A DNA stretch of 64,000 nucleotides. Source: Gigantopelta aegis. Lineage: Eukaryota > Mollusca > Gastropoda > Neomphalida > Peltospiridae. Under the pieces are notes generated by a model. That model worked only from the letters and a program-made list of their open reading frames with translations, was not told the DNA's origin and made no database searches. The translations under genes and the position numbers were made by a program. The stretch covers positions 7,552,560 through 7,616,559 of the forward strand of contig NC_054701.1 of the NCBI RefSeq assembly GCF_016097555.1, in the 5' to 3' direction. The number at the start of each line of letters is the position of its first letter. Within the stretch, counting starts at the first letter, position 1. Shown here piece after piece: positions 1 through 64,000 of the stretch.

Positions 1-1286
1 TCACAGGACTTGTCGTATTAACCGATGTATCAAAAGTTGGGTGAACCTCGAACTTTGACCCAGCCGGAAGTTATTTGGTTTAGTACTACCTTAAGAAACG
101 TTTTCAAAAACATATATGTACTTGAACTCCGAATAGGAGTACTTGGACTATAGCCATTTTCCACTTAACTTTCAAACGAAGTATTCTCATGTTTGAAGTA
201 TGCCAACATCGATTACGACGCGTGCAATATTAATTCAATATTTGTTTAAAACAAAGTGGTTAAATATACTCAAATAACTGGCACATTATTATTATTATTA
301 TTTTTTTATTTTTTATTATTATTATTATCATTATACACCAGGACATTAATTATGCACCATCTACTTTTGACCACGTGACTTATACTTCACAAGTAATTGT
401 TGCCAGTCCATGGATACCCAACACTAGAAATAATCTTCTCTCTTTTGAAAAAGATTTGACAGCAGGTGAGACTGTCAGTACATTAATATTTAATGTATCC
501 TAGGGAAACGGACAGAAACCGTAAATATGCATGAAAATGTGGGGTCATTTATTATGGAGTTTGAATCGCACTGGTGTGCTTTTTAAAAGTAATATATTGA
601 TCTCATGACGTTAAATACCCAGTAGATACAAAATATGTAAAACTCTCCGTATCAGGTGTAAACCACGTCAACACGGACAAATACGCGCCGGAAATAATTT
701 AGTGGCTAATTGGGGCCGCTTAGCGCTATGTAAAACAAGAGCAGATAAGTATGTTTCTAATAGAGGCTATAGGCGCCTTTTTGGCTGCAATACAATTCAG
801 GTGGAGATTAACCAATTTCCAGGTGTATATTATTTTTATTATTTATGATGATATTATAATTATTATTATTTGCAGTGTCCCTGTAATGTTTCACCTGAGT
901 GATGTCAGTATGATTAGTCAGCAATAACACATTGTTACAGCTTTATTGTTTTACATTGTTTTGTTTTTCTCTGTTTTGTTTTTGATTAATCCCGCCAATA
1001 TCCGTTGCATATCAAATGTAATATTTTATAACGACTTAATATACAGAACATTCCAAGTTAAGCAACCACCACCGTAACTGGGTTTGAATATTTGCATTAC
1101 TCTTTACATTATAACATATTTATGTTACATTTTAATATGATTATGTTACATTATAATAAAATTGTGTTACATTTTAGTATGATTATGTTACATTATAACA
1201 TATTATGTTATATTTTAATATGATTATGTTACATTTTAATAAAGTTATATTACACTATAACATATTTATGTTACATTATAATATTA
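1..1286. other. Non-coding AT-rich stretch with simple repeats
   Basis: No open frame or protein motif is convincing here. It holds an ATT-rich microsatellite around 286-332 and a degenerate tandem array of short TTACATTATAAT-like and TTACATTTTAATATGA-like units around 1090-1284. This array abuts the MITE that follows. Confidence 0.6.
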
Positions 1287-2277
1287 AAGTACTGTCGGAA
1301 ATAGAATAAAAAATGATTTTCGTCGATTATTTCTTACATATTAAACAGACAAGTCAATATTTTGTAAATATCTATTTAATGATAGTCTACCTAATTTAGC
1401 ATTTACTTGTGTTGGCTCTCATTAATGTACAAGGTGGTATTTACTCTTGAAATTAAAAGAAAGATGTCAGTAAACAGGTGATTTGTGCACTTTATTGGAA
1501 CAGACTATAACAAATTTTGGTCAACATGTGTCAATTTCATTGCCGTTTCTGATGACGGTTTACCCCTATCCCTCTCCAAAACAAAATATTTCTAGACATT
1601 TATAAGTAATTTTTGAGCAATAATGTCAAGAACCATTCTGTTTGTGATCTATTATACCGGTATTAAAGGTGCTATCTCAAAGTTCCATAAACATAGCTAT
1701 TGCAAATCATGTGTTTTTTTTAATATTAAATTTTGCTTTAACATTTAAGGACTACACCTTTAACTATATGCCCATAAATAATTATAGGAAATAATTTTAT
1801 CTACTAGTAGAAAATACATTTTTATTTGAGAATCTTTATCACAAACAGATGCTCACATTTAACTTCTAATATAGTACCTTTAAGTGGTAGCAAGATTGTG
1901 TAAATTTATAATGTACTTATATTGAATTTACATTCACTAAATATGCTGGTCATAATTAATAATTTATGCTGCAATTCAAAATAATCAGTTAACTTGCAGT
2001 TTTAAATTAAAGTTTGTTTAAGGGTAAATGAAATTGACACATAGCATCAAAATGTGTTATAGTCTGTTCCAATAAAGGTCACATCACCTGTTCACTGCCA
2101 TCTTTATTTCAATTTCAAGAGTAAACACCATTTTGTACATCAATGAGAGCCAAAACAAGTAAATGCTAAATTAGGTAGATTATCATTAACTAGGTATTTA
2201 CAAAATATTTACTTGTCAGTTTGATATGAAAGAAATAATCGACGAAAATAATTTTCATTCTATTTCCGACACTACTT
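1287..2277. mobile_element. MITE with long terminal inverted repeats (about 255 bp)
   Basis: The left arm (about 1287-1542) is found again in reverse complement at about 2027-2277. The ends read AAGTACTGTCGG and, in reverse complement, AAGTAGTGTCGG. The arms are clearly homologous but differ by scattered substitutions and small gaps. A TA dinucleotide flanks both ends (1285-1286 and 2278-2279), which would fit a Tc1/mariner-type target duplication. The roughly 480-bp interior is AT-rich and carries no transposase frame, so the element is non-autonomous. A 14-bp direct repeat ACATTATAATATTA also lies at both flanks (1273-1286 and 2287-2300), but the surrounding tandem array contains similar words, so it is weak evidence for a target duplication. 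Confidence 0.75.
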
Positions 2278-2279
2278 TA

Positions 2280-2876
2280 GTATGGTACATTATAATATTA
2301 TCATGTTGGTAAACGTGGTCAAACATAACATGCTTTTGTATATACGATTACGTTAAGTATTGCTATTTTTATTCTATTTTATTTATATACAATTATTTTA
2401 AACAACTATTTTTGTCTCTCTCTTGTATGTCTTTTTGTTCAGTTTGCATTTGCTCAAACTTTAAATTCATACGGAGTTTCCATTTGACAGATTTGGAACT
2501 GACCTAAATACGAAATCGAGGACAAAAGACACATAATAACAATAATAATAATAATAATAATAACAAAAGGCTTTTTTACAATTGTGTAATTATGTAAAAG
2601 CAGTACTCTTCTGTCTTTTTTTCAAATAATCCTTCCAGACCTATAAGGGAACAAGACGAAACTTGATTTTGCAAGTAATATTTTTATCTACTTTTTGGGA
2701 GGTTTTAATTAAAAGCGTACGTTGACAATCATTCCACCCCCACCCCCTCCAACCTCCCATCCGGAGTATGGTGTGTACGTCATTGAAACTGTTAATTGTG
2801 AACCCCACAAGTAAAAAACAAACATAACAAACACAGACGAACGGGTATCACCCTTGAAGTTTCTGTATGACCTCGA
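2280..2876. other. Non-coding stretch with an AAT microsatellite
   Basis: Nothing gene-like is seen. An (ATA)n tract lies at about 2533-2563 and a short C-rich tract near 2733-2757. Confidence 0.5.
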
Positions 2877-2884
2877 AAATCACT

Positions 2885-3097
2885 CACGACTGGTATATCA
2901 AAGGCCGTGGTATGTACTACCCTGTCTGTAGGATATAAAAGATCCCTTGCTGCTAATCGAAAAAGGTAGCCCATGAAGTGGCGACAGCGGGTTTCCTCTC
3001 TCAATATCCTTGTGGTCCTTAACCATATGTCTGACGCCATATAACCGTAAATAAAATGTGCTAAAAGCGTCGTTAAATAAAACATTTCTTTCTTTCG
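2885..3097 (+). mobile_element. SINE family A, 5'-truncated
   Basis: This is the body and tail of a tRNA-derived SINE found several times in this window. The tail reads GTCGTTAAATAAAACATTTC followed by a (TTTC)n-like end. The tRNA-like head is missing. The word AAATCACT flanks both sides (2877-2884 and 3098-3105) and fits a target-site duplication made during LINE-driven retroposition. Confidence 0.85.
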
Positions 3098-3105
3098 AAA
3101 TCACT

Positions 3106-4067
3106 GAAAATAATGTGTGTGACCTTTCCAGTATGGTACATGATAGCGTAAACCGCATATCTTTAAATTTTCAAACTGTTTATCTCAAAGTATCCGTATG
3201 ACATTTCGAGATAATGATGATGGAATGTATTTTTGTTTTAATATTTTAGACTTAATTTAAATTCAAATGCAAATGTATTTGTTGTATTGCACTGTTTATT
3301 TTTTATTTTAAGGTCGCCAGTTAAGATATTTCAAGAATTGTCTAACTTATTCTCTAAGGTACTTGCCTTTTCATAACACAAAGTTGTATCACCATTCATG
3401 GTATTGCTATCGAATAGCTAAATAAACCATTCCTTATACACTGCGTTTTGTGTTCACTGTAGTCCTGTGGTTACTAATAAATGCTGCAGTTGATCAAGTA
3501 ATCTGCACGACAAAATAAGTTAAGTATTCAAAACCGTACGTCTGTACCACAAAGAGTTCAAATGATGTTTGGCAAGATGACTGCTACAATGAATCATTAT
3601 CTGGTGCTTGGCTTCCCCAGGATAGTTTATCCTACTTTGTGTGTGCAGGACTTCAAATCCCCAAGACAATATGGTGTACTTTGTCAGACCTCCACTCCCC
3701 AGGACGTGGTATACTATACCGCTTAAAAACGCAATACTCATTGTATGTCCAATTTCATATTCTGTTCAATAAACAAATTGAAATCAATTGCATGTCATAA
3801 ATGACCCCACATTAATGTTTATTGTTTTAGAAAGTTGCAGTCGCGTGAGTCTCAGGGTATTACGCATGCGCGTTAATTATTCTGTGTTAACTAGTTTTCA
3901 GAAGCGTTAATATTACCGGTATGCATGGCCACCATGCGACTCTATGCATATGTGGCTTATAAAATATAAACTTAGTGTTACAATGAGTGTTGCGTTTTAA
4001 TGCGGTTCAATATATTTTGTCTATAATATTGCCACTGCCCAGGACGTTATATCCAAAATTTGTTCTG
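3106..4067. other. Non-coding stretch, nothing recognised
   Basis: Small open frames exist, but none has a recognisable motif or a start context worth defending. No tandem repeat or inverted repeat stands out. Confidence 0.4.
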
Positions 4068-4370
4068 TTTAACGACAAAACTAGAGAACAATTTGTTAAT
4101 CATCGGCTACTGGATGTCAAACATTTGGTACTTTTGACATAATTATAGTCTTAGATAGGAAACCCGCTACATTTTTCCTTGAGTAGCTAGGGATATTTTA
4201 TATGCACCATCTCACAAGCAGGACAGCACATACCACGGCCTTGGATACTCCAGTCGTGATGCACTGGCTGGGACGAGAAATAGCCCAATGGGCTCACCGA
4301 CGCGGATCGATCACAAACCGACCGCGCATCAAGTGAGCGCTTTACCACTGGGCTACGTCCCGCCCCTACG
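4068..4370 (-). mobile_element. SINE family B, near full length
   Basis: Read on the minus strand it starts with a tRNA-like head (GGGCGGGACGTAGCCCAGTG, then a GATCGATCC-like B-box region). The shared core (ACGACTGG...GGCCGTGGTATGTGC) follows. It ends with the B-type tail carrying AGTCGATG-like and GTCGTTAAACA words. It is one of at least six B-type copies here and is diverged from the others. Confidence 0.8.
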
Positions 4371-5399
4371 GTATATCCAAGCATTATATTCTTAGCTGCC
4401 CAGGTGAAGAAACTATTGTTTAAAGACACCACAGAACATTTAAAACCACGCATACGAAATGACAGATCTACTAATTATAACCCACAGACTATGGCAACAA
4501 AAGACAAAAAGAAAAACCCGCTAAAGCCACACAGTTTGGCAGCAAAATATCGTTTAATATGCAGTTTCCCACAGACAGGGTGACGCCTACGACAACATGT
4601 GGCATTTCATTATAATCGGTGAGCGATGGGAAAATGAATGCGCAATAAAACCACCAAGACGGATCGATCTCATGGGTCCTTCTATTCACAGACATCAGCC
4701 GACTTCCCACTCGTACACCAGGGCTTGAATATGCATTATTTCCATTTAATTTTAAAACTTTATTTTCATCCTTACTCCCAGTTACGGTTCAGACGTAATG
4801 CCCCTTGAGAGAGACGTCGGCATATTGGTATAATGCTAATCTCAGACTACCAACTGTCAGCACAGTCGTATAATCCATTAGTCGTAATATAGGAGTTGGG
4901 GAAATTATAACGCAATTATCGAGTTGGCCAACGTCGTCGTAACATTTGACAGTCTGAGCCTAGCATGACCCACCCACCCTCCGCCCATAGAAATGTCACA
5001 ACTGACTCTATGTGGGCGCTGGCAACGGGGTGCGAACCCGTGACCGATGACTTAACTTATATATCACCGATGTGGGTCATTTAGCTACGTGTAGTGATTT
5101 ATGTATCCCTCCACATCAGCCATACACAATTCAACAAAACAATGTCAAGAGTATACTAACACCACCTCTCATATTGCAGTCGTATAGCAATAGTTGAATC
5201 GGGAAATTCAAATAACCCACTGGGTTCACTAAGATCCACGGGGTATTTTTTGATTTGGTAGAATTGTCAGTTAATGGGAAACCACTCTGGTTACTACTCT
5301 TTTGTACTCAAATTATTTCCCTTTACTCGTGAATTGAACACACTATATATATATATATATATTGGATCACAGATAATGCCCATTTATTATCTTTGAAAA
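4371..5399. other. Non-coding stretch with a possible tRNA-like fragment
   Basis: No gene is seen. At about 5005-5095 the minus strand contains GGGTTCGCACCCC, which resembles a pol III B box. This may be the head of another SINE, but no convincing A box or cloverleaf could be drawn. A (TA)n tract lies at 5343-5362. Confidence 0.35.
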
Positions 5400-5712
5400 A
5401 AGTGTGCTTTGTTTAACAACACCACTAGAGCACATTGATTTAATAATCATCGGCTATTGGATGTTAAACATTTGGTAATTTCGACATTAGGTCTTAGTGA
5501 AGAAATCCGCTATATGTTTCCATTAGTAGAAAGGGATCTTTTATGTGCACCGTGCCAAAGACAGGATATCACATACCACAGCCTTTGATAAACCAGTCGG
5601 TATGCACTAGCTGGAACGAGAAATAGCCCGGTTGGCACACCGACGTTGATCGACCCAAGACTGACCGCACAGCAGGCGAGCACTTCACCACTGGGAAACT
5701 TCCCGCCCCTGT
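5400..5712 (-). mobile_element. SINE family B, near full length
   Basis: It has the same layout as the 4068-4370 copy: tail (TTTGTTTAACAACACCACTA on the plus strand), core (GGCTGTGGTATGTGATATCC on the minus strand) and tRNA-like head ending in GGGGCGGGAAG. It is more diverged in the head than other copies. Confidence 0.8.
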
Positions 5713-6403
5713 GTATTATCTTGATGCATCAAACCATTACTATACAATAGATGGTATTCTTTAGGCTCCATTTTGTACGGTTTATTTTAAATAGCACTTT
5801 ATTAACAGAAATATGGTGCAAAGTATGGCATTTAAAACATTTGACCGCGACTCGTACAAATTCACTTTTATGTCGGACAGTGTGTTACATACCTGTTTTC
5901 ACAAATCGTGTTCACGTTTAGAGTAAAAATATCCACATTATTGATTAAATTTGGAACAATTTAGTGTGTGACTTTAACGTAAATACCACATTGATCCAAT
6001 ACATTTATTTAGTGTTGTTACATTAAGAGACTAAACTAATTTCCTGATTACCATCGGAAAAGGATAAACAACACTCTAAAAATGTATTTTATATCGTATT
6101 CAAAACTCATTGACATGAGTCCCTCCTCCAGGGGTTATAATAATAAGCATGCCATTACTATTCGACCGAATGACAAACCATGCCACAACAGTAAACTCAG
6201 AAAAGAACTACGAATCAGAGATACATTATAAAAAAAGGCATTGCGGTCGAAAAGACCCATCGATGAAAGAACATATAAAAACCAAAGGAATAAAGTAAAT
6301 AATATGAAAATCCCCCACTAAAGAGGAATTTTAACGTTAGACAGTAAATTAATAGAATTGTGTTCAGAGAAAAACCCCATATTGGCAATATTTTAAATAT
6401 ATT
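5713..6403. other. Non-coding stretch, nothing recognised
   Basis: AT-rich sequence with no supported gene, tandem repeat or RNA element. Confidence 0.4.
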
Positions 6404-6407
6404 TTAA

Positions 6408-6793
6408 AGGGACATTCCTGAGTTTGCTGCAATTTTAAAGATGTTATCGACAAACAGAGACTTTTTGACGTCTGTAATTACATATCAAATATATTTTTCT
6501 GCTTAAAATATTAGTGCCTGTACATTAAACGTGTTTATGGTTGTTCTAATATTTATACTAGGTTAAATTTCATTTTATTTCCTAAAAAAAAGAGATTTTT
6601 TCGTACGTACGAAATTATTTGAAGACAAAATCCAGTTTGGGCTTCTAACAAATATTAAATCGACCAGAAACACATTGAATATACAGACACTGATATTCTA
6701 AACAAGAAAATATATTTAATATGTAAGTTTAATCGTAGAAATATTTTATTAGTTGGAAACATCTTACAATGCAAAAAACTCGGGAATGTCCCT
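6408..6793 (+). mobile_element. TTAA-flanked foldback MITE, copy 1
   Basis: The termini are AGGGACATTCCTGAG and, on the other side, CTCGGGAATGTCCCT. TTAA lies immediately outside both ends (6404-6407 and 6794-6797). The two halves are imperfect reverse complements along almost their whole length, meeting near a CGTACGTACG palindrome, so the element is a giant hairpin. Four complete copies in this window share these ends and the TTAA flanks. TTAA duplication is characteristic of piggyBac-type transposition, so mobilisation by such a transposase is an inference. Confidence 0.85.
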
Positions 6794-6797
6794 TTAA

Positions 6798-7814
6798 ATA
6801 AACACAATAGTCAGATGGTAATTCCCCCAATAAAAGACCCAACAACATATTTATCGGTTGAGAAGAGAAAGATAAGACACAGGTCTAGTGATTTAAAAGC
6901 AGATTTATATTGAGCTGGTCTTAGTACCGATTCCTCGTGTAGTTGTGGATATAATTTCGAAAACAATTATCTTTTTTTTCTGTGAATGCATTTTATATGA
7001 AAGCAAAGACGCACTCTCTGGAATTCATGGTAACGATTTAAGCCAGTAGATTTACAACTAGTTTTAAATGGTAAAAGTGCTATAAGTGAGGAAAACAATA
7101 AAGAAATATTTGTTCATGTACATAAGTATATAAATGAAACAAAACGTTTCCCTCAATTAGTAAATAATGTATGAATTAAAAACAATTATTACTATTTATT
7201 TATTTATTTATTTTATTGTTATTATTTTTGTAGCCATTACGTAATCATTGCGATGCCTTGTTTGTGTTTTATGTTTTCTTTTAGCAAACCTGCTGTCTAA
7301 TTATAGAACACAGAAAACTTTCTTTCGTCTTTTTTTTGTTTCCTTTATTCTTTATTTCTTTCTCTTTTTTCAATTATATTTATTTCTGTTGATCTTTAAA
7401 TTGCAAATATATATTACTGTCGTAACATGTATGTATTATGGAGAAGGCCTAATAAGTTGTATAACTTTTGCCTAATACATTTGTTCTTTAAAACGCAATA
7501 AAATATGTTTCAATCAATAATAATATAATTCTGAAGCCCGTTTCACAAGTTAGCATAAATGTTTTTAATAATAAACAATAAATATTAAATATTTATATAC
7601 ATTAGGACGACGCCTCAAATTTTTTAATTTACCCCCCCCCCCCCCCCCCCCCACACACCGTTTTTTATAAGTAAATAATCCAAATTTACCCCATAAACTT
7701 ATTTCTATTATGTATCAGTTCTGTATGTGATGTTTAATTATGTATGTTCTATTGTTCACTGATCTGAAATAAAAAATTATTATTATTTTTGCCCTGGGTG
7801 GTCACTAATGAAAC
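6798..7814. other. Non-coding stretch with homopolymer and AT-rich runs
   Basis: It contains ATTT-rich tracts near 7188-7230, a poly-C run at about 7630-7652, and an AATAAAA-rich area. A short pyrimidine-rich open frame around 7248-7475 encodes only low-complexity F, L and Y residues, so I do not treat it as a gene. Confidence 0.4.
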
Positions 7815-8081
7815 CAGGGGCTTGTCGTCCACATATTTTAGTAGTGTAACTCAAACAACACGTAACAATGTTGTAAGACGTACGGAAAACTAGTCATACG
7901 AGACCGTAACTTGAACGGTTTACGCACTTTCGACAAGGGGATACCCTTGTAATCGTTATCGATTTCCCTAATACATTTCAGCACCGTTTGCACGTGCAAC
8001 TAATACATATCATAACAATCACTGATTTCAGTGTAATAGAGTACATTTGCATTTACTTTTGACTGCGATTTGGTTAGCATC

Positions 8082-8871
8082 ATGGCATCATCTTTATCAA
8101 CTAGCACACGTAAACAGAAAACACGAAAACCAAACTTTTCCACAGAGGAAAATGTTGTTCTTGACATTGAATTCGACATTTTCCGATACTATGACAATGT
8201 ACAAAAAACAAAAAATATGGCAGAAAATATAATTAGCTGTGAACAGTGTTAATGCAGAGGTTGTGAGAACAGTTCCTGAAATAAAGAAAAGATGGCAAGA
8301 CATTAAAACTTCAACTTTAAGGAAGGAAAACGAAGAAAGGAGATGGGTAAGCCTGGTGGCGGAAAGGCAGACGTCGAATCGTTGGATGCAGTAGAGGAAA
8401 TGGCAGTAGGTGTGATAGGTGAAACAGCGATCGAAGGCATTAACGAAGGCATGGACTCATACGTTGCTTTAAATGACAACGACAAAACCCACAATGAAAA
8501 CAAAAATGATAGTGGCGAAGGCAATAATGACGAACAACCACAAGACATCCAAATACATAGCCAAAATCAACAAGATCATATCGATCTGGAAATAAACACC
8601 GTAGACCCCAATAACGATCCACCTACCACATCATCAACGGACCCGAATTATCAATATCCAGCAAGCTAAAGACCAAGAAATCAAGGAATACTTCATATGA
8701 TATCGAAGAATCAAATAACACAATAATTGAAATCGAGAGAAACGTTTGGCAGTGGAAGAGAAACGGCTGGCAGTAGAAGAGAGACGACTGTATGTCGAAG
8801 AGCAGCGTTTACAACTTGAGAAATTTAAAATGTCATTTAAATATCCCAATTATTACGAAATGCCAAACTAA
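8082..8871 (+). pseudogene. Harbinger Myb/SANT-like DNA-binding protein, frameshifted
   Basis: In Harbinger elements this protein binds the element ends and carries the transposase to the nucleus. The N-terminus starts MASSLSTSTRKQKTRKPNFS, and the Lys/Arg-rich KPNF-S-EEN opening is typical. In another frame the helix with VPEIKKRWQDIKTSTLRKEN follows, which is the KRWQDIK signature of the Myb/SANT-MADF fold. A third stretch has GETAIEGINEG and an acidic, Gln/Asn-rich linker to about 8669. It closes with a charged coiled-coil repeat (EEKRLAVEERRLYVEEQRL) near 8751-8821 that ends at NYYEMPN. At least three frame changes separate these parts, so no complete protein can be made. It lies head-on to the transposase. 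Confidence 0.75.
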
Positions 8872-9159
8872 GTAACATTTACCTGAAGAAATGTATCCGA
8901 CAGAACAAGCACGGAGAAAGTGATTCGATTAAATAAATAATCATACATGAAGGAAATCAGCATGTGAACCTTTAATTGCAAAACCAGTTTCCACCATACA
9001 TTTTGTTATTTAAGTTTATTTTAAATAATTTCAATTATACCACAACATATAATGTTGCAGTATTCACTGATTGTTGACTTTTTTATTTTGAAAACAAGAC
9101 CTTTACTTTGGTTTTGAACTCTTACGCACTGTCAATGTTTTATAAATGTATGTTTTGGT

Positions 9160-10117
9160 TTAAAAGTTTCTTTCAATTAAATTATTTCTGACAGCGTTTC
9201 CTGTGTTGTTCTGTTGTCTGTGAACTTCTAGCAGTGCATAATTATCATCTTCATCTTCTTCCGATTCCGGATCATCTAATGGTAGTCCATGCTCATTGCA
9301 GATGTTGTACAAAATAGAAGTAGCCATAATAATCTTCACACATCTTGTTGGTGAAAACATTAAACACTCTCCCGACTTGTGAAGACATCGGAATCTCATT
9401 TTCAACACACCAATAATTCTTTCGCTCGTGTTTCGGGTTTTTCGCAGACTCGTATTATATCTATTTTCCTTCGCTGTCTGAGGGTTGAGGATAGGTGTCA
9501 TCTTTAAGTACACACATGTTCCACATATGTGAATCGTGTGTGGACCCTGGCCATTTAGCAATGATATTTGTTATGGTTAGGTTAGCATCATTCACAATTT
9601 GTACATTTAAAGCATGATATCCTTTCCTTGAAACAAACAGATGTTCATCAACATTTGGCGCCTTTATGGGAATCAACGTGCCACCGATAGATCCGATAAC
9701 ATTGGGAAAACGGGCAATGTTGTAGAAAACAACTTTCATTTTAGGTATTTTCCCCCGATCTTGTGAAAACTGTATGAACTGAGGAATATGCCGACATAAT
9801 GCCGCAGATACGCTATGTATTGTTTCTTGAAGCAGATATCTTTGACAGGCCATGCACGTTCCCATCGCACCTGTCGCATTATACCGTAATGCTGTCATTA
9901 CTTGTAGAGATACAGGTAGAGACTGCGAACGGTTTCTTGGTCTTCTTAAATCATTTTGTAATAAACCACATACTTCAGTGATGCTTGGCCTATCTAATCT
10001 ATACCGCAGCCAAATTTCTTCATCACTTAATGTCCAGTGGTTCGTTCTGTCGCGAAAAGTGCGACCAATCCTAAGTCTTCTTCGATGGTCATTTTGCAAA
10101 TATACGTACAGAGCCAT
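9160..10117 (-). pseudogene. Harbinger transposase (HARBI1-like DDE nuclease), broken
   Basis: The N-terminal part, read from 10117 downward, gives MALYVYLQNDHRRRLRIGRT, then LPVSLQVMTALRYNATGA, then RFPNVIGSIGGTLIPIKAP and AKWPGSTHDSHMW. The C-terminal part (about 9530 to 9160) contains LNPQTAKENRYNTSLRKTRN and SERIIGVLKMRFRCLH, which carries the family's last catalytic Glu. The usual IDGTH motif reads IGGTL here, so the first catalytic Asp is replaced by Gly. The segment between WPGSTHDS and LNPQTA, which normally includes the GDSGY region, is mostly deleted with a frame change. The protein is therefore inactive twice over. The start was taken at the conserved basic N-terminus. Confidence 0.85.
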
Positions 10118-10582
10118 TACTGAATTATTACTGTACGGTGTTTACAAACTAATATTACCTTTCTGGTTAAACGTTTGTTAACAATCAATTAAGCACAACA
10201 CCTTAAACTTTCTAACTAAATACACACTACTGTTACGTTCATGCTACGACTGGTCCGAACTACAACTGGATTTTGACGTAAATCTGGAAACTTACGAGCG
10301 TGCTACGTTAGTACTAACATTACGAACAGTACGTGTTACGCTTCTAAATTTTTAGTATTGCTTTCCGACCGCCGTACGTTTAGTAAACCCTTACAACTGC
10401 TTCGAGTTACAAGCCCCAGAGACGGGACCCAGGGCGGACATGCCTGAACCTAATGGAAAAAAGGTTTGGACGTTGGAGAAATGAGTCGTGTAATATTAGT
10501 TGATATAATAAAAACGAGATTCTTGTACGTTTGCCTAATATAACTCGGTCCCCAAAATGTATAATTCTTTGTTGGATGATAA

Positions 10583-13091
10583 ATGTTCGTCCTAATTCCC
10601 CGTATAACCTGAAAGCCCCTGGTGTGTAGTTGTCTTAGTTCATGCTAATTCTCCGTGTAACCTGAAAGTCCCTGGTTTGTAGTTGTAGTCTTAGTTCATA
10701 CTAATTCTCCGTGTAACCCGAAAGTCCCTGGTTTGTAGTTGTTGTCTTAGTTCATGCTAATTCTCCGTGTAACCCGAAAGTCCCTGGTCTGTAGTTGTTG
10801 TCTTAGTTCATGCTCATTCTCCGTGTAACCTGAAAGTCCCTGGTCTGTAGTTGTTGTCTTAGTTCATGCTCATTCTCCGTGTAACCTGAAAGTCCCTGGT
10901 CTGTAGTTGTAGTCTTAGTTCATGCTAATTCTCCGTGTAACCCGAAAGTCCCTGGTTTGTAGTTGTTGTCTTAGTTCATGCTAATTCTCCGTGTAACCTG
11001 AAAGTCCCTGGTCTGTAGTTGTTGTCTTAGTTCATGCTCATTCTCCGTGTAACCTGAAAGTCCCTGGTTTGTAGTTGTTGTCTTAGTTCATGCTAATTCT
11101 CCGTGTAACCTGAAAGTCCCTGGTCTGTAGTTGTTGTCTTAGTTCATGCTCATTCTCCGTGTAACCTGAAAGTCCCTGGTTTGTAGTTGTTGTCTTAGTT
11201 CATGCTAATTCTCCGTATAACCTTGAAGTCCCTGGTTTGTAGTTGTTGTCTTAGTTCATGCTAATTCTCCGTGTAACCTGAAAGTCCCTGGTTTGTAGTT
11301 GTTGTCTTAGTTCATGCTAATTCTCCGTGTAACCTGAAAGTCCCTGGTCTGTAGTTGTTGTCTTAGTTCATGCTCATTCTCCGTGTAACCCGAAAGTCCC
11401 TGGTTTGTAGTTGTTGTCTTAGTTCATGCTAATTCTCCGTGTAACCTGAAAGTCCCTGGTCTGTAGTTGTTGTCTTAGTTCATGCTAATTCTCCGTGTAA
11501 CCTGAAAGTCCCTGGTTTGTAGTTGTTGTCTTAGTTCATGCTAATTCTCCGTGTAACCTGAAAGTCCCTGGTCTGTAGTTGTTGTCTTAGTTCATGCTCA
11601 TTCTCCGTGTAACCCGAAAGTCCCTGGTTTGTAGTTGTTGTCTTAGTTCATGCTAATTCTCCGTGTAACCTGAAAGTCCCTGGTCTGTAGTTGTTGTCTT
11701 AGTTCATGCTAATTCTCCGTGTAACCTGAAAGTCCCTGGTTTGTAGTTGTTGTCTTAGTTCATGCTCATTCTCCGTGTAACCTGAAAGTCCCTGGTCTGT
11801 AGTTGTTGTCTTAGTTCATGCTCATTCTCCGTGTAACCTGAAAGTCCCTGGTTTGTAGTTGTTGTCTTAGTTCATGCTCATTCTCCGTGTAACCTGAAAG
11901 TCCCTGGTCTGTAGTTGTTGTCTTAGTTCATGCTCATTCTCCTTGTAACCTGAAAGTCCCTGGTTTGTAGTTGTTGTCTTAGTTCATGCTAATTCTCCGT
12001 ATAACCTTGAAGTCCCTGGTTTGTAGTTGTTGTCTTAGTTCATGCTAATTCTCCGTGTAACCTGAAAGTCCCTGGTCTGTAGTTGTTGTCTTAGTTCATG
12101 CTCATTCTCCGTGTAACCCGAAAGTCCCTGGTTTGTAGTTGTTGTCTTAGTTCATGCTAATTCTCCGTGTAACCTGAAAGTCCCTGGTCTGTAGTTGTTG
12201 TCTTAGTTCATGCTAATTCTCCGTGTAACCTGAAAGTCCCTGGTTTGTAGTTGTTGTCTTAGTTCATGCTCATTCTCCGTGTAACCTGAAAGTCCCTGGT
12301 CTGTAGTTGTTGTCTTAGTTCATGCTCATTCTCCGTGTAACCTGAAAGTCCCTGGTTTGTAGTTGTTGTCTTAGTTCATGCTAATTCTCCGTATAACCTT
12401 GAAGTCCCTGGTTTGTAGTTGTTGTCTTAGTTCATGCTAATTCTCCGTATAACCTTGAAGTCCCTGGTTTGTAGTTGTTGTCTTAGTTCATGCTAATTCT
12501 CCGTGTAACCTAAGAGCCTCTGGTTTGTAGTTGTCTTAGTTCATGCTAATTCTCCGTGTAACCCGAAAGTCCCTGGTTTATAGTTGTCTTAGTTCATGCT
12601 AATTCTCCGTGTAACCTTGAAGTCCCTGGTTTGTAGTTGTTGTCTTAGTTCATGCTAATTCTCCGTGTAACCCGAAAGCCCCTGGTTTGTAATTGTTGTG
12701 TTAGTTCATGCTCATTCTCCGTGTAACCCGAAAGCCCCTGGTTTGTAGTTGTTGTCTTAGTTCATGCTAATTCTCCGTGTAACCCGAAAGCCCCTGGTTT
12801 GTAATTGTTGTCTTAGTTCATGCTCATTCTCCGTGTAACCCGAAAGCCCCTGGTTTGTAGTTGTCTTAGTTCATGCTCATTCTCCGTGTAACCCGAAAGT
12901 CCCTGGTTTGTAGTTGTCTTAGTTCATGCTAATTCTCCGTGTAACCCGAAAGCCCCTGGTTTGTAGTTGTTGTCTTAGTTCATGCTAATTCTCCGTGTAA
13001 CCCGAAAGCCCCTGGTTTGTAATTGTTGTCTTAGTTCATGCTCATTCTCCGTGTAACCCGAAAGCCCCTGGTTTGTAGTTGTCTTAGTTCA
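10583..13091 (+). repeat. 56-bp satellite, about 45 units, with higher-order structure
   Basis: The unit is 56 bp and contains TTAGTTCATGCTAATTCTCC, then GTGTAACCTGAAAGTCCCTG, then GTTTGTAGTTGTTGTC. Units near both edges are 53 bp because one TGT is absent. Variants alternate at fixed sites (GCTAATT or GCTCATT, GGTTTG or GGTCTG, CCCG or CCTG). A rare variant CCGTATAACCTTGAAG recurs at about 11213, 11997 and 12389, spacings of 784 and 392 bp, i.e. 14 and 7 units. This indicates amplification of multi-unit blocks. No open frame or promoter is supported. Confidence 0.95.
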
Positions 13092-14034
13092 CGTAGTATG
13101 ACTAGTCTTACTGCTGGGTCGGATACTACGGTACAAATGCGTCTGGCAAGACAATAGGGTAAATTGACTTTAATGCGTCTTTCGTGAGATCTAAAGAAAT
13201 GAAGGTATTGTTTGGTGTCTGTGGGTTTAAAAACCACATCTGTACGGATTGTGTTATGTGTGTTTTTAATTACCACTATATCAGCGAATGGAAGTTGTTG
13301 TTTGTTTTTGTTTTTTCCATTGTAAAATTTACATCGTGGTTATGACGGCCATTCTGCAGACCGCCGCGGTTGTTCGCGTTTTGTCTCTACATGTCCAAGC
13401 CTGTCCTAGCAGCACTAGAAGATTGACCGCCCCACTCTAAGAAGAAATAGGAAGCGGGGTCGGCCCCTACTACTCTTTTAGACTTTACTTTGCTTTATAG
13501 TGATACCATCTCGTATCCTCCGGAGTCGGGCCCGTCCGCACCACTATACCAACCCAAGACGACTGGACTATACCCTAGTCTGATACTCTCTCTCGTTCAG
13601 ACGGATCCGTCTTCTCAAGATCTGTATTTCAGCACAGTACTACACCTTCAACGTCTAATGACTGTCAATCTAGGGGTTTTCTTGACGGGATGCAACCCAT
13701 CTCATCCCTATAAGCTGTGCACCCAAACGACCTTAACGAGGCCACTCACGGAGACATATCGATCGGACTTTAAACTTTTAGATCTGCGTTCAAAATTTTA
13801 TGTCGAAATTACTTTTTTTTAATATTATTAAATAGTCCGATCCTCTCTTCTTTCTCTTATTTAATTTTAGACTGTCCTAAAATGCTCCAAATTATATAAA
13901 TATTCGGCCGAGAAGTCAATTCCTTTTATTTTTGGCTTGTAACTTTTTATTTATTTATTTATTTTTTAAATTCTATTAACTTTTTTACTAATTGCAATTT
14001 TCAAAATTCTGCCCATTTTCAACTCTACCCTCCC
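13092..14034. other. Non-coding stretch, nothing recognised
   Basis: Two small open frames (13031-13276 minus, 13490-13822 plus) have no recognisable domain. The first runs into the satellite edge. No repeat family seen elsewhere in the window occurs here. Confidence 0.4.
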
Positions 14035-14145
14035 CCCATCCCGAGTCAGGCCACCGATCTTATCGGAGGTCAGACTCTAGATGGGCGTGTTCGAAACCCT
14101 AGTGGTATATGAGCACGTTAAAGTAGTTATCTATCTATCTACATT
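14035..14145 (+). mobile_element. SINE-like fragment with pol III B-box-like word
   Basis: The sequence GTGTTCGAAACCCTAGTGG followed by ATGAGCACGTTAAA and an (ATCT)n tail resembles the 3' part of a tRNA-derived SINE. GTTCGAAACC fits a pol III B box. It is short and seen once, so the family is uncertain. Confidence 0.45.
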
Positions 14146-14649
14146 GTGGTGTAGGTTTTGAAGGATAGAGTCGATCGTTTCAATGTTTCTTTTTCAATGA
14201 TCCCAAAATATTAATCAATCATCTAAATATCGTTTCCAGTTATGTTTTAATTGTTTGGCAGTATCTTAGTTAAATTAACTTTCACTTTTGAAGTATATAT
14301 TGTCTCCTAAGTATGCGTGTATTGCATGATATGCACCCATCTGTGACATACAGTATTTGTAGACTGTCCATCGTAACATCATGGTTTGTTTACCATACTC
14401 ACGGCAGTATTTATTTACACAATAAACACAGACATGCTACGTGTATTGCGTTTTGATAAACCATCTGTCACTCGAATTGGCTCCGGTTGCCGTCTTCAGA
14501 CAACATATTTTATTTATTTTGTAATCAGTATTGGATGATTTGCCAAATAGCTCAAATGTCGTCATATTTAATGACCAAAAGGTCACCAACTGCTGCAGTC
14601 AATAGATTTCATTTCAACTTATGTTCGTGCTTATATCCGTTATTGTCTC

Positions 14650-15525
14650 GGATAATCACAATGGGTCCCATGTACAAAAGAAAGAAAGAAATGTTTTATT
14701 TAACGACGCACTCAACACGTTTTATTTACGGTTATATGGCGTTAGACATATGGTTAAGGACCACACAGATTTCGAGAGGAAACCCGCTGTCGCCACTACA
14801 TGGGCTACTATTTCCGATTAGCAGCAAGGGATCTTTTATTTGCGCTTCCCACAGGCAGGATAGCACAAACCATGGCCTTTGTTGAACCACTTATGGATCA
14901 CTGGTCGGTGCAAGTGGTTTACACCTACCCATTGAGCCTTGCGGAGCACTCACTCAGGGTTTGGAGTCGGTATCTGGATTAAAAATCCCATGCCTCGACT
15001 GGGATCCGAACCCAGTACCTACCAGCCTGTAGACCGATGGCCTAACCACGACGCCACCGAGGCCGGTCCCATGTACAAAGCCTGGTTTATGTCTTACACG
15101 AGTACAGACGGATAATCACAATGGGTCCCAGGTACAAAGTCTGGTTTATGTCTTACACGAGTACAGACGGATAATCACAATGGGTCCCACGTACAAAGTC
15201 TGGTTTATGTCTTACACGAGTACAGACGGATAATCACAATGGGTCCCAGGTACAAAGTCTGGTTTATGTCTTACACGAGTACAGACGGATAATCACAATG
15301 GGTCCCACGTACAAAGCCTGGTTTATGTCTTACACGAGTACAGACGGATAATCACAATGGGTCCCACGTACAAAGTCTGGTTTATGTCTTACACGAGTAC
15401 AGACGGATAATCACAATGGGTCCCAGGTACAAAGTCTGGTTTATGTCTTACACGAGTACAGACGGATAATCACAATGGGTCCCATGTACAAAGTCTGGTT
15501 TATGTCTTACACGAGTACAGACAGA
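14650..15525 (+). repeat. 59-bp tandem array, interrupted by a SINE
   Basis: The unit is 59 bp (GGTCCCATGTACAAAGTCTG, then GTTTATGTCTTACACGAGTA, then CAGACGGATAATCACAATG). About eight units run from 15065 to 15525. Part of one more unit lies at 14650-14678, left of the inserted SINE. Units are nearly identical, the main variation being CCCATG, CCCAGG or CCCACG. Confidence 0.95.
14679..15064 (-). mobile_element. SINE family C, full length, with 15-bp target duplication
   Basis: On the minus strand it starts with a tRNA-like head (GGCCTCGGTGGCGTCGTGGT with A-box character, then GGGTTCGGATCCCAG as B box). It continues through a body ending GGCCATGGTTTGTGCTATCC and finishes with the A-type tail (GTCGTTAAATAAAACATTTC and a TTTC repeat). 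GGTCCCATGTACAAA is present on both sides (14664-14678 and 15065-15079), so both ends are fixed to the base. Its insertion split a monomer of the 59-bp array, so the array is older than the SINE. Confidence 0.93.
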
Positions 15526-15529
15526 TGCA

Positions 15530-15805
15530 ATGATTAAAGATATGCGTTTCAAACAGAGAACGGCAGATCGATGTATTCAGTCTATGTCTGGTGTATTACA
15601 CAATTCTCCGAAGTGTCACTTGTACAAATTCGTTGTTAGTAATTATTGCCTACAATCTTACCTTGAGAAACCTATTTTTAGTAAATATAGACGATCGTTT
15701 CATAATCTCTCTATAGAAATGGGCAGACACCAACATATTGATAGGAATAATAAAATGTGTAGTCTCTGCAATATGAATGTTACAGTAGACGAAGATAAGC
15801 GTACA
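15530..15805 (+). pseudogene. LINE ORF2 C-terminal fragment
   Basis: The translation contains YRRSFHNLSIEMGRHQHI and then MCSLCNMNVTVDEDK. This matches the distal part of many LINE ORF2 proteins, where an S-HNL-IE-GRH motif precedes a C-x2-C knuckle. The same module occurs in the third LINE type near 59516-59740 (SSHGLAIEVGRYHNI...CVLC). Nothing upstream of it belongs to the element, because the 59-bp array abuts directly. It ends at a GT-rich and poly-G run. Confidence 0.6.
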
Positions 15806-15819
15806 GACTCTCAATTGTG

Positions 15820-15820
15820 T

Positions 15821-15851
<31 letters not shown>

Positions 15852-15856
15852 GGGGA
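15820..15856 (+). repeat. (GT)n followed by a long poly-G run
   Basis: A GT repeat passes into about 27 consecutive G interrupted only at its ends. Such runs are prone to slippage and assembly error. Confidence 0.9.
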
Positions 15857-16094
15857 GAGGCGGATTTTTGCCCGAATTAAAGGAAAACGCCCTAAATCTC
15901 AGTAACAACATTTATTCACATCAACATTGGTGCCAAATAGCTATATAGGAATGGAAACAAATCACTACGTATATTTACAAGGACTACAACCAATATCGTC
16001 GGTTGAATGATGGAGAAACAGGGTGAAAAGGTTTCAGGCCACTTCATTTTGCTCGAATTTGACAATTTGCTCCAGCCCACATATTAGTATCAAT

Positions 16095-16175
16095 AAGGAG
16101 ATGGTGGGCTGCGAACCCAGTACCTAAAAGTCTTATGCCCAATGGCTTAACCACGACATCATCGAGGCGGCCGAA
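16095..16175 (-). mobile_element. SINE family C head fragment
   Basis: The minus strand reads CCGCCTCGATGATGTCGTGG, then a GCCATTGGGCATAAGA-like stretch, then ACTGGGTTCGCAGCCCACC. This resembles the tRNA-like head of the family C SINE at 14679-15064. No tail is attached. Confidence 0.6.
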
Positions 16176-16272
16176 CAAAGAAGTAAGCAATTAATAATTT
16201 ATATACAGAAATTCCATCCAGCATTATACGTTTAACCGATAACAGAGCAGATGTTTCTTTTCAAGCAAAGAT

Positions 16273-16559
16273 GCGGGTTTAGCTCAGTCGGTTGAGTGCT
16301 CATTTGAGATGTTTGTGTCGCAGGATCGAAGCACCTCGTTCGATCCATTCAACTGATTGTGTTTTTCTCGTTCCAACCAGTGCACCACAACTGGTCAAAG
16401 GCCGTGGTATGTGCCTTTCTGTCTATGGGAAAGTGCACATAAAAGATTCCTTGCTGCATTAAGAAAAATGCTGACTACGTGTCAGAATTATGAAATGTTT
16501 GACATCCAATAGTCGATGATTAATCAACTCTAGTGGTGTCGTTAAACAAAACAAACTTT
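16273..16559 (+). mobile_element. SINE family B, near full length
   Basis: The head GCGGGTTTAGCTCAGTCGGT has clear tRNA A-box character. The core includes CCAGTGCACCACAACTGG and GGCCGTGGTATGTGCC. The tail ends in AGTGGTGTCGTTAAACAAAA. This head differs from the other B copies, suggesting another tRNA-like source or strong divergence. Confidence 0.8.
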
Positions 16560-16919
16560 AAACGTTTCAAGTGAATATTCAGTTTCATACCCTGGCCTTT
16601 CACATGTCGTTGCCCAATCGTTAACTTCAAATTAAACAAATATTTATTTCGTCCATATGTCGCTCCATACGCAGGCACTGACAACTGAGTTCTTACAGCG
16701 AAATGAATTGTGCCATGTGATTCAATCACAATATCTGTTAACAACTATAATAACACGAATGTACATTGATCAGCTTTTGAAGCTGATCCTGTTCTACAAC
16801 AGCTTGTTCTGAATGTCGCTCTATAAATCCCATGACAATGATGTGCTTAAAGGTGCAGGCTTGTCGAGAACATAATTCACTATTGATTGGTATCAACGTA
16901 TACCTTTTACAATATATAT
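16560..16919. other. Non-coding stretch, nothing recognised
   Basis: Short AT-rich stretch between a SINE and a solo LTR. No supported feature. Confidence 0.4.
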
Positions 16920-16924
16920 ATGAA

Positions 16925-18178
16925 TGTCACAGGGATTATATAATACCCGTAACTGAATAAAACACGATTATCAAAATATCTCTCCTAACTGTATATCTAT
17001 TAGATCTCTCTGTAACAGGCTGTTAAACCCTAGTATGGCTCGTCTCTAGGTATGATCAGAGATACGATCTTATATAAAGTATATATTATTATAGCACGTT
17101 AGTTCTCTAGAAAACACAACAAAAACACAATACACTTTGGAATCTGTATTAATCTACGCTGACAAATGTACAGCCGTAGTAGTTAATTAATAACAGCAAT
17201 AATAACAACCCCGAACTGATCACTTAATTAGTTAATCTCTAGGTGTCTAGTTACACAATATGCGATTCACTTCACCGTTACACCACACCCACACGTGTGA
17301 TAATTGAGAAACGCTTCCTGGAGAAGTTAATTAATAAAGGAATTACAACACCATTCCTAACTGGTTAATTTTTAATTAACCCTTACTACTCGTTCAGTAA
17401 CGTGTGATAATTTAGGAACGCTTCCAGGGGTACTTAATTAATAAAGGAATTACAGCTCTATTCCTAACGGGTTAATTTTTAATTAACCCTAACTACTCAT
17501 TCAGTAACCTTGTGACACAGAATTAATATTGGTACCTATCACAATAAAGACAATAACCTACAGTGTACCTAGGTCCTCTAGGATGACTGGCTAAGCTTTA
17601 TATTACCAAATACTCATATACTGTTAGAACAAAAAGTCTACGATTTACTTCGTCAGATGACCGAAGACACTGTCTAAAGAATATTGGTATACTACAGTAT
17701 TAAAATATTTAAAGTCACATCAATCACATCAAGGTTATACACAGAGCAGAAATGATATTTACCAAAGTCCAAACGGACTAACGTTCCCTCGGAGCCTTCC
17801 TATTCGTTCTCCTCGATATCTCTAAAACACTAGCTATTTATTATAAATCAGGATTTTGCCTGGGGGTATAAGGCGGTACCTCACGTATCATCTCATATCC
17901 TACATCTACTAGAGTCGGTATATTTCTCTCTGATCGTCAGTCTGGCTGTCGCCAACCGCGAGCAATCTCCTGGCCATAAACAGCACTACCGGAGTTATTA
18001 CGTAACTACTCGCCACATGGCCTCCACAGCTGGACTAAGTGCATATTGGAATGCCCGATCGCGCGAAGTATTACGTAACAAGTTGTCCAGCTAACTAAGT
18101 GCAATTAAACTGCACACGGCCCTCTAACACTATTAAAATCGCCACAGGCGAACAAATTTAAGCGTATGTACCGTCACA
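16925..18178 (+). mobile_element. Solo LTR, copy 1 (LTR retroelement family, superfamily unassigned)
   Basis: The element begins TGTCACAGGG and ends CCGTCACA, giving the TG...CA borders of an LTR. The 5-bp word ATGAA lies directly outside both ends (16920-16924 and 18179-18183). The same family occurs at 19835-20952. A TATA-like stretch (TTATATAAAGTATA) lies about 150 bp in. No internal coding region is attached, so this is the product of LTR-LTR recombination. An internal segment of about 105 bp is present twice, which explains most of the length difference from the other copy. The two copies are visibly diverged, so the insertion looks old. Confidence 0.8.
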
Positions 18179-18183
18179 ATGAA

Positions 18184-19063
18184 GTATCAATAAAACAAAT
18201 TCCAAAACATTTACCCGTTTTTAATATATTCGCAATAAAAAAAGTCTCGTTTTCCCCATCGCTTGCCAAAAAAACCCCTCTCGACTCCTCTAAGTCACAT
18301 GGTCCTGTGACGCGCTATGCGGCATACGATGAAAGCGTTATTGTGCACAGCCTTTCACACCTGACCAGACTTCACCTTTTCAAACATTGCATTTGGAACG
18401 TTTTTTTGTTGTTTTTTAAACGCGAAAATGTTATTCCAGTGAACTGTATTGTGTGGATGGAATATTCTTTTGCAATCTGATTAAAATTAGCTGTACTGGG
18501 TCTACCAGTAGATCTAACAGCACTACGTGGACTCCCATGTCCAGGTGGCATTTCATCTATAAATAACAATTTAAATATCGACCAATTACACTTTGCCTTT
18601 TAAAACGTTATTCGGGAGCATACAAATTCTAAAAATATCGGGCGATACTATTTATGCAATAGGCGAACTTGTTAGTCAGTTTCATCATTGAAAAAACAGG
18701 GGGGTAAAGTGCAGTAATAAACTCTGGATTGTATGCTAGTATAAACAGATATTATGGCTATACCATCACGTTTTTTTTTTTTCGTCTTGAAACTAATTTT
18801 ATATAAAATTTTATATTGCAATTAGTTTCCGGCATACTTCGTAATTCACCCGAATCATTTCGTATACCCTCGGCATAATCCCGAATGTTTTCAAATTCTT
18901 TTCAAATCACTGGCATGATTTTGCAAGTAAGCTTTTGAATGGTCGAATGAAAGGTCAACTGGACATGAACTCCAACGGGCTGCTGTTAGATCCACATGTA
19001 ATAGTGGAGCTAATTTTAATTAGATTGATTCTTTTGGAGATAGTTTTCAAACATATATAAAAT
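18184..19063. other. Non-coding stretch with a small palindrome
   Basis: No gene is recognised. A hairpin-capable sequence has GAAACTAATT at about 18788-18797 and AATTAGTTTC at 18820-18829, with an AT-rich loop. Confidence 0.4.
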
Positions 19064-19262
19064 ATGGTGAACCATTGTTTAGTCTTTGGATGTATCAAAA
19101 CTGCCGTTTTTCCGAACTTTAAACAAACCGACAGTCACAGGATTTACAGGGAAGCGATTCTTAAACCGAACCTGGGCGTAATGGAAAGGACCGTCACGAT
19201 GCGATAGGATCTGCAGTGACGACTTCATCCCTGGGGATTACAAAAACCAGTCTAAAAAACAT
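19064..19262 (+). pseudogene. THAP-type zinc-finger relic
   Basis: From the ATG at 19064 the frame gives MVNHCLVFGCIKTAVFPNFK, then REAILKPN. After a one-base frame change it continues ICSDDFIPGDYKNQ. THAP domains are DNA-binding C2CH fingers that open with a Cys pair near the initiator Met and later carry a CSxHF-x-P-x-DY motif. Here CSDDF replaces CSxHF, so the zinc-binding His is lost. The domain is also shorter than usual between the two halves. THAP domains occur in host regulators and in P-element transposases, and which source applies cannot be decided from this piece. It lies between two solo LTRs with nothing else recognisable. Confidence 0.4.
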
Positions 19263-19829
19263 TTATTTATTTTTAAATTATAGTAAACGGTATAAATCTT
19301 CTGTTTTTGGCTACTTTTATTTAAACTGAAAAGGAAAATACAGGAAAAAAATGCAAACAAAACGAACGTTTTAACACCTTACTTGACATTCAGTCCAGTT
19401 TACAAATGTCACATTGTTGTAAAAAAATAAAAGCGAAATAAGATCCACGTGTGCGCACAATCTACCCGAGAAAAAAAAATCCATGTAGGCATCTTAGCCA
19501 TGCATAACAATGAGCATGTATGCATTTGCTGTAATGACAAACTGTGCCACTCAAGAAAACGATTTGGAAACCGATCATGCGATGTGTCATCTGTGATAGT
19601 TTATTTTCATAGTAATATTTTTAACAAGACAAAACAAAAAAGTGCTCAGATAATCCTGGGACAATAGTATGGCGTTTATGGGCTACAAAGTGAGGTCTGG
19701 GGCGGTCTATAAATAGCGGGGTCACCGATCCACATCTACTGCGCCGAAACATCGGACATGCAAATCGTTTTGGTTACACGGGGGTGTCTACTAGTATATT
19801 TCTGCACACTTTTAAAATGTTTATTTACT
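19263..19829. other. Non-coding stretch with a TATA-like word
   Basis: CTATAAATAGCGG occurs at about 19709-19721 and is a good match to a eukaryotic TATA box. No gene start is recognised downstream before the solo LTR at 19835, so function is unsupported. A 72-codon open frame at 19449-19667 has no recognised motif. Confidence 0.35.
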
Positions 19830-19834
19830 GCAGA

Positions 19835-20952
19835 TGTCACGGGGATCCTATAATACCCGTAACTGAATAAAACACGATTATCCAAATATCTCTCCTAACT
19901 GTATATCTTTTAGATCTCTCTGTATCGGGCAGTCTATACCCGAGTGGCTCGGCTCTAGGTGTAATCAGAGATAAGATCTTATATAAATATATATATATAT
20001 AGCACGTTTAGTTCACTAGAAAACACAACAAAACACAATACACTTTGGAATCTGTATTACCACTACGCTGACAAATGTACTTGCAGCAGTAGTTAATTAA
20101 CAACAACAATATATAATAACAACCCAGAGCTAATCACTTAATTAGTTAATCACTAGGTGTCTAGTTTACACAATAGTCTAATCACTTCACCGTGATACCA
20201 CACACACACGTGTGATAATTGAGAAACGCTGCCAGGGGAACTTAATTAATAAAGGAATTACAACTCTATTCCAAACTGGTTAAGTTTTAATTAACCCTTA
20301 AATACTCATTCAGTAACCTTGTAATACAGAATTAATACTGGTACCTATCACAATAAAGACAATAACATACAGTTTACCTAGGTCCTCTAGGATGACCGGT
20401 TAAGCTTTATCTTTTTAGAACAGTGAAGCCTACAATTTACTTCGTCAGATTACTGGAGACACTGTCTAAATAATATTGGTATAATACAGTATTAAAATAT
20501 TTAAAGTCACATCAATCACATCAAGGTTATACAACACAGCAGAAAAATATATTTACCAGTCCATTCGGACTACGTTCCCCGGCAGCCTTCCAATGTTTCT
20601 CCCCGAAATATCTAAAATCCTATCTATTTATTCAAAAATCTCAGAGACAGCGAATATCGCCTGTGGACACAACGCGGTACCTCACCTATCATGTGACATT
20701 TCCACAACTCCCAGAGACGGTATATTTTCTTAGATGGCCAGACTTACTGTCGCCTAGTTCGCCAGAAACCACGGTCGTAAAACCGCACTACCGGAGGTAT
20801 TACGTAACTACTGGCCACATGGCCTCCACAACTGGTCTGGGTGTGTATTAGGGGGTACGGTCGCGCGAAGGTATTACGTAACCAAGTGCACACGGCCCTC
20901 TAAAACAATAAACATCGCCACAGGCGAAAAGATAAGAACATGTTCCGTCACA
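19835..20952 (+). mobile_element. Solo LTR, copy 2 (same family as 16925-18178)
   Basis: It begins TGTCACGGGGATCC and ends TTCCGTCACA. GCAGA flanks both ends (19830-19834 and 20953-20957). This 5-bp duplication differs from that of copy 1, so the two LTRs are independent insertions rather than the two ends of one element. Long collinear matches to copy 1 run throughout, including the GTGTGATAATTGAGAAACG and TTAATTAACCC regions. No internal region is present. Confidence 0.8.
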
Positions 20953-20957
20953 GCAGA

Positions 20958-21503
20958 CATAAAACAATTTGTAGTGTATCTCAGATTGTGCACTGCTTCA
21001 TTGGTGAGAGACGCATTTTATTAAGTATTTCACAGTGTTCACATAGAAAATAGTCTTTGAATGCTTCAGTGCGCCGATACCCCGGGCAGCACTGTAGTCA
21101 TTTGGCTCGCCGGATCATCGTTGTTGTATTCCCTCTCAAATTGATAGGGAAGTACCCGTGACGGATTTTATCCTTCTTCGTCACCAATCGAGGTACCATC
21201 AGAACAGATTGACCAAAATGTCCAAACTAGCGTCCGTTAAGAATCAGCTGTTTTTGAAAAAATCGTTATCTGTCTCGCCATGTTGACCTACTAACAGCAT
21301 GAGTGGAATCCGCCGCATCTTACGTCACATGTCTGCTGTGACTGGATCAGTGGGGTTTTCCACAAGCGTCACTTTATTAATAATTGGTGTGATATTTTTA
21401 CTTTTTTATGTTTAATGATGTAGTCTTTATGTATTTTTTATACACATGTATATACCGTGTATTAATAATGTGCCATGAGCCTGGACCTTTAAGTAATTTA
21501 TTT
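20958..21503. other. Non-coding stretch, nothing recognised
   Basis: No supported gene, array or known repeat. Confidence 0.4.
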
Positions 21504-22033
21504 CAGTGGAAAAGTGCTCGCTTGATGCGCGGTCGATTTAGGATCGATCCCCAGTACACCATGACTGGTATATCAAAGGCCGCAGTATGTGCTATTCTGG
21601 CTATGGGATGGTGCATATAAAGGATCCCATGCTACTAATGGAAAAATGTAGCGGGTTTCTTCTCTTAGACTATATGTCAGAATTACCAAATGTTTGATAT
21701 CCAATAGCCGACAATTAATTAATCAATGCGCTCGCTCTAGTGGTATTGAATGAATGAATGAATGAATGAATGAATGTTTAACGACACCCCAGCACGAAAA
21801 ATACATCGGCTATTGGGTGTCAAATTATGGTAATGCAAATAGATAAAGTGATGATCAACATCAATATAAAAATTCAAGACTTAAACAAAAACAGTGTAAA
21901 GAACTGTGCAAAAACACAAATATCACAGAATTTTACGGATACTGAATTTTACTCAAAGAGAATGTTACACCCCTGCACCACGATGAGGTTACAGCACACG
22001 CAGGGGTAGTGGTATTGTTAAACAAAACAAAAA
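21504..22033 (+). mobile_element. SINE family B, interrupted by a LINE derivative
   Basis: Head remnants (AGTGCTCGCTTGATGCGCGG, then GGATCGATCCCC), the core (CATGACTGGTATATCAAAGG) and the B-type tail (CCAATAGCCGACAATTAATT) run to 21747. The tail resumes at about 22017 with GTTAAACAAAACAAA. The intervening 21748-22006 is a separate insertion flanked by TAGTGGTATT. Confidence 0.82.
21748..22006 (-). mobile_element. 259-bp non-autonomous LINE derivative (5' start joined to 3' end)
   Basis: Both limits are fixed by the duplicated target TAGTGGTATT (21738-21747 and 22007-22016). Read on the minus strand it starts CCCCTGCGTGTGCTGTAACC, the same first nucleotides as the full-length LINE at 51064. 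After about 50 nt it jumps to the 3' region of that family (the TTTGCACAGTTCTTTACACTG block). It ends with CTGGGGTGTCGTTAAACATT and a (CATT)n tail. It carries no coding sequence. The shared 5' start, 3' end and target duplication fit an internally deleted copy moved by the LINE's own machinery. Confidence 0.85.
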
Positions 22034-22044
22034 CACCTTTAACT

Positions 22045-22147
22045 CTAAGACTATATGTCAACATTACCAAATGTTTGACATCCAATAGCCGATGATTAAA
22101 AATCAATATGTTTTAGTGGTGTCTTTAAACAAAACAAACTTTAACTA
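22045..22147 (+). mobile_element. SINE family B tail fragment
   Basis: Only the tail is present: ATTACCAAATGTTTGACATC, then CCAATAGCCGATGATTAAAA, then TAGTGGTGTCTTTAAACAAA. It lies just downstream of the interrupted B copy. Confidence 0.75.
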
Positions 22148-22240
22148 ATGTATTCATGTCATTTCGGTAAATACCCCGTCGGCAGGGACAACTACTTGTA
22201 GGAGCCTTCTTGGCTGCAATACTAATCACGTGGTGCTTAA

Positions 22241-24348
22241 TTGAATGAATGAATGTTTGTTTAACGACACCCCAGCACAAAAATACATATCGGCTATTGG
22301 GTGTCACAAATGGTAAGTATATGAAGATATTATTTATATATAGTTATGTAAAACCACAGTGTAAGGAGCTGTGGCGGGAAAGTATAATACAATATATAAA
22401 ATCGAGTTAAGTATATATTAAAATTTTGTATAGAAGTCAAAGTGTTTTAAAAACTTTACAATTAACATGGATGGAATTTAAACGATTCCAAAACATTTTT
22501 GTTGCCAAATATATCATTACTCGTCGGCTTGAGATGATCACACTCCACCAAAATGTGCCGCACAGACAGTGTTCACACAGGAGGAGAGACCTTCTTTAAA
22601 ATAAATGAATGCGTCAAACACGTATGGCCGATGCGGGCACGGCACAAGACAACCTCATCCTTCCTGCACCTCCTGTAGGATGACTGCCACTCTCCCAGGA
22701 CTGCCTTGACAGATTGAAGCTTATTTGCCAAGTCGAAAAGATATGAAATTTAAAATCACTGTAGGGGACACCAACATGGACACGGGGCAAGTTCAAAGCA
22801 GACTTGGCAGCAACATCTGCCTTTTCGTTACCCTTAATGCCAACATGGCTGGGTACCCAACAAAATATAACATCTTTATTGGCAATTGATAAAAAGACGC
22901 ACTTTCGAATCACCATCCCAACTAAGGGATGCTCCAATTTCATGTACTGTAGAGCTTGGAGACACGAAAGTGAGTCTGTAAAAATAATATACTTGGATGC
23001 ACATGAATCCTTAATCTGTTCCAGAGCTTTAATGATTGCCCAAATTTCACCAGTAAAGACTGATGCTGAATCGGGCAATCTCATGGAAATTATTGCGTTT
23101 GATGGAAAAATTGTAGCACAAGCCACAGAATTCCCATCCCGTGATCCGTCTGTGTAAACAGGAATGTAATCACAGTAACTCTCTTGGATTTCCATAAAAT
23201 GTTGTTTATAAATAACTGCATCTGTGCGATCTTTTTTTAGATGCACAAGATCGAATACAATTTTTGGTGGTTTGATACACCAAGGTGGCAAAATAAAATA
23301 TGAAGGCGTTTCCAAAATGTCTGTTAAATCAATGTTGGAAACTGATAAAAACTGCTTAATGCGAAGACCAAATGTTCGAATCGCATTCGGTTTCGCATCA
23401 AATAACTTCATATATTTATTATCAAACACCGCATTATGCGCAGGATGTTTTGGCCTTACTTTAATCTGTGTAGCATACTGCAGAGAAAGCTTTGCACGTC
23501 TAGCACCCAAACTAGGTTCGTGTGCATCGACGTACAAGCTCTCCACAGGAGATGTTTTGAAAACACCAAGACAAAGCCTAAGTCCCTGGTTGTGTATAAG
23601 ATCTAGCATTTGCAAGTAAGACTTACGTGCTAACCCATACACAATGCACCCATAATCAAGTTTAGACCGAACTAAAGATCTATAAAGTCGGAGCATAACC
23701 TTTCGATCTGCTCCCCATTCAGTCTTGCCAATAACTTTTAAGATATTGAGGGCCTTTAAGCCCTTCTTTTTCACATACTGTAAATGAGGAACAAAAGATA
23801 GCCTCCTGTCAAAAATAACCCCCAGAAATTTGGTCTCCTCCACAACTGGAACCAGAGTTTTGTCCAGAAACAGCTGAGGATCTAAATGGTGACCTCTTTT
23901 CTGGCAGATATGCACACAGACTGTTTTTGACTTTGAGAATCGAAATCCATTATCAGTTGCCCATTGTTGAAGTTTATTCAAACAAAGCTGCAACTGACGT
24001 TCAATGATACTCATACTGGACGACCTGTAGCAAATCTGAAAATCGTCGACATATAACGAGCTAACAACGCCAAGTGTTAAACACTGGGTGATGCTGTTAA
24101 TTTTCACGGAAAATAAAGTTACTGACAGGATGCTACCTTGAGGCACTCCCATCTCTTGGGAGTGAGAATTGGATAACGTAGATCCCACTCGTACCTTGAA
24201 CGACCTATTCTGTAAGAAATTTGAGATAAAGCCAGGCATACGGCCTCTTAGGCCCATGCCATGGAGGTCTTTCAAAATCCCATACTTCCACGTGGTATCA
24301 TAAGCTTTCTCGAGGTCAAAAAAGACCGATACCAAATGCTGGTTATGG
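22241..24348 (-). mobile_element. 5'-truncated copy of the RNase H-bearing LINE
   Basis: The 3' tail (CATT)n and CTGGGGTGTCGTTAAACAAA begin at 22241 on the minus strand. The sequence then runs backward through the 3' UTR and ORF2 and stops abruptly at 24348, in the middle of the reverse transcriptase. The matching protein is very close to that of the full-length copy at 51064-56808, so this is a recent relative. I could not find a convincing target duplication. Confidence 0.9.
22614..24335 (-). pseudogene. LINE ORF2 fragment: reverse transcriptase palm to RNase H
   Basis: The 573-codon open stretch begins at VSVFFDLEKAYDTTWKYG, i.e. at the first catalytic Asp motif of the reverse transcriptase. 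It includes SSLYVDDFQICYRSS with the YVDD active site and continues into RNase H (VYTDGSRDGNSVACATIFPS, IIFTDSLSCLQAL, CWVPSHVGIKGNEKAD). After GVPYSDFKFH it diverges from the intact copy because of a deletion and frame change (NLSRQSWESGSHP), losing the C-terminal zinc-knuckle region in frame. The endonuclease is absent through 5' truncation. It cannot mobilise itself. Confidence 0.9.
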
Positions 24349-24605
24349 CTGGAATTAAACTTTGGGTGTTCAATTCATTAAAATATAAGATAATATTCTG
24401 TAAAGTTGGTGCAAACAGATAATATATGTTGATGCTAATTAGATTTTAGTTTAAACATTTACATTTGGTAAAGAAAAACGGTTTTGGATTTGGTTTTTAA
24501 AAATGTTTTCTTGTTTTCCCTCACTAACCATCCGATAGTAAAAAATGCAGGAATTGTAGCGTGGGGTGGGGGTGGGTGGTCTAGACTAGCACAAGAAGAT
24601 TATAG
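24349..24605. other. Short non-coding spacer
   Basis: AT-rich sequence between the LINE copy and the SINE. No supported feature. Confidence 0.4.
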
Positions 24606-24618
24606 TGGTGGTCGAGAG

Positions 24619-24950
24619 TAACGAAGGAAGGAAATGGTTTATTTAACGACGCACTCAACACATTTTATTTACGGTTATATGGCGTCGGACATATGGTGAA
24701 GGACCACACAGATATTGAGGGAGGAAACCCGCTGTCGCCACTTCATGGGCTAATATTTTCTATTAGCAGCAAGGGATCTTGTATATGCACCATCCCATAG
24801 ACAGGATAGCACATACCACGGTCTTTGATATACCAGTCGTGGTGCACCGGTTGGAGCGAGAAATATCCCAATGGGCCCACTGACAGGGATCGATCCCAAA
24901 CCGACCGCGCATCAAGCGAGCGTTTTACTACTAGGCTGCGTCCGCCCCCT
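24619..24950 (-). mobile_element. SINE family A, full length, with 13-bp target duplication
   Basis: Flanked by TGGTGGTCGAGAG at 24606-24618 and 24951-24963. On the minus strand it has a tRNA-like head (GGGGGCGGACGCAGCCTAG, then CGCTCGCTTGATGCGCGGTC and GGATCGATCCC), the shared core, and the A-type tail ending at GTCGTTAAATAAACCATTTC. The duplications fix the full length of this family at about 332 bp. Confidence 0.93.
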
Positions 24951-24963
24951 TGGTGGTCGAGAG

Positions 24964-25880
24964 ATGCTCTCCCGGAAAATGTATTATTATTTTGTTAAAA
25001 TGTTGACAAGGTTCCCGAAATGTGAATAAAAATAAGTGTTAACTTAATCTGCACCAATGTAACATGTGTGGTATATCAAAAGCCGTGCTATGTGCTATCC
25101 TGTCCAAGACGTAACGAGATAGTGAATCAATCCACCTCAGTTTTATTACGTAATAGTTTTTAATTGTATAGCATACTTTTTTAAAAACATTACATGTTGT
25201 CCCATGCAACATTTGAATAGTGAGCAATGTATCAAAGTGAATATTTTATTATCAGTAAACTTATTTTGTGCAACGTATAATTTTTCTGTATTATATACTT
25301 TTTTCAGCTTTTCAACAAAATACGCATGTGTAAAATATTGACGTATGAGGATCAATATAGTGTGTATCTATTGGCTGACTGGTCGTCAACACCTCGCAGC
25401 TGCAACACCTGATCCTCGAGACAATACGATAAACAAACAGATGTCGCCTTAATTACAGGCACACTCCTAAGCAGATCAAGATGAGGTATATTAGTCAGGT
25501 CTGTTCTAGTCAAATTGGGGCTGTTTGGGGACAGGATGGACAAAGGTGCCATTTTTATGAAAAATGTGTACAGGACGTGACGTGACTTATCGTGTATATG
25601 TTTTGCACATAAATTTAGTAATACTTTTAGACAAGAAAGAAATGGGTCATGTTTTAAGGGACACATCATGTGGATATTTCTGATTCAGTTTAGTTTCAAT
25701 TTGTACTAAGAATTATTTAGAAAACAACTGTTTACGCCGAGTGGCTCACATTATAATTTTGATGTACTTGAAATCGATTGCCTGCGATTTATTTATCACA
25801 AAAAAAGGTAAAACCCCCACAAACCCAGTTACACTATTTGTTTATGTTGTACCTAGTGGGACATTTTCTTTCCAAATGCT
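24964..25880. other. Non-coding stretch with an unassigned open frame
   Basis: A 105-codon frame on the minus strand (25352-25669) starts MMCPLKHDPFLSCLKVLLNL. It has no domain that I recognise, and nothing in the surroundings supports expression. Confidence 0.35.
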
Positions 25881-26117
25881 ACAAATGCAGTAGTTACTGT
25901 TCAACAAAAGCTGGAGAAACAGCCAATAGATCATAAAACTCTGGGAAAATAAAAATCTCAGGTCTGACATTGACATCCAAGCATTTGATAATATAAAGAG
26001 TGTAATTGTTTCTTTAAAGAAATTAGAACAAACAACAGGAAAAATTAAAACTTGACATGATCATTTGCAGAAAGATTTCAACTATCTTAAACAGAAAGTC
26101 TAGACGACGAAAACAGT

Positions 26118-26893
26118 ATGGGTGTTTCATCAATCAAATCGAAACTTCAAATAACAAACACAAAAGTAAAAGACATAGAAGAAACTTTGGATGAGATGAC
26201 GAATTTAATAAAGTCAGTAACAACCTCAACGAATGATATGCGGAAACGCGTGATTTTATTGGAAAAAGAAATAAAAAATATTTCGGCGAAAAAAAGTTAC
26301 CGAGAGGCAATAATACGTAACATATCAACAGAAACATTCATACATGCGATTCACAATGCGAGTGCCGTGAATGACAAACCACACACACGCGCGCGCACTG
26401 AGTGTAGCACGTTACTGGCGTCCCATAGCGCGAGTGAATCGACTGTACTGGATTCATCAGTCCTCCATACAAATTCAGGTAACGGTACTGTCCGCCAAGA
26501 GCACGAGTTGCATTTACCCGAACGCGACACCTCCGCAAACACTAGTGCCTTGCCCGTCCATGAGTCGGCCACTGAGACATACAACTCGGATCGTGACTTG
26601 TCCCCCGGACACACCAAACCCAACGTGATCAGCCCACCGTGACCACAACACCCAGCGTGACGTGACGCTGGGGTGTCGTTAAACATTCATTCATTATCTA
26701 AACAGTCAATATTCTGTGGTGTTTCAAAACACAAAGTTGCTCGTTTTTATGTTGGTGGAATTGACAAAAAGTCAACTGAGGCTGCTGGCCTAAGGGATTT
26801 TCTAAGTGAAAATGGTATTAAACTAACCTTTTTGAGATTTTTCAATAGGGATAACAGAAAAACAGCCTCAGCACAAGTTAATTTATCTATATG
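26118..26893 (+). pseudogene. LINE ORF1 relic (coiled coil plus RRM-like domain)
   Basis: The first frame opens MGVSSIKSKLQITNTKVKDI and is rich in heptad Leu/Ile with Lys and Glu to about residue 60, indicating a coiled coil. A Ser/Thr/His-rich linker follows. The RRM-like part, KVARFYVGGIDKKSTEAAGL...DFLSENGIKLTFLRFFNRDN, continues in the frame starting near 26673. In this LINE group ORF1 is an RNA-binding chaperone that packages the element RNA. A 31-bp word matching the 3' tail of the RNase H-bearing LINE (CGCTGGGGTGTCGTTAAACA then a CATT repeat) sits at about 26667-26697, between linker and RRM. Confidence 0.65.
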
Positions 26894-27033
26894 AACACCG
26901 AGACATAATTGAGAGTGAAGGTTTTTGGCCCTATGGCATTTATGTCAAACCGTGGCTTTCCAAGCAAAGGTTTTTAAATCGGTTTAACAACAACAATGAA
27001 AATGGCTCAGTTGATTATTAACATTATTATAAT

Positions 27034-28428
27034 GATTATGTGTTGGAACTGTCGGGGTGTTATGTCTGGAACACCCTAGTTACTTACATGATTAAACGAA
27101 CATGATATGGATGTTTGTGGAATTAGTGAGCACCATTTAAGAAAATATAACAGTAATTTCTTAAATTCTATTGACCCTAATTACACTGCATTTACGATAT
27201 GTGCAACAGAAAAAGACCCCACGCTATACCGAATTATTAACGGAGGAGGTGTAGCTTTACTCGTTAAGAAACATTTGAGTCGATGTACTACTATAATAGA
27301 AACTGACAGTGATCGTATTATCGGAATTGAAGTTGTGCTCAACGATTCCACAGTCATCTATGTATTAATTGCTTATCTTCCTGCTTCTAATTTATCTAAT
27401 AATTTATATCTTGAATATTTAGATTATTGGAGGAATTGTACATTGCTTATAGTTCAACAGGAACTGTTATTATTATTGGTGATCTTAATGTAAAAATAGA
27501 GGGTCCAAAAACCCCATTTATTAAAAACAGAAGAAGTGATATCTTCCATATATTTGTTAATAGACATAACTTGGTTTCAATCAATGTTCAACGTTTTTGT
27601 AAAGGTCCGTCTCATACTTACGAATCTCATACTGGAGGTCCTACCTCAGCTATAGATCACATTCTAGTATCTGATTATTTAATCCCCTGTGTTCAAAATG
27701 CATTAGTCAAAGGCGACTGTGAGCTTTTGCTTTCTGATCACAAACCAGTAACGTGTTCAATTTCAGTCAATGATTCTCAAGAGGAACAAAGCATCCCACC
27801 AGAAAAACCTTCTTGGGAAAAGGTCATGTGGCCTAGATGGAATATTTAATAAACATATTAAATATGGAGGCGAATATCTCTTCTTCTATCTATCAAGGTT
27901 ATTTTCACTAATGATTAACAATGGATGTATTCCTGATGAATGGCATCGCGGTGCTTTGGTATGCATTTACAGAGGTCATACTAATCCAATTAGTCCAAAT
28001 TAAGTTTAGATTCATACAGAGGGATTACCCTTTTATCTGTAGTTTTTAAGAATTTTGAGAAGGTTTTAGAATCATTATTGCCACAGCTAGTCTCATCGGC
28101 TGTTTACTCGAATAATTATAAATGTGGATGTCAAAAAGGCCTGTCAAGCATCGATGCTTCTTTTGTGTTACAAGAAACATTAAATCACTATAAGGCACGC
28201 AGTGACGGCACATGTGTCGCATTTCCGGATAGTTCAAAAGCCTTCGATACTGTCTGGCATGCAGGTTTGCTATATAAACTATCAGAAATAGGAATCCCTC
28301 CTAAAGTCTGGCTTATTTTGAACAGGATATATAGCAATGCAAAATCGTGTGTTTTTGTAAACAATATATACTCACAGTACTTAGGCAACACGGGGGGTTA
28401 TGTCAAGGTAGTATTCTTTCTACCTTGA
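27034..28428 (+). pseudogene. LINE ORF2 relic (endonuclease and start of reverse transcriptase)
   Basis: The apurinic-type endonuclease has its usual landmarks: CWNCRGV, GISEHHLR, GGGVALLVKK, IIIGDLNVKI, SAIDHILVS and LLSDHKPVT. After a large deletion the reverse transcriptase continues with LDGIFNKHIKYGG, YKCGCQKGLSSIDASF, FPDSSKAFDTVWH and LLYKLSEIGIPPKVW. The catalytic YADD box is not reached. Multiple frame changes and stops prevent translation. In an intact element this enzyme nicks the target and primes reverse transcription. Confidence 0.75.
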
Positions 28429-28429
28429 C

Positions 28430-28942
28430 ATTAATGTCAATAACCAACTGCAAATTATTGAAAAATGCATTAACATTGTGCCTATTAAAGCTAGTAGCAC
28501 GGCCCAGAGAGGTTGCTTCAGGGGTCCTTAAGGTAATGTTACTGTTTCTTTTAAGAAACCCAAGAAGCCAATCCCTGCCAGCCCTCTGATTTTCATACCA
28601 CTGTGTAGACATTTTTTGCCCAAGTTTTTGTGCATATTCAAAAGCTAAAGTCCTTGCTTTGTAGATAGACCATAATATAATGAAGTTGCCTTCTGCAGGT
28701 AATTCACGAGAAATGTTTCTTGTTGTGGAGTAAAGACAGCTCGATTATTAAAATACCCAACATGCGGCATTGTACCATTGTCTTTAAACAATATCTTCGC
28801 AAAGTGACATGTGGTATGCTAAACTGCTCTGCCACCTCACGACAGGGTCTACCGTTAGATATTACTTCTTTGACAGCTCGTTCCATGATGTCCGGCAATG
28901 TCTTTCCACGATCTGTTTTCCGCTTATAAACCCGTGGCATGG
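28430..28942 (-). pseudogene. pogo/Tigger-like transposase, DNA-binding half
   Basis: It starts MPRVYKRKTDRGKTLPDIME and continues AVKEVISNGRPCREVAEQFS and IPHVTLRRYC, a pipsqueak-type helix-turn-helix. After a frame change, MPHVGYFNNRAVFTPQQETF and VNYLQKATSLYYGLSTKQ follow. After another, WYENQRAGRDWLLGFLKRNS and RTPEATSLGRATSFNRHNV follow, which is the CENP-B-type second helix-turn-helix of this family. The DDE nuclease that normally comes next is missing. Host genes of the jerky and tigger-derived type share this layout, but two frame changes and the truncation argue for a dead transposon. Confidence 0.85.
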
Positions 28943-29428
28943 CTGAAAATAGGGAAATAAAAGACAGAGATAGCACTAAATGTCTATTCAAAAGAAAATA
29001 GAATATTAAAATTTAACTTTACTATGATAGGGGTTATTTGGAACATGTTCCAACTAACCCCAAGCTAGTACTACGACATTATATCCTGTCTATAAATAAC
29101 GTGACTCGATGCCAACAATATAATGCAGCTCTCAATATGGTTAATTGATAGTACTATAAATACCCTTAATGGGATGGCTTTGATCAATTACGAGTTTTGT
29201 GATAATAAACAAAAATTAGGTATCGAAAATTTTACTCCAAACATAGAAAAATATACAAACCTTACTTGTGTGCACAGTTCAAATTGGTCGCGCTTCTAAA
29301 CAAAATGGCTGAACAATGTTGCATGTATCTTCCTCCCTATAAAACCACCGCATTATATTTCCTCATCTTGAGGGGGATATTTGCAATGTTTCAACTAACC
29401 TACCGTTCCAACTAACCCCACTCTCCCC
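28430..29428 (-). mobile_element. pogo-like DNA transposon fragment (one end only)
   Basis: The 5' end on the minus strand appears at about 29428, where GTGGGGTTAGTTGGAAC occurs. Related words (GGTTATTTGGAACATGTTCC, then AACTAACCCC) recur internally at about 29031-29062. The coding part begins at 28942. The other end is missing: the transposase stops where it meets the LINE at 28430. Most of the catalytic domain is therefore absent. Confidence 0.6.
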
Positions 29429-29429
29429 T

Positions 29430-29709
29430 ACTACTATTACTATTATTATTATTATTAGCCTACTACTAGCTTTTTGGGGTGGAGGGGCGGTGTTTTATCT
29501 GGAGGAGTTTTGGCTATAAAAATGCAAGATTAACATGCGTGCACACACACACACGAACGGCAGGCTGAACTTGTCCCTGCACGTAGAACTGGATTCAGCT
29601 GGGTTAAGTAATAATTAGCCAACCTTTGGACGACAAAACATGCAACAGTACACTGGGTCTTTTTTTACGCTATACATTAAAACCAGTCAAAATAATTTGT
29701 ACACGTGCC

Positions 29710-29747
<38 letters not shown>

Positions 29748-30309
29748 GGTGAGTTCATGTTCCGACTGTTTATTATTTTATTTCAGCGTATTCGCAGTTA
29801 TTTTCGTCATGAAATAATTTATTTTTTATTATTTGCCATGTATATAACCTGCCCTCATTTGCCAAGTCTCCATACACGGCGATCGTTTATATAAAATCAA
29901 AAAATACATTATACGGTTGTCGTATATATAGCCTCATCACTACGAGTCTGTTTTTCCGTATTTTTCATGACTCATTACAAGAAGAGTTCCAAATTTTGAA
30001 AAATAAGCGTATTATGGAATTCCCTCGATCGTAGTTCAGTTAAAATATTTTGGATCATACAATAACTAGGTTTGGTATTCCAAATGAATGTAAGTTTCAT
30101 TTATAATGCATATTTAGAGAAACAAGGCCCACTAAATCCGTGATTGAGCTCCTTTAAGAGGAATAAAGAATACATATATCCTGACGTGATATTTATTATA
30201 AAATAAATAAAATGAATGAATGAAAAAAATAAAGTAAAAAGAAAGAGAAAATGAATGAATGAATGAATGATTAATTGATTAAAATCTTTGACACAGCAGC
30301 ACATAAAAT
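29430..30309. other. Non-coding stretch with a TAA microsatellite
   Basis: It holds an (AAT)n tract at about 29711-29745 and a (TGAA)n-rich area at about 30211-30270. No supported gene. Confidence 0.45.
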
Positions 30310-30435
30310 ACTAGCCCGAGTACTCTGACTGTAAGAGAGCTAGACGGACATTTGGACATAAATACGCTCTCATTACAGTCAGAGACCAAGCTATGTTTTT
30401 TTTTTTGGCAATTCCCGACAACCAAAAAGTTGGCA
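30310..30435 (+). mobile_element. Foldback hairpin repeat, copy 1
   Basis: TCTGACTGTAAGAGAGC and GCTCTCATTACAGTCAGA pair to form a stem around a loop of about 26 nt. The same roughly 120-bp sequence, including the flanking ATTCCCGACAACCAAAAAG, occurs at 46025-46143. I interpret it as part of a MITE or another foldback repeat. Confidence 0.7.
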
Positions 30436-30509
30436 AAGGTTTCCGCTCAAATATCACAACAGTCCTATGTTTGACGTGAAATACTTTTACATCGATCATT
30501 TTCGAGTTA

Positions 30510-30655
30510 ATTCATTAAAAAAAATCCATCTGCTGTTGGGTTTCAAACAAATGTCAGAACATAAATATACATGATCGATGTCAATATAAAAATTCTAAAG
30601 TTATATTAAAACGTGTAAACAGCTGTGCAAACAAAACAATATCACAGATGCATTT
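30510..30655 (-). mobile_element. Diverged LINE 3' UTR fragment
   Basis: The words GTTGGGTTTCAAACAA, CGATGTCAATATAAAAATTC and CAGCTGTGCAAACAAAACAA match the 3' UTR seen at 21748-22006 and 50701-51063, but with more differences. It has lost the tail. Confidence 0.55.
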
Positions 30656-30720
30656 AATGAGACTATCCCAAGGTTTCGCCATTGTAAGATATTTCGCATT
30701 AACAGAATCTTCGTGACGCT

Positions 30721-31443
30721 TGATTGATTGAATGTTTGTTTAACGACACCCCAGCACAAAAATACATATCGGCTATTGGGTGTCACAAATGGTAAGTATA
30801 TGAACATATTTATATAGACTCATGTAAAACCACAGTGTAAGGAGCTGTGGGGGAAAGTATAATACAATATATAAAATCAAGTTAAGTATATCTTAAAATT
30901 TTGTATAGAAGTCAAAGTGTTTTAAAAACTTTACAATTAACATTGGATGGAATTTAAACGATTCCAAAACATTTCTGTTGCCAAATATATCATTTCTTGT
31001 CAGCTTGAGATGATCACACTCCACCAAAATGTGCCGCACAGTCAGTGTACACTGACAGTGTTCACACTGAGGAGGAGGGTCCTTCTTTAAAATAAATGAA
31101 TGCGTCAAATATGTATGGCCGATGCGGGCACGGCATAAGACTACTTCATCCTTCCTACATCGCCTGTAGGAGGACTGCCTTGACAGAATGAAGCTTATTC
31201 GCAACCGCACCGTCCCAATCATCTTGCCAAGTCGAAAAGATATATTGGCTAATATGAAATTTAAAATCACTGTAGGGGACACCAACATGGACACGGGGCA
31301 AGTTCAAAGCAGACTTGGCAGCAACATCTGCCTTTTCGTTACCCCTAATGCCAACATGGCTGGGTACCCAACACAGTATAACATCTTTATTGGCAGTTGA
31401 TAAAAAGACACACTAAGGGGTGCTCCAATTTCATGTACTGTAA
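30721..31443 (-). mobile_element. 5'-truncated copy of the RNase H-bearing LINE
   Basis: It starts with the family tail at 30721. The ORF2 C-terminus (SSYRRCRKDEVVLCRARIGH, then CEHCQCTLTVRHILVECDHL) is open from 31294 to 30893. It continues into RNase H and stops near 31443 in the sequence encoding MKLEHPL, with a small internal deletion just before. It is highly similar to the intact copy, so it is a young truncated insertion. Confidence 0.88.
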
Positions 31444-31454
31444 ATTACATCTAA

Positions 31455-31745
31455 AATGCATTTCCCTGTTATGAATATCGGTATCTGTACAAACAATGTG
31501 TTTGTGCTTGTCCTAATGGTTTAGTAGCCGAAACTGGATTTTACCTTCAAATAATGTCGTACGTGCGAAAATATATTAGGAAGTAGAATGACAGATGAGT
31601 TGCTAAAAACATTAGGTCGACCAGAAACACATCAGACATACAGACACTAGTATTTTAATAAAGAAATGTATTAGGTATGTAATTTCAGTCGTTAAATATA
31701 TTGGTCAGAAACAGGTTACAACAGCAGGACATGTTCTTTAAAAGT
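31455..31745 (-). mobile_element. Diverged relic of the TTAA foldback MITE
   Basis: Recognisable words are AAACTGGATTTTACCTTCAA, TCGTACGTGCGAAAA, GGTCGACCAGAAACACAT and GGACATGTTCTTTAAA, in the orientation opposite to copies 1, 2 and 4. The ends are eroded. Confidence 0.6.
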
Positions 31746-31796
31746 ATTAATAAAATTCAGTATCGTAAAAAAGATAAGTAAATATGTGTATGCGTC

Positions 31797-31835
31797 TGTG
31801 CGTGTGTGTGTCTGTGTGCGTGTGTGTCTGTGCGT

Positions 31836-31881
<46 letters not shown>

Positions 31882-31882
31882 T
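31797..31882. repeat. TG and TA dinucleotide microsatellite
   Basis: Blocks of (GT)n and (TA)n alternate here. Confidence 0.9.
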
Positions 31883-31899
31883 TTATGTATATATTATAC

Positions 31900-32287
31900 T
31901 AGTAATTACACACGTATAAAGACATGATACATCCACACATCGACAAATCGGTCAGTTATCTGTATCTAGTGGTGTTTTTAAAGAAAACAAAAATGTTTAT
32001 CGGATGTATGTCCTTCACCCTCCTCTTATTTGGTATGTTAGTTCAGTACTGACAATATACCTTTTTTTCCTCACTCCTGTACACGTTTGATTCCAAAGCA
32101 AGCAGGCCTCTGACAGATGAATTCACCCTGCGGAGACATGAAATGGTCTCTTAAAGTTTGATTTATACACCAGTAGAGCTGATTTCAATCACATTGGTGC
32201 TGGAAATGCGCACCCCTCCACCCCTAATTACGAAGTGCTCCGAAAAATCTAGTGTTTATTAGAGGAATACCAGAAATGTATTTATTG
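31900..32287. other. Non-coding stretch, nothing recognised
   Basis: No supported feature between the microsatellite and the MITE. Confidence 0.4.
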
Positions 32288-32291
32288 TTAA

Positions 32292-32674
32292 AGGGACATT
32301 CCCGACTTTGCAGCAATTTTTAAATGTTATCGACTAACAGATACTTTTTAACGATTGTAATTACATATCAAACATATTTTTCTCCATAAAATATTAGTGG
32401 CTGTATATTAAACGTGTTTCTGATCGTTTTAATATTTGTACTAGGTTAAATTTCATCTTATTTCCTAACATAATAGTTTTTTCGTACGTACAAAATTATT
32501 TGAAGACAAAATTCAGTTTGGGCTTCTTACAAATATTGAGATGACAAGAAACACATTGAACATACAGACACTGATATTCTAAACAGGAAAATATATTTAA
32601 TATGTAAGTTTAATCGTAGAAGTATTTTATTAGTCGGAAACATCTTACAATGCAGCAAACTCAGGAATGTCCCT
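32292..32674 (+). mobile_element. TTAA-flanked foldback MITE, copy 2
   Basis: Ends AGGGACATTCCCGACTTTGC and CTCAGGAATGTCCCT, with TTAA at 32288-32291 and 32675-32678. Same orientation as copy 1, with the central CGTACGTAC palindrome intact. Confidence 0.85.
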
Positions 32675-32867
32675 TTAATGGTGGTGGTGACAGCGGTGGT
32701 TGGTAGCATGCAATATCGTGGTCGACTTGGTGTTTCAGGGGACAATTGCCAGATTATATCATCCTTTTCATATAGTTTTGAATACTGATGTCCCTGTTAA
32801 ATGTTGCACTTCCTCACAGAAAATTGTAGGCACCCTTTCTGAAACGATGCACCCATTCCCTAGACCA

Positions 32868-33208
32868 AAAAAAGAAAAGAAAGAAAGAAAGAAATGCTTT
32901 ATTTCACGACGCACTCGACACATTTTATTTTTACGGTTATATGGCTTCAAACATATGGTTATATACCACATAGATAATGAGAGAGGAAACTCGCTGTCGC
33001 CACTTCATGAGCTACTCTTTTTCGATTAGCTGCAAGAGATCTTTTATATGCACCATCCCACAGGGTAGTACATACCACGACCTTGGATATACCAGTCGTG
33101 GTGCACTGGCTGGAACGAGAAATAGCCCAATGGGCCCACCGACGGGGATCGATCCCAGACCGACCGCGCGTCAAGCGAGCGCTGTACCACTGGGCTATGT
33201 CCCACCCT
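32868..33208 (-). mobile_element. SINE family A, near full length
   Basis: The plus strand shows the (AAAG)n tail, then TTTCACGACGCACTCGACAC, the core and the tRNA-like head ending GGGCTATGTCCCACCC. CCCTAGA is found at both flanks (32858-32864 and 33205-33211) and may be a short target duplication. Confidence 0.85.
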
Positions 33209-33236
33209 AGAAAAAACAAACATTATGCATCCGTCC

Positions 33237-35882
33237 CAGCAGTACAGGCACACAGATAGCAGTACAGGCACACAGATGTCAGTACAGGCACACATATAGC
33301 AGCACAGGCACACAGATAGCAGTACAGGCACACAGATAGCAGTACACAGATAGCAGTACAGGCACGTCTATGTGTACATACACACAGATGTCAAATCACG
33401 GCACGTCTATGCGTACTTACTCACAGATATCAGTACAGGAACGTATATGGGTACATAGACACAAATATCAGTATAGGCATGTCTATACGTACATACACAC
33501 AGATATCAGTACAGGCACGTCTATACGTACATAGACACATATATCAGTACAGGCACGTATATGTGTACATAGACACAGATATCAGTACAGGCACGTACAT
33601 ACAAACAGATATCAGTACAGGCACGTCTATACGTACATACACACAGATATCAGTACAGGCACGTCTATGTGTACATAGAAACAGATATCAGAACAGGCAC
33701 GTATATGTGTACATAGACACAGCTATCAGTACAGGCACGTCTATACGTACATGCACACATATATCAGTACAGGCACGTCTATGCCTACATACACACATAT
33801 ATCAGTACAGGAACGTCTATGCCTACATACACACAGATATCAGTACAGGCACGTCTATGGGTACATAGACACAGATATCAGTACTGGCACGTCTGTGTGT
33901 ACATAGACACAGATATCAGTACAGGCACGTCTATACGTACATACACACAGATATCAGTACAGGCACGTCTATGCCTACACACACACAGATATCAGTACAG
34001 GCACGTCTATGCCTACATACACACAGATATCAGTACAGGCACGTCTATGCGTACACAGATATCAGTACAGGAACATCTATGGGTACACAGACACAGATAT
34101 CAGTATAGGCACGTCTATACGTACATACACACAGATATCAGTACAGGCACGTCTATACGTACATAGACACAGATATCAGTACAGGCACGTCTATGTGTAC
34201 ATAGACACATATATCAGTACAGGCACACACATAAAAACAGATATCAGTACAGGCACGTCTATGCCTACATACACACAGCTATCAGTACAGGCACGTCTAT
34301 GCGTACACAGATATCAGTACAGGAACGTCTATGGGTACATAGACACAGATATCAGTATAGGCACGTCTATACGTACATACACACAGATATCAGTACAGGC
34401 ACGTCTATACGTACATAGACACAGATATCAGTACAGGCACGTCTATGTGTACATAGACACAGATATCAGTACAGGCACGTCTATACGTACATACACACAG
34501 ATATCAGTACAGGCACACACATACAAACAGATATCAGTACAGGCACGTCTATGCCTACATACACACAGATATCAGTACAGGCACGTCTATGTGTACATAC
34601 ACACAGATGTCAAATCACGGCACGTCTATGCGTACATACTCACAGATATCAGTACAGGCACGTCTATGTGTACATAGACACAGATATCAGTACAGGCACG
34701 TCTATACGTACATACACACAGATATCAGTACAGGCACACACATACAAACAGATATCTATACAGGCACGTCTATGCGTACATACACACAGATATCAGTACA
34801 GGCACGTCTATGCGTACATAGACACAGATATCAGTACAGGCACGTCTATGCGTACATAGACACAGATATCAGTACAGGCGCGTCTATGCGTACATACACA
34901 CAGATATCAGTACAGGCGCGTCTATGCGTACATAGACACAGCTATCAGTACAGGCGCGTCTATGCGTACATAGACACAGATGTCAGTACAGGCGCGTCTA
35001 TGTGTACATAGACACAGATATCAGTACAGGCACGTCTATGTGTACATAGACACAGATATCAGTACAGGCACGTCTATACGTACATACACACAGATATCAG
35101 TACAGGCACACACATACAAACAGATATCTATACAGGCACGTCTATGCGTACATACACACAGATATCAGTACAGGCACGTCTATGCGTACATAGACACAGA
35201 TATCAGTACAGGCACGTCTATGCGTACATAGACACAGATATCAGTACAGGCGCGTCTATGCGTACATACACACAGATATCAGTACAGGCGCGTCTATGCG
35301 TACATAGACACAGCTATCAGTACAGGCGCGTCTATGCGTACATAGACACAGATGTCAGTACAGGCGCGTCTATGTGTACATAGACACAGATATCAGTACA
35401 GGCACACACATACAAACAGATATCAGTACAGGCACGTCTATGCGTACATACACACAGATATCAGTACAGGCGCGTCTATGCGTACATAGACACAGATGTC
35501 AGTACAGGCGCGTCTATGCGTACATACACAGATGTCAGTACAGGCACGTCTATGCGTACATACAAACAGATGTCAGTACAGGCACGTCTATGCGTACATA
35601 GACACAGATGTCAGTAGAGGCACGTCTATGCGTACATACACACAGATGTCGGTAGAGGCACGTCTATGCGTACCTACACACAGATGTCTGTACAGGCACG
35701 TCTATGCGTACCTACACACAGATGTCAGTACAGGCACGTCTATGTGTACATACACACAGATGTCAGTACAGGCACGTCTATGCGTACATAGACACATATA
35801 TCAGTCCAGGCACGTCTATGCGTACATACACACAGATATCAGGATAGGCACGTCTATGCGTACATACACACAGATATCAGGT
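33237..35882 (+). repeat. 38-bp minisatellite, about 70 units
   Basis: The main unit is ACACAGATATCAGTACAGGC plus ACGTCTATRCGTACATAS. A degenerate region of shorter units (CAGTACAGGCACACAGATAG) opens the array. A block of about ten units starting at about 34741 is repeated at about 35113, an offset of about 372 bp. Because 38 is not a multiple of 3, runs without stops appear in several frames and translate to repeats of the ARLCVHRHRYQYRHVYAYID type. I regard these as non-coding. Confidence 0.95.
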
Positions 35883-36015
35883 CATACGCATTATTTCTCC
35901 AAGTGAAGAGGGCTTTTTGTGTAGGGCCTACTATGGTGCATTATTTTGTTTATCAATACGTTTATATAGGTCTACGAAGGTTACCTTAAACATGCTACAA
36001 GCCTTTCAGTAACGC

Positions 36016-36306
36016 TTAATGGTTTTCTCCAATTTGTGGGTGTTTGGGGTTTTTTGCGGTGTCGTTCTTCACTAGCTCCAAAACCTGTGCAAACTGACCT
36101 TGGGACATTCGGAAATAGGCGAACAAACAATCTTCATGTAAACTCAGTTCACGTACTATTTTATGCAATACACCTAGTTCATTCCTTTTTTGTAAGATCT
36201 CGTGAACCCAAATATTTATTGTTTTTCTCCTACCATGTCTCTGTCTTCGCGCCAACAATAGCAGATGTAATATATCATCATCTTTACATTTTCTAGCCTT
36301 CGCCAT
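36016..36306 (-). pseudogene. PIF/Harbinger transposase N-terminal fragment
   Basis: The 96-codon frame reads MAKARKCKDDDILHLLLLAR, then INIWVHEILQKRNELGVLHK and LSLHEDCLFAYFRMSQGQFA. The WVHEI-KR-E-G-LH and L-D-E--F--YFRMS pattern is the N-terminal helical domain of PIF/Harbinger transposases and host HARBI1 relatives. The frame stops after NPKHPQIGENH. No DDE domain follows within the next few hundred bases, where the 38-bp array begins. It may be a truncated transposon or the first exon of a gene whose rest is missing. No splice donor was convincing. Its start has a purine at -3. Confidence 0.6.
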
Positions 36307-36461
36307 GATGGTTTACGCGCTAAAAGTATCAAGTTACTATTATTTACATCACCCACCCCACCCCCCAAAAAACAAAACAACACCGCTCGATTATCAGCGC
36401 TGTATGTAATTTAAAAAACCCGCGCGGTTTATCGCTTTCCATTTGCCGCTCTCCAGTGTAA

Positions 36462-36785
36462 AGAAGGAAATGTTTTATTTAATGACGCACTCAACACATT
36501 TTATTTACGGTTATATGGCGTCGGGCATATGGTTAAGCACCACACATATATTGAGAGAGGAAACCCGCTGCCGCCACTTCATAGGCTACTCTTTTCGATT
36601 AGCAGCAAGGATCATTCATATGCACCATCCCACAGACAGGATAGCACATACCACGGCCTTTGATATACCAGTCGTGGTGCACTGGCTGGAGCGAGAAATA
36701 GCCCAATGGGTTTACCGACGGGGATCGATCCCAGACCGACCGCGCCTCAAACGGACGCTTTACCACTGGGCTACGTCCCGCCCAC
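36462..36785 (-). mobile_element. SINE family A, full length, with 13-bp target duplication
   Basis: CTCTCCAGTGTAA lies at 36449-36461 and 36786-36798. The tRNA-like head, shared core and A-type tail are all present. It is very similar to the copy at 24619-24950. Confidence 0.93.
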
Positions 36786-36798
36786 CTCTCCAGTGTAA

Positions 36799-37406
36799 TT
36801 AGGCCTTTATAAACATTTACTTAATATAAATAACTGAAATCTTATAACCACCCACCCTTCCCCACCCGCCAACATGACAGTCTTGTTGTGACCCCGCTTC
36901 ATTTAATACAGGATCCGCCACTAGTTAGCAATTATTTCCGCAACCTCATATGCAAACCACCGCACAAATGACAAGGTGTGGAACAAACAACAATTCATTC
37001 ACTGTTCGATTCGTTTCTTTTATGTTTTTTTATATTTTTTATTTAATGACATAAATATTACTTCATTCAGATTCTAAAATGCACTATTATGTTGTGTTGG
37101 CATTGTTAATCAATTAATGTCTTGTTTAATTATTGATGGTGAATTTGGTATTATTACGCCGATATATCGAACTATTTTTTCATATAATATATTATTAATA
37201 TATTGCTCGCATTAGTTTTAGGATTTACATTATTTCATTAAATTATTTTTAATAGTCTCAATATACCAATCAGCACATGTCCAAATGCCTCGCCCCCTCA
37301 AACTTCTATATCCGCCCATGCAGACCATCGTAAGTTGCACACGCAGTAACTTGAATGAATGCACCATGTCTATTCTCTGTTTTTGTCACCAGCTGATCCG
37401 TTTTAT
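36799..37406. other. Non-coding stretch, nothing recognised
   Basis: AT-rich sequence with no supported gene. Confidence 0.4.
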
Positions 37407-37865
37407 CGATGTTTTCTTAAAGATCTTGTCCATAGTTATTAGATATTGTAAAATAGTTTCGGAACGTTGCTATCAGAAACCTTTAAAACGATTTTGAGGC
37501 GGGACGTAGTCCAGTGGTAAAGCGCTCGCTTTGTGCGCGGTCGGTATCGATCGCCGTCGGTGGGTACATTGGGCTAGTTTTCGTTCCAGCCAGTGCACCG
37601 CGACTGGTCTGTTAAAGGCCGTGGTATGTGCTATCCTGTCTGAGGGATGGTGCATACAAAATATATCTTCCTAAGACTGTCAAAATTATCCAATGTTTGA
37701 CATCCAACAGCCGATGGAAAATTAATAAATGAATGAGCTCAAATGGTGTAGTTAAACAAAACAAACTTTTTAACTTATTTATTGATGTTTTCTTAAAGAC
37801 ATTGTCCCTTGTTATTAGATATTGTAAAATAGTTTCGACACGTTGCTATCTCCAACCTTTAATTG
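37407..37865 (+). repeat. Direct duplication of about 85 bp flanking a SINE
   Basis: The stretch GATGTTTTCTTAAAGA, GTTATTAGATATTGTAAAAT and AGTTTCGGAACGTTGCTATC at about 37407-37485 is found again at about 37785-37865 with a few changes. The SINE at 37496-37770 sits between. The repeat is far too long for a target-site duplication, so it is a local duplication. Confidence 0.8.
37496..37770 (+). mobile_element. SINE family B, near full length
   Basis: Head GGCGGGACGTAGTCCAGTGG and AAGCGCTCGCTTTGTGCGCG, core CCAGTGCACCGCGACTGG and GGCCGTGGTATGTGCTATCC, and a B-type tail ending TAGTTAAACAAAACAAAC. Confidence 0.85.
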
Positions 37866-38960
37866 TAAATAAAATAAATTGTAATATTAAAATAATAAAC
37901 CAATGATGTTACAACGACATCAACGACACTATAAACTATTTCTAACTTGACTATACTCCTACTTAATTAAAACCTTTTATAGCCATTTTCATTTATTATA
38001 TTTTTCACTACTGAATAATTATATCTCAAATCGAACGATGGCGGCTATCTTGGATTATTCACGCTAATATGCCACATGTTATTTATTAGCTATGTAAAAT
38101 ACATTAGTATCGTATGCCAACTCTCAACAGAAAATGAAATAAACTGGATATAAAAATACAATATATTTCATATTTCGAAAACGGTTTTCCTTATTTGGAT
38201 GTCCAGCCGGACTGCGTTAATTAAGATTGAGAATCGAGAAACTCATCCCACGAGTTTGTTGAACAAAAATTTAAAATAAGCATTGAAGAATACTAATATC
38301 AGTGTTTGAAATGTCCTTGGTGAGATAAGTTTTGAAGAATACTAATATCAGTGTTTGAAATGTCCTTGGTGAGATAAGTGTTGAAGATTACTAATATCAG
38401 TGTTTGAAATGTCCTTGGTGAGATAAGTCTTAAAGAATACTAATATCAGTGTTTGAAATGTCCTTGGTGAGATAAGCCTTGAAGATTACTAATATCAGTG
38501 TTTGAAATGTCCTTGGTGAGATAAGTCTTAAAGAATACTAATATCAGTGTTTGAAATGTCCTTGGTGAGATAAGCCTTGAAGATTACTAATATCAGTGTT
38601 TGAAATGTCCTTGGTGAGATAAGTCTTAAAGAATACTAATATCAGTGTTTGAAATGTCCTTGGTGAGATAAGCCTTGAAGATTACTAATATCAGTGTTTG
38701 AAATGTCCTTGATGAGATAAGTCTTGAAGATTACTAAGACATTGACCTTAGTTATTCGACCTTTAACACGATTTTGATTTCAAAAAATAAAATTGTAATG
38801 TTAAAATAATAAACCAATGGTCTAACAGCGACTTCAACGATAATGAAAAATACTTCTAACTTGACTATACTAATTATTATTAATTAATACCTTTTGTGCC
38901 TATTCTCATTGTGTATTTTCCACTACGAGAAAAAAAAGTATCTCTAAAATCGAATATCAG
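37840..38960 (+). repeat. Duplicated 200-bp flank bracketing part of the 49-bp array
   Basis: The segment at about 37850-38045 (AACCTTTAATTGTAAATAAA, TATTAAAATAATAAACCAAT, TCTAACTTGACTATACTCCT) is found again at about 38757-38955 (GACCTTTAACACGATTTTGA, TGTTAAAATAATAAACCAAT, TCTAACTTGACTATACTAAT). Each copy is followed by units of the 49-bp minisatellite, so a compound unit of flank plus array was duplicated. Confidence 0.75.
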
Positions 38961-40645
38961 TGTTTGAAATATTCTTAGAATGATAAGTCTTAGAGAATAC
39001 TAATAGCAGTTTTTGAAATATCCTTGGTATGATAAGTCTTGGAGAATACTTACATCAGTGTTTGAAATATCCTTGGTAAGATAAGTCTTGGAGAATACTT
39101 ACATCAGTGTTTGAAATGTCATTGGTATGATAAGTCTTGGAGAATACTTACATCAGTGTTTGAAATGTCATTGGTAAGATAAGTCTTGGAGAATACTTAC
39201 ATCAGTGTTTGAAATGTCATTGGTATGATAAGTCTTGGAGAATACTTACATCAGTGTTTGAAATGTCATTGGTAAGATAAGTCTTGGAGAATACTTACAT
39301 CAGTGTTTGAAATGTCATTGGTAAGATAAGTCTTGGAGAATACTTACATCAGTGTTTGAAATGTCATTGGTATGATAAGTCTTGGAGAATACTTACATCA
39401 GTGTTTGAAATGTCATTGGTAAGATAAGTCTTGGAGAATACTTACATCAGTGTTTGAAATGTCCTTGGTATGATAAGTCTTGGAGAATACTTACATCAGT
39501 GTTTGAAATGTCCTTGGTATGATAAGTCTTGGAGAATACTTACATCAGTGTTTGAAATGTCCTTGGTATGATAAGTCTTGGAGAATACTTACATCAGTGT
39601 TTGAAATGTCCTTGGTATGATAAGTCTTGGAGAATACTTACATCAGTGTTTGAAATGTCCTTGGTAGTCTTGGAGATAAGTCTTGGAGAATACTTACATC
39701 AGTGTTTGAAATGTCATTGGTTGATAAGTCTTGGAGAATACTTACATCAGTGTTTGAAATGTCATTGGTAAGATAAGTCTTGGAGAATACTTACATCAGT
39801 GTTTGAAATGTCATTGGTAAGATAAGTCTTGGAGAATACTTACATCAGTGTTTGAAATGTCATTGGTATGATAAGTCTTGGAGAATACTTACATCAGTGT
39901 TTGAAATATCCTTGGTATGATAAGTCTTGGAGAATACTTACATCAGTGTTTGAAATATCCTTGGTATGATAAGTCTTGGAGAATACTTACATCAGTGTTT
40001 GAAATATCCTTGGTATGATAAGTCTTGGAGAATACTTACATCAGTGTTTGAAATATCCTTGGTATGATAAGTCTTGGAGAATACTTACATCAGTGTTTGA
40101 AATATCCTTGGTATGATAAGTCTTGGAGAATACTTACATCAGTGTTTGAAATGTCATTGGTAAGATAAGTCTTGGAGAATACTTACATCAGTGTTTGAAA
40201 TGTCATTGGTAAGATAAGTCTTGGAGAATACTTACATCAGTGTTTGAAATGTCATTGGTAAGATAAGTCTTGGAGAATACTTACATCAGTGTTTGAAATG
40301 TCCTTGGTATGATAAGTCTTGGAGAATACTTACATCAGTGTTTGAAATGTCCTTGGTATGATAAGTCTTGGAGAATACTTACATCAGTGTTTGAAATATC
40401 CTTGGTTGATAAGTCTTGGAGAATAATATCCTTGGTATGATAAGTCTTGGAGAATACTTACATCAGTGTTTGAAATGTCCTTGGTATGATAAGTCTTGGA
40501 GAATACTTACATCAGTGTTTGAAATGTCCTTGGTATGATAAGTCTTGGAGAATACTTACATCAGTGTTTGAAATGTCCTTGGTATGATAAGTCTTGGAGA
40601 ATACTTACATCAGTGTTTGAAATGTCCTTGATGAGATAAGTCATT
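38290..40645 (+). repeat. 49-bp minisatellite, large array
   Basis: The main unit is GATAAGTCTTGGAGAATACT, TACATCAGTGTTTGAAATGT, CCTTGGTAT. The first sub-array (38290-38740) uses AATATCAG and TTGGTGA variants. The second (from about 38958) uses TTACATCAG. They are separated by the duplicated flank at 38750-38960. On the minus strand each unit contains the word GAACATTTCAAACACTGA or a close relative, which resembles the last codons of the gene at 42268. Confidence 0.95.
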
Positions 40646-40779
40646 AAAAATACAGGTATCTTCGTGTGTACCAGATGAGATTATGCATTGGCATTCTTTG
40701 ACACGATCATTTTGTCGTACACTACTACGTACAGTCACTAGAATGCCATCGCACGTTTGCTATTAATACACCCGATTCA

Positions 40780-41143
40780 GTCCGAAAGAAATTATACAAG
40801 TGTCGAACTCCGCGGAGAATCCGTAATCGGCCGACTTATTCCAATTGGCTTGGAATAGCGGTGAGAGATATTTTCATGACGCCCGTCTATAATGTTTTAG
40901 CATATTTTGTTTTCATCAGTGTCATTAAATTGCATCGGTATATAATACAATATTCTAAGAAACTACCCATAAAATTTGTGTGACATTCTACAAACACCGA
41001 ATATCGTGACATCACGAGGGGAAATTTCAGCAAATTTTCATAAATTGCTAACGCAGGTAGCATTTTATAATGAAAGTAGACGGTGATCGTGAAGGAAATA
41101 GCTAGACATGTTGAACGATAGAGAACAAGCTGGTTAGAACTTT
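40780..41143 (-). repeat. Dispersed repeat X, copy 1
   Basis: On the minus strand it runs from TTCTAACCAGC through AGCTATTTCCTTCACGATCA, GATGTCACGATATTCGGTGT, GCAATTTAATGACACTGATG and CTCACCGCTATTCCAAGCC to TTTCTTTCGGACTGAA. It aligns over about 360 bp with the copy at 50363-50700 plus 58052-58080. No terminal repeats were identified and no product is recognised. It lies between two arrays of the 49-bp minisatellite. Confidence 0.75.
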
Positions 41144-41246
41144 ACCATCAAGCACATATGGCGTACATCTAGATAAGGGATTTCAAACTGCATGCAGTTT
41201 TATAAACATTGATGATATTAGCCAACACACGTTTGTTTGGATTTTC

Positions 41247-41943
41247 TGGCGAGTTATTACAGATTTGCACAAACGATCCATCGTTTATGTTGATATTGGT
41301 TTTGCATAACCTACAGACGAATGACCAAATTGTTCGTGCCAAATTGTATGTACTGCATTTTATTTTCCTTTGAAATAATTATGTCATAGGAAATCCCGAA
41401 TGTTTTTATGCGTGTAGTGTTTTAATTTAAAACATGTTTAAGATAAGATACTATTTAAAACCAAATAAAGAAAAAGTAACATTATCTGTTAGTTGTTGGG
41501 TTTCTGTTTGTTTGTTCCTTTGTTCTGTTTTTGTTTGGTTTCTTTTCTTTTGATGGGGGGTGGGGGGGGGGGGGGTGGACGAACTCTTACTATGGCTGAA
41601 ACTCAGGACAGTCCCTTTCATTTCCGGACAGCATGTGATTTTGTGCACGTAGCGACATTATCAAAGTGAACGTGCAACTATGTTACTAAACGTTTTCAAG
41701 ACTTAAAAACAGCATCGACTTTGTATCGACTGCGATTCTGATTTCAAACGGATACATTGTATATTTCTCACACCTGCAATGTAGGCTTATTTTCTTCCAA
41801 AATCGGTGATAAATTGTTTTAATGATTTTCTGACAAACGATTACAGCTTTTGCACGAATGATCCATTGTTTATGTTGATATTGGTTTAGCATAACCGACA
41901 AACGAACGACAAAATCTTTCTTGCCAAATTGTATGCTCTGCCT
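41247..41943 (+). repeat. Direct duplication of about 110 bp
   Basis: The segment at about 41247-41356 (AAACGATCCATCGTTTATGT, TGATATTGGTTTTGCATAAC, GCCAAATTGTATGTACTGC) recurs at about 41830-41943 (GAATGATCCATTGTTTATGT, TGATATTGGTTTAGCATAAC, GCCAAATTGTATGCTCTGC). The second copy runs directly into the 49-bp minisatellite. Confidence 0.75.
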
Positions 41944-42290
41944 TAGTAAGATAAGTCTTGAAGAATGCTGATATCAGTGTTTGAAATGTTCTTGGTAAGA
42001 TAAGTCTTGACGAATGCTGATATCACTGTTTGAAATGTTCTTGGTAAGATAAGTCTTGAAGAATGCTGATATCAGTGTTTGAAATGTTCTTGGTAAGATA
42101 AGACTTGAAACATGCTGATGTCACTGTTTGAAATGTTCTTGGTAAGATAAGTCTTGAAGAATGCTGATGTCACTGTTTGAAATGTTCTTGGTAAGATGAG
42201 TCTTGAATAATGCTGATATCAGTGTTTGAAATGTTCTTGGTAAGATAGGTTTTGAAGAATGTTGATATCAATGTTTGAAATGTTCTCGGT
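41944..42290 (+). repeat. 49-bp minisatellite, short array overlapping the end of a gene
   Basis: About seven units of AAGATAAGTCTTGAAGAATG, CTGATATCAGTGTTTGAAAT, GTTCTTGGT. The last unit contains the stop codon and final codons of the minus-strand galactosyltransferase. It belongs to the same family as the array at 38290-40645, with the GCTGATATCAG variant. Confidence 0.92.
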
Positions 42291-43383
42291 ACCGCCTTGC
42301 TTTTTCCCTTGCGATTACGGTGTTCCATAGAAAGAACATTCTTTGAAACCTGTCTAGAATGAAGACAGCAGCACCATAGTATTTATTAATTTTTAACTGT
42401 TTCTTAAAACGGAAAGAGTAAAAAATATACCTAGAGTTGTATCGTCTGTGCGTGATGTTCAGTTTGTGTACAAGCAAACCAGTGATGTAATAATCATCCA
42501 CCCAGAAGAACGGAGTGGTCAATGATGTCCTGTACAATCTCTCTGTGACATCAGAGCTCATCAAATAGGCACAACCGGAACAATATCGCGGAAAATGGTA
42601 CGGTGAGAAATCTTCTTTAGACACATACCATTTAGATTTTTTGTCACGTATCACTGGCATGTTCACCCAGACATGGCATAAAATCAATCTTGTACTTCCG
42701 TATCGAAATTCAACAGTTGGCAGTATATATCTGATAAAGACGTAAAAATTAACAAAAATATCATCGTCTGTTTTTAAAACATACACAGCTTGTCTACAGA
42801 ACGTGGACACCCACTTCAATCCAGCGACCGCCTTGTAGGTCAAGTTACGATAACTGTCGACGAAATCCTCCTGGACTATGTCGCCATGGAGATCAGACTC
42901 CTCCCTCACTGACGTCATCACTCCTATATCTGCCACTTGTCCCAGAATAAAAACTACCTCAACCCTTTTGTTCAGATAATACTTCCTGCTCCCCCATGTC
43001 TGTCTAATTGCGTCTCGTTTCTCGAAATGGTCCGGTGCACTGTGAACATATGTTATGATGAAGATATCCTTTTTGTTGCAGAAAGTCTCGGGATTCAAAA
43101 GATAACGAAACGGATGTGGATTTACAATTGGACCTTCTACAGATAGATCTGTTTGTGGTGTTGCTTTGACTGTTGAAGTTGCCGTCGTGTTTGATCCCCT
43201 AGAAGAAGGAGACTTTTCACGTACTGTGGCATCATTAACTTTTGATACCCTTTTTTCGAGAAACTGGACGATCATCCCAGTAGATATGAAAATTAATGCC
43301 ATCACTGCAAAATATTTAAAAATAATCCGAATTCTTGGTAAGGTCGCCTTTAATGCCGAAAACAGAACTGTATTTTTCCCCAT
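42268..43383 (-). CDS. Beta-1,3-galactosyltransferase-like protein (GT31), type II Golgi enzyme
   Basis: A 371-residue single-exon frame. Residues 1-19 are cytosolic and basic. A membrane anchor lies at about 21-41 (FKYFAVMALIFISTG), followed by a Ser/Thr-rich stem to about 90. The catalytic domain has the family marks: RDAIRQTWGS (123-132), VFILGQ (144-149), ED-VDSYRNLTYKAVAGLKW (172-191), YVLKTDDDIFVN with the metal-binding DDD (201-212), YCSGCAYLMS (267-276) and FWVDDYYITGLL (293-304) in place of the usual EDVYVG. Possible N-glycosylation sites are N65, N180 and N309. Enzymes of this group transfer galactose or N-acetylglucosamine from UDP-sugars in beta-1,3 linkage in the Golgi lumen. The acceptor cannot be told from sequence. 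The length is normal. The last residues REHFKH and the stop lie within a minisatellite unit, so the original C-terminus may differ. A 3' splice site just upstream suggests a 5'-UTR intron. Confidence 0.88.
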   Translation of the reverse strand: MGKNTVLFSALKATLPRIRIIFKYFAVMALIFISTGMIVQFLEKRVSKVNDATVREKSPSSRGSNTTATSTVKATPQTDLSVEGPIVNPHPFRYLLNPETFCNKKDIFIITYVHSAPDHFEKRDAIRQTWGSRKYYLNKRVEVVFILGQVADIGVMTSVREESDLHGDIVQEDFVDSYRNLTYKAVAGLKWVSTFCRQAVYVLKTDDDIFVNFYVFIRYILPTVEFRYGSTRLILCHVWVNMPVIRDKKSKWYVSKEDFSPYHFPRYCSGCAYLMSSDVTERLYRTSLTTPFFWVDDYYITGLLVHKLNITHRRYNSRYIFYSFRFKKQLKINKYYGAAVFILDRFQRMFFLWNTVIAREKARRYREHFKH

Positions 43384-43422
43384 ATTCGTTGAGGCACTAA
43401 CAGAACAGGACGCTATAGTGAT

Positions 43423-43440
43423 CTGAAATTGAAATCATTA
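43423..43440 (-). promoter_or_regulatory. Probable 3' splice site in the 5' UTR of the galactosyltransferase
   Basis: On the minus strand GATTTCAATTTCAG ends at 43423, 40 nt before the start codon at 43383. It has a short pyrimidine-rich tract and an AG. Intron-split 5' UTRs with a single coding exon are common in this family. The donor is not identified. Confidence 0.4.
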
Positions 43441-44163
43441 AAGTATTATTATCATTCTTTGCATATTTGAAACAACTCCAGGTAATTCTGGCACAGCAGT
43501 TGTCCTATCGGGGTTTTGGTGTCCGAGAGCATACAAAGCGTTTTATGATAGCCATTTGGAGGCTACATCTACTAAATACGATGCATCACTGACCAAAATG
43601 ATGGCTGATGCTATTCCATCTTTTGCACATTTATTTGTTTATCGTTTGTGACGGTCCTTTCAGTTGTGGTGGCAGTACTCATGACATGTGTCGCCGGTAG
43701 CGCATGCTAGGCTCACCTTTTGGAAACACCCGATATCATCAGTTTTAACAGCGATACAGGAGTGCATGTCATTACAGTTGTATTTATTCCAATGCACTAT
43801 GTCCTTTGCAAGTTTTGATTTAGTAAACCAGTCAATGAGTGGCTGTCTGCTTTGTGACGGTGCCAGAATGATGAAATCACGAATAAAGGATCTTCACGGC
43901 AGTGTTTGTCCTATAGAGGCACTAGATAGAGATTCATGGAATCAACCACTATTTTGTCAATTGCCCATTCGACTGCACTGATAACGCATTACGCTTTTGT
44001 CGTTCAGATTATAATATTAAAATTAGCACGCTAAATAGTAATTTGAAATTAAAATAATAAAATTATAAAAAATTTGAGAACTAGGTATATTCTGGGATCA
44101 TGAGGATGAGAAAATTGTTAGGACCTATTATGTGTGAGGCATTTTTGGAGATTAGCTTCATTG
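43441..44163. other. Non-coding stretch upstream of the galactosyltransferase
   Basis: A 97-codon plus-strand frame at 43688-43981 (MSPVAHARLTFWKHPISSVL) has no recognised domain. This area may contain 5' UTR intron sequence of the minus-strand gene. Confidence 0.35.
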
Positions 44164-44167
44164 TTAA

Positions 44168-44554
44168 AGGGACATTCCCGAGTTGTTTGCATTGTAAGAT
44201 GTTTCCGACTAATAAAATATTTCTACGATTAAACTTACATATTAAATATATTTTCTTGTTTAGAATATCAGTGTCTGTATATTCAATGTGTTTCTGGTCG
44301 ATTTAATATTTGTTAGAAGCCCAAACTGGATTTTGTCTTCAAATAATTTCGTACGTACGAAAAAATCTCATTTTTTTTAGGAAATAAAATGAAATTTAAC
44401 CTAGTACAAATATTAGAACGATCAGAAACACGTTTAATATACAGGCACTAATATTTTAAGCAGAAAAATATATTTGATATGTAATTACAGTCGTCAAAAA
44501 GTCTCTGTTTTTCGACAACATCTTAAAAATTGCAGCAAACTCAGTAATGTCCCT
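44168..44554 (-). mobile_element. TTAA-flanked foldback MITE, copy 3
   Basis: Ends AGGGACATTCCCGAGTTG and CTCAGTAATGTCCCT, with TTAA at 44164-44167 and 44555-44558. Orientation is opposite to copies 1 and 2. The central TTTCGTACGTACGAAA palindrome is intact. Confidence 0.85.
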
Positions 44555-44586
44555 TTAACTCTTTCTGCTGAAATCATTCCAACTCG

Positions 44587-44865
44587 GGGCGGAATCTAGC
44601 TCAGTGGATAGAGCGCTCAACTGGAGTATATGCCCACATATAGGCTATTCCTATACGATATCGTAAATCCGTCCTGGGCTACGTACGGCGTCACTACAAC
44701 ACACGTCAAAGCCCCCAAATGTTTGAGGATAACGAAAGGACAAATATAGCGATTCTACTCCGAACGCTGTGCCACAATTATGATGGTTTACCAGCCGATG
44801 ATTGATTTATTACCTCATGCAACTCAGTTAAATAAAACAGATTTTGTCTTTCATTCCAGCTTCAT
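44587..44865 (+). mobile_element. Diverged tRNA-headed SINE
   Basis: The head GGCGGAATCTAGCTCAGTGG plus ATAGAGCGCTC is strongly tRNA-like (A box TAGCTCAGTGG). The remainder resembles the B-type tail only weakly (CAGCCGATGATTGATTTATT, AACTCAGTTAAATAAAACAG). The middle is unlike the other copies. Confidence 0.6.
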
Positions 44866-45963
44866 ACTTTGCAGTCGTACGCATATTCAAACTCAAAAAA
44901 AATATATCGGAACAAATCTATAAAACAAAACTTTCTAAACAGGTACAACATTTGGATGAGGTTTAGTCGGCAGACACCCATTCTAGATAATGGAGTGTAA
45001 TTCGTGAATTTTATAAACTTAAAAAATAAAGTATATTCAAATATTCAAAAAATTAAAACAAAATTCTGATGTCAAACCTTCAATATCGCCAATAAGGAAA
45101 ACGAAAAAATCCGTCAAACATCATAATCGGTAACATAACCCAAAATGTAAACGTTCATACTTTGATATCTACGTTACATTTGTTTTGGGGACAATATGAA
45201 GACAACTGTATGATGAACACAGCTGAAGTTTTAAATTAAAAAGCCCATAGTGGGAAACAATAGGCACTGGCAGTAACAGAGTGGAACCTTTTGCACACCA
45301 CGCTTGAGCCGACAGTGGTTAGATAGCATTGTATGCATCGACCTTTACACAAAAATCATAGCACAGTTCTTGTTCACCTGCAAATGGTAACAAATGTGTG
45401 TTTTTTAAAAGAGTTCCTTTCCTAGAACACATTTCACTTGTACTACATCAATTTTGCACTGTGCTTTGGAATATCTCCAGGACGCAGTGGAGAACTGACG
45501 TTATGTACGAACTATATGAAAATTAAGGTAATATGACGAAGATAATTACGTACTATGTATCTGGACTGCGGTTAGGCATCGCTCTCTTTAATTTTCTTTT
45601 TCGTTCAGCCTGTTTTGAAATCCACGATCAGAACTTCAACAATTTGTTTCTCAAGACACTGAACACTTCAGTACTTTCTTCGTTATTGAACTGAGCAAAT
45701 GAAGTAAAAAAAAGTTAACATTTTCACCTAGCTACAGTGTCGTATGTATCGATCGTGGCGGCATGTGCTGTATGTATGAATATCTGGCAAACTGTTGTGT
45801 GTCCGAGGACGACCCCTCACCAGGGAACTGCACGGTTACCTTTGATTTCAGTCTTTTTTTTATTTGGAAAGCGGAAGATTGCGATACTACTAACTGAAGC
45901 CCATTAGATGGAAGGAGCGTACAGCGCTCTCCTGGTGTGCTTAGGTTATAAGATCGAATACCC
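44866..45963. other. Non-coding stretch, nothing recognised
   Basis: AT-rich, no long open frame, no repeat family found elsewhere in the window. Confidence 0.4.
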
Positions 45964-46024
45964 TCGCCGGACCCGTGGGCATTTCTCCTACATCGGCGGA
46001 CCCGTGGACATTTTTCCTATATCC

Positions 46025-46143
46025 TTAGCCCGAGTACTCTGACTGTAAGAGAGCTAGACGGACATTTGGACATAAATACGCTCTCATTACAGTCAGAGAC
46101 CAAGCTATGTTGTTTTTTTGGCAATTCCCGACAACCAAAAAGT
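46025..46143 (+). mobile_element. Foldback hairpin repeat, copy 2, inside the 32-bp minisatellite
   Basis: Nearly identical to 30310-30435 over its whole length, including both stem arms and the ATTCCCGACAACCAAAAAG end. Minisatellite units lie on both sides. No clear target duplication was found. Confidence 0.75.
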
Positions 46144-49100
46144 TTCCCCTACATCGGCGGCGGACCCGTGGACATTTCCCCTACATCGGCGGCGGACCCG
46201 TGGACATTTCTCCCACATCGGCGGCGGACCCGTGGACATTTCTTCTACATCGCGGCGTACCAGTGGTCATTTCTTCTACATCGCGGCGGACCTGTGGACA
46301 TTTCTTCTACATCGCGGCATACCAGTGTTCATTTCTTCTACATCGCGGCGTACCCGTGGTCATTTCTTCTACATCGCGGCGGACCTGTGGACATTTCATC
46401 TACATCGCGGCGTACACGTGGTCATTTCTTCTATATCGCGGCGTACCCGTGGCCATTTCTTCTACATCGCGGCGTACCCGTGGTCATTTCTTCTACATCG
46501 CGGCGGACCCGTGGTCATTTCTCCCACATCGCGGCGTACACGTGGTCATTTCGTCTATATCGCGGCGGACCCGTGGACATTTCCCCTACATTGCGGCGGA
46601 CCCGTGGACATTTCCCCTACATTGGCGGCGGACCCGTGGACATTTCTCCTACATCGGCGGCAGACCCGTGGACATTTCCCCTACATCGGCGGCGGACCCG
46701 TGGACATTTCTCCTACATCGGCGGCGGACCCGTGGACATTTCTCCCACATCGGCGGCGGACCCGTGGACATTTCTCCTATATCGGCGGCAGACCCGTGGA
46801 CATTTCCTCTACATCGCGGCGGACCCGTGGATATTTCCCCTACATCGGCGACGGACCCGTGGACATTTCTCCTATATCGGCGGCAGACCCGTGGACATTT
46901 GCCCTACATCGGCGGCGGACCCGTGGACATTTCTCCCACATCGGCGGCGGACCCGTGGACATTTCTCCCACATCGGCGGCGGCCCCGTGGACATTTCTCC
47001 CACATCGGCGGCGGCCCCGTGGAGATTTCCTCTACAACGGCGGCGGCCCCGTGGACATTTCTCCTACATCGGCGGCTGACCCGTGGACATTTCCCCTACA
47101 TCGGCGGCGGACCCGTGGACATTTCCCCTACATCGGCGGCGGACCCGTGGACATTTCTCCCACATCGGCGGCGGACCCGTGGACATTTCTCCCACATCGG
47201 CGGCGGACCCGTGGACATTTCTCCCACATCGGCGGCGGACCCGTGGACATTTCTTCTACATCGCGGCGTACCAGTGGTCATTTCTTCTACATCGCGGCGG
47301 ACCTGTGGACATTTCTTCTACATCGCGGCATACCAGTGGTCATTTCTTCTACATCGCGGCGTACCCGTGGTCATTTCTTCTACATCGCGGCGGACCTGTG
47401 GACATTTCATCTACATCGCGGCGTACACGTGGTCATTTCTTCTATATCGCGGCGTACCCGTGGCCATTTCTTCTACATCGCGGCGTACCCGTGGTCATTT
47501 CTTCTACATCGCGGCGGACCCGTGGTCATTTCTCCCACATCGCGGCGTACACGTGGTCATTTCTTCTATATCGCGGCGGACCCGTGGACATTTCCCCTAC
47601 ATCGCGGCGGACCCGTGGACATTCCTCCTACATCGGGAGACCAGATAACATTTCGCCTACATCCTCGGAGGACCCGTGGACGTTTCCCTACATCGGCGGA
47701 CCCGTGGGTATTTCTTCTACATCAGCGGCGGACCCGTGGGCATTTCTCCTACATCGGCGAGGGGCCCGTGGACATTTTTCTTACATCAGTGACGGACCCG
47801 TGGACATTTCTCCTACATCGCGGCGGACCCGTGGACATTTTTCGTACATCGGAGGCGGACCCGTGGACATTTCTCTTACATCCTCGACGGACCCGTGGAC
47901 ATTTCTCCTACATCGGAGACGCATCCGTGGAAATTTCTTCTACATCGGCGGCGGACCCGTAGACATTTCTCCTACATCCTCGGTGGACCCGTGGACACTT
48001 CTACATCGGCGGCAGACCCGTGGACATTTCCGCTACAACGGCGGCGGACCCGTGGACATTTCTCCTACATCGGCGGCAGACCCGTGGACATTTCCCCTAC
48101 ATCGCGGCGGACCCGTGGACATTTCCCCTACATTGGCGGCGGACCCGTGGACATTTCTCCTACATCGGCGGCAGACCCGTGGACATTTCCCCTACATCGG
48201 CGGCGGACCCGTGGACATTTCTCCTACATCGGCGGCGGACCCGTGGACATTTCTCTTACATCCTCGGTGGAGGCGTGAACATGTCTTTTACATCCTCGGT
48301 GGAGGCGTGAACATTTCTCTTACATCCTCGGTGGAGCCGTGAACATTTCTCTTACATCTTCGGTGGAGCCGTGGACACTTCTACATCGGCGGCGGACCCG
48401 TGGACATTTCTCTTACATCCTCGGTGGAGGCGTGAACATGTCTCTTACATCCTCGGTGGAGGCGTGAACATTTCTCTTACATCCTCGGTGGAGCCGTGAA
48501 TATGTCTCTTACATCCTCGGTGGAGGCGTGAACATGTCTCTTACATCCTCGGTGGAGGCGTGAACATTTCTCTTACATCCTCGGTGGAGCCGTGAACATG
48601 TCTCTTACATCCTCGGTGGAGCCGGGAACATGTCTCTTATATCCTCGGTGGACCCCTGAAGATTTCTCTTACATCTTCGGTGGAGCCGTGGACACTTCTA
48701 CATCGGCGGCAGACCCGTAGACATTTCTCCTACATCGGCGTCAGACCCGTGGATATTTCCCCTACATCGCGGCGGACCCGTGGATATTCCCCTACATTGG
48801 CGGCGGACCCGTGGACATTTCTCCTACATCGGCGGCAGCCCCGTGGACATTTCCCCTACATCGGCGGCGGACCCGTGGACATTTCCCCTACATCGGCGGC
48901 GGACCCGTGGACATTTCTCTTACATCATCGGTGGAGGCGTGAACATGTCTCTTACATCCTCGGTGGAGCCGTGAACATGTCTCTTATATCCTCGGTGGAC
49001 CCCTGAAAATTTCTCTTACATCCTCGGCGGACCCGTGAACATATCTCTTACATCCTCGGTGGAACCGTCAACATTTCTCTTACATCCTCGGTGGAGCCGT

Positions 49101-49681
49101 CAACATTTCTCTTACATCCTCGGTGGAGCCGTGAACATGTCTCTTACATCCTCGGTGGAGCCGTTAACATGTCTCTTACATCCTCGGTGGACCCCTGAAC
49201 ATTTCTCTTAGATCTTCGGTGGAGCCGTGAACATGTCTCTTACATCCTCGGTGGAGCCGTGAACATGTGTCTTACATCCTCGGTGGACCCCTGAACATTT
49301 CTCTTACATCCTCGGCGGACCCGTGAACATGTCTCTTACATCCTCGGCGGACCCGTGAACATATCTCTTACATCCTCGGTGGAACCGTCAACATTTCTCT
49401 TACATCCTCGGTGGAGCCGTCAACATTTCTCTTACATCCTCGGTGGAGCCGTGAACATGTCTCTTACATCCTCGGTGGAGCCGTTAACATGTCTCTTACA
49501 TCCTCGGTGGACCCCTGAACATTTCTCTTACATCTTCGGTGGAGCCGTGAACATGTCTCTTACATCCTCGGTGGAGCCGTGAACATGTGTCTTACATCCT
49601 CGGTGGACCCCTGAACATTTCTCTTACATCCTCGGCGGACCCGTGAACATGTCTCTTGCATCCTCGGTGGACCCGTGAACA

Positions 49682-49981
49682 AAAGTAAAGTTTGTTTTAT
49701 TTAACGATGCCACTAGAGCACATTGAATTTTTTTATCTTATCATCGGTTATTGGACGTCAAACATATGGTCGTTCTGACACTGTTTTTTTAGAGGAAACC
49801 CGCTGTCGCCACATAGGCTACTCTTTTACGACAGGCAGCAAGGGAGTTTTTATTTGCGCTTCCCACAGGCAGGATAGCACAAACGATGGCCTTTGTTGAG
49901 CCAGTTATGGATCACTGGTCGGTGCAAGTGGTTTACACCTACCCACTGAGCCTTAAGGAGCACTCACTCAGGGTTTGGAGT
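49682..49981 (-). mobile_element. Mosaic SINE (family C body, B-like tail) with 12-bp target duplication
   Basis: GACCCGTGAACA occurs at 49670-49681 and 49982-49993, so the SINE split a minisatellite unit. On the minus strand it starts at ACTCCAAACCCTGAGTGAGT, without the tRNA-like head. It carries the C-type body (ACCGACCAGTGATCCATAAC) and then a tail resembling family B (CAATGTGCTCTAGTGGCATC, then GTTAAATAAAACAAAC). This mix of modules suggests recombination or template switching between SINE families. Confidence 0.88.
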
Positions 49982-51063
49982 GACCCGTGAACATGTCTCT
50001 TACATCCTCGGTGGACCCGTGATCATTTCTCCTACATCAGCGGTGGACCCGTGGACACTTGGACATTTCTCTTACATCGGCGGCGGACCCGTGGACATTT
50101 CTCCTACATCGGCGGCAGACCCGTGGACATTTCTCCTACATCGGCGGCGGACCCGTGGACATTTCTCTTACATCGGCGGCGGACCCGTGGACATTTCTCT
50201 TACATCGGCGGCAGACCCGTGGACATTTATCCTACATCCTCGGCGGACTCGTGGGCATTTCTCCTACATCCTCGGCGGACCCGTGGACATTTCTCCTACA
50301 TCGGCAGCGGACCCGTGGACATTTCTTCTACATCGGCGGCGGACCCGTGGACATTTCTCCTAGATCTAACCAGCTTTGTCGCCATCGTTTAACGTGTCCA
50401 GCTATTTCCTTCTCGATGACCGTCTACTTTCGTTATAAAATGCTACCTACGTCAGCACGCCACCGACATATTTACAATTTTCCTAAAATGTTCAAACCCC
50501 TGACGTCACGATATTTGGTGTTTGAAGCACGTCACAGAACCTTTGTGGGTAGTTTCTTAATATATTACATTATACACCGTTGCAATTTAATGACACTGAT
50601 AAAAACAAAATATGTAAAGAAAATTATAGGAATGTCATAAAAATCTCTCTCACCGCTATTCCAAGCCAATCGGAATAAGTCGATTACGAATTCTCTGCGG
50701 AATGAAAGAATGAATGAATGTTTAACGACACCCCAGCACGAAAAATACATCGGCTATTGGGTGTCACACTATAGTAAATGCAAAAACATTGCTGAACAAC
50801 ATCAATATAAAAATTCAATAGTTAAATTAAAACAGTGTAAAGAACTGTGCAAAAATACAAATATCACAGTTAGATAATAGTTAAAATGTACAATAAAACG
50901 CAGTATCATGTAGGAACTGTAAAAATTTAATAAGTTCTGGATGGAATCGAAAGGATTCCATCACATTTCGTGGTCCAAATATATCTTTTCGAGTTTCTTT
51001 CAGATGGTTGCACTCCACCAAAATGTGGCGTACCGTCAGAGTACACTGACAGTGCTCACACTG

Positions 51064-51136
51064 CCCCTGCGTGTACTGTAACCTCACCGTGGTGCAGGGG
51101 TGAAACATTCTCCTTGACAATGGCTAATACAGTACA
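51064..51136 (+). ncRNA. Candidate HDV-like self-cleaving ribozyme at the LINE 5' end
   Basis: The first 73 nt can be drawn as the HDV double pseudoknot. P1 is CCCCTGC (51064-51070) with GCAGGGG (51094-51100). P2 is TGTACTGTA (51072-51080) with TACAGTACA (51128-51136), 9 of 9 pairs. P3 is ACC (51081-51083) with GGT (51091-51093), with a 7-nt loop. P4 is CATT with AATG (51106-51109 and 51119-51122), with an inner TC/GA pair. The joining strand is GCTAA (51123-51127), where the family keeps its catalytic C. A two-pair P1.1 (CA in the P3 loop with TG after P1) is possible. HDV-like ribozymes at the exact 5' end of LINEs such as R2 and L1Tc are known. They free the element's 5' end from the host transcript. 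A first pair starting with C is less usual. This was folded by hand. Confidence 0.7.
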
Positions 51137-51425
51137 ACTCCCCTTTTGGGGCGCCTTGTTTGCCGTGAGGTTCGACCCGTGAAAATGGATGATGGGATCC
51201 TGGTGATTGAGTTGGGGCATACCTGCGGGTATGACTTCTGACAATACATACTTTGGCCCGGAGTTCAAATAGACGGGTGGTCAGGTAGGCCCGACCTGAT
51301 CAATCGGCTGGTCACGCCAAGCTCGAGAGCATACAATCTTTGTTTTGTTTACAGTTAGTCAAGAGCAAACATTTTTTTTATATACCATATGTATTTGTTG
51401 CTCTTGGGGCGGTGGCTAGGGTCAA

Positions 51426-52916
51426 TTGGGTGATTTTGTATTCTTAATGCCCAAGTATATCAACCATGTATCCCTGGCATGGATGTCTGCTGGTTATCCG
51501 CAGCACCATGTCCCCTTGTTGGACCCGGTGGAGGGTGGGGGCATGGTTGATGAACATTTTTTCAAATCTAATATGGATCAACCAAAAATTATACCAAATA
51601 CAGATGGGACCCTTAAAAGGGTCCACACCGAAGTTTCGGACTTCTTGTCTTCCGACGAGGAGTCCATGAAATCGAAAACTAGTGTGAAGAAATCCAAAGT
51701 GATTTCTTCACAAAACTGGCCAAGGTTTCTCGTCATCAGTTCCACTGATGACGGAGTCTTGAATAAACTTTCACCCTTTGCCATTCAAAAGGCAATTGTT
51801 GGCTTGGCTGGTGAGCCAAAATCTGTCAAAAAAATTAAGACTGGCCTTTTGGTTGAATGTTTAACCGAAAGGCATTCTACTTGTCTTCTCAAGTCGACAG
51901 TTTTTTGCAACGTACCAATTAAGGTAACTGCGCATTCCTCCCTTAATTCGTCAAAAGGAGTTATCAGATGCAGAGATTTGGAAGGTGTTAGCGAGGAAGA
52001 AATATGCCAAAATTTACGTACACAAGGAGTTACTGCTGTGAGGAGGATAAAGGTTCGTCGAAACAATGACTTGTTACCGACGAATACTTGTATCCTCACC
52101 TTTAACGTCCCTACCCTTCCTCAATCTGTCAAAGCCGGTTACCTTAATATTCCTGTTGAACCCTTTATTCCAAACCCCTTGCGTTGCTTCAAATGCCAGC
52201 GGTTTGGCCATGGTCAGAACACATGTCGTGGAAAACTTACATGCGCTCGTTGTGGTCTATTTGACCATGACAGCAAGACATGTAAGAACGATACACTTTG
52301 TCTCAACTGCAAGGGCAACCACTGTGCATACTCGCGAGAGTGTCCGCGGTGGAAACTGGAAAAAAGAGTTCAACAGGTGAAGGTACAAAATAAACTGTCC
52401 TTCACGGATGCCAGGAGGTTGGTGGAGACAGCAACACCTACAGTCGGTGACAAGTCATATGCAGCTGCAGCTGCTGCCAAAGTCGCCACTAAAAGTGTTG
52501 CAGTCAACACAGACCTCACTTGGCATTGTGATGAAGCCAAGTACAAGAAACTGTCTGATATTGAGAAGACGCAAAAACAGGTGCAAAAAGCAGCACAAAA
52601 ACAAAAAATCACACCCTAGAAAAAGGAAATTGAAACTCAAGTGTCATTGGATTTTAAAAATCCACCAAATAGGTCGAGCACTAGTCTCCCTAAGACAGGC
52701 AATGACACAAAGAAATCTCCAAAGAAAGCTACAGAAGTACTGTCTGGTAGGCTGAAAAAGATCGAATTACGTTCGGTCCCGATCAGCAATATGTATGATA
52801 CTTTGGCTGATATCGGTGATGATGATATGGAGATTTCATCTCCAGATCATTGCCGATCACAAAGACCACCAGCAAAGCCAAAGATAAAACCCATACTTCC
52901 TCCCGATGGAAAATAA
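51426..52916 (+). pseudogene. LINE ORF1: nucleic-acid-binding protein with three CCHC knuckles, one in-frame stop
   Basis: The frame is open from 51426, with an amber codon at 52617-52619, and continues in the same frame to TAA at 52914-52916. Three zinc knuckles lie at about residues 254-267 (CFKCQRFGHGQNTC), 273-286 (CARCGLFDHDSKTC) and 292-306. An Ala-rich AAAAAAK patch and a Lys/Gln-rich helix follow. The real start may be the Met at 51573 (MDQPKIIPNTDG), because the first about 49 codons read like untranslated sequence. ORF1 proteins of this group bind the element RNA and form ribonucleoprotein particles. The stop removes the last about 98 residues (KKEIETQVSLDF...PILPPDGK), which contain no knuckle. 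A simple read-through or a functional shorter protein cannot be excluded. Confidence 0.85.
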
Positions 52917-55900
52917 AGTTATCCAGTCGAACTGTCGTGGGCTTAGGCCCAATTTTGATGAATTAAGTCTTCTAATTCAAAAGTATAATCCTTTTGCAGT
53001 GTGTCTTCAGGAAACTTTCCTGAAGGATACTGACAGTATTAACATCAGAGGATTTAATCTCTACCATAAATGTCAACAGAGTGAAAACAGAGCGTCTGGG
53101 GGCGTTTCCATTATTGTAAATGAAAACATTCCTCAGAGTGAAGTCATATTAAAGTCGACTTTACAAGCTGTGGCCGTAAAGGTCACGGCTCATAAAACTA
53201 TTACTCTCTGTTCAGTTTATTTACCCCCTCGAAACAATTACAATTTTAACACTACGGACTTTCAAGGTCTTCTTGATCAACTCCCTACTCCCTTTATTAT
53301 CATGGGAGATTTTAATGCACACCACACTTTGTGGGGATGCGATGACATAAACACTAGAGGTAAACAATTACAAGACTTAATTCTCAAAAATGACTTAATA
53401 TTACTTAATGATAAAAGTCATACATACTTTCATCCTGCAAGTGGTTCTTTCACATCCATTGATTTAACCCTTTGTAGTCCATCACTTTGTGTTGATTTCT
53501 CATGGAAAGTTTGTCCAGACCCTTGTGGTAGTGACCACTTTCCAGTTATTTTGGAGAATGATGGACCTCCATCACTTGAAAGAGTTCAGAGATGGAGGTT
53601 GACGGGGGCAAACTGGGATCAATTTCGGCATCTATGCAGCATTCGACTGCAACAAACTGCCATGACTGGTGCCGATGATCCCATGTCTTTGTTCACCTCC
53701 ATCTTGAAAGATATTGCAGAGGAAACTATTCCTAAGACTTCGGCAGTACCGAAGCGTTTCAATAAACCATGGTTCAATGAGACATGCAAAGATGCAATCA
53801 AAGAGCGAAACAGGACACTCGAGAGGTTCAAACGCGAACCTACCGGGGATAACCTGAATAGTTATCGCATTGCTCGGGCAAAGGCTCGTAAAACTATCAG
53901 ACAGAGTAAGAAATCATCTTGGAGAAATTATGTCTCCAAGTTGACTTCTCAAACATCTGTGAAATCTGTCTGGAATAGGATACGTAAAATCAAGGGAAAA
54001 GAATCCAATAATACAGTTCGCCATTTGTCTGTCAATGGCACGGATGTTACGTCTCATCGTGACATTGCCAATGCATTGCCAGACAGTTTCTCCCATAACT
54101 CTTCTTCTTCTTTCAGTACAGATGCTTTTACGTCTGTCAGAAATAAAGCTGAAAAGCAACCTATTAACTTTTCATCTGAAAATGTTGAAGTATACAACAG
54201 GCACTTCTCTTTGGAGGAGTTGCAGGACGCTCTACGTAGAGCCCATGATACTTCGGTAGGACCAGATGAAATACATTATCAACTCTTAAAACACTTACCT
54301 GAATCATCCTCAATGGTTCTATTAAATATCTTTAACAAAATCTGGATTTCGGGTGACTTTCCTTCTGATTGGAGAAAAGCCATTGTCATTCCTATTCCTA
54401 AGCCTGGTAAGGATCCAACAAATCCTACCAGTTATCGCCCTATTGCTTTGACAAGTTGCATTTGTAAAACCATGGAAAGAATGATCAACCATAGACTTGT
54501 CTGGTGTCTTGAGTCCCACAAATTGCTTACTAACGTGCAATGTGGGTTCAGGCCTAGACGTAGCACGGTCGATCATCTTGTTAGATTTGAAACGTTTTGT
54601 AGGGATGCTTTTATCCATAACCAGCATTTGGTATCGGTCTTTTTTGACCTCGAGAAAGCTTATGATACCACGTGGAAGTATGGGATTTTGAAAGACCTCC
54701 ATGGCATGGGCCTAAGAGGCCGTATGCCTGGCTTTATCTCAAATTTCTTACAGAATAGGTCGTTCAAGGTACGAGTGGGATCTACGTTATCCGATTCTCA
54801 CTCCCAAGAGATGGGTGTGCCTCAAGGTAGCATCCTGTCAGTAACTTTATTTTCCGTGAAAATTAACAGCATCACCCAGTGTTTAAAACCTGGCGTTGAT
54901 AGCTCGTTATATGTCGACGATTTTCAGATTTGCTACAGGTCGTCCAGTATGAGTATCATTGAACGTCAGTTGCAGCTTTGTTTGAATAAACTTCAACAAT
55001 GGGCAACTGACAATGGATTTCGATTCTCAAAGTCAAAAACCGTCTGTATGCATATCCGCCAGAAAAGAGGTCACCATTTAGATCCTCAGCTGTTTCTGGA
55101 CAAAACTCTAGTTCCAGTTGTGGAGGAGACCAAATTTCTGGGGGTTATTTTTGACAGGAGGCTATCTTTTGTTCCTCATTTACAGTATGTGAAAAAGAAG
55201 GGCTTGAAGGCCCTCAATATCTTAAAGGTTATTGGCAAGACTGAATGGGGGGCAGACCGAAAGGTTATGCTCCGACTTTACAGATCTTTAGTTCGGTCTA
55301 AACTTGATTATGGGTGCATTTTGTATGGGTCAGCACGTAAGTCTTACTTGCAAATGCTAGATCCTATTCACAACCAGGGACTTAGACTTTGTCTTGGTGC
55401 TTTCAAAACATCTCCTGTGGAGAGCTTGTACGTCGATGCACACGAACCTAGTTTGGGTGCTAGACGTTCAAAGCTTTCTCTGCAGTATGCTACAAAGATT
55501 AAATCAATGCCAAAACATCCTGCACACAATGCGGTGTTTGATAATAAATATATGAAATTATTTGATGCGAAACCGAATGCGATTCGGACATTTGGTCTTC
55601 CCATTAGGCAGTTTTTATCAGTTTCCAACATTGATTTAACAGACATTTTGGAAATGCCTTCATATTTTATTTTGCCACCTTGGTGTATCAAACCACCAAA
55701 AATTGTATTCAATCTTGTGCATCTTAAAAAAGATCGCACACATGCAGTTATTTATAAACAACATTTCATGGAAATCCAAGAGAGGTACTGTGATTACATT
55801 CCTGTTTACACAGACGGATCACGGGATGGGAATTCTGTGGCTTGTGCTACAGTTTTTCCATCAGACGGAATAATTTCCATGAGATTGCCCGATTCAGCAT

Positions 55901-56598
55901 CAATCTTTACTGCTGAAATTTGGGCAATCATTAAAGCCCTGGAACAGATTAAGGATTCATGTGCATCCAAATATATTATTTTTACAGACTCACTTTCGTG
56001 TCTCCATGCTCTACAGTACATGAAATTGGAGCACCCCTTAGTTGGAATGGTGATACGAAAGTGTGTCTTTTTATCAATTGCCAATAAAGATGTTATATTT
56101 TGTTGGGTACCCAGCCATGTCGGCATTAGGGGTAACGAAAAGGCAGATGTTGCTGCCAAGTCTGCTTTGAACATGCCCCGTGTCCGTGTTGGTGTCCCCT
56201 ACAGTGATTTTAAATTTCATATAAAGCAATATATCTTTTCGACTTGGCAAGACGATTGGGACGGTGCGGTTGCGAACAAGCTTCATTCTGTCAAAGCAGT
56301 CCTGGGAGAGTGGCAGTCATCCTACAGGCGATGCAGGAAGGATGAAGTAGTCTTGTGCCGTGCCCGCATCGGCCATACATATTTGACGCATTCATTTATT
56401 TTAAAGAAGGACCCTCCCCCTCTGTGTGAACATTGTCAGTGTACACTGACTGTGCGTCACATTTTGGTGGAGTGTGATCATCTCAAGCCGACGAGAAATG
56501 ATATATTTGGCAACAGAAATGTTTTGGAATCTTTTAAATTCCACCCAGAATTAATTGTAAAGTTTTTAAAACACTTTGACTTCTATACAAAGTTTTAA
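52906..56598 (+). CDS. LINE ORF2: endonuclease, reverse transcriptase and RNase H (1230 aa), intact
   Basis: The endonuclease occupies residues 1 to about 225: SNCRGL (8-13), QET (35-37), GDFN (134-137), SIDL (184-187) and GSDHFPV (208-214). The reverse transcriptase follows, with GPDEI, PIPKPGKDP and SYRPIAL in the fingers, CGFRPRRST, FFDLEKAYD with D581, GVPQGSILS and YVDD (669-672). RNase H has all four acidic residues: D970 in YTDGS, E1004, D1028 in FTDS and D1081 in GNEKAD. The C-terminus has a knuckle, C1174-x2-C1177-x7-H1185-x4-C1190. No stop or frame change interrupts it, and every catalytic residue I can place is present. In such LINEs this protein nicks target DNA and copies the RNA in place. 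The start codon overlaps the end of ORF1 by 11 nt (ATGGAAAATAA), so translation probably depends on reinitiation after ORF1. Confidence 0.93.
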   Translation: MENKVIQSNCRGLRPNFDELSLLIQKYNPFAVCLQETFLKDTDSINIRGFNLYHKCQQSENRASGGVSIIVNENIPQSEVILKSTLQAVAVKVTAHKTITLCSVYLPPRNNYNFNTTDFQGLLDQLPTPFIIMGDFNAHHTLWGCDDINTRGKQLQDLILKNDLILLNDKSHTYFHPASGSFTSIDLTLCSPSLCVDFSWKVCPDPCGSDHFPVILENDGPPSLERVQRWRLTGANWDQFRHLCSIRLQQTAMTGADDPMSLFTSILKDIAEETIPKTSAVPKRFNKPWFNETCKDAIKERNRTLERFKREPTGDNLNSYRIARAKARKTIRQSKKSSWRNYVSKLTSQTSVKSVWNRIRKIKGKESNNTVRHLSVNGTDVTSHRDIANALPDSFSHNSSSSFSTDAFTSVRNKAEKQPINFSSENVEVYNRHFSLEELQDALRRAHDTSVGPDEIHYQLLKHLPESSSMVLLNIFNKIWISGDFPSDWRKAIVIPIPKPGKDPTNPTSYRPIALTSCICKTMERMINHRLVWCLESHKLLTNVQCGFRPRRSTVDHLVRFETFCRDAFIHNQHLVSVFFDLEKAYDTTWKYGILKDLHGMGLRGRMPGFISNFLQNRSFKVRVGSTLSDSHSQEMGVPQGSILSVTLFSVKINSITQCLKPGVDSSLYVDDFQICYRSSSMSIIERQLQLCLNKLQQWATDNGFRFSKSKTVCMHIRQKRGHHLDPQLFLDKTLVPVVEETKFLGVIFDRRLSFVPHLQYVKKKGLKALNILKVIGKTEWGADRKVMLRLYRSLVRSKLDYGCILYGSARKSYLQMLDPIHNQGLRLCLGAFKTSPVESLYVDAHEPSLGARRSKLSLQYATKIKSMPKHPAHNAVFDNKYMKLFDAKPNAIRTFGLPIRQFLSVSNIDLTDILEMPSYFILPPWCIKPPKIVFNLVHLKKDRTHAVIYKQHFMEIQERYCDYIPVYTDGSRDGNSVACATVFPSDGIISMRLPDSASIFTAEIWAIIKALEQIKDSCASKYIIFTDSLSCLHALQYMKLEHPLVGMVIRKCVFLSIANKDVIFCWVPSHVGIRGNEKADVAAKSALNMPRVRVGVPYSDFKFHIKQYIFSTWQDDWDGAVANKLHSVKAVLGEWQSSYRRCRKDEVVLCRARIGHTYLTHSFILKKDPPPLCEHCQCTLTVRHILVECDHLKPTRNDIFGNRNVLESFKFHPELIVKFLKHFDFYTKF

Positions 56599-56808
56599 AA
56601 TGTACTCACTTTGACTTCTATACAAAGTTTTAAAATGTAGTTACCTTGATTTTATGTATTGTATTATACTTTTTTCCCCACAGCTCCTTACACTGTGGTT
56701 TTACATGAATATATATAAATAATATTTCCATATACTTACCATTTGTGACACCCAATAGCCGATATGTATTTTTGTGCTGGGGTGTCGTTAAACAAACATT
56801 CATTCATT
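56599..56808 (+). other. LINE 3' UTR and tail
   Basis: It contains a short duplication just after the ORF2 stop (ACTTTGACTTCTATACAAAG appears twice), then CACAGCTCCTTACACTGTGG, a short hairpin. The conserved 3' block GACACCCAATAGCCGATATG, CTGGGGTGTCGTTAAACA and three CATT units follow. The same end terminates the other copies of the family and is probably the recognition site for its own reverse transcriptase. Confidence 0.8.
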
Positions 56809-56925
56809 GTGCTCACACTGAGGTGGAGGATCCTTCTTCAAAATAAAAGAATGGGTCAAGTAAGTATGACCGATGCTGGCACGACACAAGACTATTTCAT
56901 CCTTCCTGCACTGTCTATAGACCGT

Positions 56926-57114
56926 CCAGTGTTCGAGATAAAAAAAATTGGGCAGTATCCCAGTTGGATACTAACATTTCAAAATCTGGTATCCCACCTG
57001 AGAATTTAGTATTATATGGTATCCCGGTGGGATACTGGGTTCTTGAAGTCTGGTATCCAAAATTAAATTCTGGTATCCCCAGGATATCGGGATACCGTTA
57101 ATCTCGAACACTGG
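56926..57114. mobile_element. 189-bp MITE inserted in the older LINE
   Basis: Perfect 14-bp inverted termini CCAGTGTTCGAGAT and ATCTCGAACACTGG. CCGT lies just outside both (56922-56925 and 57115-57118). The interior repeats the word TGGTATCC about five times in both orientations with GGGATACC. No coding capacity. The superfamily is not identified. Confidence 0.75.
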
Positions 57115-57928
57115 CCGTCCCAATCACGTTGCCAAGTCGAACAGATAAATTTGTTGATATTATTTTTAAAATCAGTATAAGGTACACCAACGCTGGCATG
57201 AGGCAAATCCAAAGCAGACTTGGCAGCTGAATCTGCCTTTTCATTACCCCTGCTGCCAACATGGCTGGACACTTTCGTATCACCATCTCAATTAAGGGAT
57301 GGTCCAGCTTCATATTGCGCAAAGCTTGGAGACACGAAAGTGAGTCAGTAAAAATAATAAACTTGGATGCTATGGAATCTTTGATTTCTTCTAAGGCTTT
57401 AATGACTGCCCAAACTTCAGCACTAAAACTTGATGCCGAGTCAGGCAGTCTCATGGAAGTAATAGTGTCTGATAGGAAAAACGGTAGCACAAGCCACAGA
57501 ATTCCCATCCCGTGATCCATCTGTATACACAGGAATGTAATCACGGTACTTGTCCTGAATGTCCATGAAAAACTGTTTATACATAACAGCATCTGTACGA
57601 TCTTTCTTCAGATGCGAAAGATCAAACACAATTTTAGGTGGTGTAATACACCATGGTGGTAAAACAAAATATGAAGGAGTTTTCAAAGTGTCTGATAATC
57701 AATGTTAGAAAGCGACAAAAAACGCTTAATGCGAAGACCAAATGTACGAATAGCATTTAGCCTTGCATCAAACAACTTCATATATTTGTTGTCAAACACC
57801 GCATCATGTGTTGGATGTGTTGGTAAAGATTTAATCTTGGCAGCATACTGCAGAGAAAGCTTGACACGTCTAGCACCCAAACAAGGTTTGTGTGCATCAA
57901 CGTACAAGCTTTCTACAACAGATGTTTT

Positions 57929-58040
57929 CCGTGCAGCCCACGTAGTAACCGAGATCCATCACAGTGACCGATTGCGGAGTCGAACCCACCATGATCTGAT
58001 TCTCACCTCACCACACCACACGTCCAAACCCAATGACCGG
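57929..58040 (-). other. tRNA-like segment fused to the 5' end of the older LINE
   Basis: LINE similarity stops at 57928, but the target duplication that ends the insertion is at 58041. The 112 bp between therefore arrived with it. On the minus strand it contains GGTGGGTTCGACTCCGCAAT, a good pol III B box. A 5' chimera with a small RNA by template switching is a known outcome of LINE insertion. I could not fold a full tRNA. Confidence 0.5.
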
Positions 58041-58083
58041 ATTCTCTGCGGAGTTCGACTTATTTAGCTTCCTTCGGACTGAA

Positions 58084-58293
58084 ACGTTTGTTTCTTTTGT
58101 TTAACGACACCACTAGAGTACATTGATTTATTAATCATCAGCCATTGGATGTCAAATACTTGGTAATTTTGACATATAATCTTACATGGAACCCGCTACA
58201 TTATTCCATTAGTTGCAAGGGATCTTTTATATGCACCATCCCACATACAATATAGCACATACCACGGCCTTTGATATACTAGTCGTGATGCAC
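58084..58293 (-). mobile_element. SINE family B, 5'-truncated
   Basis: Plus-strand order: TTTTGTTTAACGACACCACT, the AATCATCAGCCATTGGATGT tail, core words CATACCACGGCCTTTGATAT and TAGTCGTGATGCACA. It then stops without the tRNA-like head. Confidence 0.82.
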
Positions 58294-59264
58294 ACAATGC
58301 CCGCTACTATTAACTTTGTGACTGTCGCAACATGCCACTACATAGCCCCAAATGGCTCACGCGAAGGCACCTGTGCAGCTACCGTTAGATTGATTTAGTT
58401 TAAAACCCATTTTGCCTGTCACAAGAGCATGGACCATCATATGTATTACGAACATGCACCAATATCGGAGTCCTGTCCAGTGACGATAGCTTGGGGAAAA
58501 TCTGTCTAATCTGGCACTCTGTGCATACCAACACCTGGTCAGTGATTGTATTTTATCTTACATGCTAAATATTACTGTATATACTGACAAAGCGAATGAA
58601 GAAATTGTGGTAAAGAGAGGTATGTCTTGGTAGGTGTTACGAGCTGATCCCATAGGGAACACATTACGTGATTTTACAGTTGACCCGATTTCAGTTTGAC
58701 ACACATGACATTACGTATTATGTATACCGGTCGCTCCAGTTTAAAGGAGGGGACAATTAAGGCATTTGGCCTGGTATGCATATTCAACGATATATAAAGC
58801 ACAGTATTGCTTAATATATCAACAAGTATAATCGTATAGTTAATTAATAAAACGGTTAAATGTGACGGCTATTATATATCACGGGCGCAGCCATTTTGTA
58901 CCATCCCAATGAATACGCCCTCTGGCGAGCTGGTGGTTACGTAATACCCGGTACCTAACGTGTCACGTCAGGAATTAGTCTTCGAACTGAACAAACAAAA
59001 CATACCTGATTTTTGCCAATGCATTGCAATGTTATGTAATAATAGCCATCTCAGTAAACCAGCAACAATTTAATTATATATTATTTTTCAATACAAAATA
59101 AACCACCATTGTCAAAGTGTTGAAATAACTCTTATTATGTTTGGTACATAAATTAATCCATGTACTGAAATAATAATCGGAGTATTTTCTTGGTTAATTG
59201 GTCTTTTCTTTCCGTGGTCTGTACCTCTTGTTCCTGATTGGCAGGTGTATATTTAGACGGTCCC
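58294..59264. other. Non-coding stretch, nothing recognised
   Basis: No supported gene, tandem array or repeat shared with other parts of the window. Confidence 0.4.
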
Positions 59265-61190
59265 CAATTCAATTCAATTCATTTATTAACCTTGAACATT
59301 TACAGTTCATCAGTTATACATACAAATACATATACAACAATGACGCAATAGAAGGTGTTGGCATGAAAAGGACACGAAGAATATAAATGCTTTTGTATAG
59401 AACTCTGTATATAGACTACTTAACTATTGATTTTCGTCTTTTAAACATTTTGAACAGATATTTCCCTAATTTACATAAATCATTTACATTGTTTGTTGAT
59501 AGTAATTCTATCAATTTAAACAGATGGGTGGATTCTATAATATATCTTGATATATAAAATTTTATAATCACTGAAAAAGGGACAACATAATATCGCATGA
59601 AACTCGTCCTCAATTTCACCTATTTTACACAAGACACACAATATTATGTTATGATAGCGACCAACTTCAATAGCTAAACCATGTGATGATAATCTTATCT
59701 TTGTAATGCATTTTTTATATGGACTTGGAATAGGTTTCATCAGGTAGTTTTGTAAAATAAGCTATTTTACTAAATATTTATACAAATATGAACATTTGAT
59801 AGACGTGTCCAGGAGTCCATTAAGATCTTGCTTACACTGGTCCATAATTCTCTGTTTTATTAATGACAAATGAAAATTATAGTTTAATGTTTCTTGGTTA
59901 CACCACAGTTCATATAAACCTAATGAACACAGTATTTGCCTTATTTGTCTTGCCCAGTTATTACCTGTATCACATTTTGATCTAAGTTCCACATATGCAG
60001 AGTACAAGATACAATTCTTTGTGTTCAATAATTTAAACCAATATTTTATCATACGGTACTTACGAGTATACAAAAGGGGATATCTACCTAATTCAAAATA
60101 TAACATAATAGTAGTAGTGGAACTTTTAACATTTAGAATATTCTTACAAAATTCTGTTAAAATTCTCTATACAGTTTGCCTTGTAAAAACGCCAAATCTC
60201 GACACAATAATTCAAAATACTTCCTATGTATGTATCAAATAAAGATAAAGAAGACCCACGGTTTAACATTAAAGGGACATTCCTGAGTTTGCTGTAATTT
60301 TTAAGATGTTATCGACTAACAGAGACTTTTTAACGATTGTTATTACATATCAAATATATTTTTCTGCTTTGGGCTTCTTACAAATATTAAGACGACTAGA
60401 AACACATTGAATATACAGACACTAATATTCTAAACAAGAAAGTATTTTTAATATGTAAGTTTGATCGTAAAAATATTTTATTAGTAGGAAATATCTTACA
60501 ATGCAGCAAACTCAGAAATGTCCCTTTAACTTACTTGTATTTCTCTTTAATGCATATATGGCTTTTCGTCCCTGATCTGTCAATAAATTGATCACATGCG
60601 TAAATTTACCATTATAATTAAAACCTAATCCGAAATAAGTAAATCCGAGATCTACAGCCTCGAGTAACAACTCATTATAATACCATTTTTCATAATCATA
60701 CCGCCACCCACCCTTTCTGAAAACCACTATTTTCGTTTTTTAGACACAAACCCCATTTTATACTATAGTAATATAAAGTGTTTAACATTTTCTGAAGATC
60801 TTCAGCCGTTTTTGAAAAAATCACCATATTATCAGCGTATAGTAATAAAAATAGACTTAGTTCCTTTAGCTCATAATCCGGACACATGTTCTCAATGCAT
60901 TTTCTATATCATTTACATAAAAAGAATACAAAATCGGTGACAAAATTTCACCCTGCATTAGACCAATATCATTATTAAAGAAATGAGAATGAACTCCCCC
61001 TATACTAACACAGGATTTGACAGATTTATACCTATTTTAAATAATGTTCAAGCATTTGCCTCTAATTCCGATTCTGGACAGCTTAAATCTTAGGTTTGTT
61101 CTATTTACAGAATTAAATGGGTTTTTTTATAATCAATAAAACAGCAGTAAACTCTAGCTCTATCCGCAATGGTTTTTGTGATAATGGAAG
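59265..61190 (-). mobile_element. Third LINE type, decayed, 5'-truncated, split by a MITE
   Basis: The 3' end lies at 59265, with a TGAAT-type tail (AATTCAATTCAATTC on the plus strand). Reading upstream on the minus strand, the distal domain has IRLSSHGLAIEVGRYHNI and CVLCKIGEIEDEFHAILCC (59740-59516). Before it comes LYFELGRYPLLYTRKYRMIK and YWFKLLNTKNC (60106 onward). The thumb has FDTYIGSILNYCVEIWRFYK (about 60210). The palm has LSLFLLLYADNMVIFSK, with YADN in place of YADD (60860), and GEILSPILYSFYVNDIENA (about 60960-60900). Several frame changes are present. The TTAA foldback MITE at 60273-60525 interrupts it. The clade is not assigned; no RNase H is seen. Confidence 0.8.
60273..60525 (+). 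mobile_element. TTAA-flanked foldback MITE, copy 4, internally deleted
   Basis: Ends AGGGACATTCCTGAGTTTGC and CTCAGAAATGTCCCT, with TTAA at 60269-60272 and 60526-60529. About 130 bp of the middle, including the central palindrome, is missing. It is inserted in the reverse transcriptase region of the third LINE type, so it is younger than that LINE. Confidence 0.85.
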
Positions 61191-62095
61191 ACAAGCTAAA
61201 AATTGCAACTGTTGTTCCCAGACACTGTGTCTTGACACACTAAAAAGACGTGCCTCTTTTATTAAGATCACAGGGTATTGTGTGATAATCGTACAGATAC
61301 CCCTTCAATCGTAATGGGCATTATCAGCCGCCCTGCTTTATTACTGTAAGTAATTCTGTAAAACCCTTGATTCAATAGACTTTCCCATCTAAAATCACAA
61401 AACTGACCAATTACGTCGTCCCAAAGAAAAGAAAAGTATCACTTGGGTATCTTGAGTGGTCATGTTTGCTCGAACGTACCCTACCAATAGGCCTAATAAT
61501 ATGCATTTTTACTTTGGATTTTTTTTTTAAAAAGAAAAATACTATAACTCCATTTCATTCTATTGATGCAAATTGAAATATATTTAGTTAAATAGTTTAT
61601 TACACTATTAAGTAATTTATGTTGTTTTACAAGTCAGGTTGATGAAAGCGAAGCGCCTTGTAAATTAGAGCGTTTGTTTACACTGTGCATAGAAGAAATG
61701 GACGGAGCTGACGTCACTTCGCCCCAAGCTATACCAACGGTCGTCACAAAAACGAAACAAAATGGCTGCCCCCAGTTGGCAGGAATAATCATGTTTTTTT
61801 ATTAACTCTAAAATTACGCGTTTGTCATTTGTTAAAGTGTCAGTATGTGTTGGTGGTCCGGGTATGCTCTTGTTTGAGTTGACCCTACCTTTAACATTTG
61901 AACAGACAATGACTTGTAAGTCATGCTGTGATTGACGATTATTTAATGACATAAAATATTTCAAGAGTGCATGTGTGTAAATATCTCAACCCACTTTGTT
62001 AATAATAAAAAGTATTATGTATACTAATAGAAAGAAATAAGGCAACACATGAATAGAACCAGTAAATATTAACTGCAGCCAAAACCCTCATGCAC
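61191..62095. other. Non-coding stretch with a palindromic CRE-like word
   Basis: CTGACGTCACTT at about 61709-61720 contains the TGACGTCA palindrome of CREB/ATF sites. No promoter or gene start is recognised near it, so it stays unsupported. Confidence 0.3.
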
Positions 62096-62958
62096 AGTAT
62101 CAAGACGTTGACCATTGTACCGACACACATATTTTACAGACATTCACTATTCTAATCCACAGCATCAGGACGTTAACCGTTTTACTGACACACGTCTCTA
62201 TATTTTATACAGACATTCACTATTCTAATCCACAGTATCAGGACGTTAACCGTTTTACTGACACACATCTATATTTTACAGACATTCACTAGTCTAATCC
62301 ACAGCATCAGGACGTTAACCGTTTTACTGACACACATCTCTATATTTTATAGACATTCACTAGTCTAATTCACAGCATCAGGACGTTAACCGTTTTACTG
62401 ACACACGTCTCTATATTTTACAGACATTCACTAGTCTAATCCACAGCATCAGGACGTTAACCGTTTTACTGACACACGTCTGATATATTTTAGACATTCA
62501 CTATTCTAATCCACAGCATCAGGACGTTAACCGTTTTACTGACACACATCTCTATATTTTACACAGACATTCACTAGTCTAATCCACAACATCAGGACGT
62601 TAACCGTTTTACTGACACACGTCTCTATATTTTACAGACATTCACTAGTCTAATCCACAGCATCAGGACGTTAACCGTTTTACTGACACACATCTCTATA
62701 TTTTACACAGACATTCACTAGTCTAATCCACAGCATCAGGACGTTAACCGTTTTACTGACACACATCTCTATATTTTACACAGACATTCACTATTCTAAT
62801 CCACAGCATCAGGACGTTAACCGTTTTACTGACACACATCTCTATATTTTATACAGACATACACTAGTCTAATCCACAGCATCAGGACGTTAACCGTTTT
62901 ACTGACTCACATCTCTATATTTTATACAGACATTCACTAGTCTAATTCACAGCATCAG
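62096..62958 (+). repeat. About 72-bp satellite, about 12 units
   Basis: The unit is ACATTCACTAGTCTAATCCA, CAGCATCAGGACGTTAACCG, TTTTACTGACACACATCTCT, ATATTTTACACAG, with small length changes around the last block. The last unit is cut at CAGCATCAG by a Harbinger element. Confidence 0.93.
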
Positions 62959-64000
62959 GGGTCTTATGCATGAACCGAAACAATGACGAAGTCCCAGACT
63001 ATTTACGGACGTCGAGACTTTCACGAGTAAATCGGAATGCATGAACATGGACAAGTCAAAGTCACTGCAGATTGGACGGACGAAATTACGCGATTTTTAG
63101 ACCTGCTATAACCCAGGCGTAAACGCAGTAGTTTCGGACAACTGGGCATTTAGTATGGCGGCGGTTATACTGATGCGTTACAACAACACACGTGCTATTC
63201 GAAGAAACAGAATATTTCGAGATGTCACACATCCTTTGGAGATATATGATGATATTGAGATATATAAGAAATTTCGATGTGATAGGTACATGATTTTACA
63301 ACTAACCGACGAGCTGTATGAGGATATTGCTTATCCATTAACACGAAATGGGTCGCTAACCCCCGTGTTACAAGTGCTTGTTGCTCTTAGGTTTTATGCA
63401 ACGGGAACATTTTAGAATGTTATAGGCGACTTAATAGGCGTCGACCAGTCCACAGTTAGTCGTACAGTGTCAAGAGTGACCGACGCATTCCTTCGGCATA
63501 TAAACGAATACATCGTTTGGCCAAATCAGACACAGGCAGATGAAACGAAGTTAAAAAAATTCCAAATGAGACGCTTTGTAAGTGTTATTGGTTGCATAGA
63601 TGGGACACACATCCGCATCCAGGCTCTAGCTCAAGAGGAACACGAATTTATAAACAGAAAAAATGTCCATTCTATTAATGTCCACAAACAGTTTGTTTAA
63701 ATATTATACTGTACACCGGTGCTACGGTTTCCTTTACACATTCTTTGATCATTGTAAATTTATTTAAATTAAATTATAAGTTAAACATCTGTTATAAAAT
63801 TTATTATTTGTGTCATTTTCAGGTGATATGTGATGCTGATATGTGCTTCATCAATGTCATAGCCAAATGGCCTGGGTCAGTGCACGACGCGCGAATTTTG
63901 AGACAATCGCCCCTGTTTGCGGACTATGAAGAAAACAAACCTCCACTAAACGGCATTATACTGGAAGATAGTGGATACATGGCTCGAACGTGGCTCATGA
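62959..64000 (+). mobile_element. Second PIF/Harbinger element, running off the window
   Basis: The left end is placed at 62959 (GGGTCTTATGCATGAACC) because the satellite unit stops exactly after CAGCATCAG. CAG would be the target, as in the first Harbinger element. The transposase gene begins at 63155 on the same strand. The right end is outside the window, so the target duplication cannot be confirmed. It is a different lineage from the element at 7818-10416, judged by the protein. Confidence 0.75.
63155..64000 (+). pseudogene. HARBI1-like transposase, partial, one in-frame stop and a possible intron
   Basis: It starts MAAVILMRYNNTRAIRRNRI and has the helical N-terminal domain (TPVLQVLVALRFYATGTF). 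A TAG codon follows at 63413, where a Gln is usual, and then NVIGDLIGVDQSTVSRTVSR. The DDE domain shows SVIGCIDGTHIRIQA with its first Asp intact, then INRKNVHSINV. After an interruption it continues VICDADMCFINVIAKWPGSV, HDARI with the second Asp, and ILEDSGYMARTWLM at the window edge. The interruption at about 63680-63822 could be a GT-AG intron in phase 0 with a pyrimidine-rich acceptor (TGTCATTTTCAG). The donor is weak, and a small insertion is the alternative. Confidence 0.8.

Follow-up and report, generated by a model that had tools for sequence, protein, structure and literature searches.

A probable I-superfamily LINE of the mollusc Gigantopelta aegis begins with 73 nt that have the structure of an HDV-like ribozyme, and we consider it very probable (roughly 0.86) that this segment is self-cleaving, releasing the element from co-transcripts and setting its 5' end. 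The element lies on contig NC_054701.1, within the 64,000-nt stretch of DNA that was analysed as a whole (the window), and the same 5' segment also heads a class of short elements in this genome.

Table 1. Positions of the LINE, its predicted ribozyme and a short relative in the window
Feature	Position	Strand	Basis and remarks
HDV-like ribozyme, 73 nt	51064..51136	+	RF02682 28.3 bits, descriptor scan and shuffles, P2 covariation between subfamilies; predicted cut just before 51064
P1	51064-51070 CCCCTGC with 51094-51100 GCAGGGG	+	7 bp
P2	51072-51080 TGTACTGTA with 51128-51136 TACAGTACA	+	perfect 9 bp, 47 nt between strands
P3	51081-51083 ACC with 51091-51093 GGT	+	3 bp; closes L3 TCACCGT (51084-51090)
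P1.1 (proposed)	51085-51086 with 51101-51102	+	2 bp, C-G and A-U, between L3 and J1/4
P4 hairpin	51106-51112 CATTCTC, loop CTT, 51116-51122 GACAATG	+	one C-C mismatch
J4/2 GCTAA	51123-51127	+	candidate catalytic C at 51124; leads into P2 3' strand
Left target-site duplication GTGCTCACACTG	51052..51063	+	12 bp, identical to 56809-56820
Right target-site duplication GTGCTCACACTG	56809..56820	+	identical to 51052-51063
ORF1, gag-like	51447..52619	+	first in-frame ATG 51447; three C-x2-C...H...C knuckles by eye; TAG at 52617
ORF2, 1230 aa	52906..56598	+	Pfam PF14529, PF03372, PF00078, PF00075: APE endonuclease, RT, RNase H, in that order
3' UTR and tail ending ATTCATTCATT	56599..56808	+	locally alignable to tail of short copy L076
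Short internally deleted relative, 259 nt	21748..22006	-	first 55 nt of ribozyme joined to body and tail; AATACCACTA duplications

The LINE and the fold of its first 73 nt

Because the 12-bp duplication flanks both ends, the element spans 51064-56808, and the original prediction that this duplication fixes the 5' end was borne out by the insertion site itself. The LINE is inserted antisense in ORF2 of an older relative; when the element and one copy of the duplication are removed, the older ORF2 is continuous across the joint, with 75 of 100 columns identical between the rejoined frame and residues 1133-1230 of the window LINE ORF2. The older LINE, now decayed, occupies about 50700-57700 on the minus strand, with 53-75% protein identity in pieces. 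In the window copy, the ORF1 frame ends (52617-52619) 286 nt before the start codon of ORF2, and ORF1 gave no Pfam match. The order APE-RT-RNase H in ORF2 is a mark of the I superfamily, in agreement with the I-group placement proposed earlier, and the element is probably a mollusc I-superfamily LINE. Elsewhere in the window, two plus-strand frames at 63155-63999 resemble a PIF/Harbinger-type transposase.

The predicted HDV-type double pseudoknot was recovered with all stems in the proposed order, including the perfect 9-bp P2 and the GCTAA joining strand (Table 1). P1, P3, the P2 pseudoknot, P1.1 and the J4/2 cytosine, the structural hallmarks of the HDV-like class, are all present, and cleavage is predicted. 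A single G separates the 5' strands of P1 and P2, J1/4 is 5 nt long in the window copy, and the P1.1 pairs there are assigned on our assumption of analogy with HDV. Among the listed copies the C-C mismatch in P4 is private to the window copy; the commonest P4 3' strand elsewhere is GAGAATG, which has no mismatch, so that the usual P4 is 7 bp. In an alignment of 30 distinct sequences, the candidate catalytic cytosine is invariant (30/30), and the proportion of paired cells is 98.1% in P1 (whose cleavage site is itself a prediction), 98.9% in P3, 93.3% in P2 and 98.3% in P1.1, the last of which carries little information since it is nearly invariant. One feature counts against the ribozyme reading: nt 1 of HDV ribozyme is G, whereas nt 1 of the LINE ribozyme is C. 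A second ribozyme family of the same genome, which scores above the Rfam threshold, likewise begins with C.

No Rfam model reached its gathering score in a scan of the whole window, so that the argument is independent of any annotated Rfam match. When thresholds were relaxed for 51050-51160, RF02682 (HDV-F-prausnitzii) aligned from its first to its last model position at 51064-51137, with an E-value of 5.6e-4, followed by RF00094 (18.9 bits, E 0.54, vs. a gathering score of 50) and drz-agam-1 (11.9 bits, E 3.9). RF02682 also aligned over model positions 1-74 at all four of the other loci given to it, namely two LINEs (L041, subfamily A, 32.9 bits; L089, subfamily C, 26.8 bits) and two short elements (L076, 29.5 bits; L077, 28.3 bits). 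The covariance-model check suggested in the original prediction thus succeeded in yielding a full-length alignment to the best-matching model; however, the scores of this family (26.8-32.9 bits) all fall under the RF02682 gathering score of 44, and by the gathering rule the LINE ribozyme is a member of neither RF02682 nor RF00094.

Could such a structure arise by chance pairing in a G+C-rich 5' UTR? Nested minimum-free-energy folding, in which the pseudoknot is not representable, lends this idea some support, as it returned a different nested fold with a z-score of just -1.4, and 20 of 200 shuffles fold as well. By contrast, a descriptor requiring a P1 of 7, a P3 of 3, at least 6 perfect pairs in P2, at least 4 in P4 and a C in J4/2 matched only the 51064 site when both strands of the window were scanned, and one match occurred in 240 dinucleotide-preserving shuffles of the window, as expected from the earlier argument that a coincidence of these features would be unlikely. 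Together with the exact position of the match at the first base of the element, the covariance-model alignment and the covariation in P2 described below, these counts make chance pairing exceedingly improbable.

Genomic copies, subfamilies and P2 covariation

The 5' 237 bases of the LINE were searched against the 1.15-Gb genome, giving at least 41 matches (40 of 1,050 candidates scored), and 38 loci were fetched. Among the 40 copies in these loci, one of which (in L018) belongs to subfamily B, 34 begin at nt 1 and the other six at nt 3 to 11, a sample biased toward complete 5' ends because the query held the 5' end. Two of the 40 (L024 and L033, at G000:C13:16662951 and 16305281) have common flanks; their first 80 nt and 12-nt upstream flanks are identical, which points to duplication of a genomic segment, or to a haplotype that was retained, and not to two separate insertions. 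Target duplications of this LINE are 9-19 nt long and occur at varied sites. With the window included, duplications of at least 7 nt were detected in 18 of 41 rows by a script limited to ends 0-2 nt before nt 1, 17 at offset 0 and one at offset 1, where all adjacent letters are T. In eleven of the other rows the fetched stretch lacks a tail motif; the remaining 12 have a tail but lack a duplication of this kind, and they include the six copies that start inward of nt 1. A sample of 20 sites obtained with a core pattern that begins only at ribozyme nt 18 gave a comparable picture of the 5' end, with 19 sites starting at CCCC.

Three LINE subfamilies can be distinguished, whose P2 strands differ yet stay complementary. 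P2 is TGTACTGTA/TACAGTACA in subfamily A, mostly (C/T)GTGCTGTA/TACAGCACA in subfamily B and the short elements, and TGTGCATTA/TAAATGCACA in subfamily C, which was first seen in L089. In the 30-sequence alignment, 96.4% of 840 cells are paired, compared with 27-58% in slid controls. Pair 12 of P2 is G-C in 18 and A-U in 11 of the 30 sequences, pair 14 is U-A or A-U depending on the subfamily, pair 15 is G-C in 29 and U-A in one, and the outermost pair is open in 14. Both-sided changes amount to 12 cells in 2 pairs, pair 14 being hidden by the gap placed in L089, where it forms if the bulge is moved. The covariation score was reached by none of 500 shuffles, while two of the five shuffle measures were unexceptional (the number of pairs with both-sided changes was reached by 56/500 and the number of further pair types by 498/500). 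Twenty further copies of subfamily C, drawn from the 40 identified and restricted to those whose alignment starts at nt 1, carry the exchanges at pairs 14 and 15 without exception, and 18 of 21 subfamily C copies have a fully Watson-Crick P2 core (7/7); the subfamily changes nevertheless trace back to two or three ancestral events, each seen in numerous copies. Compensatory changes had been anticipated in both P1 and P2. They were found in P2 between subfamilies, but not in P1, which hardly varies and therefore gives no such support; as P1, P3 and P4 are all devoid of both-sided changes in the 30-sequence alignment, the covariation support is confined to P2. Identity among subfamilies A, B and C is 82-90% in the ribozyme vs. 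76-84% downstream to nt 280, a modest difference. The alignment excluded sequences that are 5' truncated or damaged in P2 (L042, L022:299, L028, L031, L036, L038, L085, L087, L018:6605-6676 and window 21938-22006), the masked L081, the divergent L047, the repeated units of L096 and identical sequences.

These patterns bear on the possibility that the conserved 73 nt act chiefly as an internal promoter from which transcription begins at nt 1, with the fold being secondary. A promoter would likewise yield fixed 5' ends, and in L1Tc a promoter and a ribozyme are described within the same 77-nt 5' segment in the available parts of two reports (PMC8256844; PMC8190864). However, conservation in this LINE tracks the HDV pairing, including the long-range P2 with its both-sided changes between subfamilies, none of which a promoter needs, and the two functions are mutually compatible. 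We therefore regard a mainly promoter-based explanation as improbable.

The fold is also kept by most individual copies. P1 (7/7), P3 (3/3), the P2 core (7/7) and the J4/2 C motif are jointly intact in 75 of 99 distinct copies, and the C motif is kept in 93 of the 99, which agrees with the original prediction that copies of the family should retain P1 and P2 complementarity and, in most cases, the J4/2 cytosine. The census counts L024 and L033 once, because their sequences are identical, and does the same for two identical L096 units. It omits L047, the second ribozyme family and L001-L008, which repeat loci already fetched, and it missed L036, whose core is mutated. L085, placed in its class 'B-LINE', looks like a short element, and the second L037 copy, placed in 'SIDE/other', belongs to subfamily A. 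The remaining 24 copies, which include truncated and masked copies and tandem-array units, fail at least one of the four tests, and they are what might be expected if a once-active ribozyme had become a relic in recent copies. The P4 mismatch of the window copy, the loss of half of the ribozyme in one short copy of the window, and a few lesions common to two copies (L092/L093 in P1, L104/L106 in P2) point in the same direction. Against this stand the 75 copies that pass all four tests and the complementary P2 strands kept in each of the subfamilies A, B and C, and we consider a relic very unlikely, somewhat more so than a mere promoter.

A self-cleaving ribozyme would account for these observations as follows. 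The element would be transcribed within a longer host RNA, in which the ribozyme would fold and cut just upstream of nt 1, leaving an RNA with a defined 5' end and the ribozyme still attached; the reverse transcriptase of the element would then copy the released RNA at a nicked target. Because the RNA copied would have a defined 5' end, complete copies would start at nt 1 and carry the ribozyme to the new site. Such a scheme, in which the ribozyme frees the element, fixes its 5' end and is recopied since it lies downstream of the cut, is described for R2 and L1Tc in the portions available of PMC3414825, PMC3774820 and PMC4035085. The mollusc LINE fits this scheme in its exact junctions, in its conserved fold and in its short relatives, which keep little besides ribozyme and tail.

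Short ribozyme-plus-tail elements and other ribozyme loci

The original prediction correctly placed a ribozyme at the 5' end of the LINE, but missed a short form of many copies that joins the ribozyme to a tail. A genome-wide search for the core pattern ACCTCNNCGTGGTGNNNGGGN gave 7,077 matches, and its reversed control gave 0. The sites read were the first 20 listed, all on one contig, and in 12 of them the tail motif appears 251-286 nt from nt 1, corresponding to elements of about 250-290 nt. As for the others, L089 represents a LINE of subfamily C, L081 is N-masked beyond nt 62, and L086 and L087 pass into different sequence; L085 is the one site of the 20 that does not start at CCCC. In L076, body and tail could be aligned locally with about 177 bases of the LINE 3' end, the last 60 aligning best. 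Clear duplications end at nt 1 in L080 (14 nt) and L082 (11 nt), and the window short copy is also flanked by duplications, while those of L088, L091 and L094 (10-12 nt) stop 2-3 nt before nt 1, owing in part to truncation of the stretch. At least 12 of the 20 are SIDEs, a class defined by a 5' ribozyme joined to a LINE 3' end and by target duplications, and they would use the same LINE machinery for their own insertion. The short copy in the window lacks the P4 3' strand, J4/2 and the P2 3' strand.

Genome-wide, the exact ribozyme-to-body junction pattern has 3,477 matches, and exact patterns of the P2 3' region have 104 for subfamily A, 135 for C and 696 for B-like sequences, the last count including the AAATCCCC form found in the short element L085. 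No tRNA genes were found in any of the 12 short loci submitted (of 20 sampled), i.e., these have no tRNA-type head, and one B-box match with 2 mismatches, in L076, compares with a chance expectation of 0.29. We tentatively propose, at somewhat short of even odds, that this class of short retroposons swaps the Pol III promoter of SINEs for self-cleavage from host transcripts, and that it seeded tandem ribozyme arrays with units of 57 and 69 nt. If this is true, thousands of copies scatter self-cleaving modules through host genes, and the 57-nt and 69-nt arrays may themselves cut RNA.

Two such arrays were observed. At L096 (G000:C1:19288000-19288330), ribozyme nt 1 to about 57 are repeated in tandem as 57-nt units, and the array ends in one complete ribozyme with the body of the short element. 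At L047 (1503-3066; G000:C11 near 4252134), a divergent copy of the LINE ribozyme whose J1/4 contains GGCAAC stands at the head of a tandem array, made up of 22.4 units of 69 nt without the 5' strands of P1 and P2. A genome search with RF00094 gave one weak match (31.1 bits, E 6.21), and matches under the cut-off also occurred in 4 of 14 control genomes; the match proved to be this related ribozyme heading the 69-nt array.

The same genome also contains a second, unrelated HDV-like ribozyme family. A search with RF02682 gave at least 61 matches, 21 of them over the gathering cut-off (62 of 44,002 candidates scored), whereas among the 14 control genomes there were matches under the cut-off in six and over it in none. 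All 28 of the matches read represent this second family (loci L048-L075, L097, L098) and not the LINE. Its P1 is mostly CTTGTTC, with CCTACTC in L052 and L069, and GGGCAAC follows the P1 3' strand. Since a similar upstream sequence (about TTTGGTATAT) precedes the ribozyme in 27 of the 28 loci read, the ribozyme does not look like the first base of an element. L097 (1-1101) has a long inverted repeat whose 153-nt arms are 93% complementary; one arm contains the ribozyme and the other holds part of it in antisense, a foldback-like setting that would be unusual; L098, also a member of this family, has no such long inverted repeat. Other P1 sequences with the same core as the LINE ribozyme gave 12 matches, of which 11 fit the second family by their P1 3' letters and one is a shifted copy of the LINE ribozyme itself.

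Relation to known ribozymes and implications

Baggins is an I-group (LOA) element. HDV-like cleavage at the element 5' end is reported for R4, Dong, baggins, L1Tc, RTE and Drosophila R2 in the text available of PMC3774820, and excerpts of a further paper mention HDV-like ribozymes for R2 and other LINEs (PMC7761336; for an R2 survey, likewise in excerpt, see PMC13188248). The ribozymes of R4, Dong, baggins and RTE likewise cut at the 5' end, in other LINE clades (PMC3774820, same text). R2 of Drosophila and other animals has the same double-pseudoknot order at its 5' end as the present LINE, and the cores are very close, as can be seen from the R2 primer AAAACCTCCTCGTGGTRTY (PMC3414825, in part) vs. 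AACCTCACCGTGGTGCA in this LINE. R2 SIDEs likewise comprise a 5' ribozyme and a 3' end, and are given as rare examples in Drosophila in the accessible part of that paper (PMC3414825). However, R2 sits in 28S rRNA genes and its SIDEs are rare (PMC3414825, as before), whereas this LINE encodes APE and RNase H, inserts at varied sites and has a junction pattern with thousands of matches. A second parallel is provided by the ingi-clade element L1Tc, whose Pr77, together with NARTc/SIDER, likewise represents an HDV-like ribozyme on a LINE and its short non-autonomous relatives according to portions of PMC4035085 and PMC8256844; L1Tc/Pr77 of trypanosomatids differs from this LINE in host, sequence and element organisation.

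In molluscs, the available text of a bivalve transposon survey lists Nimb, Ingi and one unknown among I-superfamily clades, with Ingi placed in the I superfamily, and the word 'ribozyme' is absent from that text (PMC10294476). Within the open-access literature, we found no description of an HDV-like ribozyme in a mollusc I-superfamily LINE, as the original prediction had supposed, and nothing relevant on Nimb/Tad1 with HDV ribozymes or on the LINE tail sequence. Because 5' HDV-like ribozymes and SIDEs are known elsewhere and none was found described here, the finding represents a known kind of ribozyme in a new LINE lineage, with an unusual abundance of the short form.

Taken together, the results add a LINE, probably of the mollusc I superfamily, to those with 5' HDV-like ribozymes, and indicate that ribozyme-plus-tail elements can reach SINE-like numbers outside rDNA. 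The three subfamilies with matched P2 strands and the thousands of natural variants form a library for structure-function work, and the same variants could be used to ask whether such elements ride on host transcripts.
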